The notes below the pieces were generated by a model, which saw nothing but the letters and a program-made list of their open reading frames with translations, did no database searches and had not been told where the DNA came from. Of a stretch of DNA of 64,000 bases, positions 1 to 64,000 are shown in pieces (positions within the stretch are counted from its first letter, which is position 1; the number at the start of each line of letters is the position of its first letter). The position numbers were made by a program, and so were the translations under genes. This DNA comes from Halarchaeum grantii (GTDB lineage: Archaea > Halobacteriota > Halobacteria > Halobacteriales > Halobacteriaceae), in assembly GCF_014647455.2 (NCBI RefSeq), contig NZ_BMPF01000001.1, positions 372,001 to 436,000 of the forward strand. The letters are read 5' to 3'.

Positions 1-113
1 TCGAACCCCGAGAGGTAGTACTGGTCGGCGAGGTCCGAGCCCGCGTGCAACAGGTAGCCGTCGTGGCCAGCATCACTGAGGAACTCGTCGAGCGCGGAGA
101 GGTCCGGGTCCAT
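1..113 (-). CDS. M24 family metallopeptidase (Xaa-Pro peptidase type), N-terminal fragment
   Basis: Only the first 37 or so codons lie in the window; the gene continues past the left edge. Starting from the ATG whose complement is at 111-113, the peptide reads [20 protein letters not shown] and then a segment containing [11 protein letters not shown]. This matches the N-terminal creatinase-like domain of haloarchaeal M24 aminopeptidase-like proteins as I remember them. The catalytic metal-binding part is not visible, so activity cannot be judged. It is divergent from aroA with about 100 bases between the two starts. Family assignment is by resemblance only. Confidence 0.6.
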
Positions 114-213
114 GGTCGGGAGTGCGCTCGCGCGCCCGAAAAGCGTTGCCGGACGGCGCGGGAACCCGCCTACCCCGGAACGCTTACGGGCGACACCCGC
201 GTCCGCTCCGCGT

Positions 214-1500
214 ATGAAGGTCACGGTCCCCCAGTCTCGCGTCCACGGGGACGCGCACGCACCGCCGTCGAAGAGCTACACGCACCGCGCGATACTCGCG
301 GCGGGCTACTCGGACGGCGCGCTCGTCCACCACTACCTCGGCTCCGCCGACACCCGCGAGACGATGGGCGCCGTCGAGGCGTTCGGCGGCGACGTCGCCG
401 ACGTGCAGGACGTCCTCGAAGTCGACGGCTTCGGCGGGCGCCCCGAGGTGCCGCCGGACGTCGTGGACTGCGGGAACTCCGGGACGACGATGCGCCTCAC
501 CACGGTGGCGGCCGCGCTCGCGGACGGCATCACCGTGCTGACCGGGGACGCGTCGCTGCGCTCGCGCCCGCAGGGGCCGCTCCTCGACGCCGTCGACCAG
601 CTCGGCGGGTCGGCGCGCTCGACGCGCGCGAACGGGCAGGCGCCGCTCGTCGTCGAGGGTCCCATCGAGGGCGGGACGGTGACGATCCCGGGCGACGTCT
701 CCTCGCAGTTCGTCTCCGCGCTCCTGATGGCGGGCGCCGTCACCGACGACGGCGTGGACGTCGAGCTCTCGACGGAGCTGAAGTCCGCGCCGTACGTCGA
801 CATCACGCTCGAAGTGCTCGACGACTTCGGCGTCGAGGCGACGCGGACCGAGAGCGGCTATCGCGTCCCCGGCGGGCAGTCCTACGAGCCGCGCGACGGC
901 GAGTACACCGTCCCCGGGGACTTCTCCTCGGCGTCCTACCTGCTCGCGGCGGGCGCGCTCGCGGGCGACCCCGAGGTCGAGGTCCACGAGGTCTACCCGA
1001 GCGCGCAGGGCGACAGCGCGATTATCGATATCCTGACGGAGATGGGGGCCGACCTCGAGTGGGACCGCGAGAACGGCCGCGCGGTCGTTCGCCGCTCCGA
1101 GCTATCGGGGACGACGGTGGACGTCGGGGACACGCCCGACCTCCTGCCGACGATCGCGACGCTCGGCGCGGCCGCCGACGGCACGACGGAGATCGTGAAC
1201 GCCGAGCACGTCCGCTTCAAGGAGACGGACCGCGTGAGCGCGATGGCGGAGCAGCTCTCGAAGATGGGCGCAGAGGTCGAGGAGGAGCGCGACGCCCTCC
1301 TCGTCCACGGCGGCGAGAGCGACCTCGTCGGCGCGGACGTCGAGGGCCTCGGCGACCACCGCATCGTGATGGCGCTCGCCGTCGCCGGCCTCGTCGCCGA
1401 CGGCGAGACGACGATCACCGGCGCGGAGGACGTCGACGTCTCCTTCCCCGGGTTCTTCGACGTGCTCTACGAACTCGGCGTGGACGTCTCGCGGGAGTGA
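214..1500 (+). CDS. aroA: 3-phosphoshikimate 1-carboxyvinyltransferase (EPSP synthase)
   Basis: Sixth step of the shikimate pathway: transfers the enolpyruvyl group of PEP to shikimate 3-phosphate. The 428-residue length fits the family. Visible marks are the N-terminal PPSKSYTHR substrate-binding motif (about residues 17-25), CGNSGTTMR near residue 90, RFKETDR near residue 330 and GDHRIVMA near residue 375. An in-frame ATG at 112 would add 34 residues of poorly ordered, arginine- and proline-rich sequence. The ATG at 214 is preferred because the shikimate-binding motif then sits at the usual distance from the N-terminus. aroC follows on the same strand after about 240 bases, so the two pathway genes are neighbours but probably have separate promoters. 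Confidence 0.97.
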
Positions 1501-1743
1501 GCGCGGCGACTGAACGATAGGGGGCGCCGCGAGGCGGGAGCGCCGTCGCTCGCGTATATGGGCTGACACGCCGGGACCGGAAACGGAGCGGACGGCCGGC
1601 GGGTTTCGCGGGACCGCTCCGGGCGACTCGTCAGGGCACGGGGCGCGTTCGCGACGTCCCGTCGGATAAACGCTCGCCCGGGTCCGGTCCGTTTTTGCGC
1701 GTTGTGCAAGGCCTTTAACCTCGGGCCGTCGAAGTCGGTGGTA

Positions 1744-2922
1744 ATGAACGGGAATCGCTTCGGGCGACTCTTTCAGGTGACGACGTACGGCGAGAGCCAC
1801 GGGAAGGGGATGGGCGTGACCGTCTCCGGCGTGCCCGCCGGCCTCGAACTCGACGCCGAGGACATCCAGTACGAACTCGACCGGCGCAAGCCCGGGCAGT
1901 CGATGATCACGACGTCGCGCGGTGAACCCGACGAGGTGACCATCCAGTCGGGGATTCAGGACGGCTACACGACGGGGACGCCGATCGGGCTGACGATCCA
2001 GAACAAGGACGCGCGCTCCGGGAAGTACGAGCCGTTCATCACGGCGCCCCGGCCCTCGCACGGCGACTTCACGTACTCCGCGAAGTTCGGGACGCGCAAC
2101 TGGGGCGGCGGCGGGCGCTCGTCGGCGCGCGAGACGGTGAACTGGGTGGCGGCGGGCGCCATCGCGAAGAAGGTCCTCCGCGAGCACGGCGTGCGCGTGA
2201 AGGCGCACGTGAACCAGATCGACGACATCGAGGCCGACGCGGTGTCGTGGGACGAGCTCCTCGAGAACACCGAGGAGAACGACGTGCGCTGTGCCGACCC
2301 CGAGGCCGCCGAGGCGATGCAGGAGCGCATCGAGGAGTACCAGGAGGCGGGCGACTCCATCGGCGGGTCGATCTACTTCGAGATTCGCGGCGTGCCGCGA
2401 GGGCTTGGCGCACCGCGCTTCGACAGCGTGGAGTCGCGCCTCGGGCAGGCCCTCATGTCGGTGCCGGCCTCGACGGCGTTCGAGTTCGGTCTCGGCCGCG
2501 ACGCCCGCGAGTACAGCGGGAGCGAGCGCAACGAGGACTGGACGTTCGACGAGAACGGCGACCCCACGCCGGTCGGAAACGACCACGGCGGCCTGCAGGG
2601 CGGCATCACGACCGGACAGCCGATCTACGGCGAGTTGACGCTCCACGCGCCGACGTCGATCCCGTCCGAGCAGACGACGGTCGACTGGGAGACGGGCGAG
2701 GAGAAGACCGCGCAGGTCATCGGCCGTCACGACCCCGTCCTGCCGCCGCGCGGCGTGCCGGTCGTAGAGGCGATGTGTCGGCTGACCGTCCTCGACTTCA
2801 TGCTCCTCGGCGGCCGCATCAACCCCGACCGGATGGACGGCCAGCCCGGCGAGTACGACACCGACTACCACCCGACGAGCCCGGAGAACGACCCCGAGGA
2901 CGCCGAGACGAAGGTCGAGTAG
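1744..2922 (+). CDS. aroC: Chorismate synthase
   Basis: Last common step of aromatic amino acid synthesis: converts EPSP to chorismate using reduced flavin. The 392-residue protein begins MNGNRFGRLFQVTTYGESHG, carrying the family signature GESHGKG. Further signatures are a GTRNWGGGGRSSARET segment near residues 115-130 and a DHGGLQGGITTGQPI segment near residue 280. A start at 1702 would add 14 residues, MCKAFNLGPSKSVV; the ATG at 1744 is preferred because the family begins just before the GESHG region. The protein lies directly downstream of aroA. The intergenic 1501-1743 holds no other gene that I can support. Confidence 0.97.
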   Translation: MNGNRFGRLFQVTTYGESHGKGMGVTVSGVPAGLELDAEDIQYELDRRKPGQSMITTSRGEPDEVTIQSGIQDGYTTGTPIGLTIQNKDARSGKYEPFITAPRPSHGDFTYSAKFGTRNWGGGGRSSARETVNWVAAGAIAKKVLREHGVRVKAHVNQIDDIEADAVSWDELLENTEENDVRCADPEAAEAMQERIEEYQEAGDSIGGSIYFEIRGVPRGLGAPRFDSVESRLGQALMSVPASTAFEFGLGRDAREYSGSERNEDWTFDENGDPTPVGNDHGGLQGGITTGQPIYGELTLHAPTSIPSEQTTVDWETGEEKTAQVIGRHDPVLPPRGVPVVEAMCRLTVLDFMLLGGRINPDRMDGQPGEYDTDYHPTSPENDPEDAETKVE

Positions 2923-2978
2923 GGCGTCGAAGAGACGAGTCGGCACGCCTTTGCCGGGGCGCCACGTTTCGTGAGTCG

Positions 2979-3611
2979 ATGGACGCGGCACAGGAGACGC
3001 GGTACAACCCGTTCGGGATGGACGAGGACTGTCGCAACTGCGAGGCGCTCTGTGGCGTCCGCGACCGCGTCGTCCACGGCTACGGTGACGTGAGCGCGGA
3101 CTTCGTCTTCGTCGGCGAGACGCCGAGCGCGGCCGCCGAGCGGACGGGCGTACCGTTCACGGGCGACGCGGTGGGCGAGCGCTTCCAGGACATCCTCGGG
3201 CAGGTCGGACTGAACCACTCGCTCCCGGAGAGCGAGGAACCGGAGATCGAGAACGCCTACCTCGCCTATCTCACGCGGTGTCACCACCCGGAGCGCCCGC
3301 CCACCGACGAGGAGGTTGCGACCTGCGAGCCGTTCTTGAACGCGGATCTGCGGATGATCAACCCCGAGGTCATCGTGCCGGTGGGCGAGCGCGCGCTCGC
3401 GGAGATCGGCGAGGAGTACACGACGACGCCCGTCGCGGACCTCGACGTCGTCGAGCATCACGCCGAACGCATCCGGGGTCGGGGCTTCGAGCTGTTCCCG
3501 ATGGTCCACCCGGCGGCGATGACCGAGGAGCAGGTGGACGCGTTCGTGACGGCGTTCCTCGACCTCCTCGAGACGGACTACCGGCAGACGAAGGGGCGAC
3601 GCGGGCGGTAG
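2979..3611 (+). CDS. Uracil-DNA glycosylase, family 4 (Fe-S type)
   Basis: Removes uracil from deaminated DNA to start base excision repair. The 210-residue protein shows the family-4 pattern: a CxxC pair at C18/C21 and a second pair C101/C116, the four expected 4Fe-4S ligands. Motif 1 appears as GETPSA (46-51), a variant of the usual GEAPG, and motif 2 as HPAA (177-180). Motif 1 with Thr-Pro-Ser is slightly unusual but the overall layout is kept. The long upstream open frame in the same phase overlaps aroC and is not coding; the ATG at 2979 follows aroC by 57 bases. Confidence 0.92.
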   Translation: MDAAQETRYNPFGMDEDCRNCEALCGVRDRVVHGYGDVSADFVFVGETPSAAAERTGVPFTGDAVGERFQDILGQVGLNHSLPESEEPEIENAYLAYLTRCHHPERPPTDEEVATCEPFLNADLRMINPEVIVPVGERALAEIGEEYTTTPVADLDVVEHHAERIRGRGFELFPMVHPAAMTEEQVDAFVTAFLDLLETDYRQTKGRRGR

Positions 3612-3701
3612 ACGCGGGCCCGGGAGCGCGACGACGCAATCGGGGACGCCGTCGACCCGGGAAGGCGTGCTTTGAAGGCCGCGCGACGCCGACGGCTGGG
3701 T

Positions 3702-4460
3702 ATGACGATTCTCGTCGCCATGCTCGATCCGCCTCGTGAGGGCCTCGTTCTCCCCGGGCTCGCGGACAGCGTTCTGACGCCCGCCGAGGTGGTCGACCTC
3801 TACCGGGCGATGGCGAAGGACCTCCTGCGCGCCGGCGCGGACAGCGGCGGCGACCTCCTCGTGAACTATCGGCCGGACGACCTCCTCGCCGAGCCGCATC
3901 GCCGCGCGAAATCGAGCGAGGACGCGGTGCGCGAGCTCGCGGCCGAGGCGCTGGACGACGAGGAGCTCGAGGAGGCGCGTTTCGAGGTACAGGTCGGGTC
4001 GAGCTACGACGCGCGCGTCGGCAACACGGTCACGCACCTCCTCGAGCGCGAGGAGGCGTCGTCCGTCGCGGTCGCGGACCCCGTCGCGCCCCTGCTGGGT
4101 CGGAAGAACCTCGATTCGGCGGCGATGAAGCTCCGTCGACGCGACGTGGTTCTCGGCCCAGCGAGCGACGGCCGCGTCTACTACGCGGCGTTCGCCGAGC
4201 CCATCGACTTCGCGGGCGCGTACGCCGTCCCCGAGGTCGACACGCTCGCGGCGCGCGCTCGGGACGCCGGCCTCGACGTCGACTTCCTCCCGGAGTCGGT
4301 CGCCGTCCACGGGCCCACGGACCTCCGCACGCTCCTCGCGTGTGTGGACGCGCGTCGTCGCGCCGGGCGTGGCGTCCCGACACACACCGCCGCGTTCCTC
4401 GCCGATCTCCCCGTGTACATCACCGAACGTAGTGGGAAACGCGCCCTCGTGCGAGATTGA
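3702..4460 (+). CDS. DUF2064-like protein (GT-A glycosyltransferase fold)
   Basis: 252 residues starting MTILVAMLDPP. The layout resembles DUF2064 (rSAM/selenodomain-associated transferase 1): an N-terminal beta strand with a proline-rich loop, a LTPAEVVDLYRAM helix, a central QVGSSYDARVGNT segment and a RRRDVVLGPASDGRVYY segment corresponding to the family's DVVLGPAxDGGYY motif. The family has a nucleotide-sugar transferase fold, but the substrate is unknown. The strand that usually carries a D-C-P metal/nucleotide motif here reads VADPVAP, so catalysis may be altered. It stands alone, followed by a small zinc-ribbon gene. Confidence 0.7.
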   Translation: MTILVAMLDPPREGLVLPGLADSVLTPAEVVDLYRAMAKDLLRAGADSGGDLLVNYRPDDLLAEPHRRAKSSEDAVRELAAEALDDEELEEARFEVQVGSSYDARVGNTVTHLLEREEASSVAVADPVAPLLGRKNLDSAAMKLRRRDVVLGPASDGRVYYAAFAEPIDFAGAYAVPEVDTLAARARDAGLDVDFLPESVAVHGPTDLRTLLACVDARRRAGRGVPTHTAAFLADLPVYITERSGKRALVRD

Positions 4461-4518
4461 GGGTTCTTTAGTAGAAAAGTGCGAACAATTATAGCCCCAC
4501 ACCACGTTATGTGTGACC

Positions 4519-4659
4519 ATGAGGCCATCAGTCGAGGTGGAGAGCGCACGGGAGTACGAGTGCCTCGCGTGTGGCGCGCGAGTCGAGAACCCGGACGGCG
4601 GCGTCTGTCGGGACTGCGGCGGCGCGCTCCGTAGCCTCGGGCGCGAGCGCGACCTGTAG
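4519..4659 (+). CDS. Small zinc-ribbon protein (rubrerythrin-like domain)
   Basis: A 46-residue protein beginning MRPSVEVESAREYECLACG. Two CxxC pairs (C15/C18 and C30/C33) form a rubredoxin-like zinc ribbon, and the tail is rich in arginine and acidic residues. Small proteins of this kind, labelled rubrerythrin-like domain proteins, are common in Halobacteria. No catalytic domain is present; a structural or nucleic-acid-binding role is inference. It sits between the DUF2064-like gene and tRNA-Ser. An A/T-rich stretch (4468-4500) upstream can supply a promoter. Confidence 0.75.
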   Translation: MRPSVEVESAREYECLACGARVENPDGGVCRDCGGALRSLGRERDL

Positions 4660-4704
4660 AACCGACAGCGCTTAGGGGCCGGCGCGTCCACCAATCGAGT
4701 GCGT

Positions 4705-4787
4705 GGCGAGGTGGCGGAGCGGCCTAACGCGCCGGTCTTGAAAACCGGTGGCATTCAGCCTCCTGGGTTCGAATCCCAGCCTCGCCG
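4705..4787 (+). tRNA. tRNA-Ser (anticodon UGA)
   Basis: 83 bases. The acceptor stem GGCGAGG pairs exactly with CCTCGCC at the 3' side, followed by discriminator G, as expected for serine. The anticodon stem CCGGT/ACCGG encloses loop CTTGAAA with anticodon TGA. A long variable arm typical of class II tRNAs is present, and the T arm is CTGGGTTCGAATCCCAG. No intron is seen. CCA is not encoded. The 3' end plus about 27 downstream bases is duplicated nearby. Confidence 0.97.
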
Positions 4788-4909
4788 TTTCTGTCGGATT
4801 CTCCGGACCGACCGCTGTACGGGATTCGAGCCAGTCGGACGAGTGTAGCGAGTCCGACGCTGTTCGAATCCCAGCCTCGCCGTTTCTATCGGGTTCTCCG
4901 GACCGACCG
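4767..4909 (+). repeat. Direct duplication of the tRNA-Ser 3' end (attachment-site-like)
   Basis: A 48-base segment beginning in the T loop of tRNA-Ser and running 27 bases past the tRNA (4767-4814) is repeated at 4862-4909 with two mismatches. The repeat period is 95 bases. The spacer (4815-4861) contains an inverted repeat (GTCGGAC with GTCCGAC). Partial tRNA 3' duplications are the normal footprint of tRNA-targeted integrases, but no integrase lies here. A simple tandem duplication is the alternative. Confidence 0.85.
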
Positions 4910-4915
4910 TCGCGC

Positions 4916-5359
4916 TTACTCTCGCGTGACCTCGACGGACGTCCACTCGTCCTCGTCGGCGTCGGTGAGGTCGTCGAGGACGAGTTCGAGGTTGCGCTTG
5001 TTGGCCTTCCAGACGGCGTCGAAGACGTCGCCGACGACGGGGACGGAACCGCCGACGGCGTCGATGGTGACGTTCGCGAGCATCTCGACGAGCGTCGTGT
5101 AGGAGACGCCGAGGCGCGCGGCTTCGAGGACGACGTAGAGCGAGAGGCCGACACCGAGGGCGTCGCCGACGACGGGAACGGCGCTGACGAGCGGGTCGAC
5201 GCCGACGCGGAAGTCGGTGCCGGGGACGCGGACGCTCTCGTCGAGGACGTACGCGACGGAGCGCATGCGCTCGACGGCGTCGCGGTCGACCGAGTCGGGG
5301 AGGTCGTCGATGCTGGCGTCGAACGCCTCGGTGAGGTCGCGTCCTCGCGCGGCGGTCAT
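4916..5359 (-). CDS. DUF4112 family membrane protein
   Basis: 147 residues starting MTAARGRDLTEAFDASIDDL. It contains the DUF4112 hallmarks: an LDESVRVPGTDFRVGVDPL segment near residue 40, then a glycine-rich VPVVGDALGVGLSLYVV segment and a second SVPVVGDVFDAVWKANKRN segment. One or two hydrophobic stretches suggest membrane association. The function of the family is unknown. The stop lies only 7 bases from the second copy of the tRNA-Ser 3' repeat, so any integration at this site abuts the 3' end of this gene. An upstream open frame reading into DUF5785 is antisense and not coding. Confidence 0.88.
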   Translation of the reverse strand: MTAARGRDLTEAFDASIDDLPDSVDRDAVERMRSVAYVLDESVRVPGTDFRVGVDPLVSAVPVVGDALGVGLSLYVVLEAARLGVSYTTLVEMLANVTIDAVGGSVPVVGDVFDAVWKANKRNLELVLDDLTDADEDEWTSVEVTRE

Positions 5360-5467
5360 AGTCGCCAGTGGCGCGGCCGAACGGAAAACGCTGGTGACGG
5401 TCGGGGGTGGGTCGGGTCGCGTCCGTGGAGAGTAACCGTTTTGGGTACCCCTACCGCACGTCCCCGT

Positions 5468-5794
5468 ATGGAGGACATGTACGACGAGTCGGGCCGCGAC
5501 TGGCCCCACGATCCGGACGGCGAGGAGGGGAGCGAGGGCGGCCGCAAGTACGGGATGGCGGTCCTCTCGAAGAAGGTCGAGGAGGGCGAGGACTTCCCCC
5601 TTCAGAAGGAGGCGTTCGTCGCGGAGTACGGCGACGACCCCGTCCGCATCAACTACGAGACGGTTGTCTCCGTCGCGGACATCTTCGAGCACGTCGAGGC
5701 CGAGGAGTACTCGGACAAGGTCGACTTCTGGAAGCAGGTCGGGCAGGGGATGCGCGCGGGCGACCTCTGGGACTACCACCCGGGCGGCGAGTAG
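5468..5794 (+). CDS. DUF5785 family protein
   Basis: 108 residues with the DUF5785 core: WPHDPDGEEGSEGGRKYGMA near residues 12-31, FVAEYGDDPVRINYETVVSV near 50-69, and the C-terminal WDYHP. The family is restricted to Halobacteria as far as I know and its function is unknown. The protein is soluble, with no membrane segment. It ends directly against the stop of the uridine kinase gene on the other strand, with no base between. A GC-poor GTAACCGTTTTGGGTACC stretch about 30 bases upstream is the likely promoter area. Confidence 0.88.
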   Translation: MEDMYDESGRDWPHDPDGEEGSEGGRKYGMAVLSKKVEEGEDFPLQKEAFVAEYGDDPVRINYETVVSVADIFEHVEAEEYSDKVDFWKQVGQGMRAGDLWDYHPGGE

Positions 5795-6430
5795 CTACCG
5801 GTCGAGGCCGAGGCCGGCCGTCGATTCGGCACGCACTTTCTCCGCGAGCAGGTCGACAGCGACGCCGTTCGCGCCCTCGGGAACGACGATGTCGGCGGTC
5901 TTCTTCGTCGGTTCGACGTAGCGCTCGTGCATCGGCTTCACGGTCGCGCGGTACTGCTCGATGACGTCCTCGATGTCGCGCCCGCGCTCGACGACGTCGC
6001 GTTCGATGCGCCGGAGGATGCGGACGTCGGCGTCCGCCTCGACGTAGACCCGAAGGTCGAGGGATGCGGTGATGACGTCGTCGTAGAGCGCGAAGATGCC
6101 TTCGAGGACGACGACGTCCGTGGGTTCGACGTGCACCGTCTCCTCGGTACGGCGGTGCTCCGTGAAGTCGTACTGGGGCATCTCGACCGCGTCGCCGTCG
6201 AGGAGGGCGTCGAGGTGCTCGCGGAGCAGTTCCCACTCGAACGCCGAGGGGTGGTCGTAGTTCGCCTCGGCGCGCTCCTCGAAGGGCAGGTGGCCGAGGT
6301 CGTCGTAGTAGTTGTCGATGGGGATGAGCGTGACCGCGTCGGCGTGCCCGTCGACCATCTCCCGTGCGAGCGTCGTCTTCCCCGCCCCGGTACCGCCCGC
6401 GATACCGATGGCGAACGACGGCGTTGTCAT
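5795..6430 (-). CDS. udk: Uridine kinase
   Basis: Phosphorylates uridine (and cytidine) in pyrimidine salvage. 211 residues, the usual length. The Walker A loop GGTGAGKTT is at residues 12-20, followed by the IDNYYDDL motif near 40 that contacts the nucleoside and a FDHPSAF-type segment (here YDHPSAFEWELL). The conserved late motif RRIERDVVERGRD is also present. It is divergent from the CBS-domain gene, with about 90 bases between. That interval contains an inverted pair TCAAAC/GTTTGA at 6438-6460 that might be an operator, but the evidence is thin. Confidence 0.93.
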   Translation of the reverse strand: MTTPSFAIGIAGGTGAGKTTLAREMVDGHADAVTLIPIDNYYDDLGHLPFEERAEANYDHPSAFEWELLREHLDALLDGDAVEMPQYDFTEHRRTEETVHVEPTDVVVLEGIFALYDDVITASLDLRVYVEADADVRILRRIERDVVERGRDIEDVIEQYRATVKPMHERYVEPTKKTADIVVPEGANGVAVDLLAEKVRAESTAGLGLDR

Positions 6431-6518
6431 CGCCGTGTCAAACCCGCCAGAGGCGTTTGAACGACTCGGTTTCGTTCCCGGGGACACGCTTTTACCGTGT
6501 GGTGTGATAGCTGGAACC

Positions 6519-7076
6519 ATGACCCCTGTCCCGATCCGCGACGTGATGTCCCGCGAGTTCGTCGGCGTCGGCGAGAGCGACGGCCTCCGCGAGACCGTCG
6601 CGCTCCTCCGGGAGAACGACGCCGACGCGGCCGTCGTCCTGCGCGGCGACGACCCGGTCGGCTTCCTGAGCGCGCGCGACGTCCTCGACCACGTCGCCGC
6701 CGGCGACGTCGACGACGTCACCGTCGGGGACGCGATGGCGGACCCGCCGACGGCGCTCAGACCGGAGGCGACGCTCGCGGACGCCGCGAACGCGATCCGG
6801 CGCACCGACAGCGACCACCTGCTCGTCTCCGACGGGGACGGGCTTATCGGCGTCGTCACCGTCCGGGACGTCACCACGGCGTCGCGCGCCACCGTCGAAC
6901 CCGTCCCCGACGCCGACGGGGCCACGCCCGAGAGCGGGCCACCGGACGACCGGGACCGTGACGTGGCCGCGGACGATTTCTCCGCACAGAGCGTCTGCGA
7001 GGTCTGTGGCGGGCTCGCCGGGTCGCTCACGAACGTCAACGGCCAGCTCGTCTGCGCGGACTGCCACCAGTACTGA
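6519..7076 (+). CDS. CBS-domain protein with C-terminal zinc ribbon
   Basis: 185 residues. Two CBS repeats (roughly residues 5-55 and 68-120) each carry the pattern of a short strand followed by DxxMS/DAMADPP. CBS pairs bind adenosine nucleotides. A flexible linker rich in Asp/Pro leads to a C-terminal zinc ribbon with CEVCG and CADC pairs. No enzyme domain is attached, so it probably acts as a sensor or regulator; the target is unknown. A TTTTACC box about 30 bases before the ATG fits an archaeal promoter. Confidence 0.88.
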   Translation: MTPVPIRDVMSREFVGVGESDGLRETVALLRENDADAAVVLRGDDPVGFLSARDVLDHVAAGDVDDVTVGDAMADPPTALRPEATLADAANAIRRTDSDHLLVSDGDGLIGVVTVRDVTTASRATVEPVPDADGATPESGPPDDRDRDVAADDFSAQSVCEVCGGLAGSLTNVNGQLVCADCHQY

Positions 7077-7114
7077 ACGACGGACCTAAGTCGACCGAAC
7101 GGCAGTCTCCGACG

Positions 7115-7627
7115 ATGGCGCGTCCCTCCGCGAGCATCCGTGTCGACCGGCCGACGATGCAGGACCTCGACGCGCTCGTTGACCTCTGGGTCGCGCTCGT
7201 CGCCGACCAGCGCGCTCACGACACCCACCTCCTCGCCGAGGAGAACCGCTCGACCGCCCGCGACGTCCTCTCGCAGTACGTCGCCACCGAGCGCGTCTTC
7301 GTCGCGCGCGACCCCGTCCGCGACGCCCCCGTCGGCTTCGTCATGTACCACGTCGAGAGCGGGCTCTACGCGGAGGACGTCCAGCGCGGCGTCGTCGACA
7401 ACGTCTACGTCGAGGGCGGCTACCGGAGCGCCGGGGTCGGCTCGCGACTCCTCGACGCCGCCGAGGACGACCTACGCGGCGCCGGCGCGGACGTCCTCGG
7501 GATCTCCGTGATGGCGGGGAACGACCGTGCGCGCGCCCTCTACGAGTCGCGCGGCTACACCGTCCAGCGCTACGTCATGGAGAAACCGACGGAAAGCGAT
7601 ACGCAAACAAAGGGGGACGGCGAATGA
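7115..7627 (+). CDS. GNAT family N-acetyltransferase
   Basis: 170 residues. The GNAT core is clear: a VVDNVYVEGGYRSAGVGSRL segment near residues 92-111 holds the beta-4 strand and the acetyl-CoA pyrophosphate loop (RSAGVG). It is followed by the MAGNDRARALYESRGY motif typical of motif B. The acceptor substrate cannot be told. It ends 8 bases before tRNA-Thr on the same strand, so the tRNA may be co-transcribed or have its promoter inside this gene. Confidence 0.9.
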   Translation: MARPSASIRVDRPTMQDLDALVDLWVALVADQRAHDTHLLAEENRSTARDVLSQYVATERVFVARDPVRDAPVGFVMYHVESGLYAEDVQRGVVDNVYVEGGYRSAGVGSRLLDAAEDDLRGAGADVLGISVMAGNDRARALYESRGYTVQRYVMEKPTESDTQTKGDGE

Positions 7628-7635
7628 CGACTCGC

Positions 7636-7709
7636 GCCAAGGGAGCTTGGGCGGTTCAAGCACTCGATTTGTAATCGAGAATTCGAGGGTTCAAATCCCT
7701 CCCTTGGCT
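7636..7709 (+). tRNA. tRNA-Thr (anticodon UGU)
   Basis: 74 bases. Acceptor GCCAAGG pairs with CCTTGGC and is followed by discriminator T. The anticodon stem CTCGA/TCGAG holds loop TTTGTAA with anticodon TGT. The T arm GAGGGTTCAAATCCCTC is perfect. No intron and no encoded CCA. No duplicated 3' end is seen after this tRNA. Confidence 0.97.
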
Positions 7710-7786
7710 TCCCTCCCCCGACTGGGTTCCGCGCGGCGCTCGCCGGCACCCGAACACCGAGGTGGCTCGTTTTCGTATCGATCCGT

Positions 7787-8665
7787 ATGGACTCGGAGAG
7801 CGAGGCGTACGCGGCGCCGGCCGGGATGCACGTCGGGCGAGTGGCGTTGACGGTCGGTTCGCTCGACGCCGTGATACCGTTCTATCGGGACGCACTGGGG
7901 TTCGCCGTCGAGCGCGCGGACAGGCGAGCGCGACTGCGCGCCGGCGACCGGACGCGACTGGTGCTCGTCGAGGACGTCGACGCGCCGGCGCGCCCGAGTG
8001 AGGCGGCGGGACTCTATCACGCCGCCGTCCGCGTCCCGGACCGGCCCGCGCTCGCGGCGATGCTCGAGCGGATCCGGGAGAGCGGACATGCGTTGAGCGG
8101 CGCGTCCGATCACGGGGTGAGCGAGGCGCTCTACCTCCGTGACCCGGAGGGAAACGGTATCGAGGTGTATCGGGACCGCCCGCGAGCGGAGTGGCCGCGC
8201 TCGCCGGACGGGACGCCGGCCATGGGGACGCGCCCGCTCGACCTGTCCGCGCTCGCCGCGGACGCGCCGGACAGCCGGAGCGGCCTTTCCGAAGGAGCGG
8301 ACGTCGGGCACGTCCACCTCGAAGTGCGTGACCTCGACGCCTCCGAGGCCTTCTACGCGGGGACGCTCGGACTCGCCGTCCAAGAGCGCGCCGAGCGCGC
8401 GGTGTTCGCGGCGGCGGGCGGCTACCACCACCACGTCGCGTGCAACACGTGGCAGTCCCGCCGCGCGCCAGCGGACGGCACCGCGCGCGGCCTGCGGTGG
8501 GTCGAGTTCGCGTATCCGGACGCGGCGAGCGTCGTGGCCGCCCGCGAGCGCCTGCCAGCGGAGCGCGTCGTTGAGCGGGACGACGGCGTCGTCGAGGTCA
8601 CGGACCCGGACGGCATCCGACTCCGTCTCTCGGTCGACGCGGACGGCGACGCCGGACGAGCTTAG
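7787..8665 (+). CDS. VOC superfamily protein (glyoxalase / extradiol dioxygenase type), two-domain
   Basis: 292 residues with two vicinal-oxygen-chelate halves. The first begins HVGRVALTVGSLDAVIPFY and ends with ALYLRDPEGNGIEVY. The second begins HVHLEVRDLDASEAFY and ends EVTDPDGIRLRLSV. Metal ligands likely come from the His and Glu residues at these strand positions: His and Glu in each half are plausible, but the second-half Glu is replaced by Arg in GIRLRL. The substrate is unknown; such proteins are often labelled catechol 2,3-dioxygenase. It converges on the MFS permease, their stops overlapping by four bases. Confidence 0.85.
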   Translation: MDSESEAYAAPAGMHVGRVALTVGSLDAVIPFYRDALGFAVERADRRARLRAGDRTRLVLVEDVDAPARPSEAAGLYHAAVRVPDRPALAAMLERIRESGHALSGASDHGVSEALYLRDPEGNGIEVYRDRPRAEWPRSPDGTPAMGTRPLDLSALAADAPDSRSGLSEGADVGHVHLEVRDLDASEAFYAGTLGLAVQERAERAVFAAAGGYHHHVACNTWQSRRAPADGTARGLRWVEFAYPDAASVVAARERLPAERVVERDDGVVEVTDPDGIRLRLSVDADGDAGRA

Positions 8666-9987
8666 TCGGCGCTCGCCGGCGCGCTCGCGTCGCTCGCCTG
8701 CTCGGGGGCGAGCCAGCGGAGGCCGAAGACGACGAGGCCGCCGACGAGGACGAGCGCGCCCGCGACTTCGAAGGTGAGGAGGTAGCCCGTGCGGGCGGCG
8801 AGCCAGCCGCCGAGGAGGCCCCCGATGCCGCCGGCGCCCGAGGAGAGCGCGGTGTAGAGGCCGAGGGCGGCGCCGCGCCGGCCGGGAGCGGCGTAGCGCG
8901 CGACGAGCGTGTTCGCGGTGACAGCGATGACCGCCCACGAGAGGCCGACGGCGACGTTGAGGAGCGCGACGCCGAGGAGGCTCGTCAGCGAGGGCGCGCT
9001 GAGGGCGTACGCGGCGACGGCGACGGCGGGGAAGGCGAGCGCGCGCAGGCCGAGCGCGCCCGACTGCAGGCGGCGGATGTCGTAGCGGTCGGCGAGCGCG
9101 CCCGCGCCGACGTAGAACGCGGCCGAGGAGAGACTGGAGACGACGTAGAGGACGTAGACGGCGTCGTCACCGAAGCCGACGCCGGCGAGGAAGTCGGGGA
9201 GCGGGGCGCTGAAGACGCTGAAGCCGGCGAAGAAGACGGAGACGGCGGCGAGGTAGACGGCGAGCGGGCGGGAGACGCCGTCGAGGAGCGACCGCGGATC
9301 GCTGGTGCGCGCGAGCGAGACGAGGCGCCCGGGGAGGAGCGGGCTGAGCGCGCCCCGGGCGGTGCGGAGGGTTCGGGGCCGCCGGCCGAAGTCCTCGGCG
9401 TCCGGGGCGTCGGCGACCCGGGGGAGCCAGCGCGCGGCGGCGAGCGTGGCGGCGACGAGGAGGCCGGCACAGACGACGAGGAGGGAGCGCTGGACGGCGA
9501 GCGGGTCGAGGAGGCTCCCGACGGCGCGCGTCCAGACCGCACCGAGGACGAGGCCGCCCGCCCAGCCGTAGCCCTGATACTTGCTGAGGCGGGCGATGCG
9601 GCCGCTCCACTCGCGCGCGCTGGTGTCGGCGAGGACGAGCGTCGTGAAGACGGGGCTGACGCTCGCGACGCAGAGCCAGAGGACGGAGTCGACGAGGACG
9701 ACCGCGAGCACGCCGTCGAGGAAGGGGAGGACTGCGGTGGCGACGGCGATGCCGCCGAGGCCGGCGAGGGCGAACGGGCGGTGGCGACCCGTGCGGTCGA
9801 CGAGCGCGCCGACGCCGAGCGCGCCCGGCACCATCGCGACCGACGTCGCGAACCAGAGGACGCCGAGGTCGAAGGCGGTCCCGCCGAGGCCGACGACGAA
9901 GAGCGGGACGAGCAGAGAGATCGCACCGATGGCGACGTTCGCGCCGGCCCACGCGTAGAGCCAGCGGTCGCTCGCGTTCTGAGACAC
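8662..9987 (-). CDS. MFS transporter
   Basis: 441 residues with about twelve hydrophobic segments, starting at a GTG (complement at 9985-9987) to give MSQNASDRWLYAWAGANVAI. The motif between helices 2 and 3 reads GVGALVDRTGRHRPF, the major facilitator signature, and the second half repeats it as GAGALADRYDIRRL. Substrate unknown. The open frame continues upstream beyond 11 kb only because of high G+C; the extension is antisense to DUF5784 and is not coding. Confidence 0.9.
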   Translation of the reverse strand: MSQNASDRWLYAWAGANVAIGAISLLVPLFVVGLGGTAFDLGVLWFATSVAMVPGALGVGALVDRTGRHRPFALAGLGGIAVATAVLPFLDGVLAVVLVDSVLWLCVASVSPVFTTLVLADTSAREWSGRIARLSKYQGYGWAGGLVLGAVWTRAVGSLLDPLAVQRSLLVVCAGLLVAATLAAARWLPRVADAPDAEDFGRRPRTLRTARGALSPLLPGRLVSLARTSDPRSLLDGVSRPLAVYLAAVSVFFAGFSVFSAPLPDFLAGVGFGDDAVYVLYVVSSLSSAAFYVGAGALADRYDIRRLQSGALGLRALAFPAVAVAAYALSAPSLTSLLGVALLNVAVGLSWAVIAVTANTLVARYAAPGRRGAALGLYTALSSGAGGIGGLLGGWLAARTGYLLTFEVAGALVLVGGLVVFGLRWLAPEQASDASAPASAD

Positions 9988-10173
9988 GCCGAGTGCTCGG
10001 AGCGTCGGCGTCAAAAACCCCCGGAAACGAGGAGGCGGTCGGCCGGCGTGCGCTCGGAGCGGCGCCCCCACAGTACCGCCGTCGCGGCGTTCGCCGTCGT
10101 CCTCCGGCATCGCGAGCGCCGCGGCCTCCCGAGGCGACGGAAGACGTAAATCGCGGGACGGACTACTCCGCGT

Positions 10174-11181
10174 GTGGCACATCCGCTCCGGTTTCGGCAC
10201 TCCGAGGAGACGTGGTCCGCGGAGCGCGTCCGCTCGCAGCTCCTCGCCGACCTCGACGACAACATCGGAGCGACGGCGACGAGCCCGTGGTTCAAAGCGC
10301 CCCCGGGCTACGCGGCGCAGCGCTTCGAGATGGACAACGGCGACCTCGCGCTCTTCGCGTACGACGAGACGGGTGCGGGCGCGTACTGGCTCGGGAACAC
10401 GGAGACGCCGAGCGCGCTCTGGCGCACCGACAAATGCACGTTCGCCGAGGCCCCCTTCGAGGTGTCGCGGTGGGCGCAGCGCGAACTCCTCGCCGGCCTC
10501 CACGAGGAGGCGCCGTGGCTCGGCGAGTACAGATACCTCTCGTGGTTCTTCCTCCCCGTGTTCTACTCGAAGGATGGCCGCGAGACCACCCGGGAGTTCT
10601 TCCGCGAGCACGCCGCCGGCTTCCCGGACGCCGACCGCGAGGACGCCCTCGCCTTCTACGACGACTTCCTGAAGACCGGCGTCTTCGAGGAGCACCGGCA
10701 CGTGATGGCGGGGAAGCTCGGCACCTCCGAGTACCTCGACCTGACGCGGACGGCGGCGGCGATGGGCGAGTTCGACGCCGCGTGGCTCCTCCACGAGGCG
10801 GGCTACGAGATCACCCCCGAGATCGAGGTGGCGACCGGCCACTCGCTCGACTTTCGTGCCGAACGCCCCGGCGAGGACGGCGCGTACCTCGTGGAGGTGA
10901 CGCGCCCGCTGCCGCCGAGCCGCCGGTCGGCGGGGACGCCGGCGGCCGCCATCCGGGACACCGTGGACACGAAGGCGAACGGCGACGGCCAGTTGGCCGC
11001 GCACGGCGGCGGCGCGACGCTCTTCGTGGACTGCTCGAGCTTCCCGGACGACGACTGGGCGGCGCTCCTCGCCGAGGAGCCCGAGGTCCAGCATCGGCCC
11101 GCCGTCGTCTTCCGCGTCCGGCCTACTGGTGTGGTCGAGGGCTACACGAAGGGCGCGGTGCCGCTCGAACTCGAATTCTAA
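10174..11181 (+). CDS. DUF5784 family protein
   Basis: 335 residues with a GTG start (MAHPLRFRHSEETW). The conserved WYLGNTETPSALW-type segment is seen as YWLGNTETPSALWRTDK near residues 70-86, and LSWFFLPVFYSKDGRETTRE near 122-141. The C-terminal part holds HSLDFRA followed about ten residues later by YLVEVTRPLPP. That spacing of an Asp and an ExT pair resembles a PD-(D/E)XK nuclease core. The family is haloarchaeal and of unknown function; the nuclease-like reading is inference. A GTAAATC box about 25 bases upstream may be the promoter. Confidence 0.87.
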   Translation: MAHPLRFRHSEETWSAERVRSQLLADLDDNIGATATSPWFKAPPGYAAQRFEMDNGDLALFAYDETGAGAYWLGNTETPSALWRTDKCTFAEAPFEVSRWAQRELLAGLHEEAPWLGEYRYLSWFFLPVFYSKDGRETTREFFREHAAGFPDADREDALAFYDDFLKTGVFEEHRHVMAGKLGTSEYLDLTRTAAAMGEFDAAWLLHEAGYEITPEIEVATGHSLDFRAERPGEDGAYLVEVTRPLPPSRRSAGTPAAAIRDTVDTKANGDGQLAAHGGGATLFVDCSSFPDDDWAALLAEEPEVQHRPAVVFRVRPTGVVEGYTKGAVPLELEF

Positions 11182-11220
11182 TCCGCACCCTCAAATGCGA
11201 GTAGGCCCCACTTCCCCTGA

Positions 11221-13605
11221 ATGAGCGACGCCGACGCTGACACCGAGGCCGCGTGGCGCGAGCGCTTCGGCTTCGCGGAGCCCTACGACAATCAGGCGGA
11301 CGCCATCGAGGCGGCCATCGACGCGGGGCGGGAGAACGGCTACCTCGCGATGGAGGGGCCCTGCGGAACGGGGAAGACGATGGCGTCGCTGACGGCGGCC
11401 GCGACCCTGCTCGATCGGGGCGTCTACGAGAACGTCCTCGTCGTCACGCCCGTCAAACAGCAGCTCCGGCAGTTCGTCGAGGACCTGCGGACGATGAACG
11501 CCGACAGCGACGATCCCCTGCGGAGCGTGGCGCTCGTCGGGAAGCGCGACCTCTGCCCGTACGGCCGCGAGGGCGTCTTCCCGGCGGACGTCGGGACGCA
11601 CGAGCGCTGCGAGGACCTCCGGGAGACGACGGCGAACCTCGTCGAAGCGGGGAGCGAGGGCTCGCGCCACGACGGCGAGGAGATGGCGGACCTCACCGCG
11701 ATTCGGACGGACGAGGACCTCGAGGACGCGTGGTGGGACCCGGTTCGGGCGCGCGACCTCGCGAAGTCCGCGCGACCCGGGCGCGAGTCCATCGACCAGT
11801 CGACGCTCGAGACGGCGGGCGCGTCCTCGCCGTACGTCCCCGTCCAGCCGTCGGCACCGGCGGAGTTCGACGAGGACGAGCCGCTGTTCTGCCCGTTCGA
11901 GTCGGACTGGTACGGGCGGAACCGCGGGTCGCCCATCGACTTCTCGGCCGGCGAGGACGCGGTCGTCACGTCGGACGAGTTCCTCCCGGCGGCCGTCGAG
12001 GCGGGGACGTGCCCGCATCGCGTGCAGAGCGTCCTGCTCGGGGAGGCGGACGTCATCGTCGGGAACTACAACCACCTCTTCGACCCGCAGTCGCGCCCGC
12101 TCATCGAGGGCGCCGTCGGCGAGGACACCTTCGTCATCGTGGACGAGGCCCACCGCGTCGAGGAGCGCGTGCGCGATTTGCTCTCGGACCGCGTGGGCGA
12201 GCAGTCGCTCCGCCGGGCGCGCAACGACGTGAGCGAACTGGTCGCGCGGGCGACCCAGAGCGAGGGCGCGAAGGAGGAACTCGCCGCGCACCTCGCGGAC
12301 TTCGACGTGACGCTGGACGACGTGCGGCGCGCTCGGGACTTCTACGACGACGTGGCGGCGTGGCTCGCGGGCGAGGTGGGCGAGCGCCTCGAGGCGGAGT
12401 TCGACGGCCGGCGGGCGTGGCCGGAGCGCGACGTCGAACTCCCGCTCCGTGACCCGTCGGTGGACGAGCCCGACGACCTGACGCGCTGGGCGGAGCGCGA
12501 GGGGTACACGGGCGACTTCTGGCGCCGCCTCGTCCACGTCGGGATGGCGGTCGAGGACGTCCTCGAGGAAGAGGAGGAGGCGGAGCGCGCGACGGTCGTC
12601 GGCGCCGTCTCGCGGACGTTCACGAACTGGTGGGAGCGCGACCACGCGACGTACTTCCGCGAGATCGAACTCGAGCACGCGCCGACGGAGGCGCCATCGG
12701 GCGAGCCGTGGGAGGCGCAGTACACGGCGGGGCTCGTGATGTACAACTGCATGCCGGGCGACGCGGTGCGCGACGTGCTCGCGGGCTTGGGTGGTGGGGT
12801 GTTGATGTCGGCGACGCTCGAACCCATCGGCGTCTTCCGCGAGGTCGTCGGGTTGGACGCGCTCGAAAACGACCCGGAGGAGCCGCGCCCGGTGACGGAG
12901 CGGACGTACGACCTGCCGTTCCCGGAGGAGAACCGGGCATCGTGGACGGTGGCGGCGACGCCGTTCACGGCGCGCAATCGGGGCGAGCCGACGAGCGAGA
13001 ACGGGAACGCGACGCGCGAGCAGTACCGCTACGTCCTGCGGACGGTCGCGCGCAGTCACGGGAACGTGATGGTGTGCATGCCGAACTACCGGGAGGCGGC
13101 GTGGGCGGGCGACTACCTCGCGGACGCGACGGAGAAGGACGTGCTCGTGGACGCGAGTTCGAGCGACGGGGAGACCGAGCGCCTCAAGCGGGAGTTCTTC
13201 CGGGGACCCGGGAAGGTGCTCGTCACCTCCACCAGGGGAACGCTGACGGAGGGCGTGGACTACGACGGCGACAAACTCCACTGCTGTGCGGTGGTCGGCG
13301 TCCCCCTCGTGAACGTCGCGTCGCCGCGCGTGCGGGCGGTACGCCGGGCGTACGCGGACGCGTTCGGCGAGGAGAACGCCTTCGCGTACGCGCTGACGGT
13401 CCCGGCGGTGCGGCGCTCGCGGCAGGCGATCGGGCGCGTCGTCCGGGGGCGCGAGGAGCGCGGCGTCCGCGTCTTCGTCGGGGAGCGCTACACCGAGGAC
13501 GCGCCGCGCTCCGTCTACGAGTACCTCGGCCCGGAGGAGCGCGCGGAGTTCGTCCGCATGACGCCGGAGTTCCTCGGCCCCCAGTTCGAGCGATTCTGGG
13601 ATTAA
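11221..13605 (+). CDS. ATP-dependent DNA helicase, XPD/Rad3 type
   Basis: 794 residues, superfamily 2. Motif I appears as EGPCGTGKTMASL (residues about 43-55) and motif II as VDEAHRVEE (about 306-314). Four cysteines lie between them (LCPYG, ERCEDL, LFCPF, TCPHR), fitting the 4Fe-4S domain of XPD-like helicases. The C-terminal RecA domain shows TRGTLTEGVDYDG and RQAIGRVVRGREERG (motif VI). These enzymes unwind DNA 5' to 3' in repair or transcription. It starts 39 bases after DUF5784. Confidence 0.93.
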   Translation: MSDADADTEAAWRERFGFAEPYDNQADAIEAAIDAGRENGYLAMEGPCGTGKTMASLTAAATLLDRGVYENVLVVTPVKQQLRQFVEDLRTMNADSDDPLRSVALVGKRDLCPYGREGVFPADVGTHERCEDLRETTANLVEAGSEGSRHDGEEMADLTAIRTDEDLEDAWWDPVRARDLAKSARPGRESIDQSTLETAGASSPYVPVQPSAPAEFDEDEPLFCPFESDWYGRNRGSPIDFSAGEDAVVTSDEFLPAAVEAGTCPHRVQSVLLGEADVIVGNYNHLFDPQSRPLIEGAVGEDTFVIVDEAHRVEERVRDLLSDRVGEQSLRRARNDVSELVARATQSEGAKEELAAHLADFDVTLDDVRRARDFYDDVAAWLAGEVGERLEAEFDGRRAWPERDVELPLRDPSVDEPDDLTRWAEREGYTGDFWRRLVHVGMAVEDVLEEEEEAERATVVGAVSRTFTNWWERDHATYFREIELEHAPTEAPSGEPWEAQYTAGLVMYNCMPGDAVRDVLAGLGGGVLMSATLEPIGVFREVVGLDALENDPEEPRPVTERTYDLPFPEENRASWTVAATPFTARNRGEPTSENGNATREQYRYVLRTVARSHGNVMVCMPNYREAAWAGDYLADATEKDVLVDASSSDGETERLKREFFRGPGKVLVTSTRGTLTEGVDYDGDKLHCCAVVGVPLVNVASPRVRAVRRAYADAFGEENAFAYALTVPAVRRSRQAIGRVVRGREERGVRVFVGERYTEDAPRSVYEYLGPEERAEFVRMTPEFLGPQFERFWD

Positions 13606-13659
13606 CGACCGTGAGGGACCCGATACGTCGGGTGACAATCGTTGCCGGGGAAGGTTACG

Positions 13660-13667
13660 TTTTTATG
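13660..13667 (+). promoter_or_regulatory. TATA-like box for the HEWD gene
   Basis: TTTTTATG centred about 26 bases before the ATG at 13690. At this distance the transcript should begin at or next to the start codon, so the mRNA is probably leaderless. Confidence 0.55.
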
Positions 13668-13689
13668 CGTCCGCGTCGTTCGTGTGGGT

Positions 13690-13860
13690 ATGAGTGTCAA
13701 CATTCGTGCGCCGAACGAACGGTCCTGCGTCCGATGCGGCCGACGAGAGGCATGGGACGACGACGTCATTGCGTGGCGCGTACCCGACGGTGACGAGGGA
13801 GAAGTATCCTGCATCCACAACTGGGACGTAACCGGCGAGTTCAGGCCGGTCGAGCGGTAA
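13690..13860 (+). CDS. HEWD family small protein
   Basis: 56 residues starting MSVNIRAPNERSCVRCGRRE. C13 and C16 form a CxxC, and the second half has CIHNWD (C41, H43), a variant of the C-H-E-W-D signature that names this haloarchaeal family. The four residues could bind zinc. Function is unknown. A longer start 48 bases upstream would overlap the promoter and is not used. Its 3' end overlaps the next gene on the opposite strand by 20 bases. Confidence 0.82.
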   Translation: MSVNIRAPNERSCVRCGRREAWDDDVIAWRVPDGDEGEVSCIHNWDVTGEFRPVER

Positions 13861-14065
13861 CGTAGCGTTCGTCGTCGCGTTCGACCACACCGCGTTCTTC
13901 GAGTGTTTTCAACACGCTGAACAGCGTTATCCGCTGGAGGTCGAGACCGTCGCGGAGCTCGTCGACGGTCGCGCCCTCGTGGAACTGGAGGTAGAGATAG
14001 ACGAGTTTCCCACGCGGCGATTCCACGGTTTCGGGGAGTCCCTTCGGCAGCTGTCGCGCTTGCAT
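13841..14065 (-). CDS. Small winged-helix protein (MarR/TrmB-like, DUF7123-like)
   Basis: 74 residues from the ATG at 14063-14065 (MQARQLPKGLPETVESPRGK). A winged helix is evident: EGATVDELRDGL (helix 2), QRITLFSVLKTLEERG (recognition helix), VVERDDERYVTA (wing). An upstream ATG at 14098 would add 11 residues. I prefer the inner start because the TTTATGG box at about 14096-14103 lies the right distance before it for a leaderless transcript. Likely DNA-binding; the target is unknown. It overlaps the HEWD gene tail to tail. Confidence 0.75.
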   Translation of the reverse strand: MQARQLPKGLPETVESPRGKLVYLYLQFHEGATVDELRDGLDLQRITLFSVLKTLEERGVVERDDERYVTARPA

Positions 14066-14175
14066 CTCGTTACGACCACGAAGGGGTACGACGACCATAA
14101 ATCCATGCTACGACATCTGTCGAAATCCTCGGGTCGAGCGTCGGCTTCATGCCGTGGCGTGTCGAACCACGGGTC

Positions 14176-14709
14176 GTGAGTGACCGCCGCCACCACCGCC
14201 TCGAACGCCACCCGACGCCGGGCACGCAGAACGCCCTCCGCCACTGGCGCGACGCCAAAGGGGCGCTTCGCGTCGCGTGCAACTACGCGTGTATCGTCCT
14301 CGCGCGCCACTCGCCGAGCCTCCGGCTCAAGGTCCTCCTCTATCGCCTCCTCGGGATGACCGTCGGCGACGGCGTCTCCGTCGCCCTCGAAGCGACCCCC
14401 GACGTCTTCTTCCCCGAGCTCGTCACGCTCGAGGACGACGCCATCGTCGGCTACGACGCCACGCTCCTCTGTCACGAGTTCCTCCAGGACGAGTATCGGA
14501 CGGGCGAGGTCGTGATCGGCGAGCGGGCGATGATTGGTGCGGGCGCGGTCGTCCTCCCCGGCGTCACCGTCGGACACGACGCGCAGGTCGGCGCGAACTC
14601 CCTCGTCACCGAGGACGTTCCGCCGGGGGCGACCGTCGTCGGCGTCCCCGCCGAACCGATCGAGCACGGCGACGACGGTGGGACGACGGACGGCGAGTCG
14701 GCGGCGTGA
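14176..14709 (+). CDS. Hexapeptide-repeat acyltransferase (maltose O-acetyltransferase type)
   Basis: 177 residues. The C-terminal half has left-handed beta-helix hexapeptide repeats: GVSVALEATPDVFFPELVTL, then VVIGERAMIGAGAVVLPGVT and VGANSLVTEDVPPGATVVGV. The trimeric fold transfers acyl groups from acyl-CoA. The histidine in LLCHEFLQDEYRTG may be catalytic. The acceptor is unknown. I chose the GTG at 14176 (VSDRRHHRLERHP) because related proteins start at an equivalent residue; an ATG at 14149 adds nine residues. It ends next to the mscS stop on the other strand. Confidence 0.87.
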   Translation: MSDRRHHRLERHPTPGTQNALRHWRDAKGALRVACNYACIVLARHSPSLRLKVLLYRLLGMTVGDGVSVALEATPDVFFPELVTLEDDAIVGYDATLLCHEFLQDEYRTGEVVIGERAMIGAGAVVLPGVTVGHDAQVGANSLVTEDVPPGATVVGVPAEPIEHGDDGGTTDGESAA

Positions 14710-15486
14710 CTACTCGCGTTCCTTCACGACGCCGTGCTCGAAGACGAAACTGTTCGGCACGACGTACTCGGTGCCGTCGTCCTCGACGTGCGTGACGAAG
14801 ACGTCCATCTCCTGGACGATGCCCCGCATCTCACCGATACGCACGGAGTCGCCGATACCGTACGGCTGATTGAGGAGGACGTAGATGCCGGCGGCCGCCG
14901 ACGCGAGGAGTTGCTTCGCCGCGACGGCGGTGAAGACGATGAGCGCGACGATGTACGCCGCGAAGACGAGGACGAGCGGGAGCGTCGCGACGCCGAGTTG
15001 ACCGAGCGCGACCAGCACCGCGACGAAGACGACGCTGTACTTCACGACGCTCGGGAGGACGCCGATCTCCGGGACCTTCACGCCGCGGAGGCGCTCGGCG
15101 ACGACGACCTCCGCCTTGTCGCCGGCGATGACGCCGAAAACGAGGACGGCCAGCGCGAACACCACCGCCGGAACGTAGCCGGCGAGCCGATACCAGAGCG
15201 TTCGGAGCACCACGAGGTCGACCACCGCGAGCGCGAGCACGACCGCGACGGCGTATATCACCCACGATGAGAGGTGCGCGAGGGTCGAGACGACGTCCGT
15301 CCCGAAGCGCCGCGCGGCCCGCTCGACGCTCGTTCCTTCGACGGCCTCCGGGACGCCGACCGCACGGAGCACCCGTTCGTTCACCCGTCCGACGAGATAG
15401 CCAGCGACGGCGCCGACGACGAGCACGGCCGCCGCGAGCAGGTAGTTGAAGTCCTCGGCGACGACCACCGACCAATCGACCGCCAT
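14710..15486 (-). CDS. Small-conductance mechanosensitive channel (MscS family)
   Basis: 258 residues with about five N-terminal transmembrane helices and a shortened C-terminal MscS beta domain. The domain shows the pore-adjacent AAGIYVLLNQPYGIGDSVRI segment, the MRGIVQEMDVFVTHVEDDGT strand-rich part and YVVPNSFVFEHGVV, the typical VPNS motif. It opens under membrane tension to release solutes. Its ATG overlaps the stop of dacZ by one base (ATGA), so the two genes are translationally coupled and form one operon. Confidence 0.92.
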   Translation of the reverse strand: MAVDWSVVVAEDFNYLLAAAVLVVGAVAGYLVGRVNERVLRAVGVPEAVEGTSVERAARRFGTDVVSTLAHLSSWVIYAVAVVLALAVVDLVVLRTLWYRLAGYVPAVVFALAVLVFGVIAGDKAEVVVAERLRGVKVPEIGVLPSVVKYSVVFVAVLVALGQLGVATLPLVLVFAAYIVALIVFTAVAAKQLLASAAAGIYVLLNQPYGIGDSVRIGEMRGIVQEMDVFVTHVEDDGTEYVVPNSFVFEHGVVKERE

Positions 15487-16304
15487 CAGTACGCCTCCGG
15501 GTCGAGTTCGAGGACGAGCTCGCCGCCCTTGAAGGCGCGCACGAGCCCGTCGCTCTCGCTCAACACCACCGCAATCGAGTTCGTCTCGCGCGTGATTCCC
15601 GCCGCCGCCATGTGTCGCGTCCCGAGGCCCTTCGGGATGTCGACGCCCTCCGCCGACCCCTCGAGGTAGCGGTAGGCGGAGACGATCTTCCCGGAGTCCG
15701 AGATGACGAACGCGCCGTCGAGGCGGGAGAACTCCTTCAACATCACGTTCACGATGGGGTCGCCGACGTGGACGTGGCTCTTCTCGAAGGGGTTGTAGGA
15801 GAGGGGGCGGGACTTGTTCATCACCTTCCCGGCGTCACCGACGACGAAGAGCGCGCCCACGGGCTTGCCCTTCTGGCCCTTGCGACCGAGTTCGATCACG
15901 ACGTCGAGGACGTCGCGGATCACCGCCGGATCCGCGCGCGAGTGCACGAAGAGGTCGTAGATGCCGGAGTGACGCTGGGCGTCCGCGCGCACCCGGGAGA
16001 CGGTGTCCTCCCCGTCACCGAACATCGACGTCACGCACGCGAGGTCGTCGCCGTCCTCGACGTACTCGTTGTCGAGCGCGCCCTCGATGCCGAAGCGGAT
16101 GCGCTCTGCGACCTCCGCGAAGGAGAGCGGGAGTTCGACGAACGCGTCCGCGTCCACCGTGTTCTCCGCGCCGACGACGACGAGATCGGTTTCGCTCCCG
16201 ACGGCGTCCGCCGCCCGCTCGTAGTACGACCCGCTGGGTGAGAACAGCACCAGCGCGTCGACGTCCGTCACGAGATCGCCGAGAAGGTCCTTCAGCGCGG
16301 CCAT
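15486..16304 (-). CDS. dacZ: Diadenylate cyclase DacZ (c-di-AMP synthase)
   Basis: Makes the second messenger c-di-AMP from two ATP. 272 residues: an N-terminal nucleotide-binding-like half and a C-terminal DAC domain from about residue 110. The catalytic motifs are LDGAF (DGA at 196-198) and GTRHMAAAG (RH at 230-231), the archaeal form of RHxxA. No membrane segment is present. In haloarchaea DacZ and c-di-AMP level are linked to osmotic balance. The one-base overlap with the mscS gene supports a joint role in turgor control; that link is inference from gene order. Confidence 0.93.
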   Translation of the reverse strand: MAALKDLLGDLVTDVDALVLFSPSGSYYERAADAVGSETDLVVVGAENTVDADAFVELPLSFAEVAERIRFGIEGALDNEYVEDGDDLACVTSMFGDGEDTVSRVRADAQRHSGIYDLFVHSRADPAVIRDVLDVVIELGRKGQKGKPVGALFVVGDAGKVMNKSRPLSYNPFEKSHVHVGDPIVNVMLKEFSRLDGAFVISDSGKIVSAYRYLEGSAEGVDIPKGLGTRHMAAAGITRETNSIAVVLSESDGLVRAFKGGELVLELDPEAY

Positions 16305-16415
16305 TACGTCTACTGACTCGGGGACTCGGGAAAAGGATTGTGACGGCGTCTGACGCGCGTCGGATGCGTCGGCGGCGCACCAAAGGGCTATGCCGGCGTC
16401 GGACGACGCGGGCGT

Positions 16416-16823
16416 ATGGACGCCATCCCCGAGTCGTTCCACGACCTCTTCGAGAAGCGGACGTTCGCGCACGTCACCACGATGAACCCCGACGGGACCC
16501 CGCAGGCGACGCCCGTCTGGATCGACCACGACGCCGACACCGGCCGCCTCCTCGTCAACACCGAGCGCCACCGCCGCAAGGCGCGGAACGTCGAGCGAAA
16601 CCCCTCGGTCGCCGTCAGCATGACCGACCCCGAGAACGCCTACCGCTACTGTTCGGTCACCGGCGAAGTCGAGGCGGTGACGGCCGAGGGCGCGCGCGAA
16701 CACATCGACGCGCTCGCGCGGCGCTACCTCGGCGAGGACGAGTACCCGACACCGGTCGAGAGCGAGCGCGTGATACTCGAAATCCGCCCGGACGACGTCT
16801 CCGTCGCCGACGTGAGCGACTGA
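16416..16823 (+). CDS. PPOX-class F420/flavin-dependent oxidoreductase-like protein
   Basis: 135 residues with a split-barrel FMN/F420-binding fold. Typical pieces are FAHVTTMNPDGTPQATPVWI (residues 17-36), RLLVNTERHRRKARNVERNP (47-66) and YRYCSVTGEVEAV. The family includes F420-dependent reductases and PPOX-like proteins. Haloarchaea make F420, so that cofactor is plausible, but FMN cannot be excluded. It is divergent from dacZ with a promoter-sized gap of about 110 bases. Confidence 0.9.
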   Translation: MDAIPESFHDLFEKRTFAHVTTMNPDGTPQATPVWIDHDADTGRLLVNTERHRRKARNVERNPSVAVSMTDPENAYRYCSVTGEVEAVTAEGAREHIDALARRYLGEDEYPTPVESERVILEIRPDDVSVADVSD

Positions 16824-16864
16824 CGACGACACACTGAACCCGTCGGCGCTCCGAGCACGCGAGC

Positions 16865-17242
16865 ATGTCTGCCTTCATCGACGCCGTCCGCCACCACGGC
16901 GACTTCGACGGCGACCGAGAAGCACGCATCGCCGCTCGCGTCACGCTCGTCGCCATCGGCGACCGCCTCGACGACGCCGATGCCGACGCGCTCGCCGAAT
17001 CGCTCCCCGAGTCGTTCGCGGACGCCGTCACCGACGTCGGCTCGGTCGACGGCGCGGACGAGGCACTCGCCGCGCGCGTCGCCACCGTCGCCGGCCTCGC
17101 CGAGAGCGAACGCGGCCGCGCGGACGGCTACGTCGACGCGACGCTCCGCGCGCTCCGCGACACCGTCCCCGGCGACGTGCTGGTGCGGGTCGCCGACGCG
17201 CTCCCGGACGAGCGAGCGCGGACGCTCGGCGTCGCGGACTAG
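16865..17242 (+). CDS. DUF2267-like protein
   Basis: 125 residues, helical and acidic. The pattern of an AIRAT/ARIAAR-type helix followed by TLVAIGDRLDDADADALAES matches DUF2267 as in the paralogue near 25.5 kb. It contains no catalytic motif I can identify. Function unknown. It follows the PPOX-like gene after 41 bases on the same strand and precedes tRNA-Leu on the opposite strand. Confidence 0.72.
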   Translation: MSAFIDAVRHHGDFDGDREARIAARVTLVAIGDRLDDADADALAESLPESFADAVTDVGSVDGADEALAARVATVAGLAESERGRADGYVDATLRALRDTVPGDVLVRVADALPDERARTLGVAD

Positions 17243-17300
17243 TCAGAGAGCGACCCCGCTCTCGGCGCGTGTCGCGCTCGCTACTGCTCGCGCAGAAAGA

Positions 17301-17385
17301 TGCACGGGACCGGATTCGAACCGGCGGACCCCTTCGGGATAGCGTCCTAAGCGCTACGCCGTTGGCCAAGCTTGGCTACCCGTGC
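17301..17385 (-). tRNA. tRNA-Leu (anticodon UAG)
   Basis: 85 bases on the minus strand. Acceptor GCACGGG pairs with CCCGTGC, discriminator A. The anticodon stem TAGCG/CGCTA holds loop CTTAGGA with anticodon TAG. A long variable arm (class II) and a T arm GCCGGTTCGAATCCGGT-type are present. No intron, no encoded CCA. Confidence 0.96.
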
Positions 17386-17467
17386 GCACGTGGACGAACG
17401 GCCGAATCACCTAAGAGCGTGTCGCCTTCGCCGTGCGTTTATGTCGATGCGACCCGTGACGTGAGTC

Positions 17468-17776
17468 GTGTATCGCGCCGGAGACGCCCGTGAGGAGGAG
17501 GAGTGGCTGGGAGAGCTCGAGCGCGTGAGCGACCGCCTCGACCTCGACGCGGAGGCGCGCTCGACGGCGCGCGACCTCTTCCTCTCCACGCGCCCGGACG
17601 AGGACCGCTCGAAGCGCGCGGCGCTCGCGGCGTCGCTCTACGCGGCGTCGCTCGTCGCCGGCGATCAGCGCTCGCAGACCGCCGTCGCGGACGCCGCCGA
17701 CGTCTCGCGACTCACGATTCAGGGGCGCTGGAAGGACCTCCTCGAAGAAGCGGGACTCGACCCCCCGGGCTGGTAG
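17468..17776 (+). CDS. TFIIB-like protein with a single cyclin-type repeat
   Basis: 102 residues from a GTG. It matches only part of a TFB/TFIIB core: a KRAALAASLYAASLVAGDQR helix pair (about residues 50-70) and a VADAADVSRLTIQGRWKDLL helix-turn-helix (about 73-92) like that of the second cyclin repeat. The N-terminal zinc ribbon, the B-finger and the first repeat of a normal 320-residue TFB are absent. It may modulate transcription initiation, or it may be a separate DNA-binding protein. Confidence 0.8.
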   Translation: MYRAGDAREEEEWLGELERVSDRLDLDAEARSTARDLFLSTRPDEDRSKRAALAASLYAASLVAGDQRSQTAVADAADVSRLTIQGRWKDLLEEAGLDPPGW

Positions 17777-17781
17777 GCTAC

Positions 17782-18264
17782 TTACTGCTCGCGCGCGGTG
17801 TCGCCGGGCGTGAGAGCGCCGTGCTCGTCGATCTCGCCGCGAACGATGCGCGTCGAGGAGATGACGCCGCCGTCCTCGGCTTCGACGCGCGGAACGACCT
17901 CGATGTCGAGTTCGTCGAGGCCGCGCTCGCGGCGGAGCTCGTTGATGCGCTCGGCGTTCGCTTCGGTCTCCGGGGAGCAGACGAGGGCGTCGAAGCGGGG
18001 CTCGACGGCGATGCCCGTCGGCTCGCTGAGTTCGCGGACCTCGTAGTCGCGGCCGTACTCCTCGGCGAAGGCCGCGAGTTCGTCCTCGAGGGCGCGCTTT
18101 CGCTCCGCGAACGGGCGGACGTGTCGCTCCTCGTGGCGGGTCTTCGGGGCGAGGTCGTCGCTCGTCAGGCCGACGGTGACGTCCCCGAGTTCGAACGCCC
18201 GCTCGAAGAGCGCGCGGTGGCCGTCGTGGATGGGGTCGAACGTCCCGCCCAGCGCAACGTTCAT
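17782..18264 (-). CDS. coaD: Pantetheine-phosphate adenylyltransferase, archaeal type
   Basis: Transfers AMP from ATP to 4'-phosphopantetheine, the penultimate step of CoA synthesis. 160 residues. The nucleotidyltransferase motif GGTFDPIHDGH is at residues 6-16 (T/HxGH class) and the late ISSTRI motif is near 137-142, matching ISSTxI of the family. The ATG is at 18262-18264; the open frame upstream is not coding. panB near 58.4 kb supplies an earlier step of the same pathway. Confidence 0.93.
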   Translation of the reverse strand: MNVALGGTFDPIHDGHRALFERAFELGDVTVGLTSDDLAPKTRHEERHVRPFAERKRALEDELAAFAEEYGRDYEVRELSEPTGIAVEPRFDALVCSPETEANAERINELRRERGLDELDIEVVPRVEAEDGGVISSTRIVRGEIDEHGALTPGDTAREQ

Positions 18265-18304
18265 GTTCCCGAGGAGGGGGTGCCGGGGTTTATCCGTTGG
18301 GTTC

Positions 18305-18832
18305 TCAGGCGCTCGAAGCGCCGTCCTCGTCCGTCTCCTCGGACGACGCGCTGTCGTCGGCGTCATCCGTCTCGGCGCCGTCGCCGCTCTCGACTTCGAT
18401 GCGGACCGGCTGGCTCTCGGGCTCGGACTCCCGGCCGAGGTTGAAGACGGTGTTCAGTTCGTCCTGCACGCCGCCCACGACGCCGCCGACGAGGTCGCTC
18501 GGCGCGATCGCGGTGTACTCGTAGGGGTTGTTGCCGGCGCCCTCGCTCTCGCGCTTGCGGCGCTCGACGGTGTCCTCGTCGGCGAGCTCGGCGAGCGCCT
18601 CGCGGACGGTGCTCGGATAGAGGCCGGTCCCTTCGGCGACCTCCTCGCTCGTGCTCCACGGGTGCTGGCGGAGATAGACGTAGATCCGCGCGCGGGTCTC
18701 CGTGTCGAGCATCCACGAGAGGATGTCGACGACGCGCTCGTCGAACCCGGAGCGCGCACGGTCGGCCCCCTCCTCGATGCGGTCGCGGGCGCTGCGCTCG
18801 CCCTCGGGGGAATCAGGTGTGTCCTCGGACAT
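18305..18832 (-). CDS. Winged helix-turn-helix transcription regulator
   Basis: 175 residues. A charged N-terminus leads to a winged helix at about residues 38-105: MLDTETRARIYVYLRQHPWS, then TSEEVAEGTGLYPSTVREAL as the recognition part, and VERRKRESEGAGNNPYEYTA as the wing. The C-terminal 45 residues are a very acidic Asp/Glu/Ser tail without structure. An ArsR/TrmB-like repressor role is likely; no effector domain is seen. It lies between coaD and gshA on the same strand, so it could regulate either. Confidence 0.85.
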   Translation of the reverse strand: MSEDTPDSPEGERSARDRIEEGADRARSGFDERVVDILSWMLDTETRARIYVYLRQHPWSTSEEVAEGTGLYPSTVREALAELADEDTVERRKRESEGAGNNPYEYTAIAPSDLVGGVVGGVQDELNTVFNLGRESEPESQPVRIEVESGDGAETDDADDSASSEETDEDGASSA

Positions 18833-18891
18833 AGCGTTGTCTTCGAGGGAACGAAAGCCCCGAGCGCGTAAAAAGCTCCTGCTCGCCGTAC

Positions 18892-19965
18892 CTAGAGGCG
18901 GACGGCGTCGTAGAGGGCGCTCGCGCCCTCGGTCTCGTGGACGCGGCGCTGGAAGGCCGCGCCGCTCTCGCGCTCGTAGACGTCCCGGATACCGGTGACG
19001 CCGAGGCGCTCGCACTCCCGCTCGACGACGTCGCCGAGCGAGACGGTGCCGTCGCCGTCGCGCGCGACGAAGGACGCGTCGTGGCCGTGGCGCGTCGCGC
19101 GCCACTTGTTCTCGTCGAGAAGTTCGCGCCGGTGGCCGTAGCCCTCGCCGCCGTCCGCGTAGCGCTCCGCGAGGTCGACGACGAGCGCGTGGGCGTACTC
19201 GACGAGCGCCTCGACGACCGCCGGGTCGTGCTGGGCGTCCGGCGCGCGGATCTCCACCGTGCCGTGCGCGGAGTGCGGGCGGACGTCCCACCAGATCTCG
19301 CCGCGGTCCTCCATCGACCCGTGCTCGACCATCGTCTCCTCGAAGGCGTCGAACTCGGCGTAGGAGTCGAACGCGGTCGGCATCCCCGTGTTCGGGAGGT
19401 TCTCGAAGACCTTCGCCCGGGCGGAGGCGAGACCGGTGTCTCGGCCGTTCCAGAACGGCGAGTTCGCGGAGAGCGCGAGCATGACCGGCAGGAACCATCG
19501 GATCTCGTTCGCGACCCACATCGCCTTGTCCGCGTCGTCGACGCCGACGTGGATGTGGAGGCCGGCGGTCGTGTTCCGGTGTTGGGGATACTGGATGCGC
19601 TCGAGTTGGGAGCGATAGCGGGGCTTCTCGGCGTGCTCGTGCTCGCGCCAGCGCGCGCCCGGATGGAGACCGGCCGCCGAGATGCCGTAGCCGTGCTCGG
19701 CGGCGTACTCGAGGAGCGCGTCACGGACCTCTCGAACCGCCGGCGTGACCTCGTCGGGGCCGTCGAGTCGTCGCGTCTGCGTCTCGACGACGAACTTGAA
19801 GAGCTCGTGGTCGATGCGCCCGTCAAGTATCTCGGGCGGGTCGGCCTCGTAAACGAGCGTGTCGCTGCCCGCCGTCGGGAGGCCGTCCTCGTCCACGACG
19901 AAGAACTCCTCCTCGACGCCGAGCGTCCCGAGGTCCGTGAAGGCGTCCGGCGAACCCGTCGTCAT
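18892..19965 (-). CDS. gshA: Glutamate-cysteine ligase (GCS2/YbdK-like)
   Basis: Makes gamma-glutamylcysteine, which is the main low-mass thiol of haloarchaea (they do not make glutathione). 357 residues. The N-terminal [15 protein letters not shown] is the family signature for ATP/Mg binding, and TAGLHIHVG near residue 133 and [19 protein letters not shown] near 230 are also conserved. A GCATAAACC box about 30 bases upstream gives a probable promoter. The Grx-TrxR fusion a few kilobases away might use this thiol. Confidence 0.92.
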
Positions 19966-20010
19966 TCGTCCGGCTTTCGAGTGGCCCGGGTTTATGCGTA
20001 CCGAACCCGG

Positions 20011-20649
20011 CTAGCGGCGCGGCGAAGCGACGACCGCGAGGTGGTCGTCGTGGTACGGTTCGAGTCGCGCGCGGCCCTCGATTCGGTAGCTCTCGCGCAG
20101 TTCCGCGAGCACGTCCTCGAAGACGTCCTCGGGGTCGGCGGTGACGTCCTCGCTCCGGGCCTTGATGGCGGCGACGAGGCGGCCGTCGTCGGCGAGGAAG
20201 CGCGCGTTCTCGGCCGCGACGCGGGCCTGCCCGCGCGTCGCGACGTCCTGCACGATGCAGTCGAGGCCGGCCTCGACGACGTGCGCGTATGTCTCGGGCT
20301 TGCGCGCGTCCTTCAGGAGCGGGAAGAGGTTCGGTCTGCTCTCGCAGACGTCGAGCAGGTCGCGCGCGGAGCGCGGCGCGAACTCCACGGCGTACGTCGG
20401 CCCCGCGAAGTCCGCGACGTGGCTCACCGTCGTCCCGTTCGCCGCGCCGAGGTAGAGAACGGAGTCGCCGCCGGAGAGGCGCGTGTCGAGGCCCTTCTCG
20501 AGCGTCGCACCGAGCTTCGATCGGGTCGGGTTCCAGCGCCGCCACGCGCCGTCCGTGCGCTCACCGTACTCCGGCGTCCCCCTCGTCGCGAGCGCGGGCC
20601 CGTCGCCGAAATCGTGGCGCTCGACGCCCGCCGGGAGGCGCTCGCTCAC
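20011..20649 (-). CDS. flpA: Fibrillarin-like rRNA/tRNA 2'-O-methyltransferase
   Basis: Catalytic subunit of box C/D sRNP, which methylates ribose 2'-OH guided by C/D sRNA. 212 residues starting at a GTG. The SAM-binding motif is VLYLGAANGTTVSHVAD (about residues 65-81) and YAVEFAPRSARDLL follows. The catalytic K-D-K-E set can be traced in TRSKLG, VQDVA and AIKARS. Its GTG overlaps the nop5 stop by four bases, so the two core proteins are made together. Confidence 0.95.
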   Translation of the reverse strand: MSERLPAGVERHDFGDGPALATRGTPEYGERTDGAWRRWNPTRSKLGATLEKGLDTRLSGGDSVLYLGAANGTTVSHVADFAGPTYAVEFAPRSARDLLDVCESRPNLFPLLKDARKPETYAHVVEAGLDCIVQDVATRGQARVAAENARFLADDGRLVAAIKARSEDVTADPEDVFEDVLAELRESYRIEGRARLEPYHDDHLAVVASPRR

Positions 20650-21506
20650 TCGCCGTCACCCCCCTGCCGGGCGCGGATGGTCGCGATGCGCTCGTCGAGT
20701 TCCTCCTCGATCTCGGGGCGGTAATCCCCGGAGTAGTGGTCGATGCGCGCGCCGATGGTGAGCTTCCCGGCGAGCGCGCGCGCCGCCGACCCGCGCTCGT
20801 CGGGGTGCGTCCCGCGAACGTACTCGTGCGTGTAGATGACGCCGTGTTTCGGACTCGGGGCGTTCCCCCGGAGGTGCGCGAAGAGCGCGTCCTCCGCGCC
20901 GAGAACCTGCACGGTCCCCGACGGCATCTTCGCGAGGTCCTCGAGGCCGCCCGCGAGCTCGACGAGGCGCGCGGCGAGTATCGGCCCCGCCATCGACGCG
21001 AGGTTCGGCGCGACCGCCGGCACCTGCCGTTCGAGGAACTCGCGCTCGGCGTCGCGCTCGGCGGCGAGATCGGTGACGCGCTCGGCGAGTGAGACGACGC
21101 GCTCCTCGACGTCCGACTCGGGCTCCCGGTCGGCGACCGTTCGGGCGTACGCGACGCCCGTCCCGGGGTCGTCGTAGACGGCGCCCGCCCACTCCGCGTG
21201 GCGCTCCGCGAGCTCGTTCGTCGTGCTCGCGAGGTCGTCCATCGCCCGGATGGCGTGAATCACCTGTCGGTCGTCCGCGCGCTCGCGCTCGCGGACGGCG
21301 CGACGCGTCGCCGCCACCGTCGCCTCGTGGAGCGCCTCGTAGTAGTCCTCCTCGGAGTCGGCGAAGCCGGCCTCGACGGCGCGCGACGGCCAGTCGGCGG
21401 GCGCCGCCGACTCCCCCTCGCGAACGGCCACCACGGCCGCGTCGGCGTCCTCGGGGTCGAGGCCCGCGAACCAGCCCGCGTCCTCAGCGGCTGTCTGCTC
21501 GCTCAT
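20646..21506 (-). CDS. Nop5/Nop56 family C/D sRNP core protein
   Basis: Scaffold that joins fibrillarin, L7Ae and C/D guide RNA. 286 residues. A coiled-coil middle (AERVTDLAAERDAEREFLER) is followed by the Nop domain VAPNLASMAGPILAARLVEL, GVIYTHEYV and ARALAGKLTIGARIDHY. The usual GxYLGAEKAL-like strand is seen as TVQVLGAEDALF. The N-terminal domain is short compared with methanogen and crenarchaeal proteins, which is usual in Halobacteria. It is directly upstream of flpA. Confidence 0.94.
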   Translation of the reverse strand: MSEQTAAEDAGWFAGLDPEDADAAVVAVREGESAAPADWPSRAVEAGFADSEEDYYEALHEATVAATRRAVRERERADDRQVIHAIRAMDDLASTTNELAERHAEWAGAVYDDPGTGVAYARTVADREPESDVEERVVSLAERVTDLAAERDAEREFLERQVPAVAPNLASMAGPILAARLVELAGGLEDLAKMPSGTVQVLGAEDALFAHLRGNAPSPKHGVIYTHEYVRGTHPDERGSAARALAGKLTIGARIDHYSGDYRPEIEEELDERIATIRARQGGDGE

Positions 21507-21609
21507 AGGGGCGCTACATCGCCCGGTCGTATAGGCGTTCCCGAACGCCCCATCCGAGCGTCGCGGTGCCGCGCGTGACCGGGACGCGACGGGCGCGAGG
21601 ACGCTCGGG

Positions 21610-21804
21610 CTACCGGTGTGTGACCGATCGCACGCGACCCCGTACGCCGGACTTCAGTTTGACGACGGTGCCCTCCGGGTCGGCTTCCTCGAGGACGGCG
21701 CCGACCTCGCCGACGATCGGCTCCGCGTCCTCGCTCTGCTCGATTTCGACGGTCATGCCCTTCTCGAGTTCGTGCGGTGCCGGGTAGTTCGGTCGGTCTG
21801 CCAT
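21610..21804 (-). CDS. DUF2196 (YwbE-like) small protein
   Basis: 64 residues beginning MADRPNYPAPHELEKGMTVE. The DUF2196 core, a KOW-like small beta barrel, is visible in GMTVEIEQSEDAEPIVGEVG and GTVVKLKSGVRGRVRSV. YwbE-type proteins are found in bacteria and archaea but their role is not established. RNA binding is possible from the basic end. It is separated from nop5 by about 100 bases. Confidence 0.83.
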   Translation of the reverse strand: MADRPNYPAPHELEKGMTVEIEQSEDAEPIVGEVGAVLEEADPEGTVVKLKSGVRGRVRSVTHR

Positions 21805-21877
21805 ATCCGGCGGTGGGGGCGGGTCGACGAAAGAGGTGGTGGCCGACTTTTTGTCGGCCGGCGCCCTCTGCGCGAGC

Positions 21878-22453
21878 ATGGACGAGAACGAGGCGCCGAC
21901 CGAGGGCCCCGACGTCTCCGACCTCATGGACCGCCTCGAGTCGCTGGAGGCGCACGTCGACAGCCCGGAGGCGCTGGAGGCCGTACAGGAGGCGATGGAG
22001 ACCGCGAGCGAACTCGAGCAGAACCGTGTCGGGACGTTCGGCCGCGTCATCCACGGGTTCGACCGCGCGGACGCCGCCGAGGCCGGTATCGGCGGCGCGC
22101 TCTTCGCCGTCCCGATGGTCGTCGAGGGCGGGACGTACGACGTCGGCGCGTTCGTCGCCACGCACCCGATCCACCTCCTCGCGACGGTCGTCGCTACCGT
22201 CGCCACCGTCTACGGCATCCTCTACGTCGCGGAGATACAGGACGTCCGCGTGAAGGACCCGCTGTTCGGCCTGATACCGCGACGACTCGCCGGCGTCGTC
22301 ACGATCTCCTTCACGGTCACCGCCGCGATATTCACCGGCTGGGGGCAGGCGCAGTGGGCGAGCGACCCGTGGCTGACGCTCTGCATCGTCGGGGTCGCGT
22401 GGGCGCCGACGGCGGTCGGCGCCGCGCTCGGGGACATCCTCCCCGGGTCGTAG
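21878..22453 (+). CDS. DUF2391 family integral membrane protein
   Basis: 191 residues. The N-terminal 60 residues are acidic and predicted helical (coiled-coil-like); four hydrophobic segments follow: AGIGGALFAVPMVVEGG, HLLATVVATVATVYGILYV, LAGVVTISFTVTAAIF and WLTLCIVGVAWAPTAVGAAL. The last two resemble DUF2391. Function unknown. The start at 21878 is chosen over one 42 bases upstream because MDENEAPTEG is a typical acidic haloarchaeal N-terminus. It converges on the Grx-TrxR gene. Confidence 0.82.
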   Translation: MDENEAPTEGPDVSDLMDRLESLEAHVDSPEALEAVQEAMETASELEQNRVGTFGRVIHGFDRADAAEAGIGGALFAVPMVVEGGTYDVGAFVATHPIHLLATVVATVATVYGILYVAEIQDVRVKDPLFGLIPRRLAGVVTISFTVTAAIFTGWGQAQWASDPWLTLCIVGVAWAPTAVGAALGDILPGS

Positions 22454-22465
22454 CGTCGCGGAGAA

Positions 22466-23791
22466 TCAGTCGTCGGCCGGCGCTTCGGCGGACGCCTCGG
22501 CCTCGGCGGCCTCCGGCACCTCGTTCTCGAGATACTCGTCGGCGTCGAGCGCGGCCTTCGAGCCCATGCCCGCCGCAGTGACGGCCTGCTGGTAGTGGAA
22601 GTCGACGACGTCGCCCGCACCGAAGATGCCGGGGACGTCCGTCTTCGTCTGGCCGCCGCCGTGGCCGCCCTCCGTGCGGAGGTAGCCCTCGTCGTCGAGT
22701 TCGACGCCCGTCTCCTCGAGGTAGGACGTGTTCGGCGTGTGGCCGATGGCGACGAAGAAGGCGCCGACGTCGAGACTGCGCGCCTCCGTCTCGGGGTCGT
22801 CGAGTTTCGCGCTCGGATGCCCCTCGGGGTTGTAGACGAGGTCGACGGCGTCGACGCCGTCCTCCTGTGAGCCGTGGATCTCGGTCGCCTCGGTGTTCCA
22901 GAGCACCTCGATGTCGCCCTCCTCGACCTTCTCCTGCACGCGGTTCTCCCAGTAGTCCTCCGCGCGGAGTTCGTCGCGGCGGTGGACGAGATAGACCGTC
23001 TCCGCGAACTTCGTGAGGAAGACCGCCTCCTCGGCGGCCGCGTCGCCGCCGCCGACGACGACCATGTCCTCGCCCCGGAAGAACGCGCCGTCACAGGTCG
23101 CACACGTCGAGACGCCGAAGCCCATCAGCTCGTCCTCGCCGGGGATGCCGAGCGTGCGCGCGGACGCGCCGGAGGCCGCGATGACGGCGTCCGCCGTGTA
23201 GACGTCGCCGTTCTCGAGCGTGACGCGGAACGGCCGCTCCGAGTCGTCGACGTCCGCGATGATGCCGTGCTCGATCTCCGCGCCGAAGCGCTTGGCCTGC
23301 TCCTTCATGTCGTTGACGAGCACCGAGCCGTTGATGCCCTCGGGGAAGCCCGGGTAGTTGTCGACCTCGCTCGTGAGCGTGAGCTGGCCGCCGGGCTCGT
23401 CGCCCTCGAAGAGCAGCGGCTCGTTGTCGCTGCGCGCCGCGTAGATGCCGGCAGTAAGCGCCGCGATCCCCGTCCCGGCGACGATGAGGCGGCGGTGCTC
23501 GACGACGTCGCCGTCGCTCTCGTCGGCGATGCCGAGCTTCTCGTCGAGCTCGCCCGTCGCGTCGAGCGCGGAGGTGTCGTCCCAGCCGCCGATGAGTTCG
23601 TCGTCGATGAAGACTTCGGGCGCGGTCTCGCGGCCGTTCGCGCGCTCGACCATCTCCTCGAAGAGCTCGTCGTCGCCCGTGACGTTGTACGTCACGTAGT
23701 CCACGCCCTTACTGTCGAAGAGGTCCTTGGCCTTCTCGCAGTAGGGGCAGTCCGTCTTGGTGTAGATCTCCACCCGAGGCTCGTCACTCAT
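22466..23791 (-). CDS. Glutaredoxin-thioredoxin reductase fusion
   Basis: 441 residues joining two redox modules. Residues 5-85 form a glutaredoxin domain with active site CPYC (15-18) and a TAPEVFIDD cis-proline loop. Residues 98-430 are a thioredoxin-reductase-like flavoprotein: FAD motif AGTGIAALTAGIYAA (105-119), redox pair CATC (230-233), NADPH motif VGGGDAAAEEA (246-256) and a late GAGDVVD FAD motif. A single chain could pass electrons from NADPH through CATC to its own CPYC. The substrate is unknown; a gamma-glutamylcysteine or thioredoxin disulfide is plausible. An Ala/Glu-rich tail ends the protein. Confidence 0.9.
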   Translation of the reverse strand: MSDEPRVEIYTKTDCPYCEKAKDLFDSKGVDYVTYNVTGDDELFEEMVERANGRETAPEVFIDDELIGGWDDTSALDATGELDEKLGIADESDGDVVEHRRLIVAGTGIAALTAGIYAARSDNEPLLFEGDEPGGQLTLTSEVDNYPGFPEGINGSVLVNDMKEQAKRFGAEIEHGIIADVDDSERPFRVTLENGDVYTADAVIAASGASARTLGIPGEDELMGFGVSTCATCDGAFFRGEDMVVVGGGDAAAEEAVFLTKFAETVYLVHRRDELRAEDYWENRVQEKVEEGDIEVLWNTEATEIHGSQEDGVDAVDLVYNPEGHPSAKLDDPETEARSLDVGAFFVAIGHTPNTSYLEETGVELDDEGYLRTEGGHGGGQTKTDVPGIFGAGDVVDFHYQQAVTAAGMGSKAALDADEYLENEVPEAAEAEASAEAPADD

Positions 23792-23916
23792 GGCTCAACG
23801 TAGGGGATTCGGGGGTTTGTAGGTTGCGCCACCCGGGAGGTTGGCCGGTGTCGCGGGCGCGGTCGGCGAAGGCCGACGGCGACACGCTTACCCCCGCGAG
23901 CGCCGCAGTGAGGGGT

Positions 23917-24201
23917 ATGCCCGCCGACCTCGCGGAGAAGACGGACCGCTACGAGGGCCTCCTCGCGGAGGCGCTCGAGAAAGCCGACCCGGTCGCCCCC
24001 GAGGGGACGCCGCTCGCGGAAGCCGCCGCCGAGTACGAGGAGATGGCGCGCTCCTACCTCGAAGACGGCCGGCACTTCCGGGCGAACGGCGACCCGGTGA
24101 ACGCGCTCGCCTCCTTCTCCTACGGCCACGCGTGGATGGACGCCGGCGCGCGTATCGGCCTCTTCGACGTGCCCGAGGAGGGCCATCTCTTCACCGTGTA
24201 G
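23917..24201 (+). CDS. DUF357 domain protein
   Basis: 94 residues, all helical. The core YEEMARSYLEDGRHFRANGD followed by PVNALASFSYGHAWMDAGAR is the DUF357 pattern, a TPR-like two-helix unit. The archaeal family is uncharacterised. The start at 23917 is preferred to one 93 bases earlier because the upstream extension is low-complexity and lies across a promoter-like CGCTTACCCC segment. Its stop is directly adjacent to the stop of the pilin-like gene on the minus strand. Confidence 0.85.
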   Translation: MPADLAEKTDRYEGLLAEALEKADPVAPEGTPLAEAAAEYEEMARSYLEDGRHFRANGDPVNALASFSYGHAWMDAGARIGLFDVPEEGHLFTV

Positions 24202-25404
24202 TCACTTCTTGAACACGGTGACGTTGAACGACGTCCGGTTCGCGTCGCCCGACCGACCGGCGATCGTCGCGTCGACGGTCACGGACCGTTTGTTGTTGGC
24301 GTTGTTCGGCGGGACGAGACAGGCGACCGTTTCACCCGAACCGTCGGTAGCGGCGGTCACAGTAGTACTGCCACCGGTGGCGGCGGTACACGAGTTCCCG
24401 TCCGGGTTCACGACGTTTGCGTTCCCGGATTCTACGGTGAACTCGACGTCGACGTCGGAGACGCCGTTGTTGAACTTGTCGCGGGCGACGGCGGTGAGCG
24501 GTACGGGGTTCCCCTCGACGGTCGGGCCGGGTTCGCGGTTCGGCGATGTGAGGTAGCGCGCGCCCGGCGGCGACTCGACGGAGGGGTCCGCCGGTTCGCG
24601 GAGCGCGACGCGCGCGAGACGGAGTTGGTAGGTCTCATCACCCTCGAAGGCGAGCGTGACGGTCTCGTCGTCCTCGTCCACAGTCGCGTCCGTTATGTTG
24701 GCCTGACCGTCAGCGATCTCGTTCCACGCGTCCTGCCCGAGGCGCGTCGGCACGGTCATCGTGAAGTCGCCGCTCGTGTTCCGGACGCTGATGGTCTCGG
24801 TGCCGACGCTGACCGGTTCGACGGCCGGCGCGACGGTGACGCCGCCGTCGCGGTAGTCGCCCGCGACGGTGACGAGCGTGATCCGGTTGCCGCTGACGAG
24901 CGTCTGCGCGTCGCGCATCACGGTCGCGTCGGCGGCGAGATAGGTCGCACCGGAGGGATCGACGCCGAGCGACCCCGTCCGCAGTTCGTTGTAGTCCGTG
25001 CGGAAGACGAGGCGCTGGGTGTCGAACGAGCGGTCGTCCCCGTTCCAGTAGTCCCGAACGTCGCCGTCCGTCGCCTCGACGTTCGAGAGCGTCACGTCGC
25101 CGGCCGGTTCGGTCGCGAGCGTCCCGGACGCGGGCGGCGGGTTCACGAACAGCGCTCTCGACGGGTAGGACGTGCCCGTCTGGACGACGGTGCTCGTCTG
25201 CACACCCGTGACCGCCGTGCGCTGCATGGCGTTCCGGAGTTCGGTGACGTCCTCGCCGGCGCCCTGGAAGGCGTCGAACTCGACCTGTTTGTTCTCCGCC
25301 GGTACGACGGCCGCCTGCCACGACGCGTACACGACGAGGATGATCCCGAAGAGGAGGATCGCGCCGACGAGCGTCGACACACCCCGGTCGCCCTGTTCGG
25401 CCAT
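24202..25404 (-). CDS. Type IV pilin-like surface protein with C-terminal Ig-like domain
   Basis: 400 residues. The N-terminus MAEQGDRGVSTLVGAILLFG followed by IILVVYASW is a class III (prepilin peptidase) type signal: short basic-acidic leader, then a single hydrophobic helix. The middle is beta-rich and extracellular-looking (many Thr/Ser/Asn, NxT sites). The last 120 residues, from about GPTVEGNPVPLTAVARDKFN, look like a bacterial Ig-like (Big_1/invasin) domain with two cysteines that could form a disulfide. No pil assembly genes are near. A CATAAATAA box (25428-25436) sits about 25 bases before the start, indicating a leaderless transcript. Confidence 0.82.
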   Translation of the reverse strand: MAEQGDRGVSTLVGAILLFGIILVVYASWQAAVVPAENKQVEFDAFQGAGEDVTELRNAMQRTAVTGVQTSTVVQTGTSYPSRALFVNPPPASGTLATEPAGDVTLSNVEATDGDVRDYWNGDDRSFDTQRLVFRTDYNELRTGSLGVDPSGATYLAADATVMRDAQTLVSGNRITLVTVAGDYRDGGVTVAPAVEPVSVGTETISVRNTSGDFTMTVPTRLGQDAWNEIADGQANITDATVDEDDETVTLAFEGDETYQLRLARVALREPADPSVESPPGARYLTSPNREPGPTVEGNPVPLTAVARDKFNNGVSDVDVEFTVESGNANVVNPDGNSCTAATGGSTTVTAATDGSGETVACLVPPNNANNKRSVTVDATIAGRSGDANRTSFNVTVFKK

Positions 25405-25427
25405 TGGCACGACATCCACTCGCGATA

Positions 25428-25436
25428 CATAAATAA
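25428..25436 (-). promoter_or_regulatory. TATA-like box for the pilin-like gene
   Basis: On the minus strand this reads TTATTTATG, about 24-32 bases ahead of the ATG at 25402-25404. It is the strongest A/T box in the 25405-25530 interval between the two divergent genes. Confidence 0.6.
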
Positions 25437-25530
25437 CCTCTCCGTCACTTCCGGCGGGCGTCGGTCGGACGCGGACCGCGGTGAGCGTGGCCACCACGAT
25501 TAACGGCCGTGCGGCGGTAGTGCGTCGTGT

Positions 25531-25923
25531 ATGAACCACGACGAGTTCGTCGGCGATGTCCAGCATCGACTCGAACTCTCCTCCCGTGGGGAGGCCATTC
25601 GGGCGACGCGCGCGGTCCTGACGACGCTCGGCGAGCGCCTGCAAGCGGACGAAGCGGCGGACCTCGCCGGGCCGCTCCCGATGGAGATCGACCGTTTCCT
25701 CCACGAAGCGGAGTCGGGACAGACGTTCGACTATCGGGAGCTCGTCGCCCGCGTCTCCCAACGCGCTCGCGTCGAGGACGCCGACGCGGCCTTCTACGCG
25801 CAAGCCGTCGTCGACGTCGTCGAGGACTGCGTCCCCGAGACGGAACTCGACGACGTCACGGCACAGCTTCCCGAGGACTACGCGGAGCTGTTCGAGCTCG
25901 TCGGCGACGACGGCTACTACTGA
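25531..25923 (+). CDS. DUF2267 protein
   Basis: 130 residues starting MNHDEFVGDVQHRLELSSRG. The DUF2267 signature is clear: an EAIRATRAVLTTLGERLQAD helix (about 22-41) followed by ADLAGPLPMEIDRF and FVxRVSQR-type residues (LVARVSQRARV). All-helical, acidic, no catalytic motif. It is divergent from the pilin-like gene; an ATTAACGGC stretch just upstream is the likely promoter area. The protein near 16.9 kb is a more diverged relative. Confidence 0.88.
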   Translation: MNHDEFVGDVQHRLELSSRGEAIRATRAVLTTLGERLQADEAADLAGPLPMEIDRFLHEAESGQTFDYRELVARVSQRARVEDADAAFYAQAVVDVVEDCVPETELDDVTAQLPEDYAELFELVGDDGYY

Positions 25924-25972
25924 CGCCGGCCCGCCAACAACCTTTTTTCGTCCGCCGGTGCACGGTCTACGT

Positions 25973-26158
25973 ATGCCTAACGAGGCCTACGTGCAGTTGC
26001 TCTGCCCCGACTGTAGCAAGCACTGGGAGGAGTCGCCGAAGGACCTCCCGAAACCCGAGAAGAACTACGACTGCCCGGACTGCGGGGCGACCTACCGGAC
26101 GAGCGAGTTCATGCGCACCGAGCGCGATCTGGAGAACCTGAAGCAGCTGCAGTCCTAG
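25973..26158 (+). CDS. Small zinc-binding protein (DUF7836-like)
   Basis: 61 residues: MPNEAYVQLLCPDCSKHWEE, then a second pair CPDCGATYRTSEFMRTERDL. The two CPDC knuckles form a zinc ribbon; a short helix ends the chain. Small proteins with this exact layout are conserved in Halobacteria. Role unknown. The ATG at 25973 is 20 bases after a CCTTTTTTCG T-run. Its stop overlaps the stop of the aIF2-beta gene by four bases. Confidence 0.83.
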   Translation: MPNEAYVQLLCPDCSKHWEESPKDLPKPEKNYDCPDCGATYRTSEFMRTERDLENLKQLQS

Positions 26159-26550
26159 ACGGTCGTCCGAGCACCGCAGGCGTCACACTTCAGCTGCGTG
26201 GTGTCGTCGCGGCGGACGAGGTTCGTGTCCGGCAGCCCGCACTCCGGACAGAGGACGTACTCGTCGACGTACTCGTCGAGCGCCTCGGCGATGCGGTCCT
26301 GTGAGAACTCGCCGGTGAGCCGCACGCGCCCGTTCTCGTCGATCTGCGCCGCCGTCCCGAGGTCGTTCTGGATGAACTGGAGGACGTGGCGCTGACTGCG
26401 GTCGAGACGGTCCAGGGTGTCCTGGAAGTTCTCGTAGAGCGTGAAGTTCCCCTCGGTGCGGACCTTCGGGTCGGGGACGTCGAATCGGGACGCCTCGGCG
26501 GCCTCGGACGACTGCGACATCGCGCGTTCGAGTTGCTCGTCGTATCCCAT
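26155..26550 (-). CDS. Translation initiation factor aIF2, subunit beta
   Basis: 131 residues, the usual length for archaeal aIF2-beta. The central eIF2B/5 domain is seen as KVRTEGNFTLYENFQDTLDR and RHVLQFIQNDLGTAAQIDEN, then RVRLTGEFSQDRIAEALDEY. The C-terminal zinc ribbon uses CPECG and CDACG. The subunit is part of the heterotrimer that brings initiator Met-tRNA to the small ribosomal subunit. A GAGAGTATTACC sequence just upstream on its side is the probable promoter region. Confidence 0.93.
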   Translation of the reverse strand: MGYDEQLERAMSQSSEAAEASRFDVPDPKVRTEGNFTLYENFQDTLDRLDRSQRHVLQFIQNDLGTAAQIDENGRVRLTGEFSQDRIAEALDEYVDEYVLCPECGLPDTNLVRRDDTTQLKCDACGARTTV

Positions 26551-26660
26551 ATGAGAGTATTACCGACGGCGGCGTAAAAGCGTTTCAGGCCGGCCGCCCG
26601 GAGCCACCGCCGTCGTATTCGTCACGGTCTCTAGCACCCGAGAACGCGTGTGTCAACCGT

Positions 26661-26699
26661 TATCAGGATAATACTATAACCCTCCGGGCGATAGGAGGT
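26661..26699 (+). promoter_or_regulatory. Promoter and Shine-Dalgarno site of the UPF0058 gene
   Basis: An A/T box ATACTATAA at about 26668-26676 is followed by GGAGGTG at 26693-26699, seven bases before the ATG at 26706. A clear ribosome-binding site stands out here because most genes in this window appear to lack one. Confidence 0.7.
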
Positions 26700-26705
26700 G
26701 TTGTC

Positions 26706-26948
26706 ATGAAGAAACAGGAGCTCATCCATCTTCACGGGCTTCTCGCAGAGGTAGGGAACTACTACGCGAAGTGTGAAGGCGACATTTCCCTGGCTCTCGA
26801 CGAGTACGAGGAGCTCGGCATCCGACCGACATCGATCCACAAATCGAAGACCGACCACAAGGCTGCTGTTTTCGCGCTGGCCGACGACATCACGACCGCG
26901 ATGGACTCCGAGGAGGCCACGGAGAAAGTCGCGGCTCAGGCCGACTAA
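26706..26948 (+). CDS. UPF0058 family protein
   Basis: 80 residues starting MKKQELIHLHGLLAEVGNYY, the family signature. The rest (DEYEELGIRPTSIHKSKTDH) is also typical. Helical and small; histidines near the start may bind metal. No function is established for the family. It has a strong archaeal promoter and a canonical ribosome-binding site, so it is probably well expressed. Confidence 0.9.
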   Translation: MKKQELIHLHGLLAEVGNYYAKCEGDISLALDEYEELGIRPTSIHKSKTDHKAAVFALADDITTAMDSEEATEKVAAQAD

Positions 26949-27070
26949 CGCCCGACGCGGAGCTGGTCCGCGATCCACGCTGGTACATCGACCACGTAGC
27001 GACCGGTATTATCGACGTGCAACGACCGACACCGACACCCGTTTGAGCGTCCGCCACGGAGTCACGCAGA

Positions 27071-27955
27071 ATGCGATCCGGCTCGGTTCCACTCGTCGAC
27101 CTCCCCGGCGGCTTCGACCTGCAGGCGACGCTGGAGAGCGGACAGACCTACCTCTGGACCCGTGAAGACGGCGAGACGTACGGCGACGCGGCCGCCTACG
27201 GGGGCGACGCGTGGTACAGCACCGTCGTCGACGGCGAGGTAGTGCGCGCCCGCCAGCACGACGGCGCCCTCGAGTGGGAGGCCACGACGGACGCCGAGTC
27301 GCTCCTCTTCGAGCTCCTGCGACTCGACGACGACCTCGACGCGATCCGCGAGGGGGCGAGCGACGACCCCCTCATCGAGGAGGCCTACGAGCGCTACTGG
27401 GGCCTGCGCATCGTCGACGACCCCTTCTTCGGCTGTCTGATCTCCTTCATCTGCTCGGCGCAGATGCGCGTCGAGCGCATCTTCGGGATGCAGGAGTCGC
27501 TGCGCGAGGCGTACGGCGAACGCATCGAGTTCGACGGCGAGACCTACTACGCGTTCCCCACGCCGGAGGCGCTCGCGTCGGCGAGCGAGCAGGACCTCCG
27601 CGAGTTGAGTCTCGGCTATCGGGCGCCCTACGTCGTCCGGAGCGCCGAGCTGGTCGCGAGCGGCGAGCTCACCGAGCGCGACGTCCGGGGCGCCGACTTG
27701 GAGGAGACCCGCGACGCCCTCAAGGGGTTCGTCGGCGTCGGCGACAAGGTGGCGGACTGCGTCGCGCTCTTCTCGCTGGGCGAACTCGAGGCGGTGCCCC
27801 TCGACACGTGGATCCGAACCGCGATCGAGGAGTACTACCCCGAGTGTGCGACCGGGAACTACGCGGACACCTCGCGCGCGATCCGCGAGGCGTTCGGCCC
27901 GAACGCCGGCTACACGCAGACCTACGTCTTTCACCACCTCCGGAATCGCGAGTAG
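27071..27955 (+). CDS. OGG1/AlkA-type DNA glycosylase (8-oxoguanine type)
   Basis: 294 residues of the helix-hairpin-helix-GPD superfamily. The hairpin FVGVGDKVADCVALFSLGEL (220-239) carries the catalytic lysine K226, and the conserved aspartate is D245 in AVPLDTWIRT. The Lys marks it as a bifunctional glycosylase/lyase like OGG1 rather than a monofunctional AlkA enzyme. The N-terminal half has the OGG1-like DLQATLESGQTYLW segment. Likely removes 8-oxoguanine from DNA. It stands alone, with acylphosphatase following. Confidence 0.9.
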   Translation: MRSGSVPLVDLPGGFDLQATLESGQTYLWTREDGETYGDAAAYGGDAWYSTVVDGEVVRARQHDGALEWEATTDAESLLFELLRLDDDLDAIREGASDDPLIEEAYERYWGLRIVDDPFFGCLISFICSAQMRVERIFGMQESLREAYGERIEFDGETYYAFPTPEALASASEQDLRELSLGYRAPYVVRSAELVASGELTERDVRGADLEETRDALKGFVGVGDKVADCVALFSLGELEAVPLDTWIRTAIEEYYPECATGNYADTSRAIREAFGPNAGYTQTYVFHHLRNRE

Positions 27956-28021
27956 GGCAGAACACTTGCAGACCGGGGGTGTCGCCGCGTTCTTTTAGGG
28001 TCGGCCGACGCAAGGGCGGGT

Positions 28022-28306
28022 ATGAGCGAGAGCGAGCGCGTTCGCGCGCACGTCTACGTCAGCGGCACCGTTCAGGGCGTCTATTACCGAGCGAGCACGC
28101 GAGACGCCGCCGAGGAGCGCGGCGTCGACGGCTGGGTGAAGAACCTCGCGGACGGCCGCGTCGAAGCCGTCTTCGAGGGCGCGACGGGGGACGTCGAGGA
28201 ACTGGTCGAGTGGTGCCACACGGGGAGTCGCGCCGCGTCAGTCGCGGACGTCGACGTCGAGTACGGCGACCCGGAGGGCCTCGACGGCTTCGAGGTGCGG
28301 TACTGA
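28022..28306 (+). CDS. acyP: Acylphosphatase
   Basis: 94 residues with the complete acylphosphatase signature: VYVSGTVQGVYYRASTRDAA (Arg in the phosphate loop; here YYRAST replaces the usual FFRxxT) and GWVKNLADGRVEAVFEG with the catalytic Asn. Hydrolyses acyl phosphates such as carbamoyl or 1,3-bisphosphoglycerate. The start ATG lies at 28022 after a TTCTTTTAGGG stretch. It is a single-gene unit followed by the NAD(P)HX repair gene after 46 bases. Confidence 0.94.
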   Translation: MSESERVRAHVYVSGTVQGVYYRASTRDAAEERGVDGWVKNLADGRVEAVFEGATGDVEELVEWCHTGSRAASVADVDVEYGDPEGLDGFEVRY

Positions 28307-28352
28307 GCGCACGGCGGTAGGCTTTAGGGGCGACTCGCGCGAACCACGGCGC

Positions 28353-29792
28353 GTGACCATCACCGCAGCACGGATGGCGGCCGTCGACCGGAACGCGGCC
28401 GCCCTCGACGTCTCGACGAAGCAGTTGATGGAGTCGAGCGGGAACGCGCTCGCCCGCGAGGTCCGCGCCGTCGCCGATAGCGGCGACGAGGTGGCGGTCG
28501 TCGCCGGCCGCGGGAACAACGGCGGGGACGCGTTCGTCGCCGCGCGCTTCCTCGCGGGCGACTACGACGTCACGGTCCACCTCCTCGGCCGCCCGGAAAC
28601 CATCACGACGGAGATCGCGCGCGAGAACTGGGACGCGCTCCGGGCCGCCGAAATCGCGACCGAGCGCGTCCTCGACTCGAACGCGCTCGACCTCGGGAGC
28701 CCGGACGTCGTCATCGACGGCGTGCTCGGAACGGGCGTGACGGGCGCGCCGCGCGAACCCGAGCGCTCGGCCATCGTCGCGACGAACGACGCGGCCGCGA
28801 CGGTGGTGTCGGTGGATGTCCCGTCAGGAGTGGACGCCGACACCGGCGAGGTGGCGGACGTCGCCGTCGAGGCCGACCGCGTCGTCACCTTCCACGCCCT
28901 GAAGCCCGGCCTCGAGGGCCGCGAGGACGTGACGGTCGCGGACATCGGCATCCCGGAGGCCGCCGAGCGCTTCGTCGGCCCCGGCGACCTCCTGTCGCTC
29001 TCGCGCGACCCGCAGGCGCACAAGGGCGACTTCGGGCGCGTGATGGTGATCGGCGGCGGCCCGTACACGGGCGCGCCCGCGCTCTGCGCGCAGGCGGCGC
29101 TCCGGGCGGGCGCGGACCTCGCGTACGTCGCGTGCCCCGACCCCGTCGCGGACGAGGTGCAGGGGTACGCCGAGGACCTCATCGTCGAACCGTACGTCGG
29201 GACGCGCCTCCAACCCGATCACGTCGAGGGCCTCCTCGCGGACGCGGAGGCGCGCGACGTCGTCGTCATCGGGCCCGGTTTGGGTGGCGCGGACGACACG
29301 CTCGACGCCGTCCGGGCGTTCCTCGAAGGGTACGAGGGGAAGGCCGTCGTGGACGCGGACGCCCTGCAGGTCGTGCCGGCGGTGGAGACGGACGCGGAGT
29401 TGGTGTGCACGCCCCACCAGGGCGAGCTCGCGAAGATGGGCGGGCCGCGACGCGACGACTGGGCGGAGCGCGAGACGCTCGTCGCTGAGTTCGCGCGCGA
29501 CCTCGGACAGACGCTCCTCGTGAAGGGCGCGTACGACGTCGTCGCCGACGGCGACGCGACGCGCGTGAACCGGACGGGGAACCCGGGGATGACGGTCGGG
29601 GGGACGGGCGACGTCCTCGCGGGCATCACGGGCGCGCTCTACTCCACGCAGGGCGCCCTCGACGCGGCGGCCATCGCGGCGTACACGAACGGTACTGCGG
29701 GGGACGCCGTCGTCGAGGAGATGGGGTACGGCCTGCTCGCCTCCGACTTACTCGCCGAGATTCCGACGGCGCTCTGGGGTGAGCGACGGTGA
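28353..29792 (+). CDS. Bifunctional NAD(P)HX epimerase/dehydratase
   Basis: Repairs hydrated NADH/NADPH. 479 residues with two fused domains. The N-terminal epimerase (YjeF_N, 1-210) shows VAVVAGRGNNGGDAFVAARF, DGVLGTGVTGAPREP and VVSVDVPSGVDADTGEV. The C-terminal ADP-dependent dehydratase (YjeF_C, 225-475) shows KGDFGRVMVIGGGPYTGAPA, TPHQGELAKM and NPGMTVGGTGDVLAGITGAL. Start is GTG, giving MTITAARMAAVD. Its stop overlaps the moaC start by four bases. Confidence 0.94.
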   Translation: MTITAARMAAVDRNAAALDVSTKQLMESSGNALAREVRAVADSGDEVAVVAGRGNNGGDAFVAARFLAGDYDVTVHLLGRPETITTEIARENWDALRAAEIATERVLDSNALDLGSPDVVIDGVLGTGVTGAPREPERSAIVATNDAAATVVSVDVPSGVDADTGEVADVAVEADRVVTFHALKPGLEGREDVTVADIGIPEAAERFVGPGDLLSLSRDPQAHKGDFGRVMVIGGGPYTGAPALCAQAALRAGADLAYVACPDPVADEVQGYAEDLIVEPYVGTRLQPDHVEGLLADAEARDVVVIGPGLGGADDTLDAVRAFLEGYEGKAVVDADALQVVPAVETDAELVCTPHQGELAKMGGPRRDDWAERETLVAEFARDLGQTLLVKGAYDVVADGDATRVNRTGNPGMTVGGTGDVLAGITGALYSTQGALDAAAIAAYTNGTAGDAVVEEMGYGLLASDLLAEIPTALWGERR

Positions 29793-30313
29793 GCGACGAC
29801 CGTGAGGGCGCGAGCGCCGACGAGGCGGCCGGCGCGTCCGAGGAGCTGACCCACACCACCGAGGACGGCGACGTGCAGATGGTGGACGTCGGCGCGAAGG
29901 AGCGGACGGCGCGTCGGGCGGTCGCGCGCGGCGAGATCCGCCTCGACGAGTCGACCGTCGAGGCGATCCGCGCCGACGAAATCGGGAAGGGCGACGTGCT
30001 CACGACGGCGCGCATCGGCGCGGTTCAGGCGGTCAAGCACACGTGGGAGACGATCCCGATGTGCCACCAGATCCCGATCACGAACGTCGACACGGACTTC
30101 GACGTCCGCGCCGACCGCGTCGTCCTCGACGTCGCCGTCGAGACCACCGGGAAGACCGGCTGCGAGATGGAGGCCCTAGAGGGCGTGACGACCGGACTGA
30201 ACGTCGTCTGGGACATGGTGAAGGCCGCAGAGAAGGACGCCGAAGGGCAGTATCCGGGCACCGCCATCGAGGGCGTCGAAGTCGTCTCGAAGGAGAAGCG
30301 CGCGCTCGACTAG
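29789..30313 (+). CDS. moaC: Cyclic pyranopterin monophosphate synthase
   Basis: Second half of the first step in molybdopterin synthesis: forms cPMP from the MoaA product. 174 residues with a GTG start overlapping the upstream gene (GTGA). Signatures are MVDVGAKERTARRAVARGEI, TIPMCHQIPIT (with the catalytic His) and KTGCEMEALEGVTTGLNVVW. The first 30 residues are an acidic extension. Co-transcription with the NAD(P)HX gene is likely from the overlap. No other mo- genes lie in the window. Confidence 0.95.
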   Translation: MSDDREGASADEAAGASEELTHTTEDGDVQMVDVGAKERTARRAVARGEIRLDESTVEAIRADEIGKGDVLTTARIGAVQAVKHTWETIPMCHQIPITNVDTDFDVRADRVVLDVAVETTGKTGCEMEALEGVTTGLNVVWDMVKAAEKDAEGQYPGTAIEGVEVVSKEKRALD

Positions 30314-30951
30314 GCGGCGTCGCGTCGCGCGTCGCTCGGCGCGTCCCGGCCCCCGTCGAGGCAGTACCACGCGAGGGCGAGCGCGCCGAGCGAGAGGAGC
30401 GGCGTCACCCACGGGAGCGGTCCCGTCCCCGCGACCTGCAGGTGCGGGTGGAGGTCGAAGGCGTAGTCCGCGACGTCGTTCGCGAGGAACCAGAGCGCGG
30501 TCACGCCGAGCGCGAGCCGGCTCGTCCGCCCGTAGTAGGGGAGGAGGAAGGCCTCGCCAACCATCACGAGGTGCGTGAAGAGGATGCCCCAGTAGTCCCA
30601 GGCGTGCGGGTAGTACGCGGTGAAGAAGTAGTTGAGCGTGAACGCCGTCCAGAGCCCGTACTTCACCATCGAGGCGAACGCGAGCGTCGTGAGCGTGTCG
30701 AGGAACGGCGTCGAGGGGTAGTCGGCGCGTCCGACGCCCCAGAGCGTGAGGAGGCTCGCCGTCATCCAGACGAGCGCGAGCGGGCTGTCGACGACGAGGG
30801 GCCACTCGAGGACGAAGTGCTCTGGCAGTTGCGGGAGGTAGAAGTTCAGCCCGATGAGGATGCCGAGCGCGTTCACGCAGAGGAGGAGGAAGCGCGAGAG
30901 CCCGACGTCGAGATAGGGGAGGGCGACGCGCTCCGGGAGGATGGTCCGCAT
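30310..30951 (-). CDS. DUF1405 family integral membrane protein
   Basis: 213 residues with about six transmembrane helices. DUF1405 features are the N-terminal LLLCVNALGILIGLNFYLPQ helix, WPLVVDSPLALVWMTASLL, KYGLWTAFTLNYFFT and the WGILFTHLVMVGEAFLLPYY segment. Function unknown. It converges on moaC, the stops overlapping by four bases. It lies downstream of hflX on the same strand. Confidence 0.9.
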   Translation of the reverse strand: MRTILPERVALPYLDVGLSRFLLLCVNALGILIGLNFYLPQLPEHFVLEWPLVVDSPLALVWMTASLLTLWGVGRADYPSTPFLDTLTTLAFASMVKYGLWTAFTLNYFFTAYYPHAWDYWGILFTHLVMVGEAFLLPYYGRTSRLALGVTALWFLANDVADYAFDLHPHLQVAGTGPLPWVTPLLSLGALALAWYCLDGGRDAPSDARRDAA

Positions 30952-30996
30952 ACGCCGGCGTACGGCGGGCGCGCTTGTAACCGTTCCCGACTCCGC

Positions 30997-32301
30997 TCAG
31001 GCGGACGCGAGCTCGCTCGCCTTCGCGCGCGACTGCTCGATGACCTTCGGGCGCGCCTCGAACTCCACGACGACCTCCTCGTCGCCGTACGTGACCTCCT
31101 CGACGGAGGCGTTGTCGTGCACCCACGAGACGACGCTCATCGTCTCCTCCGTCATCGGGAGGACGAGACGCTCGCGCTCGCGGCGCGGGAGCGCGTAGTC
31201 GACGCGCTCGCGCAACTCGTCGAGGCCGACCTCCGTGAGGGCGCTCACCGCGATCGGGTTCGGCGCGAGCGCCGAGAGCGCCTCGCGCTTCTCGGCGAGT
31301 TCGTCGTCGGGCACCCGGTCGACCTTGTTGAAGACGGTGAGGATCGGCGCTTCGTTGCGCTCGTAGAGCGTGTCGTGGGAGGTCGCGAGCTTCTCGCGGA
31401 TCTCCTCGACGGGCTCGCTCGCGTCCACGACGAGCAGGACGAGGTCGGCCTGATAGACCGAGTCGAGCGTCGACTTGAACGACTCCACGAGCCAGTGCGG
31501 GAGGTCGCTGATGAAGCCGACGGTGTCCGTGAGGAGGACGTCGCGCTCGTCGATGTCCATCCGGCGCGTCGTCGTGCCGAGCGTCGTGAAGAGCTCGTCG
31601 CGGGACTCCGCCGTCGTCTCGAGGTCGGGATGGAGCGACTCGTTCTCGTCGAGGTCGAGGTCGTCGGCGAGCGCACGCATCAGCGTCGACTTCCCCGCGC
31701 TCGTGTAGCCCGCGAGCGCCACGAGGTCGAAGCCGGACTCGCGGCGCTGCTCACGGCGGTGGCGCTCGGTCGTCTCGATGTTCTCGAGCTCGTCGCGGAT
31801 ACGCGATATCTGGGCCTTGATGTCCTGCTCGCGCGACTCGTCGTACTCCCCGAGCCCCATGAAGCCGGGGCGCTCGTCGCGCTTCGCGAGGCTCGCCTTC
31901 GCCTCCGCGCGCGGGAGCTCGTAGCGGAGTTCCGCGAGCTCGACCTGGAGTTGGGCCTTGCGCGTCTGCGCGCGCTGGCCGAATATCTCGAGGATGAGCG
32001 TGAAGCGGTCCATCACCTCGGTGCCGTCCGGGAGGTGGCCGCCGAGGTTGAACCGCTGGTAGGGGCCGAGACGGTTGTCGAAGACGACGGTGTCCGCGCC
32101 GGTGTCGGCGACGCGCGTCGCGAGCTCCGCGACCTTCCCCTCGCCGAGCTGGAGGGCGGGGTCGGCCGTTCGGCTCTGCGTCACCTCGCCCGCGACCTCG
32201 TAGCCGGCGGCGCGGACGAGCTCGGTGATTTCGTCCGTGTCGGGCTCCCCGTCGTCGACGCGCTTCGCGACGACGACGGTGCCGGTAGTTGCGCCTGTCA
32301 C
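30997..32301 (-). CDS. hflX: GTPase HflX
   Basis: 434 residues, starting GTG. The N-terminal HflX domain contains QLGEGKVAEL and VFDNRLGPYQRFNL, and a coiled-coil (ELRYELPRAEAKASLAKRDE) leads to the G domain. G1 is AGYTSAGKSTL (about 195), G3 DTVGFISDLPHWLV, G4 NKVD. HflX binds the ribosome, splits stalled or stress-affected 70S particles in bacteria, and has a less defined role in archaea. It is divergent from FUN14. Confidence 0.94.
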   Translation of the reverse strand: MTGATTGTVVVAKRVDDGEPDTDEITELVRAAGYEVAGEVTQSRTADPALQLGEGKVAELATRVADTGADTVVFDNRLGPYQRFNLGGHLPDGTEVMDRFTLILEIFGQRAQTRKAQLQVELAELRYELPRAEAKASLAKRDERPGFMGLGEYDESREQDIKAQISRIRDELENIETTERHRREQRRESGFDLVALAGYTSAGKSTLMRALADDLDLDENESLHPDLETTAESRDELFTTLGTTTRRMDIDERDVLLTDTVGFISDLPHWLVESFKSTLDSVYQADLVLLVVDASEPVEEIREKLATSHDTLYERNEAPILTVFNKVDRVPDDELAEKREALSALAPNPIAVSALTEVGLDELRERVDYALPRRERERLVLPMTEETMSVVSWVHDNASVEEVTYGDEEVVVEFEARPKVIEQSRAKASELASA

Positions 32302-32412
32302 TCACGGGACGGTACGGTCCGAGTCCACTTAAGCCCAATCCGTGGTCGAGGCCGATCCACGGCCGTCGAGGCCTCCACAAGAGTGATGCCGGGCGGAGAC
32401 CACGGTTCGGAC

Positions 32413-32733
32413 ATGGCTATCGACCTCGATCCACAACAACTCGGCCTGCAGTTCGGGTCGGGCGCCGTCATCGGCGGCATCGTCGGGTTCGCGGCGAAGA
32501 AGGTCGCGAAACTCATCGCCGTCCTCATCGGCATCGAGCTCGCGCTCTTCGCGTTCCTCGAATCGCGCGGTATCCTCACCGTGAAGTGGGACCGCCTCAC
32601 CGCCGGCCTCGTGCAGGCGAGTCAGGACGCCGCCTCGCAGACGCCCCCGTCGTGGCTCATGACCATCCTCTCCACGCTCTCGGTCTCCGCCGGGTTCAGC
32701 GGCGGCTTCCTCGTCGGCTTCCGGAAGGGATAA
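32413..32733 (+). CDS. FUN14 family membrane protein
   Basis: 106 residues. Two hydrophobic glycine-rich segments (GSGAVIGGIVGFAAKKVAKL followed by IAVLIGIELALFAF, and STLSVSAGFSGGFLVGFRKG) match the FUN14 domain. In eukaryotes the family is a mitochondrial mitophagy receptor; the archaeal role is unknown. Two in-frame ATGs exist (32386 and 32413). The second is used because MAIDLDPQQLGLQFG is the pattern seen in related proteins. Confidence 0.86.
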   Translation: MAIDLDPQQLGLQFGSGAVIGGIVGFAAKKVAKLIAVLIGIELALFAFLESRGILTVKWDRLTAGLVQASQDAASQTPPSWLMTILSTLSVSAGFSGGFLVGFRKG

Positions 32734-32760
32734 CGGCCCGTTCTCGACGCCGTCGCGACG

Positions 32761-33486
32761 TTATCGCGTGCTGAGTTCGTCCTTCTCCTTGATGACTTGC
32801 GTCTCGCCCTCTCCGCTCGTCACCTCCGCGACGAGGTCGTAGAGGTCGTTGCGCATCCCGGCGGGGAACGTGAGGACGCCGACCCACGACCCGTCGGACT
32901 GCCACTCCTCGCGTTCGAGGTCGCCGAACTCGCGGATCTGGGCCTGCCCGGAGCCGGCGTAGTCGGCGGGGAGGTTGACCGCGACCGTCACCTCCTCGAA
33001 GCGGATGGGGATGACCGGCCGCAGGGCGTCGAGCGCGTCGTCGACCTGCGACTCGACGGGCTCCATCGGGTCGACGGTGAACCCCGCCTGCTCGAGGGCG
33101 GACTCGATGCGCTCGGGCGGGTGGGGCGCGTTGTCCATCTGCGGGTTGACCGCGTTGCGCGCGATGGTGTTGATGAGCTGTTTGCGCTTTCGTTCCTGCA
33201 TCTCCGCGCGCTGCTCGGCCGTGATCTGGATCTCCCCGCGCTCGATGACCTCCGGGATGATCTCCATCGGGTCGGTCGTCCCGAAGACCTCCTCCAAGTC
33301 CTCCTCGGCGGGGCGGTCGCCACGCGAGGCGTTCTCGAAGACGTCGCGCGCGGCGATGACGTCCTCGAGTTCGCCCTCGAACTCGCCGCGCTTGATCGCG
33401 AGCGCGGCGTCCGGGTCGACCAGTACCTCGAAGCGTTCGCCGTGTGACTCCAAGCGCGCCGTCACGGCTTCGTCGAGCGAAATCAT
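32761..33486 (-). CDS. Ribosome assembly protein SBDS
   Basis: Archaeal orthologue of Shwachman-Bodian-Diamond protein, which in eukaryotes releases eIF6 from the 60S subunit. 241 residues with the three-domain layout: [20 protein letters not shown] followed by [15 protein letters not shown] (FYSH), [20 protein letters not shown] (helical hinge) and a C-terminal ferredoxin-like part with GAGQAQI-type residues ([11 protein letters not shown]). It belongs to the archaeal RNase P/proteasome gene cluster and lies downstream of psmA after a 275-base structured spacer. Confidence 0.94.
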
Positions 33487-33761
33487 GTCCGACAGTTGCG
33501 GCGGACGGTTGAAGGCCTTTCCGGGGACACCGTGGGTCCGAGCATCGCGAGGAACCACGGAATCGCGAGCGGTGGCGAGACGCGGAGCGTCTCGCTCGAA
33601 ACCAGCACGCGGGGCGTGCCGGTGACGGGGCGCGACGAGCGACCCGCGAGCGTGCGACCCCGAGTAACGTGAACCCCGAGCACCGCGAGGACTCACGAGC
33701 CCGCGACGTGGGAGAGCCGTGACTGGGCGGGCGTGAAAAAGCGGGGAGGTAGAGTGGGTCG
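33487..33761 (-). other. Structured spacer between psmA and SBDS genes
   Basis: No gene is supported here. Two perfect hairpins are visible: GAGACGC/GCGTCTC (33577-33593, 3-base loop) and GCACGC/GCGTGC (33605-33619, 3-base loop). The rest is repetitive in GCGAG and CCCGAG words. It could be a transcript-processing or termination region of the minus-strand unit, and must also hold any SBDS promoter. Confidence 0.5.
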
Positions 33762-34544
33762 CTATTCGGCGGACTCGTCGTCGGAGGCCGCGTCGTCGGA
33801 CTCCTCGTCCTCGTCGGCGAGGAGGTCGTTGGACTCGAGGTACTCCTCGATCTCGTCGTTCGTGAGTTCGATGAAGGACTCGGTCTCCGCGTCGACGGTG
33901 GCGACGCCGATACCCTCGGGGGTGAGACCCTCCTCGTGGACCTGACCGAGGCCGGAGAGCGCGATGCCGACGGCCTCGTCGAGCGCGAGCTCGGTGCTGA
34001 AGTTGTCCTCGAGGTACTGCTGGATGTCGTCGCGCCCGGAGCCGATGGCGAGCGCCTTCCACTCGTTCGGCGTGCCGGAGGGGTCCGTCTCGTAGAGGCG
34101 GGGTTCGCCGTTCTCGATGCCGCCGATGAGGAGCGCGACGCCGAACGGACGCGCACCGCCGACCTGCGTGTACTGCTGGATGTGGTCGGTGATGTCCTTC
34201 GTCAGGCTCTCGACGCCGATCGGCTCGTTGTAGCGCACGCGGTTGACCTGCGCGTCGCGGCGCGCGAAGTCGATGAGCTGGCGCGCGTCCGCGACGTGGC
34301 CCGCGGAGGCGATGCCGATGTGGTTGTCCGCCTTGTGGATCTTCTCGACGCTCGTCTCCTCCATGAGGGGCGAGCGGATGCGCTTGTCGACGACGAGCAC
34401 GACGCCGTCCTTCGCGCGGATGCCGATGGAGGCCGAGCCGCGCTTGACGGCTTCACGCGCGTACTCGACCTGGTAGAGTCGGCCGTCGGGCGAGAAGATA
34501 GTGATACCTCGGTCGTACGCCTGCTGTTGGGCTTGACCTTGCAT
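33762..34544 (-). CDS. psmA: Proteasome subunit alpha
   Basis: Alpha-type subunit of the 20S core particle; forms the gated outer rings. 260 residues. The alpha-subunit signature [20 protein letters not shown] is at residues 10-29. The body has [20 protein letters not shown] and [14 protein letters not shown]. The C-terminal 40 residues are a very acidic tail ([17 protein letters not shown]) typical of haloarchaeal paralogues. It begins 6 bases after the rnp2 stop, so it is in the same operon as RNase P genes. Confidence 0.96.
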
Positions 34545-34550
34545 GTTGTG

Positions 34551-35030
34551 TCACTCCAAATCAGAGCGAGTCGCGCCCACGAAGCCACCATCGCACTCGA
34601 CGTCGACGAGACCGTCACGGGCGACGGCCCGCCGGGTGGCGTTCCTGAACACGACGTCTTCCTCTGTCGAATTTTGTCCCGCGCGTCCTAAATACCTTTC
34701 CTCACCGGCACGTACCGTGCCCGAGACGCCGCGCACGTGGACGCCGAGGGGGTCGTCGCGCACCGAGTCGACGCACGCGAGCGCGGCGCGCGCCTCCTCG
34801 ACGTGCTCGCGGCGCGCGCGCACGACGGCCTCGCCTTGCCCGTCGTCGAACTCGTAGGAGAGCACGCGCAGGTCGGCGTCCGCGCTCGTCGCGTCGCCGT
34901 GGAGGTTCTGCGCGGCGAACCAGACGCTGCGCTGGAAGTCCCGGCGGGAGACGTCCGCGTCCGGCCACGCCTCGATGCCGACGAGGAGGTAGCGCCAGCG
35001 CGGGCGCAGGTGCTTCGGGAGGTGTTTCAT
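34551..35030 (-). CDS. rnp2: Ribonuclease P protein component 2 (Pop5/Rpp14 family)
   Basis: Protein subunit of archaeal RNase P, which removes tRNA 5' leaders. 159 residues beginning MKHLPKHLRPRWRYLLVGIE, the family's start. The middle (FQRSVWFAAQNLHGDATSAD) and GEAVVRARREHVEEARAALA match Pop5. Its ATG overlaps the methyltransferase stop by four bases. The chain rnp3, methyltransferase, rnp2, psmA forms one tight transcription unit. Confidence 0.94.
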   Translation of the reverse strand: MKHLPKHLRPRWRYLLVGIEAWPDADVSRRDFQRSVWFAAQNLHGDATSADADLRVLSYEFDDGQGEAVVRARREHVEEARAALACVDSVRDDPLGVHVRGVSGTVRAGEERYLGRAGQNSTEEDVVFRNATRRAVARDGLVDVECDGGFVGATRSDLE

Positions 35031-35629
35031 CGGCGCTCGGCGACGATGACGCCGACCTGCGGGTGAACCCGCTCGACGGCCGTGACGGCGTAGCCCGCGT
35101 CCGTGAACGCCTCGACGAGCACGCCCACGGTCGCCGGGTCGTCCACCTCGGGATCGTAGAAGGGGGCCTCGGGGTCCGGAAGTCCGAAGAGCATCACGTC
35201 CCCGAGGACGATCCGGCGCGGGTCGTAACCCGCCATCACGTCGATGGCGTCGCGTTTCGCGTCGTCGTCGAGGTGGTGGAGCGCGAAGTTCGACGTGACG
35301 ATTGTGGCCTCGCCGTCGTAGTTCGGCTCGCGGAAGCTCCCCTCGCCGAACTCGACGTTCGAGAGGCCGCGGTCTGAGGCCTTCTGGCGCGCCTTCGAGA
35401 GCATCCCCTCGCTGACGTCCCGCCCGACGACGCGTCCCGCCCCGTCGGCGAGCGAGAGCGCGACTGCGCCCGTCCCACAACCCAAGTCGAGCACGGTGTC
35501 GTCCCCTCTCGGGTCCGCGTGCTCGACGACGAGCCGCAGACACTCCATGTACTGGTCGCCGGACGACTCGTCGTACGTCGCGGCGAGCTCGTCGAAGCGC
35601 TCAGCGTGTTCGTCGACGTCCTTCTTCAT
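35027..35629 (-). CDS. Class I SAM-dependent methyltransferase
   Basis: 200 residues starting MKKDVDEHAERFDELAATYD, a UbiE/COQ5-like N-terminus. SAM motif I is VLDLGCGTGAVALSLADG (about residues 47-64); motif II-like ATIVTSNFALHHLDD follows near 110. The substrate is unknown. It is embedded between the two RNase P genes: its start overlaps the rnp3 gene by 29 bases and its stop overlaps rnp2 by four. That position suggests an RNA-related role, but this is inference. Confidence 0.9.
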   Translation of the reverse strand: MKKDVDEHAERFDELAATYDESSGDQYMECLRLVVEHADPRGDDTVLDLGCGTGAVALSLADGAGRVVGRDVSEGMLSKARQKASDRGLSNVEFGEGSFREPNYDGEATIVTSNFALHHLDDDAKRDAIDVMAGYDPRRIVLGDVMLFGLPDPEAPFYDPEVDDPATVGVLVEAFTDAGYAVTAVERVHPQVGVIVAERR

Positions 35630-36317
35630 ACCGTCCGCGTTCGAGCCCCGGCGCAATGAACTCCCCGGAGCGCCGGTGTCGGTTGCGCGCCGCGAGTTCC
35701 CCCCACTCCGCGAGGCCGGCCTCGATCTGCTCGGCGTCGAACCCGATGGTTTCGCCGACCGCGCGGAGCTCGCGTGGCGCCCGGAGTTCGAGGTGCGACG
35801 CCGGGGACGCGGTCACGACGTAGGGCGCGTCGTACTGCTCGACGAGCTCGCGGAGCTTGCGGAGCCCACGGAGCGCCTGCACGCGCGGCCCGCCGGACTC
35901 GCGGAGCACCGGCCCGAGGTCGAACTCGAGGCGGACGCCGTGCTCGGCGGCCGCGCGCACGATGACGTGGTTCACGTCGCCCCGTCCGGCCATCGGCTTC
36001 GTGAGGACGTCGACGCGCTCCTCCTCGGCCGCGAAGCGGTTCAGTTTCGCCGTCCCGCCGCGCACGAGCAGGAGCGTGTGCTCGCGTCGCGCGTCCGCGA
36101 GCGCGCCGCTCAACACCGTCGGGTCGTCGCCGGCGAGTTCCACCGCGTCGACAGCGTCGACGCCGAACTCCTCGCGGACGGCGGCGGCGTCGAATCCCGG
36201 GTCGGCGTCCGCGGCGTCGCGGACGACGACCCCGTCGAAGCCCTGCCGGTCGGCCGTCGCCGCGAACCGCCCCACCGTGCTCTCGCCCGCCGGCGTCGCC
36301 GTCACCGCCTCGTACAT
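35601..36317 (-). CDS. rnp3: Ribonuclease P protein component 3 (Rpp30/p30)
   Basis: 238 residues with a TIM-barrel-like PHP fold. Typical p30 pieces are MYEAVTATPAGESTVGRFAA, GFDGVVVRDAADADPG, HTLLLVRGGTAKLNRFAAEE, VDVLTKPMAGRGDVNHVIVR, and the late PYVVTASPASHLELRAPREL. Pairs with Pop5 in archaeal RNase P. The start at 36315-36317 is the only ATG that gives the normal N-terminus. It is the first gene of the rnp3-methyltransferase-rnp2-psmA unit. Confidence 0.93.
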   Translation of the reverse strand: MYEAVTATPAGESTVGRFAATADRQGFDGVVVRDAADADPGFDAAAVREEFGVDAVDAVELAGDDPTVLSGALADARREHTLLLVRGGTAKLNRFAAEEERVDVLTKPMAGRGDVNHVIVRAAAEHGVRLEFDLGPVLRESGGPRVQALRGLRKLRELVEQYDAPYVVTASPASHLELRAPRELRAVGETIGFDAEQIEAGLAEWGELAARNRHRRSGEFIAPGLERGRYEEGRRRTR

Positions 36318-36397
36318 ACCGTAGAGTAGGACGCCGCGCCGGTAAAACCCGTGTGGTCGCCACGACGGTTGCCGGTCTGAGGACACCAGTGACGACG

Positions 36398-36529
36398 ATG
36401 AGCGAGAGCGACGTCGACCCCGTGGGCGTCGACTAAGGGTGCCCCGAAGCGAACCCGGAGTGCGAGGCGGCCGTCGAGGCGTGGCGCGAGAGCGTCTCCG
36501 GGGGAAGCGGCGGCGAGTGGCTGACGCGA
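36398..36529 (+). pseudogene. Possible small ORF broken by a stop codon
   Basis: An ATG at 36398 opens MSESDVDPVGVD and meets TAA at 36434-36436. The same frame continues as GCPEANPECEAAVEAWRESV and beyond to the end of the COG1325 gene on the other strand. A single base change (TAA to TAC, giving DYGCPE) would join the two parts into a small acidic protein with a C-x6-C pair. I do not recognise a family with certainty. It may be a decayed gene, a sequence error or chance. Confidence 0.3.
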
Positions 36530-36530
36530 G

Positions 36531-36944
36531 TCAGAGCGCCTCGCGGGCGTTCTCGACGGCCGCCTCGCGCGTCGCCGGGTAGGCCTCGACCTTCGCACGG
36601 AAGGAGATGCCCTCGCCGAGGCGCACCTCCCCCCGGAACGCCGCCTGCTTGTCGATGTGGGCCATGAACGCGCAGTTCTCGTTCACGCGCTGGTCGAGCT
36701 CCTCGCGGAGCCGACCGAGGTCCGCGCCCTCGCGCAGGCGCTCGATGACGTGGCGCATCCCGTCGGCGTTCTCCACGCGCGCGGACAGCACGACGATGCG
36801 GTCGCCGTTGTGGCCGGTGCTCTCCGCGCGCTGGACCTCGAACTCCTCGGGGAGGAAGTGCCGGAGAGCCGCCTCGACGCGCTTCTCGTCCTCCGTGTCG
36901 TAGCAAAACGTCCGCAGGTCGATGTAGTGGAAGGGAACGCTCAT
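36531..36944 (-). CDS. RNA-binding protein, COG1325 (exosome-associated type)
   Basis: 137 residues from MSVPFHYIDLRTFCYDTEDE. The pattern of HYxxLRxFxxxTEDE, a central EVQRAESTGHNGDRIVVLSA strand pair and RVNENCAFMAHIDKQAAFRG matches COG1325, predicted RNA-binding proteins of the archaeal exosome/RNase P neighbourhood. Haloarchaea generally keep this gene though the classical exosome genes are not in the cluster here. The upstream ATG at 36983 would add 13 residues across an A/T-poor leader and is not preferred. Confidence 0.88.
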   Translation of the reverse strand: MSVPFHYIDLRTFCYDTEDEKRVEAALRHFLPEEFEVQRAESTGHNGDRIVVLSARVENADGMRHVIERLREGADLGRLREELDQRVNENCAFMAHIDKQAAFRGEVRLGEGISFRAKVEAYPATREAAVENAREAL

Positions 36945-36964
36945 TGTACCCGGAAAGAAGCCGG

Positions 36965-37211
36965 AGCGGGAAAAGCGCTCCACTCCGGTCCGCGTTCGCC
37001 GTTCGGATGTCCGGTCGCGCGTCGCGGGACCTATTCCTCGCGGCTACGCTGCTCGCCTGTCCAGTCGCGCCCTCGCTCGCGCTCGGTTGCGACCTATTCC
37101 TCGCGGGTCGCTTCGCTCCCCGCTCGATAATCCGTCGTTCCGTAGGAACGACGCTATTGTACGGGCGACCCGTGAGACGCCCGTACGGTTCGCGGGACCG
37201 GAGGTCCTGCG
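36965..37211. other. Intergenic region with three tandem hairpins and a dispersed repeat
   Basis: About 250 bases without a gene. 37030-37103 holds a repeat related to 41513-41585. Three hairpins follow in a row: 37133-37153 (9-bp perfect stem, GTA loop), 37159-37186 (9-bp perfect stem, 10-base loop) and 37192-37210 (8-bp stem with one G-T pair, 3-base loop). The last one ends one base from the stop of the DUF1918 gene. They may form a transcription terminator or a stable RNA. Confidence 0.75.
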
Positions 37212-37397
37212 TTATTCCTCGTCGGCTTCCTCGAGGTTGTCCTCGGGGACGCCCTGCTCCTGCCCGTCGTCGAACGCGACCGTGTAGTTCGCGTCGCCGA
37301 ACATCGTCTCGACCTTCTGCGTGATCTCACCGGTCTCGCCGTCGAACTCGCTGTGCTCGTCGTGCAGAACCACGGCGTCGCCTTCTTCGAAGCTCAT
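37212..37397 (-). CDS. DUF1918-like small protein
   Basis: 61 residues starting MSFEEGDAVVLHDEHSEFDG. A short SH3/KOW-like beta barrel is suggested: GDAVVLHDEH, TGEITQKVETMFGDA, YTVAFDDGQEQGVPEDNLEE. In Halobacteria these are labelled DUF1918 proteins. Role unknown. The ATG at 37395-37397 is chosen over an upstream one because MSFEEGD is the conserved N-terminus. A hairpin-rich region follows its stop. Confidence 0.85.
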   Translation of the reverse strand: MSFEEGDAVVLHDEHSEFDGETGEITQKVETMFGDANYTVAFDDGQEQGVPEDNLEEADEE

Positions 37398-37526
37398 ACT
37401 CCGAACACGGAGGGGGTCACGCAAAAACGCCCCGATTCACCGGGAGAGCGAGCGGCGGACGCGTCCGACGCGCCCGCGACACTGACAGGGGGCGAGACGC
37501 CTCCGAGCGACGCACCGGCGACGCGT

Positions 37527-38357
37527 TCACCCCCACTCGACGCCCTCGCGGGTCTCGGCGTCCCAGCGGCGCAGGACCGCGCGCGCGTTCCCGGCGTGGT
37601 AGCCGAAGTAGACGTTCTCGGCGTACTCCCCGGCGAGGTCGGCGGCCTCGGCGAGCGCGCCCACGTCGGGGTCGACGGCGTAGAGCTCGACGCCGAGACG
37701 GACGTCGCGTCCCTCGAGTCGGTCCGCGAACCCCGAGAGAAGCGCCTCCAGCCAGTACGTCGTCGCGTACGCCGTGTCGTAGAGCGGGACGACGACTTCG
37801 TCGACGTGCGCGGCGAGCGCGTCGAGGTCGACACCGGAGTGCGCGCGCAGGTGGCCGGGGTACGGGTCCGGGTGGACGGTGAGGTAGAGGTCGCCCGGCA
37901 CGCGCTCGCGGGCCTCGGCGACGAACGAGGTGACGACGGACGCGCGCCACGCCTCGCGGTCGTCGGACTCGCTCTCCGCGAAGGCGTCGTCGCAGTGCTC
38001 ACAGTGACAGAACGCCGGCCCGGGGAAGCCGACCTCGTCGAGGCGGACGTCGTCGCTCGCCGCCACGCAGGCGTCGATGACCTCGAAGAGGCCGTCGCGG
38101 TAGTGCTCGATGCTCGGACAGACGTACCCCCAGTCGAGGGCCGAGTGGTCCTTCGTCGCGCGACGGCCCTCGGCGTCGACGGGCGCGAGATGCGGGTCGG
38201 TCTCGGCGGTCGCGGTGTCGCCGAAGCAGGAGACGAGGTTCACCGCGTCCGGCTCCGGGTCGACGTGCTCGCCGGTGACGCGCTTGACCTCGTAGAAGCC
38301 TACGTCGAACTCCGACCACTCGAGTTCCTCGGCGTTCCGCGTGACGACGCCGTACAT
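37527..38357 (-). CDS. Putative glycoside-hydrolase-like TIM-barrel protein
   Basis: 276 residues beginning MYGVVTRNAEELEWSEFDVG. The centre carries GFPGPAFCHCEHCDDAF with a C-x-C-x2-C cluster at C117, C119 and C122. The same motif is found in hypothetical glycoside-hydrolase-like families, where it binds a metal. The DLYLTVHPDPYPGHL and EVVVPLYDTAYATTYW segments look like barrel strands. No signal peptide, so cytoplasmic. Function is not known; carbohydrate hydrolysis is inference. Confidence 0.6.
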   Translation of the reverse strand: MYGVVTRNAEELEWSEFDVGFYEVKRVTGEHVDPEPDAVNLVSCFGDTATAETDPHLAPVDAEGRRATKDHSALDWGYVCPSIEHYRDGLFEVIDACVAASDDVRLDEVGFPGPAFCHCEHCDDAFAESESDDREAWRASVVTSFVAEARERVPGDLYLTVHPDPYPGHLRAHSGVDLDALAAHVDEVVVPLYDTAYATTYWLEALLSGFADRLEGRDVRLGVELYAVDPDVGALAEAADLAGEYAENVYFGYHAGNARAVLRRWDAETREGVEWG

Positions 38358-38466
38358 ATCACACGTGGGGAGCGCGGGCCGCCTAAAGCGTTCGTTCCCG
38401 GGACGCGTCGCTGGGAGTTGGGCGACAGCGGAGGATGGGGCGGCGCGTGCCGCGCGAGTGCGGTGC

Positions 38467-38577
38467 TCAGTCGATGCGGTCGATGTCCTCGGCGGGCTCG
38501 GACTCGCCGCCGGCGACGAGCTTGTAGACGAGGACGATCAGGGCCAGTGCGAGGGCGAGCTTGACGGTCGTGCGCAT
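38467..38577 (-). CDS. Small single-pass membrane protein
   Basis: 36 residues: a short basic start (MRTTVK), one hydrophobic helix (LALALALIVLVYKLVAG) and an acidic tail. The N-terminal Arg/Lys and C-terminal acidic residues suggest the tail faces outward, but this is weak. Similar tiny proteins are common in Halobacteria. A GGTATAGTGG stretch on its strand, about 25 bases upstream, is a plausible promoter. Confidence 0.6.
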   Translation of the reverse strand: MRTTVKLALALALIVLVYKLVAGGESEPAEDIDRID

Positions 38578-38624
38578 ATGTGAGCGTACGTATCGGTCCA
38601 CTATACCTTTTCGGGAATCGGCGC

Positions 38625-39089
38625 TCAGACGGCGAGGTGGTCGGTGATGTCCTCGCGGACGATGGTCTCGCAGTACGCGCATCGGACGCCCTCGGAGATG
38701 ACGTCGAAACGCGTCTCGACGGGTTCGCCGGCGTTCGTGATGCAGTGGCGGTTCGGGCAGTGGAGGAGGCCGACGACCTCCGCCGGGGGCTCGATTTCGG
38801 TCTTCTCCGCGACCTCGTACTCCCGAACGATGTTCACGGTGGCGTCCGGCGCGATGAGCGAGAGGACGTCGAGTTCGGCCTGACTCATCTCGCGGCCCTC
38901 GACCTTCACGATGTCCTTCTGCCCCATCCGCCCGCTCGGAACGTTCATCCCGAGGCTGACGCTCTCGCCGCCGCTCCCGTCGATGCCGAGGATGGCGAGG
39001 ACGTGGAGGGCTTCGCCGGCGGGAACGTGGTCGATGACGGTGCCGTCGCGGATCTTGGAGACGCGGAGTTCGGTGTCTTTCTCGGTCAT
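38625..39089 (-). CDS. pyrI: Aspartate carbamoyltransferase regulatory chain
   Basis: 154 residues. Binds CTP/ATP and modulates the catalytic chain. The N-terminal allosteric domain has LRVSKIRDGTVIDHVPAGEA, and ILGIDGSGGESVSLGMNVPS. The C-terminal zinc domain uses CPNRHC and CAYC for four cysteines. Start is the ATG at 39087-39089, two bases after the pyrB stop, so the two subunits are co-translated. Confidence 0.96.
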   Translation of the reverse strand: MTEKDTELRVSKIRDGTVIDHVPAGEALHVLAILGIDGSGGESVSLGMNVPSGRMGQKDIVKVEGREMSQAELDVLSLIAPDATVNIVREYEVAEKTEIEPPAEVVGLLHCPNRHCITNAGEPVETRFDVISEGVRCAYCETIVREDITDHLAV

Positions 39090-39091
39090 GA

Positions 39092-39997
39092 TTACTCGAG
39101 GAGGAGGTCGAGGAGCGCCATGCGGACGGGAACGCCGTTGTGCGCCTGGTCGAAGTACGTCGCGTTCGGCAGGTCGTCCACTCCGGGGTCGATCTCGTCG
39201 ACGCGCGGGAGCGGGTGCATCACCGCGAGGTCGTCCCTCGCCGCGTCGAGCGTCTCGGCGTCGATTCGGTACTGGCCGGCGACCGTCTCGTACTCCTCCT
39301 CGTCCGGGAAGCGCTCGCGCTGGATGCGCGTCACGTAGAGGACGTCGAGCTCGGAGAGGACGGCCTCGAGGTCCTCGTGCTCGCGGACGTTCGCGCCCGA
39401 CTCGTGGAGGTCGTAGCGCACCGAGCGCGGGAGGCGGAGGCTCTCCGGGCTGATGAAGTGCTGGCGGGCGTCGAAGTTCGTGAGCGCGTGCGCGAGCGAG
39501 TGGACCGTCCGGCCGTACTTCAGGTCGCCCATGATGCCGATAGTGAGGTCGTCGAGGCCCGCGTGCTCGTCGATGGTGTAGAGGTCGAGGAGCGTCTGAC
39601 TCGGGTGGTGTCCCGCGCCGTCGCCCGCGTTCACGAGCGGGACGTCCACGAACTCGCTCGCCATCTGCGCGGCGCCCTGACTCGGGTGCCGGAGGACGAT
39701 GCCGTCCGCGTACCCCTCGATGACGCGGACGGTGTCCGCGAGCGACTCGCCCTTCTTCACGGAAGAGGACTCGACGGAGCCCATGTCGATGACGTCCCCG
39801 CCGAGGCGCTTGGCGGCCGTCTCGAAGCTCATCTTCGTGCGCGTGCTCGGCTCGAAGAAACAGAGCGCGAGCAGCGCACCGGGATGTCGGTCCGCGTGCG
39901 CGGCCGGGTCGTCCGCGAACTCCCGCGCTCGCGAGAGGACCTCCTCGATGTCCGCCCGCGAGAGCTGTTTCGCGGTGAGCAAGTGGTCGTGGCGCAT
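39092..39997 (-). CDS. pyrB: Aspartate carbamoyltransferase catalytic chain
   Basis: Condenses carbamoyl phosphate with aspartate in de novo pyrimidine synthesis. 301 residues from the ATG at 39995-39997 (a GTG two codons earlier is possible). Signatures are [20 protein letters not shown] (carbamoyl phosphate binding), [35 protein letters not shown] and [12 protein letters not shown]. Forms a two-gene operon with pyrI and is divergent from the MinD-like gene. Confidence 0.97.
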
Positions 39998-40070
39998 CGT
40001 CACTACCCCCGCGCGCTGACGCCTTCAACTTCCCGAACCTTCTTCCCGGATGGGGGGCCCACCCGTGGGT

Positions 40071-40682
40071 ATGCTTGCCATCGCGGGCGGGAAGGGCGGG
40101 GTGGGGAAGACGACGACGGCGCTCGGCCTCGCCACCGCCTACGTCCGCAGACGGCGCCGACCCCTCGTTGTCGACGCCGACCGCGGGATGCCGAACTGCC
40201 ACCTCTACGCGGACACCCCCGGCGAGCGCGGCGTCGCGGACGTCGCGGCCGGCCACCCCCTCGCGGACGCCGTCGAACCCGTACGCGCGCTCCCGGGCGT
40301 CGACCTCCTCGCCGGCGGCGACGCCGCCCCCGGGAGCTACCTCGATAGGCTCCCGCGCGGGCGCCCGCTCATCGTCGACACCGCCGCAGGCGCGGGTGCG
40401 GACGTCGGTGCGGCGCTCGTCGCCGCCGACGCCGTCGTCGTCGTCACCACGCCCGACGAGGAAGCCGTCGTGGACGCCCTGAAGAGCGCGGCGCTCGCCC
40501 GCGCGCTCGGGACGCCGGTCGTCGCCGGTGTCGTCGTCGGCACCCGTGACGACACCGACGGCATCGCGACGGCGCTCGACGCGCCCGTCACGGCCGTCCC
40601 GCGCTCGCGTGCGCCACTCCGTAACACGAGCGTTGCGGCCGCATACGACAACCTCGCGACAGCAACGGGGCCGAATCCTTAA
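40071..40682 (+). CDS. MinD/ParA-like P-loop ATPase
   Basis: 203 residues, shorter than canonical MinD (about 260). Deviant Walker A GGKGGVGKTTTALGLATAYV at 6-25 with the signature KGG lysine, then LVVDADRGMPNCHLYAD for switch I and LIVDTAAGAGADVG for Walker B. No C-terminal amphipathic helix typical of bacterial MinD is seen. It is probably one of the several MinD homologues of haloarchaea, with an unknown cargo. The start at 40071 gives the normal N-terminus. DUF7090 follows after 27 bases. Confidence 0.9.
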   Translation: MLAIAGGKGGVGKTTTALGLATAYVRRRRRPLVVDADRGMPNCHLYADTPGERGVADVAAGHPLADAVEPVRALPGVDLLAGGDAAPGSYLDRLPRGRPLIVDTAAGAGADVGAALVAADAVVVVTTPDEEAVVDALKSAALARALGTPVVAGVVVGTRDDTDGIATALDAPVTAVPRSRAPLRNTSVAAAYDNLATATGPNP

Positions 40683-40709
40683 CAACGCCACCGCCCCTAC
40701 TGAGGGTAC

Positions 40710-41336
40710 ATGGCGGACCGGCTCCCGACGGGAATCGACGTCCTCGACCGGAAGCTCGGCGGTGGCATTCCATCGGGGAGCGTCCTCGTCTACGAATCAC
40801 CGCCGGCGAGCCAAGGCGAGCTACTGCTCCACGAAATCGCACGCCCCCGGGAGACGCTCTACATCACCACCGACCGCACCGAGGACGCCGTCGCGGACTC
40901 GTTCGAGAACACGAGCGTTCCCGTCGACCCCCCCGACGTCCGCTACCTCGCGAACGACGCGCCGCTCGACAACGCGCGGCGACTCGTCCGCAACACCGGC
41001 GAGGACGAGACGCTCGTCATCGACCCCGTGGACGCCCTCGAACGCACCGAGCGCGCGCGCTACGAGACCTTCCTCTCCGAGCTGCAAAACCACATGCACA
41101 ACACCGGCGGCGTCGCCGTCCTCCACGCCCTTCGCGGCTCCCGCGTCCCCGAGCTCCGCGACTCGACCATCCACATGGCCGACGTCGTCTTCCGACTCGA
41201 AACGACGGTCAAGGGGAGCGACGTCGAGAACACGCTCTCCGTCCCCAAGTTCCGCAGCGGCAGCGCGCTCAACGAGACGGTGAAGCTCAACCTCGGTGAC
41301 CGCGTCACCATCGACACCTCTCGCGACATCGCCTGA
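40710..41336 (+). CDS. KaiC/RAD55-like protein lacking a P-loop (DUF7090-like)
   Basis: 208 residues with a RecA/KaiC-like fold: MADRLPTGIDVLDRKLGGGI starts as in KaiC-type proteins. Where the Walker A GxxGxGKT should stand, the sequence is ESPPASQGELLLHEI, without the lysine. A Walker B-like strand ETLVIDPVDALERTER follows near residue 103. ATP hydrolysis is therefore doubtful; a structural or regulatory role is more likely. It is directly downstream of the MinD-like gene, so the two might act together. Confidence 0.82.
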   Translation: MADRLPTGIDVLDRKLGGGIPSGSVLVYESPPASQGELLLHEIARPRETLYITTDRTEDAVADSFENTSVPVDPPDVRYLANDAPLDNARRLVRNTGEDETLVIDPVDALERTERARYETFLSELQNHMHNTGGVAVLHALRGSRVPELRDSTIHMADVVFRLETTVKGSDVENTLSVPKFRSGSALNETVKLNLGDRVTIDTSRDIA

Positions 41337-41572
41337 GCGGTCACGTCGCGGCCTGCGCCGCTATCAGACGCCGAGCGCCGCCGCTACGCGGCGGAAAAAC
41401 GTGGAGAATCGCGGTGGCGGGATGATCGGCGACGCCTCGCTCCGCTCGTCGTCGCCTTACCTCACGGGTCACTACGGTCCCCGTTCGGTGTTCAGTCGCC
41501 CCTTCGGGCCGACCTATGCCTCGCGGCTACGCCGCTCGGCTATGTCGCGCCCTCGCTCGCGCTCGGTTACGA
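41337..41572. other. Intergenic region with dispersed repeat and hairpins
   Basis: Between the convergent DUF7090 and SlyD genes. A hairpin CCGCCGC/GCGGCGG (41378-41394, TAC loop) is followed by AAAAA. The last 60-70 bases (41513 into the SlyD stop) resemble 37030-37103. No gene is seen. Confidence 0.65.
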
Positions 41573-42505
41573 CTATTCCTCGTCGAGTTCGTCGACGATT
41601 TCGTCGGCGTCGACGTCGGCGTCCTCGAGGGCGTCCTCGATGTCGCCGAGGTCCTCGCCGCCGGCGCCACCCATCATGCCGCCCATACCGCCCATCATGC
41701 CGCCCATGCCGGAGCCGTCGATGATCTCCTGGACGATGACGCGGTCGACGCCGATCTGATCCATGATCTGCTGGAGGATCTGCTGCTTGCCCATCATCCA
41801 CTGCTGGTTGAACTGGAGCTGCGGGCTCTGCTCGATGTACAGCGTTTCCTTCTCGACGGTCTCGGTCTCCGTCTCGGGCTCTTCGTCCTCGTCGGACTCG
41901 ACCTGCACCTCTTCCTCGACCTCGTCCGTCTCGATGTGCATGTCGAGCTCGGCGTCGAAGTACATGCTGAGGAGGCCCTGGGCCTTCTCGACGCGGTCCT
42001 CGACCTCGCCGACGATTTCGTACTTGTACTCGATGTCCTCACCGGCGAGCATGTGGTTGAAGTCGACGCGCGCGCGCCCACCGATGATGGTCTCGACGTG
42101 GCCGTGCTGGCCGTCGATGTCGACGTGGCCACCGGGGTAGCGGTCGTCCTCGGGGATCTTGTCGGCGCTCACGGTTCGGACCTCGCTCTCGTCGTACTCG
42201 CCGAAGGCGTCGGCGGCGGGGACGACGACGGTCCCGGTGTCGCCGACTTCCTTGCCGTAGATGTCCTCCTCGACGGGCTCGAAGATGTGACCCTCGCCGA
42301 GCACGAGCGTGCGCGGGGCGAACTCCTGCTCGTCGGTGTCGACGCCCTCCTCCTCGGCGACCTCCTCGTCGGTCGTGTCGACGAGGTCGCCGCCCTCGAC
42401 GGTTCGTGCGGTGTACGCGAGTTTGATGAAGTCGCCCGCCTGAAGCCCTTCGGACTCCTCGGACGCAGATTCGTCAGCCGCCTCGGCCTCTTGCTGGTCG
42501 CTCAT
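41573..42505 (-). CDS. SlyD-like FKBP-type peptidyl-prolyl isomerase
   Basis: 310 residues. The FKBP domain (about 22-170) is interrupted by an insert-in-flap domain: IFEPVEEDIYGKEVGDTGTV, YPGGHVDIDGQHGHVETIIG and RARVDFNHMLAGEDIEYKYE. This is the SlyD-type chaperone-isomerase arrangement. The C-terminal 140 residues are an acidic linker, a helical segment, a Met-Gly-rich GMGGMMGGMGGMMGG tail and a last acidic run. The GGM-type tail is reminiscent of chaperonins. Cytoplasmic. It converges on DUF7090. Confidence 0.93.
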   Translation of the reverse strand: MSDQQEAEAADESASEESEGLQAGDFIKLAYTARTVEGGDLVDTTDEEVAEEEGVDTDEQEFAPRTLVLGEGHIFEPVEEDIYGKEVGDTGTVVVPAADAFGEYDESEVRTVSADKIPEDDRYPGGHVDIDGQHGHVETIIGGRARVDFNHMLAGEDIEYKYEIVGEVEDRVEKAQGLLSMYFDAELDMHIETDEVEEEVQVESDEDEEPETETETVEKETLYIEQSPQLQFNQQWMMGKQQILQQIMDQIGVDRVIVQEIIDGSGMGGMMGGMGGMMGGAGGEDLGDIEDALEDADVDADEIVDELDEE

Positions 42506-42558
42506 ACGCACACGAACTCCCGTTCGGCCCTTAAGAATCACGTTTCTGCCCCGTCAGT

Positions 42559-42762
42559 TCAGCGCATCGTCGCGAGGTCGCAGGTCGCGTCCGCGTCGAG
42601 CGAGAGCCACGTGGTGAGTCGGGTCTCCTCGTCGGCGTCCGTCGGGTAGACCGTACAGCGGTCCGGCCCGCGTTCCTGCGTGACGGTGACGGCGTCGAGG
42701 GCGTAGTCGGGGGCGGGGACGGTCGTGTGCGCCGCGTCGCCGGCGGTGGAGTTTGCGGACAT
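42559..42762 (-). CDS. Small DUF7511-like protein
   Basis: 67 residues: MSANSTAGDAAHTTVPAPDY, then VTVTQERGPDRCTVYP, TDADEETRLTTWLSLDADAT and a cysteine near the end. The RCTVYPxDAxEEExxTTWLS pattern is shared by many small Halobacteria proteins. Function unknown. It lies between the SlyD gene and the divergent CYTH gene. Confidence 0.78.
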   Translation of the reverse strand: MSANSTAGDAAHTTVPAPDYALDAVTVTQERGPDRCTVYPTDADEETRLTTWLSLDADATCDLATMR

Positions 42763-42884
42763 CCCACTCGGAGGGGCACGGCCGTCACGTATGAAGGCTG
42801 CTAAGAGGGGTACGGTCGTCTCTATAGCCGTCCCGATCCCCGCGATTCGGGCGTTTTTTCCCGGGGCCGCCGCCTCTTCGAGAT

Positions 42885-43418
42885 ATGTACGAGGTCGAGG
42901 TGAAGGTGCCGGCGGACCACGGCGACGTCCGGGACGCCTTGGAGTCGGTCGGCGCGGCGGAGCGACGCACGGTCGAGCAGGCGGACACCTACTACGACGC
43001 CCCCCACCGCGACTTCGCGGAGACGGACGAGGCCCTGCGCGTCCGGCGCGTCAGCGAGGCTGGCGCCGAGGACGCCGACGCGCGAATCACCTACAAGGGC
43101 CCGAAGGTCGATAGCGAGTCGAAGGCCCGCGAGGAGATCGAGACCGGCGTCGAGGACGGCGCGGACGCGGGCGCGCTCTTCGAGGCGCTCGGGTTCGCGC
43201 CCGCCGCGACGGTGCGAAAGACCCGAACGTACTACGCCTACGACGGCTACACGGTCGTCCTCGACGACGTCGAGGGTCTCGGGCAGTTCGTCGAGGTAGA
43301 GCGCGAGAGCGAGGACGTGGCGTCCGCGCGCGAGGGCGCGTTCGACGTCCTCCGCCGCCTCGGCCTCGACCCGGACGAACAGATACGCACCTCCTACCTC
43401 GGCCTCCTCCTCGAATAA
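42885..43418 (+). CDS. CYTH-domain protein (class IV adenylate cyclase CyaB-like)
   Basis: 177 residues. The CYTH signature ExExK is present at the start (MYEVEVKVPAD; EVEVK). Further acidic/basic tunnel residues follow: ADTYYDAP, ALRVRRVSE, ARITYKGPKVDSESKAREEI, YTVVLDDVEGLGQFVEVERE. This matches the CyaB/thiamine-triphosphatase group. Archaeal members may hydrolyse triphosphates; cyclase activity is not certain. A TTTTTTCCC stretch lies upstream. The SAM synthetase gene follows after about 70 bases. Confidence 0.92.
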   Translation: MYEVEVKVPADHGDVRDALESVGAAERRTVEQADTYYDAPHRDFAETDEALRVRRVSEAGAEDADARITYKGPKVDSESKAREEIETGVEDGADAGALFEALGFAPAATVRKTRTYYAYDGYTVVLDDVEGLGQFVEVERESEDVASAREGAFDVLRRLGLDPDEQIRTSYLGLLLE

Positions 43419-43487
43419 CCATGAGACATATTATCGTCGCCTTTCCTTTCCGCAAGTTATAGAACCGCCGGCGGCAAAGAGGAGGCA

Positions 43488-44708
43488 ATGACCGAGCGGA
43501 ACATCCGCGTCCAGCCGATCGAGCGCGGGGCCGTCGAAGACGAGGAAGTCGAGATCGTGGAGCGAAAGGGCATCGGCCACCCCGACTCCATCTGTGACGG
43601 CGTCGCCGAGCACGTCTCCGAGGCGCTCGCGCAGGCCTACCTCGACCGCGTCGGGAAGGTCCTCCACTACAACACCGACGAGACCCAACTCGTCGCCGGC
43701 ACCGCCGCGCCGAAGTTCGGCGGCGGCGAGGTCGTCGAGCCTATCTACATCCTCGTCGTCGGGCGCGCCACCAAGCACTACGTCGACGAGTCGGGCGAGG
43801 AGTACGAGATCCCCGTCGACTCCATCGCGCTCGAGGCCGCGCGCGACTACCTCGACGAGACCCTGCCCGCCATCGACCTCGAGACGGACGTCATCGTCGA
43901 CGTGAAACTCGGCGAGGGCTCCGGCGACCTCCAGGACGTCTTCAGCGAGGAGGAGCGGACCGTCCCCGAGGCCAACGACACCTCCTTCGGCGTCGGCCAC
44001 GCGCCCCTCACCGAGACCGAGGAGCTCGTCCTCGAGACCGAACGCCACCTCAACGGCCCCTACCACGACGACAACCCCGCGCTCGGGCAGGACGTCAAGG
44101 TCATGGGTAAGCGCGAGGGCGACGAGATCGACCTCACCGTCGCCGCCGCGCTCGTCGACGCCTACGTCCCCGACATGGACGCGTACAAGGCCGAGATCGA
44201 GCGCATCCGCGAGTACGTCTCGGACCTCGCCGACGAGTACACGACGCGGGACGTCACCGTCCACGTCAACACCGCCGACGACTACGAGGAGGGCTCGGTC
44301 TACCTCACCGTCACCGGCACGAGCGCCGAGCAGGGCGACGACGGTTCGGTCGGTCGGGGGAACCGCGCGAACGGCCTCATCACGCCGAACCGCTCGATGA
44401 GCATGGAGGCGACGTCCGGGAAGAACCCCGTCAACCACATCGGGAAGATCTACAACCTCCTCTCCACGCAGATCGCGGACTCCGTCGTCGACGACGTCGA
44501 GGGCATCCGCGACCTCCGCGTGCGCCTCCTCAGCCAGATCGGCCGCCCCATCGACGAACCGCACGTCGCGGACGTCCACGTCGTCACCGCCGAGGGCGTC
44601 ACAGTCTCCGACATCGAGGCGGACGTGCGAGGGATCGTGGACGAGGAGCTCGCGAACGTCACCGACGTCACCCAGCGCGTCATCGACGGCGAGCTCACCA
44701 CCTTCTAG
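43488..44708 (+). CDS. mat: S-adenosylmethionine synthetase, archaeal type
   Basis: Makes S-adenosylmethionine from methionine and ATP. 406 residues of the archaeal MAT family, distinct from bacterial MetK. Visible marks are [20 protein letters not shown] (about 24-43), [10 protein letters not shown] near 65, [20 protein letters not shown] and [20 protein letters not shown]. Start ATG at 43488 after an A/T-rich leader (ACATATTATCG, then GCAAGTTATAG), which contains the promoter. ThiI follows. Confidence 0.96.
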
Positions 44709-44745
44709 CGACGCGCCTTTAGTGGGCGCGGTCCTTTCTCGCAGC

Positions 44746-45981
44746 ATGCATCCGCCGGACGCCGACGCCGTGCTAGTTCGTCACGGCGACGTCGGCATCA
44801 AGAGCGACGCCGTGCAGGCGCGCATGGAGGCGCGCCTCGCGGAGAACCTCGAGGCGCAACTCGACGCGCGCGACATCGCGGGATCGGTGGAGACGGAGTA
44901 CGGCCGCCTCGTGATACACACCGATGACGTGGCGGCGGCGACGGACGCGGCGGCCGAGACGTTCGGCGTCGTCTCCGCGAGTCCCGCGACCGTCGTCGAG
45001 CCGTCGCTGGACGCGATTCGGTCGGCGCTCGCGGACGCGGCGCGCGAGCACTACCACGGCGGGACGTTCGGCGTCGATGCGCGGCGCGCGGGACGCCACG
45101 ACTTCGACAGCCGCGACGTCGGCCGCGAGGGCGGGCAGGCGGTCTGGGAGGCCGTCGAGGACGCCTTCGACCCCGAGGTCGACCTCGACGACCCGGACGT
45201 GACGTTCTCCGTCGAGGTGCGCGAGACGCGCGCGTTCGTCTTCCTCGAGAAACGCGCGGGGCCGGGCGGGATGCCGCTCGGCACCCAACGGCCGCTCGTC
45301 GCGCTCGTCTCCGGCGGCATCGACTCGCCGGTCGCGGCGTGGCTCGCGATGAAGCGCGGCGCGCCCGTCGTGCCCGTCTACCTCGAACTCGGGCCCTATG
45401 GGGGCCCCGACCACGAGGCGCGCGCCGTCGAGACGGTCGGCCGCCTCGCGCGGTGGGCGCCGAACGTCGACCTCGACGTCCACCGAATCCCGGCGGGCGA
45501 CGCCCTCGAGCGCCTCGCCGATGCCGTGACGAACACCCGCATGCTCTCCTTCCGGCGCTTCATGTACCGGGCGGCCGAGCGCGTCGCCGCGGACGTCGGC
45601 GCGGTCAGCATCGTCACCGGCGAAGCCATCGGGCAGAAGTCGAGTCAGACGACCGCGAACATGGCGGCGGTCGCGGGGGCCACCGACCTCCCCGTCCACC
45701 GCCCGCTGCTCGCGTGGGACAAACAGGAGGTCGTCGCGAAGGCGCGCGACCTCGGGACGTACACGGACGCGACGATGGACGTCGGCTGCGACCGCCTCGC
45801 GCCCGACCAGCCCGCGACCGCCGTCTCGCGCGAGCGGGTCGTCGCCGCCGAACCGGACGCCCTCCTCGAGTGGGCCGAGGACGCCGCCGACGCCCGCGAA
45901 ACCGTGCCGGTCGACCCGGGGTTCGACGGCCGGGCCAGCGAGGACGACGCGGACGACGCGGAGGTGTCGAACGCGCGATGA
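44746..45981 (+). CDS. thiI: tRNA 4-thiouridine synthase ThiI
   Basis: 411 residues. N-terminal NFLD plus THUMP domain (VLVRHGDVGIKSDAVQARME; GGTFGVDARRAGRHDFDS). The C-terminal PP-loop domain shows the ATP-binding SGGIDSPVAAWLAMKRGAPV (about 190-209), and the later GEAIGQKSSQT motif. No rhodanese domain is present, as usual in archaea. Adds sulfur to U8 of tRNA; also linked to thiazole synthesis in bacteria. The start at 44746 (MHPPDADAV) is chosen over one 24 bases upstream. DUF5804 overlaps its stop by four bases. Confidence 0.95.
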   Translation: MHPPDADAVLVRHGDVGIKSDAVQARMEARLAENLEAQLDARDIAGSVETEYGRLVIHTDDVAAATDAAAETFGVVSASPATVVEPSLDAIRSALADAAREHYHGGTFGVDARRAGRHDFDSRDVGREGGQAVWEAVEDAFDPEVDLDDPDVTFSVEVRETRAFVFLEKRAGPGGMPLGTQRPLVALVSGGIDSPVAAWLAMKRGAPVVPVYLELGPYGGPDHEARAVETVGRLARWAPNVDLDVHRIPAGDALERLADAVTNTRMLSFRRFMYRAAERVAADVGAVSIVTGEAIGQKSSQTTANMAAVAGATDLPVHRPLLAWDKQEVVAKARDLGTYTDATMDVGCDRLAPDQPATAVSRERVVAAEPDALLEWAEDAADARETVPVDPGFDGRASEDDADDAEVSNAR

Positions 45982-46427
45982 CGGACGTCTGCATCGTCGC
46001 GAAGGAGGGCAAGCGCCTCCCGGGCGACCTCTACGCCTACGAGACGGCGTACCGCGCGCTCTCGACGTACGACGCGACCTACCCGTGGGAGAACGCGCTC
46101 GCCGTCGAGACGATCAGCTTGGGAACGGCGGTGTCGCTCCTCAACGACCTCGACTGGTATCTCGCGCGCGTCGCCGCCGACGCGTTCGTGCGCGACCCGA
46201 GCGTCAGCGAGACGGAGTGGCTCTCCCGGCCGCTCGCGCGCGACCTCCGGGACGGCGACGGCGACCCCGAGGACCGCGTCAACCGACTCAAGGTCTACGG
46301 CATCGAGGACGGCCGCCTCGTCGACCCGACGATGGTCCTCCGGGGCGACGCCCAGGAGGGGACGTACGAGCGCGCGGAGTACGACGACGCCGTCGTCGTG
46401 CGCGTCACGAAAGACGAGTTCTTCTGA
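45978..46427 (+). CDS. DUF5804 family protein
   Basis: 149 residues starting MTDVCIVAKEGKRLPGDLYA. The family is haloarchaeal, with the conserved pieces ETISLGTAVSLLNDLDWYLA and YGIEDGRLVDPTMVLRGDAQ. Soluble, no catalytic motif recognised. Its ATG overlaps the thiI stop (ATGA), so the proteins are produced together; a role in tRNA thiolation would be inference only. Confidence 0.85.
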   Translation: MTDVCIVAKEGKRLPGDLYAYETAYRALSTYDATYPWENALAVETISLGTAVSLLNDLDWYLARVAADAFVRDPSVSETEWLSRPLARDLRDGDGDPEDRVNRLKVYGIEDGRLVDPTMVLRGDAQEGTYERAEYDDAVVVRVTKDEFF

Positions 46428-46470
46428 GCCGCGCACACGACCCGAGGCGCGTGGCGCGTGAGCCCGGGCG

Positions 46471-47367
46471 TCAGTACTCGTCGGTGAACTGCGCGTAGCT
46501 GAGGTCGGCCCAGTAGACGGTGCCGTTGTAGCGGACGACCCACGAGCCGCGCGTCTCCTCGTACTGCACGGCGTCGCCGTCGTGCGCCCGGAAGCGCTCG
46601 AGGACACCGCGGAAGGCGCTGTCGTCGGTGCTCTCGGCGTAGTAGCTCCCGTTGGTGGCCTCGGAGACGACGGCGCGTTCGCTCTCGTTGAGGTCGCCGA
46701 GCGTGAACAGGTGCTCGTCCTTCAACTGCCGGGCGTAGGCGTCGGAGTCGTTCGCGACGACCGTCGACGTGTAGCGATACGTGGTGAGCGTGACGGGGTG
46801 GACGTCGCTGACGCGAACCGGGTAGGCGTCGCCGTCGTAGACGACGGCGTCGTACTCCTGCGTGGGGACGAGGACGGAGCGGTCGGCTTCGGCGTCGGTG
46901 TACGTCGCGCCGACACCGAGGTCGTAGCCGTCCGCGCGCGGGTCGTGGCGCGGCGGGAACAGCGCGTCGAGCGCGCGACGGTCGACTTCGGGGAGGTCGT
47001 CGTACGCGATGCGGTTCGCGGAGACGTTCGAGGCGTTGTAGTCGGCTTCGAGGTCGACGCTCGTCGCCTCGCGCTCTCCGATAGCCGTCCACGAGAGGTC
47101 GTAGTACGAGCCCCGGTACGCGAACGGCAGGTCCGCCTCGACGGGTGCGGAACGGCCCTCGATGGTCGCGGAGCCGTTCCGGATGGCGTCGCGAATCAGC
47201 CGGGCCTCGGGGTCGGGTTCGGCGTCACTCGGTGGCGCGTCCCGACTCGCGTGGTCGGCGAGGTCGGCGTTCGAGACCGGGTCCATCGAGATGCTTCCGG
47301 CGGCCGAGCAGCCGGTGAGGAGCACCAACGGGAGGAGGGCGGCGAGCACGAGGTGGTGGCGGCGCAT
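46471..47367 (-). CDS. Lipoprotein (extracytoplasmic, unknown function)
   Basis: 298 residues. A signal peptide with lipobox is clear: MRRHHLVLAALLPLVLLTGC, with C20 as the lipidated residue. The mature part is acidic and beta-rich, with many Asp and Asn-x-Ser/Thr sites. Two similar segments near the C-terminus end YNGTVYWADLSYAQF. The start at 47365-47367 is used; a GTG six bases upstream is possible. Function unknown. Probably anchored to the outer face of the membrane. Confidence 0.87.
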   Translation of the reverse strand: MRRHHLVLAALLPLVLLTGCSAAGSISMDPVSNADLADHASRDAPPSDAEPDPEARLIRDAIRNGSATIEGRSAPVEADLPFAYRGSYYDLSWTAIGEREATSVDLEADYNASNVSANRIAYDDLPEVDRRALDALFPPRHDPRADGYDLGVGATYTDAEADRSVLVPTQEYDAVVYDGDAYPVRVSDVHPVTLTTYRYTSTVVANDSDAYARQLKDEHLFTLGDLNESERAVVSEATNGSYYAESTDDSAFRGVLERFRAHDGDAVQYEETRGSWVVRYNGTVYWADLSYAQFTDEY

Positions 47368-47508
47368 ACGCACTCTCGTGTGAGAAGGGTGGAATAACTT
47401 GTGCAGACTGAAAGCGCGACTTGAGCCAGGACGCGGGCGACGGGGCCGGGGCGCACGCGGCGTCGGCGTTCGCGTGCGTGACGGCGAGGCCGTCGCACAG
47501 CGGACGGG

Positions 47509-48420
47509 TCAGTCGAAAACGCCGGCCGTCAGGTAGCGCTCGCCGCTGTCCCAGAACATCGTGACGACGAGGGGGTCTTCGTCGTCGTCGGCCTCGTAGG
47601 CGTAGCGCTCGGCGACGCGCTGGGCGACGAGTGAGACGGCGCCGGAGGACTGGCCGACGAGGACGCCCTGCTCGCGCGCGAGGCTGCGGCATTCGGCCTC
47701 GGCATCGTCGATGGCGACGGTTTCGACGGTGTCGATGACCTCAACGTCGAGGATGTCGGAGACGAAGCCGGGCCCCATCCCCTGGAAGGCGTCCTCACCG
47801 GGTTCCTCGCCGGAGAGGACGGCGTTCCCCTCGGGTTCGACGGCGACGACCTCCATGTCGGGGAACTCCTCGAGGAGGCGGTGGCTGGTGCCGGTGATCG
47901 TCCCACCAGTGCCGACGGCGGCGACGAAGGCGTCGATGTCGCGGCCGTCGACCTGTTCGAGGATCTCCTCGGCAGTCGTGCGGTAGTGCGCGCGCGGGTT
48001 CGCGTCGTTCTCGAACTGCCGGATGGGGTAGGCGTCGGTCTCGGCGGCGATCTCGGCGGCGCGTTCGTTCGCGTCCGTCATCGACCCCTCAACGAGTTCG
48101 AGGTCGGCGCCGTAAGCCCGCAGGAGGTTCCGGCGCTCCTGTGACATGTCGGCGGGCATGACGATGGTGAGGTCGTAGCCGCGCGCGGCCGAGACGACGG
48201 CGAGGCCGATGCCGGTGTTCCCGCTCGTCGCCTCGACGATGCGGTCGCCCGGGGAGAGATTGCCGGCCTCCTCGGCGGCGAGCACCATCTCGCGGGCGGG
48301 GCGGTCCTTCGCGGACCCGCCCGGATTGAACGACTCGACCTTCGCGGCGACGGTCGCGCCCTCGGGCGAGGGGAGGCGCAACAGGGGTGTGCCTATCGCG
48401 TCGAGGATGCTGTCGATCAT
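47509..48420 (-). CDS. cysK: Cysteine synthase (O-acetylserine sulfhydrylase)
   Basis: PLP enzyme that makes cysteine from O-acetylserine and sulfide. 303 residues. The PLP lysine lies in NPGGSAKDRPA (residues 31-41), SGNTGIGLAV binds substrate, and VGTGGTITGTSHRL is the phosphate loop. GQSSGAVS near the C-terminus is the last cofactor contact. cysE at 60.3 kb makes its substrate, but the two genes are 12 kb apart. Divergent from the small thioredoxin gene. Confidence 0.95.
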   Translation of the reverse strand: MIDSILDAIGTPLLRLPSPEGATVAAKVESFNPGGSAKDRPAREMVLAAEEAGNLSPGDRIVEATSGNTGIGLAVVSAARGYDLTIVMPADMSQERRNLLRAYGADLELVEGSMTDANERAAEIAAETDAYPIRQFENDANPRAHYRTTAEEILEQVDGRDIDAFVAAVGTGGTITGTSHRLLEEFPDMEVVAVEPEGNAVLSGEEPGEDAFQGMGPGFVSDILDVEVIDTVETVAIDDAEAECRSLAREQGVLVGQSSGAVSLVAQRVAERYAYEADDDEDPLVVTMFWDSGERYLTAGVFD

Positions 48421-48526
48421 TAGGAGGTGGTATGGGTGAGGGGGTTAAACCGGTGGCGCTCGATGAGCAGGCGCACCGCTCCGCCGGTGGCACGGCTGTT
48501 AAGCCCGTCGAGTACCTAGGAGAACT

Positions 48527-48916
48527 ATGTCCGAGAAACTGGAGACGATGCGTCCGAACCCGGCGTGGGACGCGGACGCGCACGAGGAGACCGTCGAGTC
48601 GTGGGCGCGCGTGGCGGACGACGTGACGGTGAAGGTCTGGGGCGGCGACTGGTGCGGTGACTGTCGCGGCCAGCTCCCCGACTTCGCGGCCGCGCTCGAG
48701 GCGGCGGGCGTCGAGGACGTCGAGCACTACCCGGTCGAGCGCGTCGACGGCGAGAAGCGGGGCCCGGGCGTCGAGGAGTACGGCATCGAGCTCATCCCGA
48801 CGGTCGTCGTCGAGGACGCTGGGGGGACCGAGCTCGCGCGCTTCGTCGAGGAGGAGGACCGCCCCATCGCGGTCTGGCTCGCCGAGCGCCTCGACGAGCT
48901 CGAGGCGTCGGCCTGA
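48527..48916 (+). CDS. Thioredoxin-like protein with CGDC active site
   Basis: 129 residues. The redox motif WGGDWCGDCRGQLPDF (about residues 38-53) has CxxC with GD between, a variant of the WCGPC site. The cis-proline loop is GIELIPTVVV. The N-terminus has a TMRPNPAWDADAHEE segment found in bacterial TrxA-like dithiol proteins. The role could be disulfide reduction of a specific partner. It converges with the YyaL-type gene, with only one base between them. Confidence 0.9.
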   Translation: MSEKLETMRPNPAWDADAHEETVESWARVADDVTVKVWGGDWCGDCRGQLPDFAAALEAAGVEDVEHYPVERVDGEKRGPGVEEYGIELIPTVVVEDAGGTELARFVEEEDRPIAVWLAERLDELEASA

Positions 48917-48917
48917 G

Positions 48918-51056
48918 CTAGCGGTACTCTTCTAGCCACTCGGTGAGCGCGTCGGTGTCCGTGACGGGCGGCGAGCACGCGCGCCGGCAGACGTACGCGG
49001 TCGGGCCGTCGCGTGCCTCGCGCCCGGCCCAGATCGGCGGCGCCTCGTCGAGGCCCAGTCGGTCGAGCCAGCCGTCGAGGCCGCCCGCCGTCGGCGGACG
49101 CCGCGAGAGCAGGCGGTCGGGGAGGTAGCGCGCGGCGACCGCGTCGCGCCACGCGTCGGGCACGTCGTCGGCGGCGACCGTGAGTTCGAGGTGCCCCCGC
49201 TCTCGCTCGGCCGCGGCGAGGACGAGCGACGGGTGCGTGAACCCTCGGTTCTCGACGGTGTCGGCGTGCGTCGCGAGGACGTCCTCGACGACGGCGCGAT
49301 ACTCGCCCTCCGGTCGGAACGCGGCGAGGGCGTCGAGCACGGAGACGGCGACGCCGGTCGGCGAGGGCGTCGAGCGGTCGGCGAGGTCCTGCGGGCGCGC
49401 GAGCAACTGCTCGCCGCTCGCCGGCGTGAAGTAGAGCGTGCCGTCGTCGTGGAATTCGGCGACGAGCGCGTCCGCGAGGTCGCACGCGAACGCGAGGTGC
49501 GCGACGTCGCCGGTGGCCTCGTAGGTGGTGAGCGCGCCCGCGGCGAGGAAGGCGTAGTCCTCGAGGTAGCCGTTCCCCGAGGAGGCGCCGTTCGCGTAGC
49601 GCCGGGCGAGTCGGTTCGTCTCGCCGTCCCAGAGGTGGTCACGGACGAAACCGAGCGCGTCGGCGGCGCGTTCGGCGTAATCGGCGTCGAGGACGAGGCC
49701 GGCCTCGGCGAACGCCCGGATCGCGAGGCCGTTCCACGCGCCGATGACCTTCTCGTCGCGCGCGGGCCGCGTGCGCTCCGTGCGGGCGTCGTAGACCTCC
49801 GCGTGGGCGCGATCGAGGCGCTCGCGGGTTTCCTCGACCGACATGCCGAGGTCGTCCGCGACGGTCGAGAGGTCGCGCCGGCGCGTGAGGACGGTCGACC
49901 CCTCGAAGTTACCCGATTGGGTGACGCCGTAGTACGCGCCGAAGACGGTGGCGTCCGCCGGGTCGTCGACGGCGTCGCTCACCTCGTCGAGCGTCCAGAC
50001 GTAGAACGTGCCCTCCTCGCCCTCGCTGCGGGCGTCGAGCGTGCTGTAGAACCCGCCCTCGGGGTGGGCGAGCTCGTCGGCGAGGAAGTCGAGCGCGCCC
50101 GCCGCCACCTCGCGGTAGCGGTCCGTACCCGTGAGCTGGTGGCCGGCGAGGTAGACGCGCGCGAGTTCGGCGTTGTCGTACAGCATCTTCTCGAAGTGCG
50201 GGACCGTCCATTCCCGGTCCACGCAGTACCTGTGAAACCCCCCGCCGAGGTGGTCGTAGAGGCCACCGGCCGCCATCGCGTCCAGCGTCTCGGTGGCGAC
50301 GGCGCGCGCGGCGTCGGCCGGTCGCTCCTCGTCGTCGGCAGGGGCGCCGGTGCCGTCGCTGTCGGTTCCGTCCGCGTTCGCGGCGGCGCGCAGGAGGACG
50401 TGCAGACGGCCGGGCTGGGGGAACTTCTGGCCCTGTCCCCACCCGCCGTGCTCGCGGTCGGCACGGCGGACGCCCTCGCGCGCGGCGGCGTCCAAGACGT
50501 CGCTCCCCGGCGGTTCCTCGGCGGGCGTCGGGACGTCCTCGACTTCGCCCTTCAGGGCGTCCGCCCACTGGTCGGCGCGCTCCTCGACGGCCTCGCGTTC
50601 GCCCTCCCAGCGCTGGTGGAGCGACCGGAGGACGTCGCGAAAGCCGGTCTGGCGCTCCGTCGACTCGGGCGGGAAGTAGGTCCCGACGTAGAACGGGCGC
50701 TTGTCGGGGGTGAGCCAGACGGAGAGCGGCCACCCGCCGCCGCCGGTCGCGAGCTGGGCGACCGTCATGTAGAGCTCGTCGACGTCCGGGCGCTCCTCCC
50801 GGTCGACCTTCACGGGGACGAAGTGCTCGTTCAGGTAGTCGGCGATGTCGGGGTCCTCGAAGGACTCCTCGGCCATCACGTGACACCAGTGGCAGGCCGA
50901 GTAGCCGATCGAGAGGAAGACCGGGACGTCGCGCTCCTCGGCGGCCTCGAAGGCCCGGTCGTCCCACGGCTGCCAGTTCACGGGGTTGTCCGCGTGCTGC
51001 TGGAGGTACGGACTCGCCTCGTCGGCGAGGCGGTTTCGGTCCGTCGGGTCGCTCAT
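48918..51056 (-). CDS. YyaL/SSP411-type thioredoxin-domain protein
   Basis: 712 residues. The N-terminal thioredoxin-like domain (about 8-170) has [20 protein letters not shown], the motif [20 protein letters not shown] with CHWC (C55 region), and [20 protein letters not shown]. An (alpha/alpha)6 barrel follows with [20 protein letters not shown] and KMLYDNAEL. This is the DUF255 (YyaL) family, often described as N-acylglucosamine 2-epimerase-like, but its reaction is not established. Start ATG at 51054-51056. Confidence 0.93.
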
Positions 51057-51210
51057 GTGGTGGTGATTGCGCGGCGACGCGGGTAAAGGGTCGTGCGTCG
51101 GCGCTCCCCGCTCCGGGAGCCGGTACCGCCGCCCACAGTACGCACGTCCGTGAACACATCGTGGCTCGGCAAGAGCAACCTTTACACCGGTGTGCTTTCT
51201 CTCTCCGTCC

Positions 51211-52500
51211 ATGACCGAGACCGTCCTGCTGGTCGGCGGCGGCGGCCGCGAGCACGCCATCGCGCGTGCGCTCGCCGACGACTGCGACCTCTACGCCTGC
51301 GCGTCGAACCGGAACCCCGGCATCGTCTCGCTCGCCGAGTCGGTGGAGACGCTCGACGAGAACGACCCCGACGCCGTCGTCGCGTACGCCGAGGAGGTCG
51401 GCGCGGACCTCGCCGTCGTCGGCCCCGAGAGCCCGCTCGCGGCGGGCGTCGTGGACGCCCTCGAAGACGCCGGCATCTACGCCTTCGGCCCGAAGCAGGC
51501 CGAGGCGCGCATCGAGACGGACAAGCAGTTCCAGCGGGAGTTCATGGCCGAGCACGACATCCCCGGGACGCCGTGGTTCGAGACGTTCGACGACGCGGGG
51601 GACGCGGCGTCGTACGTCGAAGAACTCGGTGAGGAGGGCGAGGACGCCGCCGTGAAGCCCGCGGGCCTCACGGGTGGGAAGGGCGTTCGCGTCACCGGCG
51701 ACCAGGTGACGCACGCCGAGGCCGCCGACTACGTCCGCGAGAGCGGCCACGACGAGTGGGTCGTCGAGGAGCGCCTCGTCGGCGAGGAGTTCACGATTCA
51801 GGCGTTCGTCGCGAACGGGCAGGTTCGGACCACTCCGGCCGTTCAGGACCACAAGCGCGCCTACGAGGGCGACGAGGGGCCGAACACGGGTGGAATGGGC
51901 AGTTACAGCGACGTCGACCTGACGCTTCCGTTCATGACGCAGGCGGACTACGACGCCGCCGTCGACGTCATCGAGGCGACCGTCGACGCCCTCGGAGGGT
52001 ATCGCGGCGTCCTCTACGGCCAGTTCATGCTCACCGACGCGGGCCCGAAGGTCGTCGAGTTCAACGCGCGCTTCGGCGACCCCGAGGCGATGAACACGCT
52101 CCCCGTCCTCGAGACGCCGTTCCTCGACGTCCTCACGGCCGCGCGCGACGGCAACTCCCTCCCCGAACTGTCCTTCTCGGGCGAGGCCACCGTCTGCAAG
52201 TACGCCGTCCCCGAGGGCTATCCCACGGACCCGGAGGCGGGCGCGGAAGTGACGCTCGACGAGGAGTCCGTGGGCGAGGCCCTCCTCTTCTACGCGAGTG
52301 TCGACGCCCGCGAGGACGGCGTCTACACCACTACCTCGCGCTCGTTCGCCGTCGTCGGGCGCGGCGACTCCATCGCGGCCGCCGAGGAGCAGGCTGAGTC
52401 CGCCCTCTCCGGGCTCGGCGAGGGGTTCCGCGTCCGCCACGACGTCGGCAAACCCGACCTCGTCCAGCGGCGCATCGACCACATGGACGAGCTTCGCTAA
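51211..52500 (+). CDS. purD: Phosphoribosylamine-glycine ligase
   Basis: Second step of purine synthesis (GAR synthetase). 429 residues. ATP-grasp enzyme: N-domain [20 protein letters not shown], the [19 protein letters not shown] segment, [39 protein letters not shown] and [20 protein letters not shown] (metal binding). The ATG at 51211 is used rather than one 21 bases earlier, because [16 protein letters not shown] is the conserved start. A CCTTTACACCGG sequence about 30 bases upstream is the probable promoter. Confidence 0.97.
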
Positions 52501-52522
52501 CGCGCCACACCCCCGGCCCCTG

Positions 52523-52529
52523 CTTATAC
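52523..52529 (+). promoter_or_regulatory. TATA-like box for the ferritin-like gene
   Basis: CTTATAC lies about 26-32 bases before the ATG at 52555, implying a leaderless transcript. Confidence 0.55.
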
Positions 52530-52554
52530 GTACCAGCCGGGAGTAGCGTCGCAC

Positions 52555-53007
52555 ATGTCCAGTACCGAGGTCACCCGACTGCTGAAGAAGGCGTATCAGG
52601 ACGAGATTGAGACGGTCATGAACTACATGTCGAACTCCATCGTCCTCGACGGCGTGCGCGCCGAGGAGATCAAGGAATCCCTCCAGGCGGACATCCAGGA
52701 GGAGCTCGGGCACGCCGAGCAGCTCGGGAACCGCCTGAAACAACTCGAAGAGGCCCCGCCCGGCTCCGGCGAGTTCGAGGCCTCCCAGCACAGCCTCCAG
52801 CCGCCCGAGGACACCACGGACGTCCTCTCCGTCATCGAGGGCGTCATCGAGGCCGAGGAGGACGCCATCGCGACCTACCGCGACCTCATCACGGTCGCCG
52901 AGGAGGCCGACGATCCCGTCACCGCGGACCTCGCGACCACGCTCCTCGCCGACGAGGAAGCCCACCGCACCGAGTTCCGCGGCTACCGCAAGGAGTACAA
53001 GAAGTAG
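52555..53007 (+). CDS. Ferritin-like (rubrerythrin-type) protein
   Basis: 150 residues folding as a four-helix bundle. Carboxylate-bridged diiron ligands can be picked out: KAYQDEIETVMNYM (Glu of helix 1), QEELGHAEQLG (E-x2-H of helix 2), EAEEDAIATYRDL (Glu of helix 3), LADEEAHRTEF (E-x2-H of helix 4). Members act as ferroxidases, peroxidases or iron stores. No C-terminal rubredoxin domain is present. Stand-alone gene. Confidence 0.9.
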   Translation: MSSTEVTRLLKKAYQDEIETVMNYMSNSIVLDGVRAEEIKESLQADIQEELGHAEQLGNRLKQLEEAPPGSGEFEASQHSLQPPEDTTDVLSVIEGVIEAEEDAIATYRDLITVAEEADDPVTADLATTLLADEEAHRTEFRGYRKEYKK

Positions 53008-53092
53008 CGCGGCCGCCGGGACCGGCTCTCCGAGACGCGAGTGAAGTGCATGCGAACCGACGCGACGCCTCGCCGTCGCGGGCGGCCTCTTT

Positions 53093-54385
53093 TCAGAGTT
53101 CCGCGGCGTACTCGCGCGCGCTTGCGAGCGTCGCCGCCGCGTCGAATCCCGGGTAGTCACCGTCCTCGTAGCGGACCTCGCCGTCGACCATCGTGAGCGC
53201 GACGTCGTCGCCGTGCGCGGCGTAGACGAGGTGCGAGTGGACGTCGTGGATCGGCGTCGAGCGCGCGCCGTCGGCGTCGAGGCAGACGAGGTCGGCCGCC
53301 CATCCCTCGCGGAGTTCGCCGACGCGCTCGAAGCCCGCCGCCTCCGCGCCGTTCCGCGTCGCCATCTCGAAGACGGTCTCGGCGGGAACCGCGGTCGGGT
53401 CGAGCGAATCGACCTTCCCGAGGAGGCTCGCCTGACGCATCTCCGTGAAGGCGTCGAGCGTGTTGTTGCAGGGCGGGCCGTCGTTCCCGAGCGCGACGTT
53501 GATGCCGCGTTCGAGGTAATCCTCGATCGGGGCGATGCCGGACGCGAGCTTCATGTTCGAGGACGGGCAGTGCGTGACGTGCGTGCCGGTCTCCGCGAGC
53601 ACCTCGCGCTCGGTCTCGTCCGTCCAGACGCAGTGCGCGAGCACGACGTCCTCGCCGGTGAGGCCGACCTCGTCGAGCCAGTGGACGTTCCGCATCCCGG
53701 TTCGGTCCTCCACGGTCTCGATCTCGTCGCGGTTCTCGCTCGCGTGCGTGTGGATGCGCACGCCGTCGTAGGCGTCCGCGAGGTCGCGCGCGCCGCGCAG
53801 GCACGCCTCGCTACAGGTGACGGCGAAGCGCGGCGTCACCGCGTAGCGGACGCGGTCGTCGAACGCGCCGTGGTACTCGCGAATCAGGCGCTCGCTCTCG
53901 GCGAGGCCCGCGTCCGTGGCCTCCTCGAGGCCGTCCGGGCTCGCGGTGTCCATCAGGACCTTCCCCATGCGGGCGCGGATACCGGTCTCGCCGGCCGCCT
54001 CGAAGGCCGCGTCCGCGTGGTGCACGGAGAGGTGGTCGACGACGGTGGTGGTGCCGGAGGCGAGACACTCGAGGTAGCCGAGCTCGGCGGCGACGCGCAT
54101 CCCCTCGCGGTCGAGGCCGGCCTCCATCGGGAGGACGGACTCGAAGAGCCAGTCGAGGAGCTCGGTGTCGTCCGCGATGCCGCGCCCGAGGCTCTGCACG
54201 GAGTGGACGTGCGCGCCGACGAGGCCGGGCGCGACGATGTCGTGGTCGCGGCGTTCGTGGTCGGCGTACTGTTCGACGAGTGCCTCGCGCTCGCCGACGG
54301 CCGCGATCCGGTCGCCGTCCGTGACGACGGCGCCGTCCGCGACGGCTGTCTCGGCGTCCACGACGACGGTCCCCGTGAGTAGCAT
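53093..54385 (-). CDS. Amidohydrolase (5'-deoxyadenosine/S-adenosylhomocysteine deaminase type)
   Basis: 430 residues of the MtaD/DadD group. The metal-binding HxH is in PGLVGAHVHSVQSLGR (near residue 56), HTHASENRDEIETV is the second histidine region, and VALGNDGPPCNNTLDAF supplies the conserved Asp. The final strands resemble the composite beta domain. The HVHS variant in place of HTHA is a mild departure. Likely deaminates 5'-deoxyadenosine, methylthioadenosine or SAH; the exact substrate is unknown. Confidence 0.9.
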   Translation of the reverse strand: MLLTGTVVVDAETAVADGAVVTDGDRIAAVGEREALVEQYADHERRDHDIVAPGLVGAHVHSVQSLGRGIADDTELLDWLFESVLPMEAGLDREGMRVAAELGYLECLASGTTTVVDHLSVHHADAAFEAAGETGIRARMGKVLMDTASPDGLEEATDAGLAESERLIREYHGAFDDRVRYAVTPRFAVTCSEACLRGARDLADAYDGVRIHTHASENRDEIETVEDRTGMRNVHWLDEVGLTGEDVVLAHCVWTDETEREVLAETGTHVTHCPSSNMKLASGIAPIEDYLERGINVALGNDGPPCNNTLDAFTEMRQASLLGKVDSLDPTAVPAETVFEMATRNGAEAAGFERVGELREGWAADLVCLDADGARSTPIHDVHSHLVYAAHGDDVALTMVDGEVRYEDGDYPGFDAAATLASAREYAAEL

Positions 54386-54523
54386 CCGCTCCCTCTCGGC
54401 GGTCGGGGGACAAAAGCGTGGGGGATAGCGCACCGTGGCGGCGGCCGGTCGGCAGACGACGCCGGCGGGCGGCGGCCGTCGCGGCAGCCGTCGCACGTCG
54501 GGCGGTCCGCGCCGGTCGTCGCG

Positions 54524-55540
54524 TCAGTCGTCGGCGGCGTTCACTTCGTCCTCGGCGTCCGCGTCCGCCGAGTCGGGCTGCGGGATGGTGATCTCGGGGA
54601 GGCCGGCCTCGATCTGCTCGCGTCGGTCCTCGAACTCCCCGGGGAGGACGAGGCGGCCGCCGAGGTCGTCGAGCGGTTCGTCGCTGTCGTAGCCGGGCTC
54701 CTTCGTCGCGAGCTCGAAGAGGACGCCGTCGAACTCGCGGAAGTAGACGGAGCGGAACCAGTGCCGGTCGATCTGCTGGGTGGGACGGAGGCCCATCGAG
54801 CGGACGGCCGTGCGCATCTCCGCCTGCTCGTCGTCCGTGGGCGTCTGGAAGGCGACGTGGTGGACGGTCCCGTGGCCCTGCCGGGACGCCTCGACGGTCG
54901 GGAGCGTGTCGACGTACTGCCCGACCTCGCCGGCGGCCGCGAAGCGCGTCCGCCGGTCGCCGGGCGTGTCACCCTCCGCCTGCTCGGTGCCGACTTCCTC
55001 GAGCCCCATCGTCCGCAGGAGCTTCTGGGTCGGCTGGGGGTCGGTGAGCCAGAGCGTCACCGAGTGGAAGCCGCGAATCGCGTGCTCCTCGGGGACGAAC
55101 GCCGTCCACGGGACGGTCGGGTCGTCCTCGGGAATCTCGACCGCGACGAGTTCGACGGGGAGGCCGTCCGGGTCGCGGAACGGCAGGACGGTCTCGCCGA
55201 AGCGAGTGACCCGGTCGTCGTAGTCGACGCCGTAGTCCTCGAAGCGCGCCTCCCAGAAGTCGAGGCTCCCCTCGGGAACGCGGAAGGCAACTCGGGAGAC
55301 CTGCCCGGATCCGACCTTCCCCTGCGACATCTCCTCCCACGGGAAGAACGTCATGCTGGTCCCGGGTGTCCCCTCCGCGTCCGCGAAGAAGAAGTGGTAC
55401 GTCCCGGGGTCGTCCTGATTGATCGAGCGCTTCACGAGGCGGAGGCCGAGCGTCTCCACCCAGAAGTCGAGGTTTCGCTGCGGGTCGCCCGCGATACACG
55501 TGACGTGGTGAATGCCCGGCGTCGGGTTCGGGTCAGCCAT
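54524..55540 (-). CDS. Ring-cleaving dioxygenase-like VOC protein (LinE/MhqO-like)
   Basis: 338 residues in two VOC halves: PGIHHVTCIAGDPQRNLDFW ... FRDPDGLPVELVAVE and AIRGFHSVTLWLTDPQPTQK ... HWFRSVYFREFDGVLFELA. Histidine ligands (H in GIHHVT, H in GTVHHVA) and a glutamate (FELA) give a plausible metal site. Such proteins open aromatic rings or hydroquinones. No degradation pathway is nearby, so the substrate is unknown. The start at 55538-55540 gives MADPNPTPGIHHVTC. Confidence 0.9.
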   Translation of the reverse strand: MADPNPTPGIHHVTCIAGDPQRNLDFWVETLGLRLVKRSINQDDPGTYHFFFADAEGTPGTSMTFFPWEEMSQGKVGSGQVSRVAFRVPEGSLDFWEARFEDYGVDYDDRVTRFGETVLPFRDPDGLPVELVAVEIPEDDPTVPWTAFVPEEHAIRGFHSVTLWLTDPQPTQKLLRTMGLEEVGTEQAEGDTPGDRRTRFAAAGEVGQYVDTLPTVEASRQGHGTVHHVAFQTPTDDEQAEMRTAVRSMGLRPTQQIDRHWFRSVYFREFDGVLFELATKEPGYDSDEPLDDLGGRLVLPGEFEDRREQIEAGLPEITIPQPDSADADAEDEVNAADD

Positions 55541-55666
55541 ACTTCGAAAAGGGCACAGAGGGACTTCAGTCCGCGCTAACCCCCGTGTCACCACCCCGAG
55601 GGTCGGGGCGCGAAGCGGTAGCTCTGTGGCGGGTGAACGAACGGCGGGACGGGAAAGAGGACGGCG

Positions 55667-57943
55667 TTACTGGAAGGCGGTGCCGTAGCCGGCGCGCTCG
55701 CCCTCCTCGACGGGTTCGGCCGTCTCGAAGCGCTCCTCGATTTCGTCGTACTGCTCGCGGACCTCCTCGTCGACGCTGGCGTGGACCTCCTCGAGCGCCT
55801 GCTCGAAGTGCGCCATCGTCACGCGGACGTTCCCGACGGAGTCGGCGGCGTCCTCGGGCGAGACGGTGTTGACGAACTCGCGCGTCGCGGCCATCGTCGC
55901 CTCGCGGACGAGCGCTTCGAGGTCCGCGCCGACGAAGCCCTCGGTGCGCCGGGCGACCCGGTCGAGGTCGACGTCGTCGGCGAGGGGCTTGTGCTCCGTG
56001 TGCACGTCGAGGATGGCGCGACGGGCGTCGCGGTCGGGGACGGGCACGTGGATGTGGCGGTCGAGACGACCCGGCCGGAGGAGCGCGGAGTCGATGAGGT
56101 CCGGGCGGTTCGTCGTCGCGACGACGACGACGTCCTCCAGGTCCTCGATGCCGTCGAGCTCCGTGAGGAGCTGACTGACGACGCGCTCGCCGACGCCGGA
56201 ATCGCTCTGGTTCCGGCCGCGCTGGCCGGCGATGGAGTCGATCTCGTCGAAGAACACCACCGTCGGCGCGTTCGAGCGGGCCTTCTCGAAGACCTCGCGA
56301 ACGCCCTTCTCGGACTCGCCGACGTATTTGTTGAGGAGCTCGGGGCCCTTCACCGAGATGAAGTTCGAGTTCGCCTCGTTCGCGACGGCCTTCGCGAGCA
56401 GGGTCTTCCCCGTGCCGGGCGGGCCGTAGAGGAGGACGCCCTTCGCGGACTCGAGGTCCATCGACTCGAAGACCTCGGGGTAGTCGAGCGGCCACTGGAT
56501 GGTCTCGCGCAGGCGCTCCTTCGTGTCGCCGAGGCCGCCGACGTCCTCCCAGGTGACGTCCGGCACCTCGACGAACACCTCGCGCATCGCGGACGGCTCG
56601 ATGCCCTTCAGCGCCTCCTTGAAGTCGTTCTCGGTGACCTGGATGGACTCCAGTATCTCGGCCTCGATCTCGTCGGACTCGAGGTCGAGTTCGGGACGGA
56701 TGCGTCGCAGGGCGTTCATCGCGGCCTCCTTGCTGAGGCTCTCGATGTCCGCGCCGACGAAGCCGTGGGTGTTCTCCGCGAGCTCGTCGACCTCGACGCC
56801 GTCCGCGAGCGGCATGCCGCGCGTGTGGACGTGGAGGATCTCCGTGCGGCCCTCCTGGTCGGGGACACCGACCTCGATCTCGCGGTCGAAGCGCCCGCCG
56901 CGCCGGAGCGCGGGATCGACGGCGTCCACGCGGTTCGTGGCGGCGATGACGATGACGTCACCGCGCTCCTCGAGGCCGTCCATCAGCGAGAGGAGCTGGG
57001 CGACGACGCGGCGCTCGACGTCACCGCCGGCCTCCTCGCGCTTGGGCGCGATGGAGTCGATCTCGTCGATGAAGACGATGGCGGGGGCGTTCTCCTCGGC
57101 GTCGTCGAAGACCTCGCGGAGCTTCTCCTCGGATTCGCCGTAGTACTTGCTCATGATCTCCGGCCCGGAGATCGTCTGGAAGTGCGCGTCGATCTCGTTC
57201 GCGACGGCCTTCGCGATGAGCGTCTTCCCGGTGCCGGGCGGCCCGTGGAGCATGACGCCCTTCGGCGGCTCGATGCCGAGCTGCTGGAAGAGCTCGGGGT
57301 GGCGCATCGGGAGCTCGATCATCTCTCTCACTTGCTCGAGCTCGTCGTCGAGGCCGCCGATGTCCTCGTAGGAGACGTTCGGCGTGCTGTCGCCGCCCTC
57401 CGCAGTGCGGCCGCCGGAGATCTCCTCGGCGGGGATTTCGCTCACCTGAATCTCCGTGGAGTCGGTGACGACGACGGTGCCGTCGGGTTCGGTGCCGGCG
57501 ATCTTGATGGGGATGCGCTGGCCGCTCATCTGGCCGAAGCCGCCGAAGCCGAACGGGACGCGGATTGTCTGCCCCGTGGTGACGGCCTTCCCGGAGAGCC
57601 GGTCGTGGACGTACGGCGAGATGTCCCCGCGAATGCGGAGGTTCTGCGGGAGCGCGACGCTGATGGACGTCGCGGGCTTGACGTCCGCCTTCTCGACGGT
57701 GACGCCGTCGTCGATGCCGACGTCGGCTTCCTGTCGGAGGTCGCCGTCGATCCGGATGACGCCCTCGCCCTCGTCCTCGGGGTAGCCGGGCCAGACGCGC
57801 GCGATGGCGCGGCCGTCCCCGCTGCCCTCGATGACGATGTAGTCGCCGTTGTCGAGGTCGAGTTCCTCCATCGCGCGCCGGTCGACGGCGGCGAGGCCGC
57901 GACCCGCCTGGTCCTGCTTGAGGGGTTTGACCGTCAGTTTCAT
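55667..57943 (-). CDS. cdc48: AAA+ ATPase Cdc48/VCP family
   Basis: 758 residues with the full Cdc48 plan: N-domain (1-190), then two AAA modules. Each carries GPPGTGKT (near residues 230 and 500) and a Walker B with FIDEID. The sensor and arginine-finger regions ([26 protein letters not shown]) are present in both. It unfolds proteins and feeds the proteasome. Its start overlaps the stop of the upstream DUF7127 gene by four bases. Confidence 0.96.
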
Positions 57944-58191
57944 CGGTCCACCTCGACGGTGACGACGCCGTTGTTGATAAACGCGCGGGCGACTTCCCCA
58001 GTCGGGAGGTCGATCTCGTACTGCGCGTCCTCGCCGTCGCCCTCGACGACGAGGATGGCGGTGCCGTCGACGACGTCGACGCTCACCCGCTCGTCGGCGA
58101 AGGACGTGTCCGCGACCACGACGGACTCGTCGGTGTAGTCGTAGCGCTCGACGGGCCCGCTCTGGTCAGTGAGTGTATTCTGGGGGCGCAT
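57940..58191 (-). CDS. DUF7127 (HSP20-like) small protein
   Basis: 83 residues starting [20 protein letters not shown]. The remainder ([20 protein letters not shown], then [20 protein letters not shown]) resembles a CS/HSP20 alpha-crystallin beta sandwich. The ATG is at 58189-58191. Its stop and the cdc48 start share four bases, so it is the first gene of a two-gene operon. A strong TTTATATA box sits about 30 bases before it. Adaptor or chaperone role for Cdc48 is inference. Confidence 0.8.
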
Positions 58192-58220
58192 TGTTGCTAA
58201 CCATAGGTTAGGTGTTGAAG

Positions 58221-58230
58221 TATATAAACC
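58221..58230 (-). promoter_or_regulatory. TATA box of the DUF7127-cdc48 operon
   Basis: On the minus strand the box reads TTTATATACTTC. It is centred about 33 bases before the ATG at 58191, leaving a 5' leader of only a few bases. Confidence 0.75.
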
Positions 58231-58395
58231 TGTCGCAGAAAACGGCCGTTTGTTATAAACAACGGGCAGGGCGGTAGAATTGCGGTCCACACTCAGTATC
58301 GGCCACGCGGTCGCGTTCGTGCCGACCCACGCGGCCACGCGACCGCCCGGTGACGGCGCCCGCGAACCACCCGGCAACAGCGCTTGCAGCCCCCC

Positions 58396-59208
58396 TCAGA
58401 GGTCGTCGAGGTCCGCGTCGCCGTGGCCGTGCTCCGCCGCCGGGAACTCCCCGTCCTCGACGGCCTCGCGGTAGCCGTCGACGGCCTCGCGCATCTCGGT
58501 GGCGACGTCCCCGAACTGCTCGGCGAACGGCGGCGCGCGCTCGGAGAGTCCGAGGACGTCCGTGATGACGAGCACCTGCCCGTCGGTGTCCGGGCCGGCA
58601 CCGATGCCGATGGTCGGGATCGCGAGCGCGTCGGTGATCTGCGCGGCGACGTTCGCGGGGACGTGCTCGACGACGAGGCTGAACGCGCCCGCGTCCGCGT
58701 GGGCCTCGGCGAGCTCCAGCACCTCGCGGGCCTCCTCGCGCGTCGTCGCACGCCGACCGTAGCCCCCGTACTGCTGGACGTGCTGGGGCGTGAAGCCGAG
58801 GTGTGCCATCACCGGGATGCCGAGGTTCACGAGGCGCTCAGTCAGTTCGACGGTGTGCGGGCCGCATTCGAGCTTCACCGCGTCCGCGCCCGCCTCCGAG
58901 AGCAGACGACCGGCGTTCTCGACCGCGTCCCCCTCGTCCGCACCGTAGCTCAAAAAGGGCATGTCGGCGACGACGAGCGCATCCTCGACACCGCGCGCGA
59001 CCGCGCCCGCGCGAGATTCGACGTCCGCCATCGTCACGGGGAGCGTCGAGTCATGGCCCATCACGGCGTTCCCCATGCTGTCCCCGACGAGGACGACGTC
59101 CACGCCCGCCTCCTCGACGATGCGCGCCGTCGGCGTATCGTACGCCGTCAGCATCGTTATCGGGGCGTCGTCCTCGCCGTGCGAGCGGATGTCCTGCACC
59201 GTGGTCAT
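58396..59208 (-). CDS. panB: 3-methyl-2-oxobutanoate hydroxymethyltransferase
   Basis: First step of pantothenate/CoA synthesis (ketopantoate formation). 270 residues. Signatures: ITMLTAYDTPTARIVEEAGV, VVLVGDSMGNAVMGHDSTLP, VVADMPFLSY, GIPVMAHLGFTPQHVQQYGG and TIGIGAGPDTDGQVLVITDV. Single gene here; coaD at 17.8 kb is later in the pathway. The final stop is followed by about 200 bases up to DUF7127 with no gene. Confidence 0.95.
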   Translation of the reverse strand: MTTVQDIRSHGEDDAPITMLTAYDTPTARIVEEAGVDVVLVGDSMGNAVMGHDSTLPVTMADVESRAGAVARGVEDALVVADMPFLSYGADEGDAVENAGRLLSEAGADAVKLECGPHTVELTERLVNLGIPVMAHLGFTPQHVQQYGGYGRRATTREEAREVLELAEAHADAGAFSLVVEHVPANVAAQITDALAIPTIGIGAGPDTDGQVLVITDVLGLSERAPPFAEQFGDVATEMREAVDGYREAVEDGEFPAAEHGHGDADLDDL

Positions 59209-59277
59209 ACGGGTGTGTATCGCCGCGCCGTCGTTAAATACGCGGCCTTTATGCGCGCCGCGCGCTGACGGACGCGT

Positions 59278-59547
59278 GTGCCAGAGGTAGTCGAGGAGAC
59301 GGACCCCGAGGGCGTCGACTACGGGTGGGTGATGCAGACGACGTTCGTGCTCACCATCGTCGTCGGCGCGCCCGTCGTCGCCGTCGTCTTCGCCCTCAGC
59401 GGCGTCGCGGTCCCGACGTGGACGGCGAAGGCGTCCTTCGCGCTCCGCGTCGGCGCCGTCGTCTGGTTCCTCACCGCCGTCTGCGTCTATCTCTACGCGC
59501 GACGCCTCGACGTCGCCACGGACGACGCGGACGCCGACGCGGAGTGA
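59278..59547 (+). CDS. DUF5822 family membrane protein
   Basis: 89 residues from a GTG. The N-terminus MPEVVEETDPEGVDYGWVMQ is the DUF5822 motif. Two transmembrane helices follow: TFVLTIVVGAPVVAVVFALS and FALRVGAVVWFLTAVCVYLY. An acidic tail ends the chain. Function unknown. Divergent from panB, about 70 bases apart; a CGTTAAATACGCGG box lies between. Confidence 0.85.
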   Translation: MPEVVEETDPEGVDYGWVMQTTFVLTIVVGAPVVAVVFALSGVAVPTWTAKASFALRVGAVVWFLTAVCVYLYARRLDVATDDADADAE

Positions 59548-59556
59548 GGGCGGGGC

Positions 59557-60132
59557 TCAGACGTACCGAAACCCCGTCCCGGCGCGGCGCGCCGTCTCGG
59601 CGTCGCGTTCCGCGTCGCCGACGAAGACGACTTCGTGGGGTTCGAGACCGAGCGACGCGACCGCGCGGAGTAGGGGTTGGGGGTCGGGTTTGCGCTCGCG
59701 GCCCGCGAGGCTGTCCCGGCCGACGACGTCGCGCACGCGCGAGAGCAAGCCCTCCCGTTCGAGGGCGATGCGACACGCGCGCTCGCAGTTCAGCGAACAG
59801 ACGGCCGCCGGGAGCGTGCCGTCGCCGAGTTCGTCCGCGTGCGGGAGGCGGCGCGCGCGCTCGGCGCCCGCGCGCTCGTGCTCGCTGATGAGTTCCTCCG
59901 CCGCCTCGCCGACGCCCGCGTCCTCGGCGGCCTCAAGGAGTTCCCACGTGACCAGCCCGTCCGAGTCGACGCCGGCCTCGGCGAGGAGCGCGTGCAGCTC
60001 GCGCTCGACGGCCGCCCAGTCGACGGCGAGGTCGACGAGCGTCCCGTCGAGGTCGTAGACGACGCCCGCGTACGACGCCGCGTCCCCGCTCGCCGTCTCC
60101 GCGCCCGGCGGGTCGATCTGCTGGTCGGTCAC
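59557..60132 (-). CDS. HAD-superfamily phosphatase
   Basis: 191 residues. HAD motifs: VVYDLDGTLVDL (motif I, with nucleophilic Asp), CSLN (motif II region), RERKPDPQPLLRAVASLGLE (motif III with Lys) and VFVGDAERDAETARRAG (motif IV). The cap domain is small. A phosphoglycolate-type phosphatase is likely, but the substrate is not known. I start at the GTG at 60130-60132 (MTDQQIDPPG); the upstream open frame runs through the cysE promoter and is not coding. Confidence 0.88.
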   Translation of the reverse strand: MTDQQIDPPGAETASGDAASYAGVVYDLDGTLVDLAVDWAAVERELHALLAEAGVDSDGLVTWELLEAAEDAGVGEAAEELISEHERAGAERARRLPHADELGDGTLPAAVCSLNCERACRIALEREGLLSRVRDVVGRDSLAGRERKPDPQPLLRAVASLGLEPHEVVFVGDAERDAETARRAGTGFRYV

Positions 60133-60281
60133 GACCGCTCGTTGCGCCTCGGCGGGTATAGCGCCTTCGGCGTACTCGACCGGAAGCGCTGGCCTTTTGG
60201 CTCGGCCGAGCACACAGAGGGGCATGACGAGACACGCAGACGGCCGTGTCGCCTCCGCGACCGGTCGCGCCCGCTACGGCG

Positions 60282-60941
60282 GTGACCGCCGTGCTTAGTT
60301 TCGGCCGCGTCCGGACGGACGTCGCGGCGGTCCTCGAGAAGGACCCCGCCGCGAAGAGCCGTCTCGAGGTCCTGCTCTGCTATCCCGGACTCCACGCCGT
60401 CTGGGCGCACACGTTCACGCACGCGCTCTGGGAGGGCGGCTATCGGCTGGTCGCGCGCCTCCTCTCCCAGCTCGTCCGCTGGCTCACCGGCGTCGAGATC
60501 CACCCCGGGGCGACCATCGGCGAACGCGTCGTCATCGACCACGGGATGGGCGTCGTCATCGGCGAGACGGCGGTCGTCGGCGACGACGTCCACATGTATC
60601 ACGGCGTGACGCTCGGCGGCGCCGACAAGCGCCCCGTGAAGCGCCATCCGACCGTCGGTGACGGAGTCACCATCGGCGCGGACGCGACGCTCCTCGGCGA
60701 CATCGAGATCGGCGCGGGCGCGAAAGTCGGCGCGGGCGCGGTCGTCACCACGGACGTCGAACCGGACGCGACGATGATCGGCGTCCCCGCCGAGCGCGTC
60801 GACCGCACTCCGAAAGCGGACGTCGAGGACGTCGCGACGCCGGACGACGGCGACTCCGCGACGGCGGAGCGCGACGGTGGCTCGGTCTCGAACGCCGGCG
60901 ACGCGGACGGCACGGACGACGCGGACGTCGGGAAGCACTGA
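60282..60941 (+). CDS. cysE: Serine O-acetyltransferase
   Basis: Makes O-acetylserine for cysteine synthase. 219 residues from a GTG. An N-terminal helical part (LSFGRVRTDVAAVLEKDPAA) leads to hexapeptide repeats: GVEIHPGATIGERVVIDHGM, HMYHGVTLGGADKRPVKRHP and ADATLLGDIEIGAGAKVGAG. The catalytic His-Asp region is intact (IDHGMG, YHGVTLGG). The tail is acidic and unstructured. cysK lies at 47.5 kb; the two genes form the bacterial-type cysteine route. Confidence 0.94.
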   Translation: MTAVLSFGRVRTDVAAVLEKDPAAKSRLEVLLCYPGLHAVWAHTFTHALWEGGYRLVARLLSQLVRWLTGVEIHPGATIGERVVIDHGMGVVIGETAVVGDDVHMYHGVTLGGADKRPVKRHPTVGDGVTIGADATLLGDIEIGAGAKVGAGAVVTTDVEPDATMIGVPAERVDRTPKADVEDVATPDDGDSATAERDGGSVSNAGDADGTDDADVGKH

Positions 60942-61312
60942 CGGAGACGGCGTTGGAGACCGCGAGAGGGACGGTGTCGTGGTCCGAGGGACGTCGTGAT
61001 TCTGTTCGACGAGCGTCCGTGGTCTTCGGTTGTTCTCGCGGGAGAAGTGTGATGGCGGCCGGAACGGCCGCGCGTGGCAGGTTTCGGGATGCCGCCCGGT
61101 CATGAAGAACGCCGGTCTGGCGTCACTTCCGTATATATACCGATTTATAATTAATCTTCCGTTCGGACGCCGGGTGTCCTCCGGCGGTGCATCGACCCCG
61201 GTGGTCGCGACACGCCGAAACGACGACCGGTAACACGCGCCGAGAAGAGGTCACGCCTCGGTGACGCCGTGGCTGTGTGGCGTCGCGTGGCGTCCGACGG
61301 CGGCGACGCGGG
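60942..61312. other. Gene-free region with an AT-rich island
   Basis: About 370 bases between cysE and the MBF1-like gene, which converge. The stretch 61131-61158 is strikingly A/T-rich (GTATATATAC then CGATTTATAATTAATC) inside a high-G+C region, and looks like one or two archaeal TATA boxes. A short frame from 61102 (MKNAGLASLPYIYR...) ends at 61233, but codon use is not convincing. No gene on either side is suitably placed to use these boxes. Confidence 0.7.
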
Positions 61313-61846
61313 CTACTCGGAGAGCGTCACGCCGAGGCGCTCCTCGAGCGCGCGGACGACGCTTCCACCGACGCCCGCCTGCGTCGCGCGTCCCTGTTCG
61401 ACGGCGAGCAGGTCGTTCTCGTCGACGTCGAGTTCCTCGGCGAGCTCGGAGAGCTGGAGCCCTTCCTCCTGTCGGGCCTCCTCGACGATCTCGCCGTAGC
61501 CCGAAACGAGATACGGGAGCCGGTCGTGCTCGTAGTTCGTGCCGTGTTCCTCCCAGTGCGAGGAGTCCCCACGGGCGGCGTCGAGTTGCTGGGCGGCCGC
61601 GCGAATCGCGCTGTTCTCCTCGCGCTCGCTCCCCCCGCTGCTCCCCGAGGACGAGCCCGAGTCCCCCTGGTTCTGATTGCGACGGCTACGCTTCTTGCTC
61701 TCGTCGAGGTCCGCGCAGCTCTGACAGACGGAGAGCTGGGCGCCCGCGACGGACGCCGTCGTGAGCGAGTCCGTCGACGTCCCGCAGAGCTCGCAGGTGC
61801 CGCTGCCGCTACCCCCGGAGGAGCCGCCCGTGGAGTATTTTGCCAT
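61313..61846 (-). CDS. Multiprotein bridging factor 1-like HTH protein
   Basis: 177 residues. An N-terminal zinc ribbon uses CELC (C18, C21) and CQSC (C41, C44). A Ser/Gly/Gln-rich linker of about 40 residues leads to a C-terminal Cro/XRE-type helix-turn-helix: YGEIVEEARQEEGLQLSELA ... DENDLLAVEQGRATQ. This matches archaeal MBF1 (aMBF1), which in eukaryotes bridges TBP and activators; archaeal aMBF1 binds ribosomes. Start ATG at 61844-61846; a TTAAAAT box lies upstream on its strand. Confidence 0.92.
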   Translation of the reverse strand: MAKYSTGGSSGGSGSGTCELCGTSTDSLTTASVAGAQLSVCQSCADLDESKKRSRRNQNQGDSGSSSGSSGGSEREENSAIRAAAQQLDAARGDSSHWEEHGTNYEHDRLPYLVSGYGEIVEEARQEEGLQLSELAEELDVDENDLLAVEQGRATQAGVGGSVVRALEERLGVTLSE

Positions 61847-62231
61847 ACCCCCCGGTACGCGGAGGTACCATTTTAACCAAACGGTCGTGCTGAGCCGTCA
61901 TCCACGAGAGACACCGAGAGACGACGCCGAATCCGGGTGCGACCGGATACCCATCGCCCAGCGGCCGGCGTACGATGAGTTCCCGGCGCGTGACACGCGT
62001 CGCCCGGACGACGTGGGAGACGTGGCCGCCCGGTGTCGATCGGATCCCCGTCGGACCCCGCTGCGCGGACGACGCTCGCGTCGCTCTCCGAGGGAGTCGA
62101 CGCCGCCGGACGCCGGCTAGCGACTCCGCTCTTCGATAGTGGGTCAGTAGGAAGTTGTGCGTGGGTGATGTCCCGGGAGGGAAATCACCGTGCATCGCTT
62201 GACCCCGAGTTGAGGACTCGGGTACGTGCGA
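61847..62231. other. Gene-free region with hairpins next to tRNA-Leu
   Basis: About 385 bases with no gene I can support. Downstream of tRNA-Leu in its direction are two hairpins: GGTGAT/ATCACC (62164-62189, its loop holding the palindrome TCCCGGGA) and CCCGAGT/ACTCGGG (62204-62222, loop TGAGG). A minus-strand frame across them starts MHGDFPPGTSPTHNFLL but is not convincing as a gene. The hairpin pair resembles an end of an IS200/IS605-type element; no transposase is present. Confidence 0.5.
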
Positions 62232-62316
<85 letters not shown>

Positions 62317-62450
62317 TCGCTCGTGCGTTCGCATTAGTCTGTACCGCCGGGTTAAGTAAGAGACTTGCGATTCGACACCGGCGTGCGAAGCGGATACAGG
62401 GTCGGACACCCACCCGTTCACGGCGGTTTCCGCCGGAATCGACACGACAC

Positions 62451-62627
62451 CCTCCCCCCGTTCTGCAAATGTTCTGGGTGGAGAACACAGAGGGGGAGGT
62501 GTGACCGCGCTCGACTCGATGCACCAGTGCCCCCTCCCCCCGTTCTGCAAGTGTTCGGGCGCACGGGCCACCCCCGTCGCGGTGCGCGACGACGACCACC
62601 GCCCCCACCCCCATTCTGCAAGTGTTC
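62451..62627 (+). repeat. Three G-string-tailed direct repeats (candidate origin recognition boxes)
   Basis: Repeats at 62451-62474, 62531-62556 and 62602-62627, all in one orientation, spaced 82 and 71 bases. On the minus strand the shared core reads ACACTTGCAGAACGGGGGG, with one or two differences in the outer copies. A short core followed by a run of Gs is the general form of haloarchaeal ORB elements bound by Orc1/Cdc6. They lie between tRNA-Leu and the orc1/cdc6 gene, on its 3' side. Confidence 0.7.
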
Positions 62628-62738
62628 CGGGCGGAAAGGTGGTCGATGCGCAGACGGAACTCCGAGCGGAGAGCGGGCTTTCCACCGCAGGATACGCACC
62701 GCTCCCCGTTCACGCGATACGCCCGACGCCGCGATCTC

Positions 62739-63920
62739 TCACTCCTCGTCGCCGAGGACGGCGGTCACGATCTCGGGTTCGACGTCGAGTTCGTACTCGT
62801 AGTACTGCCCGCCGCCGCGACCGTGGTTCCGGTCGTACTGCGCTAAAAATCCGAGCATCGCGAGGTCGATGAGGTGGTCGTGGACGGAGCGCTGGCTCAG
62901 CGGGTCGGCGGCATTCTCCGCACAGACGCGCTCGTACATCTCGTAGGCCTGCTTCGCGCGCACCGGCGTCTCGCCCTCGAAGGCGATGTTGGTGATGGCG
63001 AGGAGCGTGTAGCGGCCGTGGGTCGTGAGGTCGCGAATTGAGTCCTTCACGCGGCCGCGTTCGACGCGGTTCTCGGCGGCGTCGACGTCGTTCTCCACGA
63101 CGGTCTCGCGACCGTCCTCGACGGCGACGTTCGCGGCCTCGCGCAGGAGGTCGATTGCCTGCCGTGCGCTCCCCCGGTCCTGCGCGGCGAGCGCCGCGCA
63201 CTTCGGGATGACCGAGGGGTCGAGGACGCCGTCCGCGAGCCCCTTCGAGGCGCGGTCCTCGAGGATCGTTCGCAGTTCGGTCGCATCGTACGGCGGGAAC
63301 TTTATCTCGCGCTCGCAGAGGGTGTCCTGCACCTTCGAGGAGAGGTCGTTGCGGAAGGTGTAGTCGTTCGAGATACCCACCACCCCGACCTGCGAGTGTT
63401 CGATGTTGCCGTTCGCCTTCGCGCGCGGGAGCTGATAGAGGAGGACGTCGTCGTCGCCGAGGTTGTCGATCTCGTCGAGCACGACGAGGACGGTCCCCTC
63501 GCGGGCTTCGATCTCCTCGAAGAGCGCGGTGAGGACGTCCGACGTCGAGAGCCCGGTCGTGATGGCCTCGCGCTCGGTGTCCTCGCGGAGTTCGTTCACG
63601 AGGGCGATGGCCGCCTGGTACGAGGAGGGATGGTGGTGGCAGTTAACCTCCGCCACGTGGACGTCGTCGACGTCCGGACGTTGGTCGGCCTCGACGCGGA
63701 GCATGTCCATCATGTAGCGCGTCACCGCCGTCTTCCCGACGCCGGTCTTCCCGTAGACGAAGACGTTCTCCGGCTCCCAGCCGTCCACGACGTCCTGGAG
63801 GGCGTTCGCGTACGCCTCGATCTCCTCGTCGCGCTCGAGGATCTCGTCGGGCTCGTACTGCTGTTTCAGGACGTTCTTGTCCGTGAAGACGCCCGTGCGC
63901 TTGCGGAACGGCGTGTCCAT
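62739..63920 (-). CDS. Orc1/Cdc6 family replication initiator
   Basis: 393 residues. AAA+ domain with Walker A GKTGVGKT (57-64) and Walker B VLVVLDEIDNL (about 145-154), sensor 1 region VGISNDYTFR and the initiator-specific motif. The C-terminal winged helix (about 300-393) ends LAQYDRNHGRGGGQYYEYEL. It binds origin DNA and loads MCM. The start at 63918-63920 (MDTPFRKRTGVFTDK) is chosen over one 33 bases upstream. Haloarchaea carry several such genes; this one has its own putative binding repeats beside it. Confidence 0.95.
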   Translation of the reverse strand: MDTPFRKRTGVFTDKNVLKQQYEPDEILERDEEIEAYANALQDVVDGWEPENVFVYGKTGVGKTAVTRYMMDMLRVEADQRPDVDDVHVAEVNCHHHPSSYQAAIALVNELREDTEREAITTGLSTSDVLTALFEEIEAREGTVLVVLDEIDNLGDDDVLLYQLPRAKANGNIEHSQVGVVGISNDYTFRNDLSSKVQDTLCEREIKFPPYDATELRTILEDRASKGLADGVLDPSVIPKCAALAAQDRGSARQAIDLLREAANVAVEDGRETVVENDVDAAENRVERGRVKDSIRDLTTHGRYTLLAITNIAFEGETPVRAKQAYEMYERVCAENAADPLSQRSVHDHLIDLAMLGFLAQYDRNHGRGGGQYYEYELDVEPEIVTAVLGDEE

Positions 63921-63950
63921 CGCTGTCTGTCTCCGATTTCGGGGCGACCG

Positions 63951-63959
63951 CAATAAATG
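63951..63959 (-). promoter_or_regulatory. TATA-like box of the orc1/cdc6 gene
   Basis: On the minus strand the sequence is CATTTATTG, about 35 bases ahead of the ATG at 63920. This is near-leaderless spacing for an archaeal promoter. Confidence 0.55.
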
Positions 63960-64000
63960 TACCCTTCTCGTGTTTCGGCTGTTTCGAGAGGTGTGTTCGT

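Follow-up and report, generated by a model that had tools for sequence, protein, structure and literature searches.

Why should three strong hairpins stand side by side where a small gene of the haloarchaeon Halarchaeum grantii ends? The row lies in a stretch of 64,000 nucleotides (henceforth the window, the whole of the DNA analysed), and a preliminary description had seen in it one local device, be it a processed 3′ UTR, a stable small RNA or an array of protein-binding sites. The evidence shows a dispersed repeat family in its place, and we consider it probable, with a good measure of doubt left, that it belongs to a cluster of palindromic elements of Halobacteria that are REP/BIME-like. 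What speaks for this is the existence of two recurrent modules in many copies, with covarying stems and a sense bias behind stop codons, together with the lack of the array in three genus mates.

From a row of hairpins to an array

The three hairpins are present at 37133-37211, as had been claimed, and such a row is rare by chance. When both strands of 37125-37215 were folded, the energy was −47.9 kcal/mol (z −4.7) for the plus strand and −45.7 kcal/mol (z −5.1) for the minus strand, far more stable than shuffled sequence, with none of 200 shuffles matching it on either strand. Single stems of such size are ordinary in the G+C-rich DNA of the window, where we counted 51 perfect stems of at least 8 bp against 29 to 65 in ten Markov-3 copies. 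Of triples of stems within 80 nt (at least 8 bp, one G-T pair allowed), the window has one, a further 400 kb of this genome has one, and 100 Markov-3 copies have two in total. The fold z-scores and this last count thus bear out the early opinion that the row is not expected by chance. That stems had come together by chance, the genome being rich in G+C, would agree with the background level of single stems; the probability of this is next to nil, as a triple is expected about 0.02 times per window, and the dispersed covarying homologues described below already refute it. Over the 464 kb of this genome that were scanned in full (out of 3.02 Mb), perfect stems of at least 8 bp are not in excess between genes (0.90 per kb, against 1.11 in coding DNA), so that stem counting alone does not reveal the family. 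The same genome holds other stem clusters (L048:16468-16541 and L049:10175-10436), the sequences of which are apparently unlike those of the family.

The row is best read on the minus strand, where an array of about 220 nt opens at the stop of a DUF1918-like gene (Table 1), the TAA codon (37214-37212) being touched by the outermost pair of hairpin 3. The assignment of this neighbour to DUF1918 is to be taken with its score, a Pfam match being present but below cut-off (21.2 against 24 bits). While the hairpins do lie at 37133-37210, where they had been placed, the object so delimited was truncated: hairpins and linkers continue to about 36990, and the 78-nt row is therefore the first third of the array. 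After the TAA come hp3, hp2, AATAG, hp1, GATTAT, a hairpin that we call A (37126-37100) and GAATAG, followed by a second B hairpin, a short degenerate A, GAATAG again and a degenerate B-like stem, the last units having been read by eye. The reported row consists of two modules, hp3+hp2 (37157-37211) and part of a B-A unit (37100-37153), in which a 6-nt linker separates the B hairpin, hp1, from A. The motif of the second B is also present at two other loci (L002, L017), and 37003-37044 matches a place in genome G002 (L020) at 98%. A 'CTTTT' ahead of the downstream gene, common to this genome and three relatives, is a candidate promoter or terminator.

Table 1. Elements of the array and adjoining genes, in window coordinates
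Feature	Position	Strand	Remarks
Host gene, 61-aa DUF1918-like protein	37212..37397	-	its TAA stop borders directly on the array
Hairpin 3 (hp3), first half of module	37191..37211	-	starts at first base past the stop codon; one G-T pair on + strand (fold)
Hairpin 2 (hp2), second half of module, GTACGGGCG/CGCCCGTAC	37159..37186	-	stem 37159-37167/37178-37186, 9 bp, 10-nt loop (stem search); covariation, 7 copies
Linker AATAG, module to B hairpin	37154..37158	-	TAG at foot of B
Hairpin 1 (hp1), B hairpin of B-A unit, CGTCGTTCC TAC GGAACGACG	37133..37153	-	stem 37133-37141/37145-37153, 9 bp, 3-nt loop (stem search)
A hairpin, CGAGCGGGGAGCGAAGCGACCCGCGAG	37100..37126	-	exact match to family pattern; also folded as DNA
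Second B hairpin, long-loop type, GTCGCAACC GAGCGCGAGCGA GGGCGCGAC	37064..37093	-	stem imperfect; by eye
Short degenerate A-like hairpin, CGAGCAGCGTAGCCGCGAG	37037..37055	-	by eye; intact form in L002
Degenerate B-like stem, GTCCCGCGACGCGCGAC	37014..37030	-	by eye; then A-like remnant to about 36990
Downstream gene, PF01877 RNA_binding protein	36531..36944	-	same strand as host gene

A second array of the family lies elsewhere in the window (41475-41572), behind the minus-strand gene 42505-41573; there, GAG GAA TAG is directly followed by a B hairpin. At the end of this gene in G002 (L023, L072) a different hairpin of this family is found.

A dispersed family with covarying stems

The 27-nt A hairpin was found with at most three mismatches in 29 of 40 genomes, the parent genome included, some of the matches at this threshold being chance occurrences in coding DNA; the reversed pattern, used as control, gave three matches in total. 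There are nine matches in the parent genome and at most 34 in any one (G023), and G002, G008 and G016 hold 8, 16 and 20 copies. In a scan of a genome collection the exact pattern was recovered from 112 stretches, a set selected by the A pattern itself, and all 112 titles are haloarchaeal (Halobacteria). By a loose criterion, 118 of 139 distinct A copies have a hairpin B upstream on a common strand, the linker being 6 or 7 nt long in 98 of the 118. A strict test, requiring a perfect hairpin of at least 7 bp that ends 5-9 nt upstream of A, retains 87 of 134 copies, where two shuffles predict 1.2 and 2.2 and a site 300 nt further upstream gives 9 of 134. The sequence of the B stem varies and its pairing is retained. 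Genome G023 carries B-A units in tandem, with periods of 77, 63 and 80 bp (L056:8880-9510, L058:19060-19400, L060:10770-11030); these arrays keep one orientation throughout, and two of them lie between divergent called genes. NTAG precedes B in 29 of the 118 copies (GTAG in 14), and in none of 22 divergent or antisense ones. We rejected the idea that TAG is a fixed tag of the element, as it is seen only at gene-end and in-gene copies.

The hp3+hp2 pair is a recurrent two-hairpin module, distinct from the B-A unit. A covariance model (R1), built with the window copy included, scores that copy (37157-37211, minus strand) at 67.9 bits and finds the module in 19 of 40 genomes, the parent genome included, at E ≤ 0.01; these E-values are approximate, and chance may account for the weak matches near 0.01 that come from distant genera. 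The parent genome has the module at four distinct places, G008 at ten.

Covariation in relatives, which had been put forward as a check of the row, is indeed seen among the dispersed copies of the family, in A as in hp3+hp2. For A we took 29 distinct 27-mers from 43 places, picked without a pairing rule (the reversed control yielded three places). Over seven pairs they display 17 double Watson-Crick changes, against a single one when partners are slid by one column; seven occur at pair 4-24, three at 7-21, two at 8-20, five at 11-17, the three remaining pairs having none, while the other changes are 18 single, six to G-T and five double non-pairing. It follows from the double Watson-Crick changes that single-strand folding is what is kept. 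In an alignment of seven copies of hp3+hp2, four pairs are altered on both sides with pairing intact, one of the four having changed only in tandem duplicates (L030, L032). At its middle, the A stem has a nearly invariant tandem G-A/A-G step, with G9 and G18 in 29 of the 29 distinct 27-mers, A10 in 25 and A19 in 26, an invariance that comes in part from choosing copies by consensus. The heptamer GCGAAGC is an unusually stable DNA mini-hairpin.

These features bear on two of the local readings. Bacterial REP and BIME bind gyrase or IHF, and, by analogy, the array might be a set of DNA sites for a nucleoid or topology protein, a role that the G-A/A-G mismatch step of A (nearly invariant, partly through selection by consensus) would suit. 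We hold this to be improbable: the stems of B and hp3 are free in sequence while they continue to pair (the B copies were selected by pairing), as would be expected of a folded strand more than of a duplex read by a protein, and the bias towards the sense of transcription also speaks against it. Were the row to encode a stable small RNA, the very stable fold found on both strands would be accounted for. This is more improbable still, as from locus to locus the units change order, nest in each other and degenerate, unlike an RNA gene, and as Rfam gave nothing above its gathering threshold over 35500-39000, where a single sub-threshold match was obtained (38186-38259).

Gene ends, genes and the sense strand

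The same gene ends in relatives tell us what is kept in place. The DUF1918-like and PF01877 genes are 267 nt apart here, against 55 nt in G002, 59 in G003 and 127 in G001. No family hairpin lies between them in the genus mates G002 and G003, and the gap of G001 has one 8-bp B-like stem, which differs from that of the window. From this comparison of sequences, the window array is a lineage-specific gain, or has been lost more than once. The view that the row should be conserved in close relatives has therefore to be divided: the stems are not kept in place in these three genus mates, but elsewhere the family keeps its stems, with covariation. At another gene end (L037), B-A hairpins, with B at the stop, occur in all four Halarchaeum species, and their B stems differ and yet pair; this structure, retained despite turnover of sequence, suits a functional reading as well. 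At a third (L044), the hairpins are missing in the three relatives.

Conservation throughout the order at the smc/scpA gene pair was considered and rejected. Among the 30 loci examined, out of 117 genomes matched, six have a hairpin no more than 12 nt away from the stop of smc, where 2.0 are expected, one of the six being by eye outside the family; presence of the element varies between genera. The smc stop is TAG in four of the seven loci that hold the element (by eye) and in none of the 23 others. The element may be seen directly behind, or overlapping, the smc stop (L050:17407-17470, L111:5514-5572, L077, L112, L132), and in some genera it forms an in-frame N-terminal extension of the next called gene.

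As for placement at large, gene calls came from an in-house codon scorer, and 145 A copies could be placed over all sets, five at contig edges having been dropped. Gaps between co-directional genes contain 37 copies in sense and 12 in antisense; convergent gaps contain 26 and divergent ones 19, of which 11 come from G023. Within the 112-stretch set the co-directional gaps have 32 sense and 10 antisense copies, and divergent gaps hold 8 of 73 intergenic copies, against 33% expected from intergenic DNA. For the hp3+hp2 module, the contexts of 26 copies are 10 co-sense, 9 convergent, 5 antisense, 2 undecided and none divergent; its orientation taken alone is not significant (10 co-sense and 4 co-antisense of 23).

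Many copies lie within genes. The statement that the row has no coding explanation is true of the window copy, yet 51 of the 145 placed A copies are inside called genes, and all 51 are in sense. Of 122 matches in the exact-pattern scan of the 112-stretch set, 58 are inside called genes, and a wider scan of that set requiring pairing counts 48 in genes, 73 between them and 5 at edges; called gene starts are perhaps too far upstream for some in-gene copies. All but one of the 51 use two of the three reading frames, giving peptides like ASGERSDPR or RAGSEATRE, and in L095 and L124 the element itself supplies the stop. These copies are not 51 events, because several are orthologues of one insertion. 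An in-frame B-A insertion, apparently at one place in one protein gene, is found in three Halorubrum species, a Halorarius and a MAG (L107, L162, L168, L174, L179). Translation of the consensus suggests that antisense copies would be open too, but basic, and selection within an acidic proteome may explain the sense-only bias in genes.

The array is probably transcribed within a predicted 3′ UTR. An RNA element kept there for its function, which would terminate transcription or protect from 3′ exonucleases and so set the ratio of the DUF1918-gene and downstream mRNAs, is in keeping with hairpins that start at the stop codon in sense orientation, with covariation, and with the different but pairing B stems of L037 in all four species. 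It is also favoured by a Haloferax volcanii reporter in which, according to excerpts of PMC7237163, 59% of the transcripts were terminated by a hairpin. In A-selected loci (a set chosen by pattern) 17 hairpins start at offset 0 behind stops, against about three per position elsewhere; in two samples not chosen by pattern there is no clear peak at the stop, with 7 and 3 at offset 0 and up to 7 and 4 at other offsets. We nonetheless find this explanation unlikely. The window array is missing at the DUF1918-like gene in G001, G002 and G003, the same hairpins occur behind unrelated genes, within genes and in some divergent gaps, and the hairpins are not followed by a T stretch, the signal on which intergenic terminators of H. 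volcanii mainly rely, the linkers being, by eye, AATAG, GATTAT and GAATAG.

Nesting, probable movement and resemblances

A further property of the hp3+hp2 module is its frequent location within a loop that belongs to another family hairpin. In a test on 26 copies, flanks pair best with their own partner (none of 10000 permutations was as good), and when joined they restore a strict family hairpin in 8 of 26 cases, against a permuted mean of 1.0 and a maximum of 6, none of 10000 permutations reaching 8. Two of the sites, L265 and L276, look like one site in two species, and two L278 copies are in tandem; without one member of each pair, 7 of 24 are restored, again a value that no permutation out of 10000 reaches. 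In L263 the joined flanks make an A hairpin that is known elsewhere in one piece. The window module is not within a hairpin loop, and fails the strict test together with 17 others of the 26; like the L278 and L269 copies, it has a stop codon on one side and, on the other, a TAG or TAA at the entry to the next hairpin.

We can therefore consider how a REP/BIME-like cluster might be built. The modules probably spread as single-stranded hairpin DNA. The two-hairpin module would travel, or be copied, in the form of a folded single strand, and would be joined to the end of a gene or enter the loop of a resident hairpin, an insertion that would leave the host hairpin still foldable; tandem duplication would then extend the arrays, which would gather at gene 3′ ends if these are the most tolerant places. 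Stacked stable hairpins in a 3′ UTR may slow 3′ exonucleases or add termination, as a secondary effect. More tentatively, and on balance doubtfully, the family may be self-nesting, its module of about 55 nt inserting precisely into apical loops through an unknown enzyme or a replication-linked template switch, also where Y1 or RAYT proteins are lacking. Several observations count against REP/BIME-like spread: the L037 hairpins, which speak for a structure kept at its site, the lack of a transposase tied to the family, the un-nested state of the window module, the two G023 arrays between divergent genes and the want of a clear stop peak.

Candidate movers and carriers were considered in turn. 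Y1_Tnp is unsupported as mover: in 31 genomes its matches do not correlate with A copy number (Spearman −0.16, P 0.38), it has no match in G002, G008 and G016 despite their many A copies, and no R1 copy lies beside eight Y1 genes (best E 0.65). Carriage by viruses was rejected, with no match in phages and no exact-pattern stretch in viral_contigs, as was carriage by plasmids, where a single 29-nt match was seen, in Halorientalis.

The family resembles bacterial REP, GTAG-REP and BIME (the last described in the part of PMC2817692 consulted) in that it consists of short dispersed palindromes, mostly intergenic behind genes, with few in divergent gaps. In GTAG-tagged REP, as passages of Di Nocera et al. 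2013 (PMC3733652) describe them, a flanking open reading frame can end on the element's TAG and some copies lie in genes; the haloarchaeal TAG likewise sometimes doubles as a gene stop, and some copies are in genes. Bacterial elements, in the descriptions at hand, form mainly inverted dimers, whereas the haloarchaeal B-A unit is head-to-tail: the alternating orientation of BIME was not observed, B being 5′ of A on one strand in 118 of 139 copies and the L056, L058 and L060 arrays unidirectional. The haloarchaeal family also differs in its variable tag, its archaeal host, the conserved tandem G-A step of its A stem, the nesting of palindromes within loops of palindromes and the absence of a link with RAYTs (Y1 tyrosine transposases). 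We do not file it as a member of the GTAG-REP/RAYT class, because the tests gave no link with the transposase, and no inverted dimers among the copies and arrays compared.

Closer to the host are the SMR-A (small mobile repeats, type A) and PATE repeats of Haloquadratum walsbyi, which are transposase-free, the mobilisation of SMR-A being called enigmatic; in the account available from PMC3119063, SMR-A are about 110 bp long with terminal inverted repeats, target IS605-type elements and enter palindromes near the ends of other elements, where they cause no duplication of the target. Compared by description, the likeness is that hp3+hp2 is also a transposase-free haloarchaeal repeat sitting inside palindromes; the difference is that it is about 55 nt long, comprises two separate hairpins lacking the length and terminal inverted repeats of SMR-A, and lies in other palindromic repeats. 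Rickettsia palindromic elements likewise occur within protein genes (passages of PMC3733652), in hosts of a different domain of life; on the same basis of description, haloarchaeal in-gene copies differ in being sense only (51 of 51) and in belonging to a family common behind genes. RepRanger lists archaeal intergenic palindromes as REP, from six archaeal genomes, with no haloarchaeon among them in the sections of PMC12306157 at hand; those come from a fold scan, whereas we deal with a covarying modular family. The literature searched gave no account of REP-like arrays in haloarchaea, and the text portion of PMC3403918 that was searched does not contain 'palindrom'.

REP-type repeats and their transposases have been mainly a bacterial subject, and IS200-type subclass 1.1 is the only one that a survey of Y1 enzymes reports in archaea, in the excerpts available (PMC6006769). 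If the reading of a covarying, strand-oriented family of hairpins within hairpins is true, a REP-like life arose, or persists, without RAYTs, and the Halobacteria family would be a system in which to find the missing mover. It would also account for some of the structured DNA between genes, and for unusual peptides (ASGERSDPR, RAGSEATRE) at the N-terminus or in linkers of haloarchaeal proteins.
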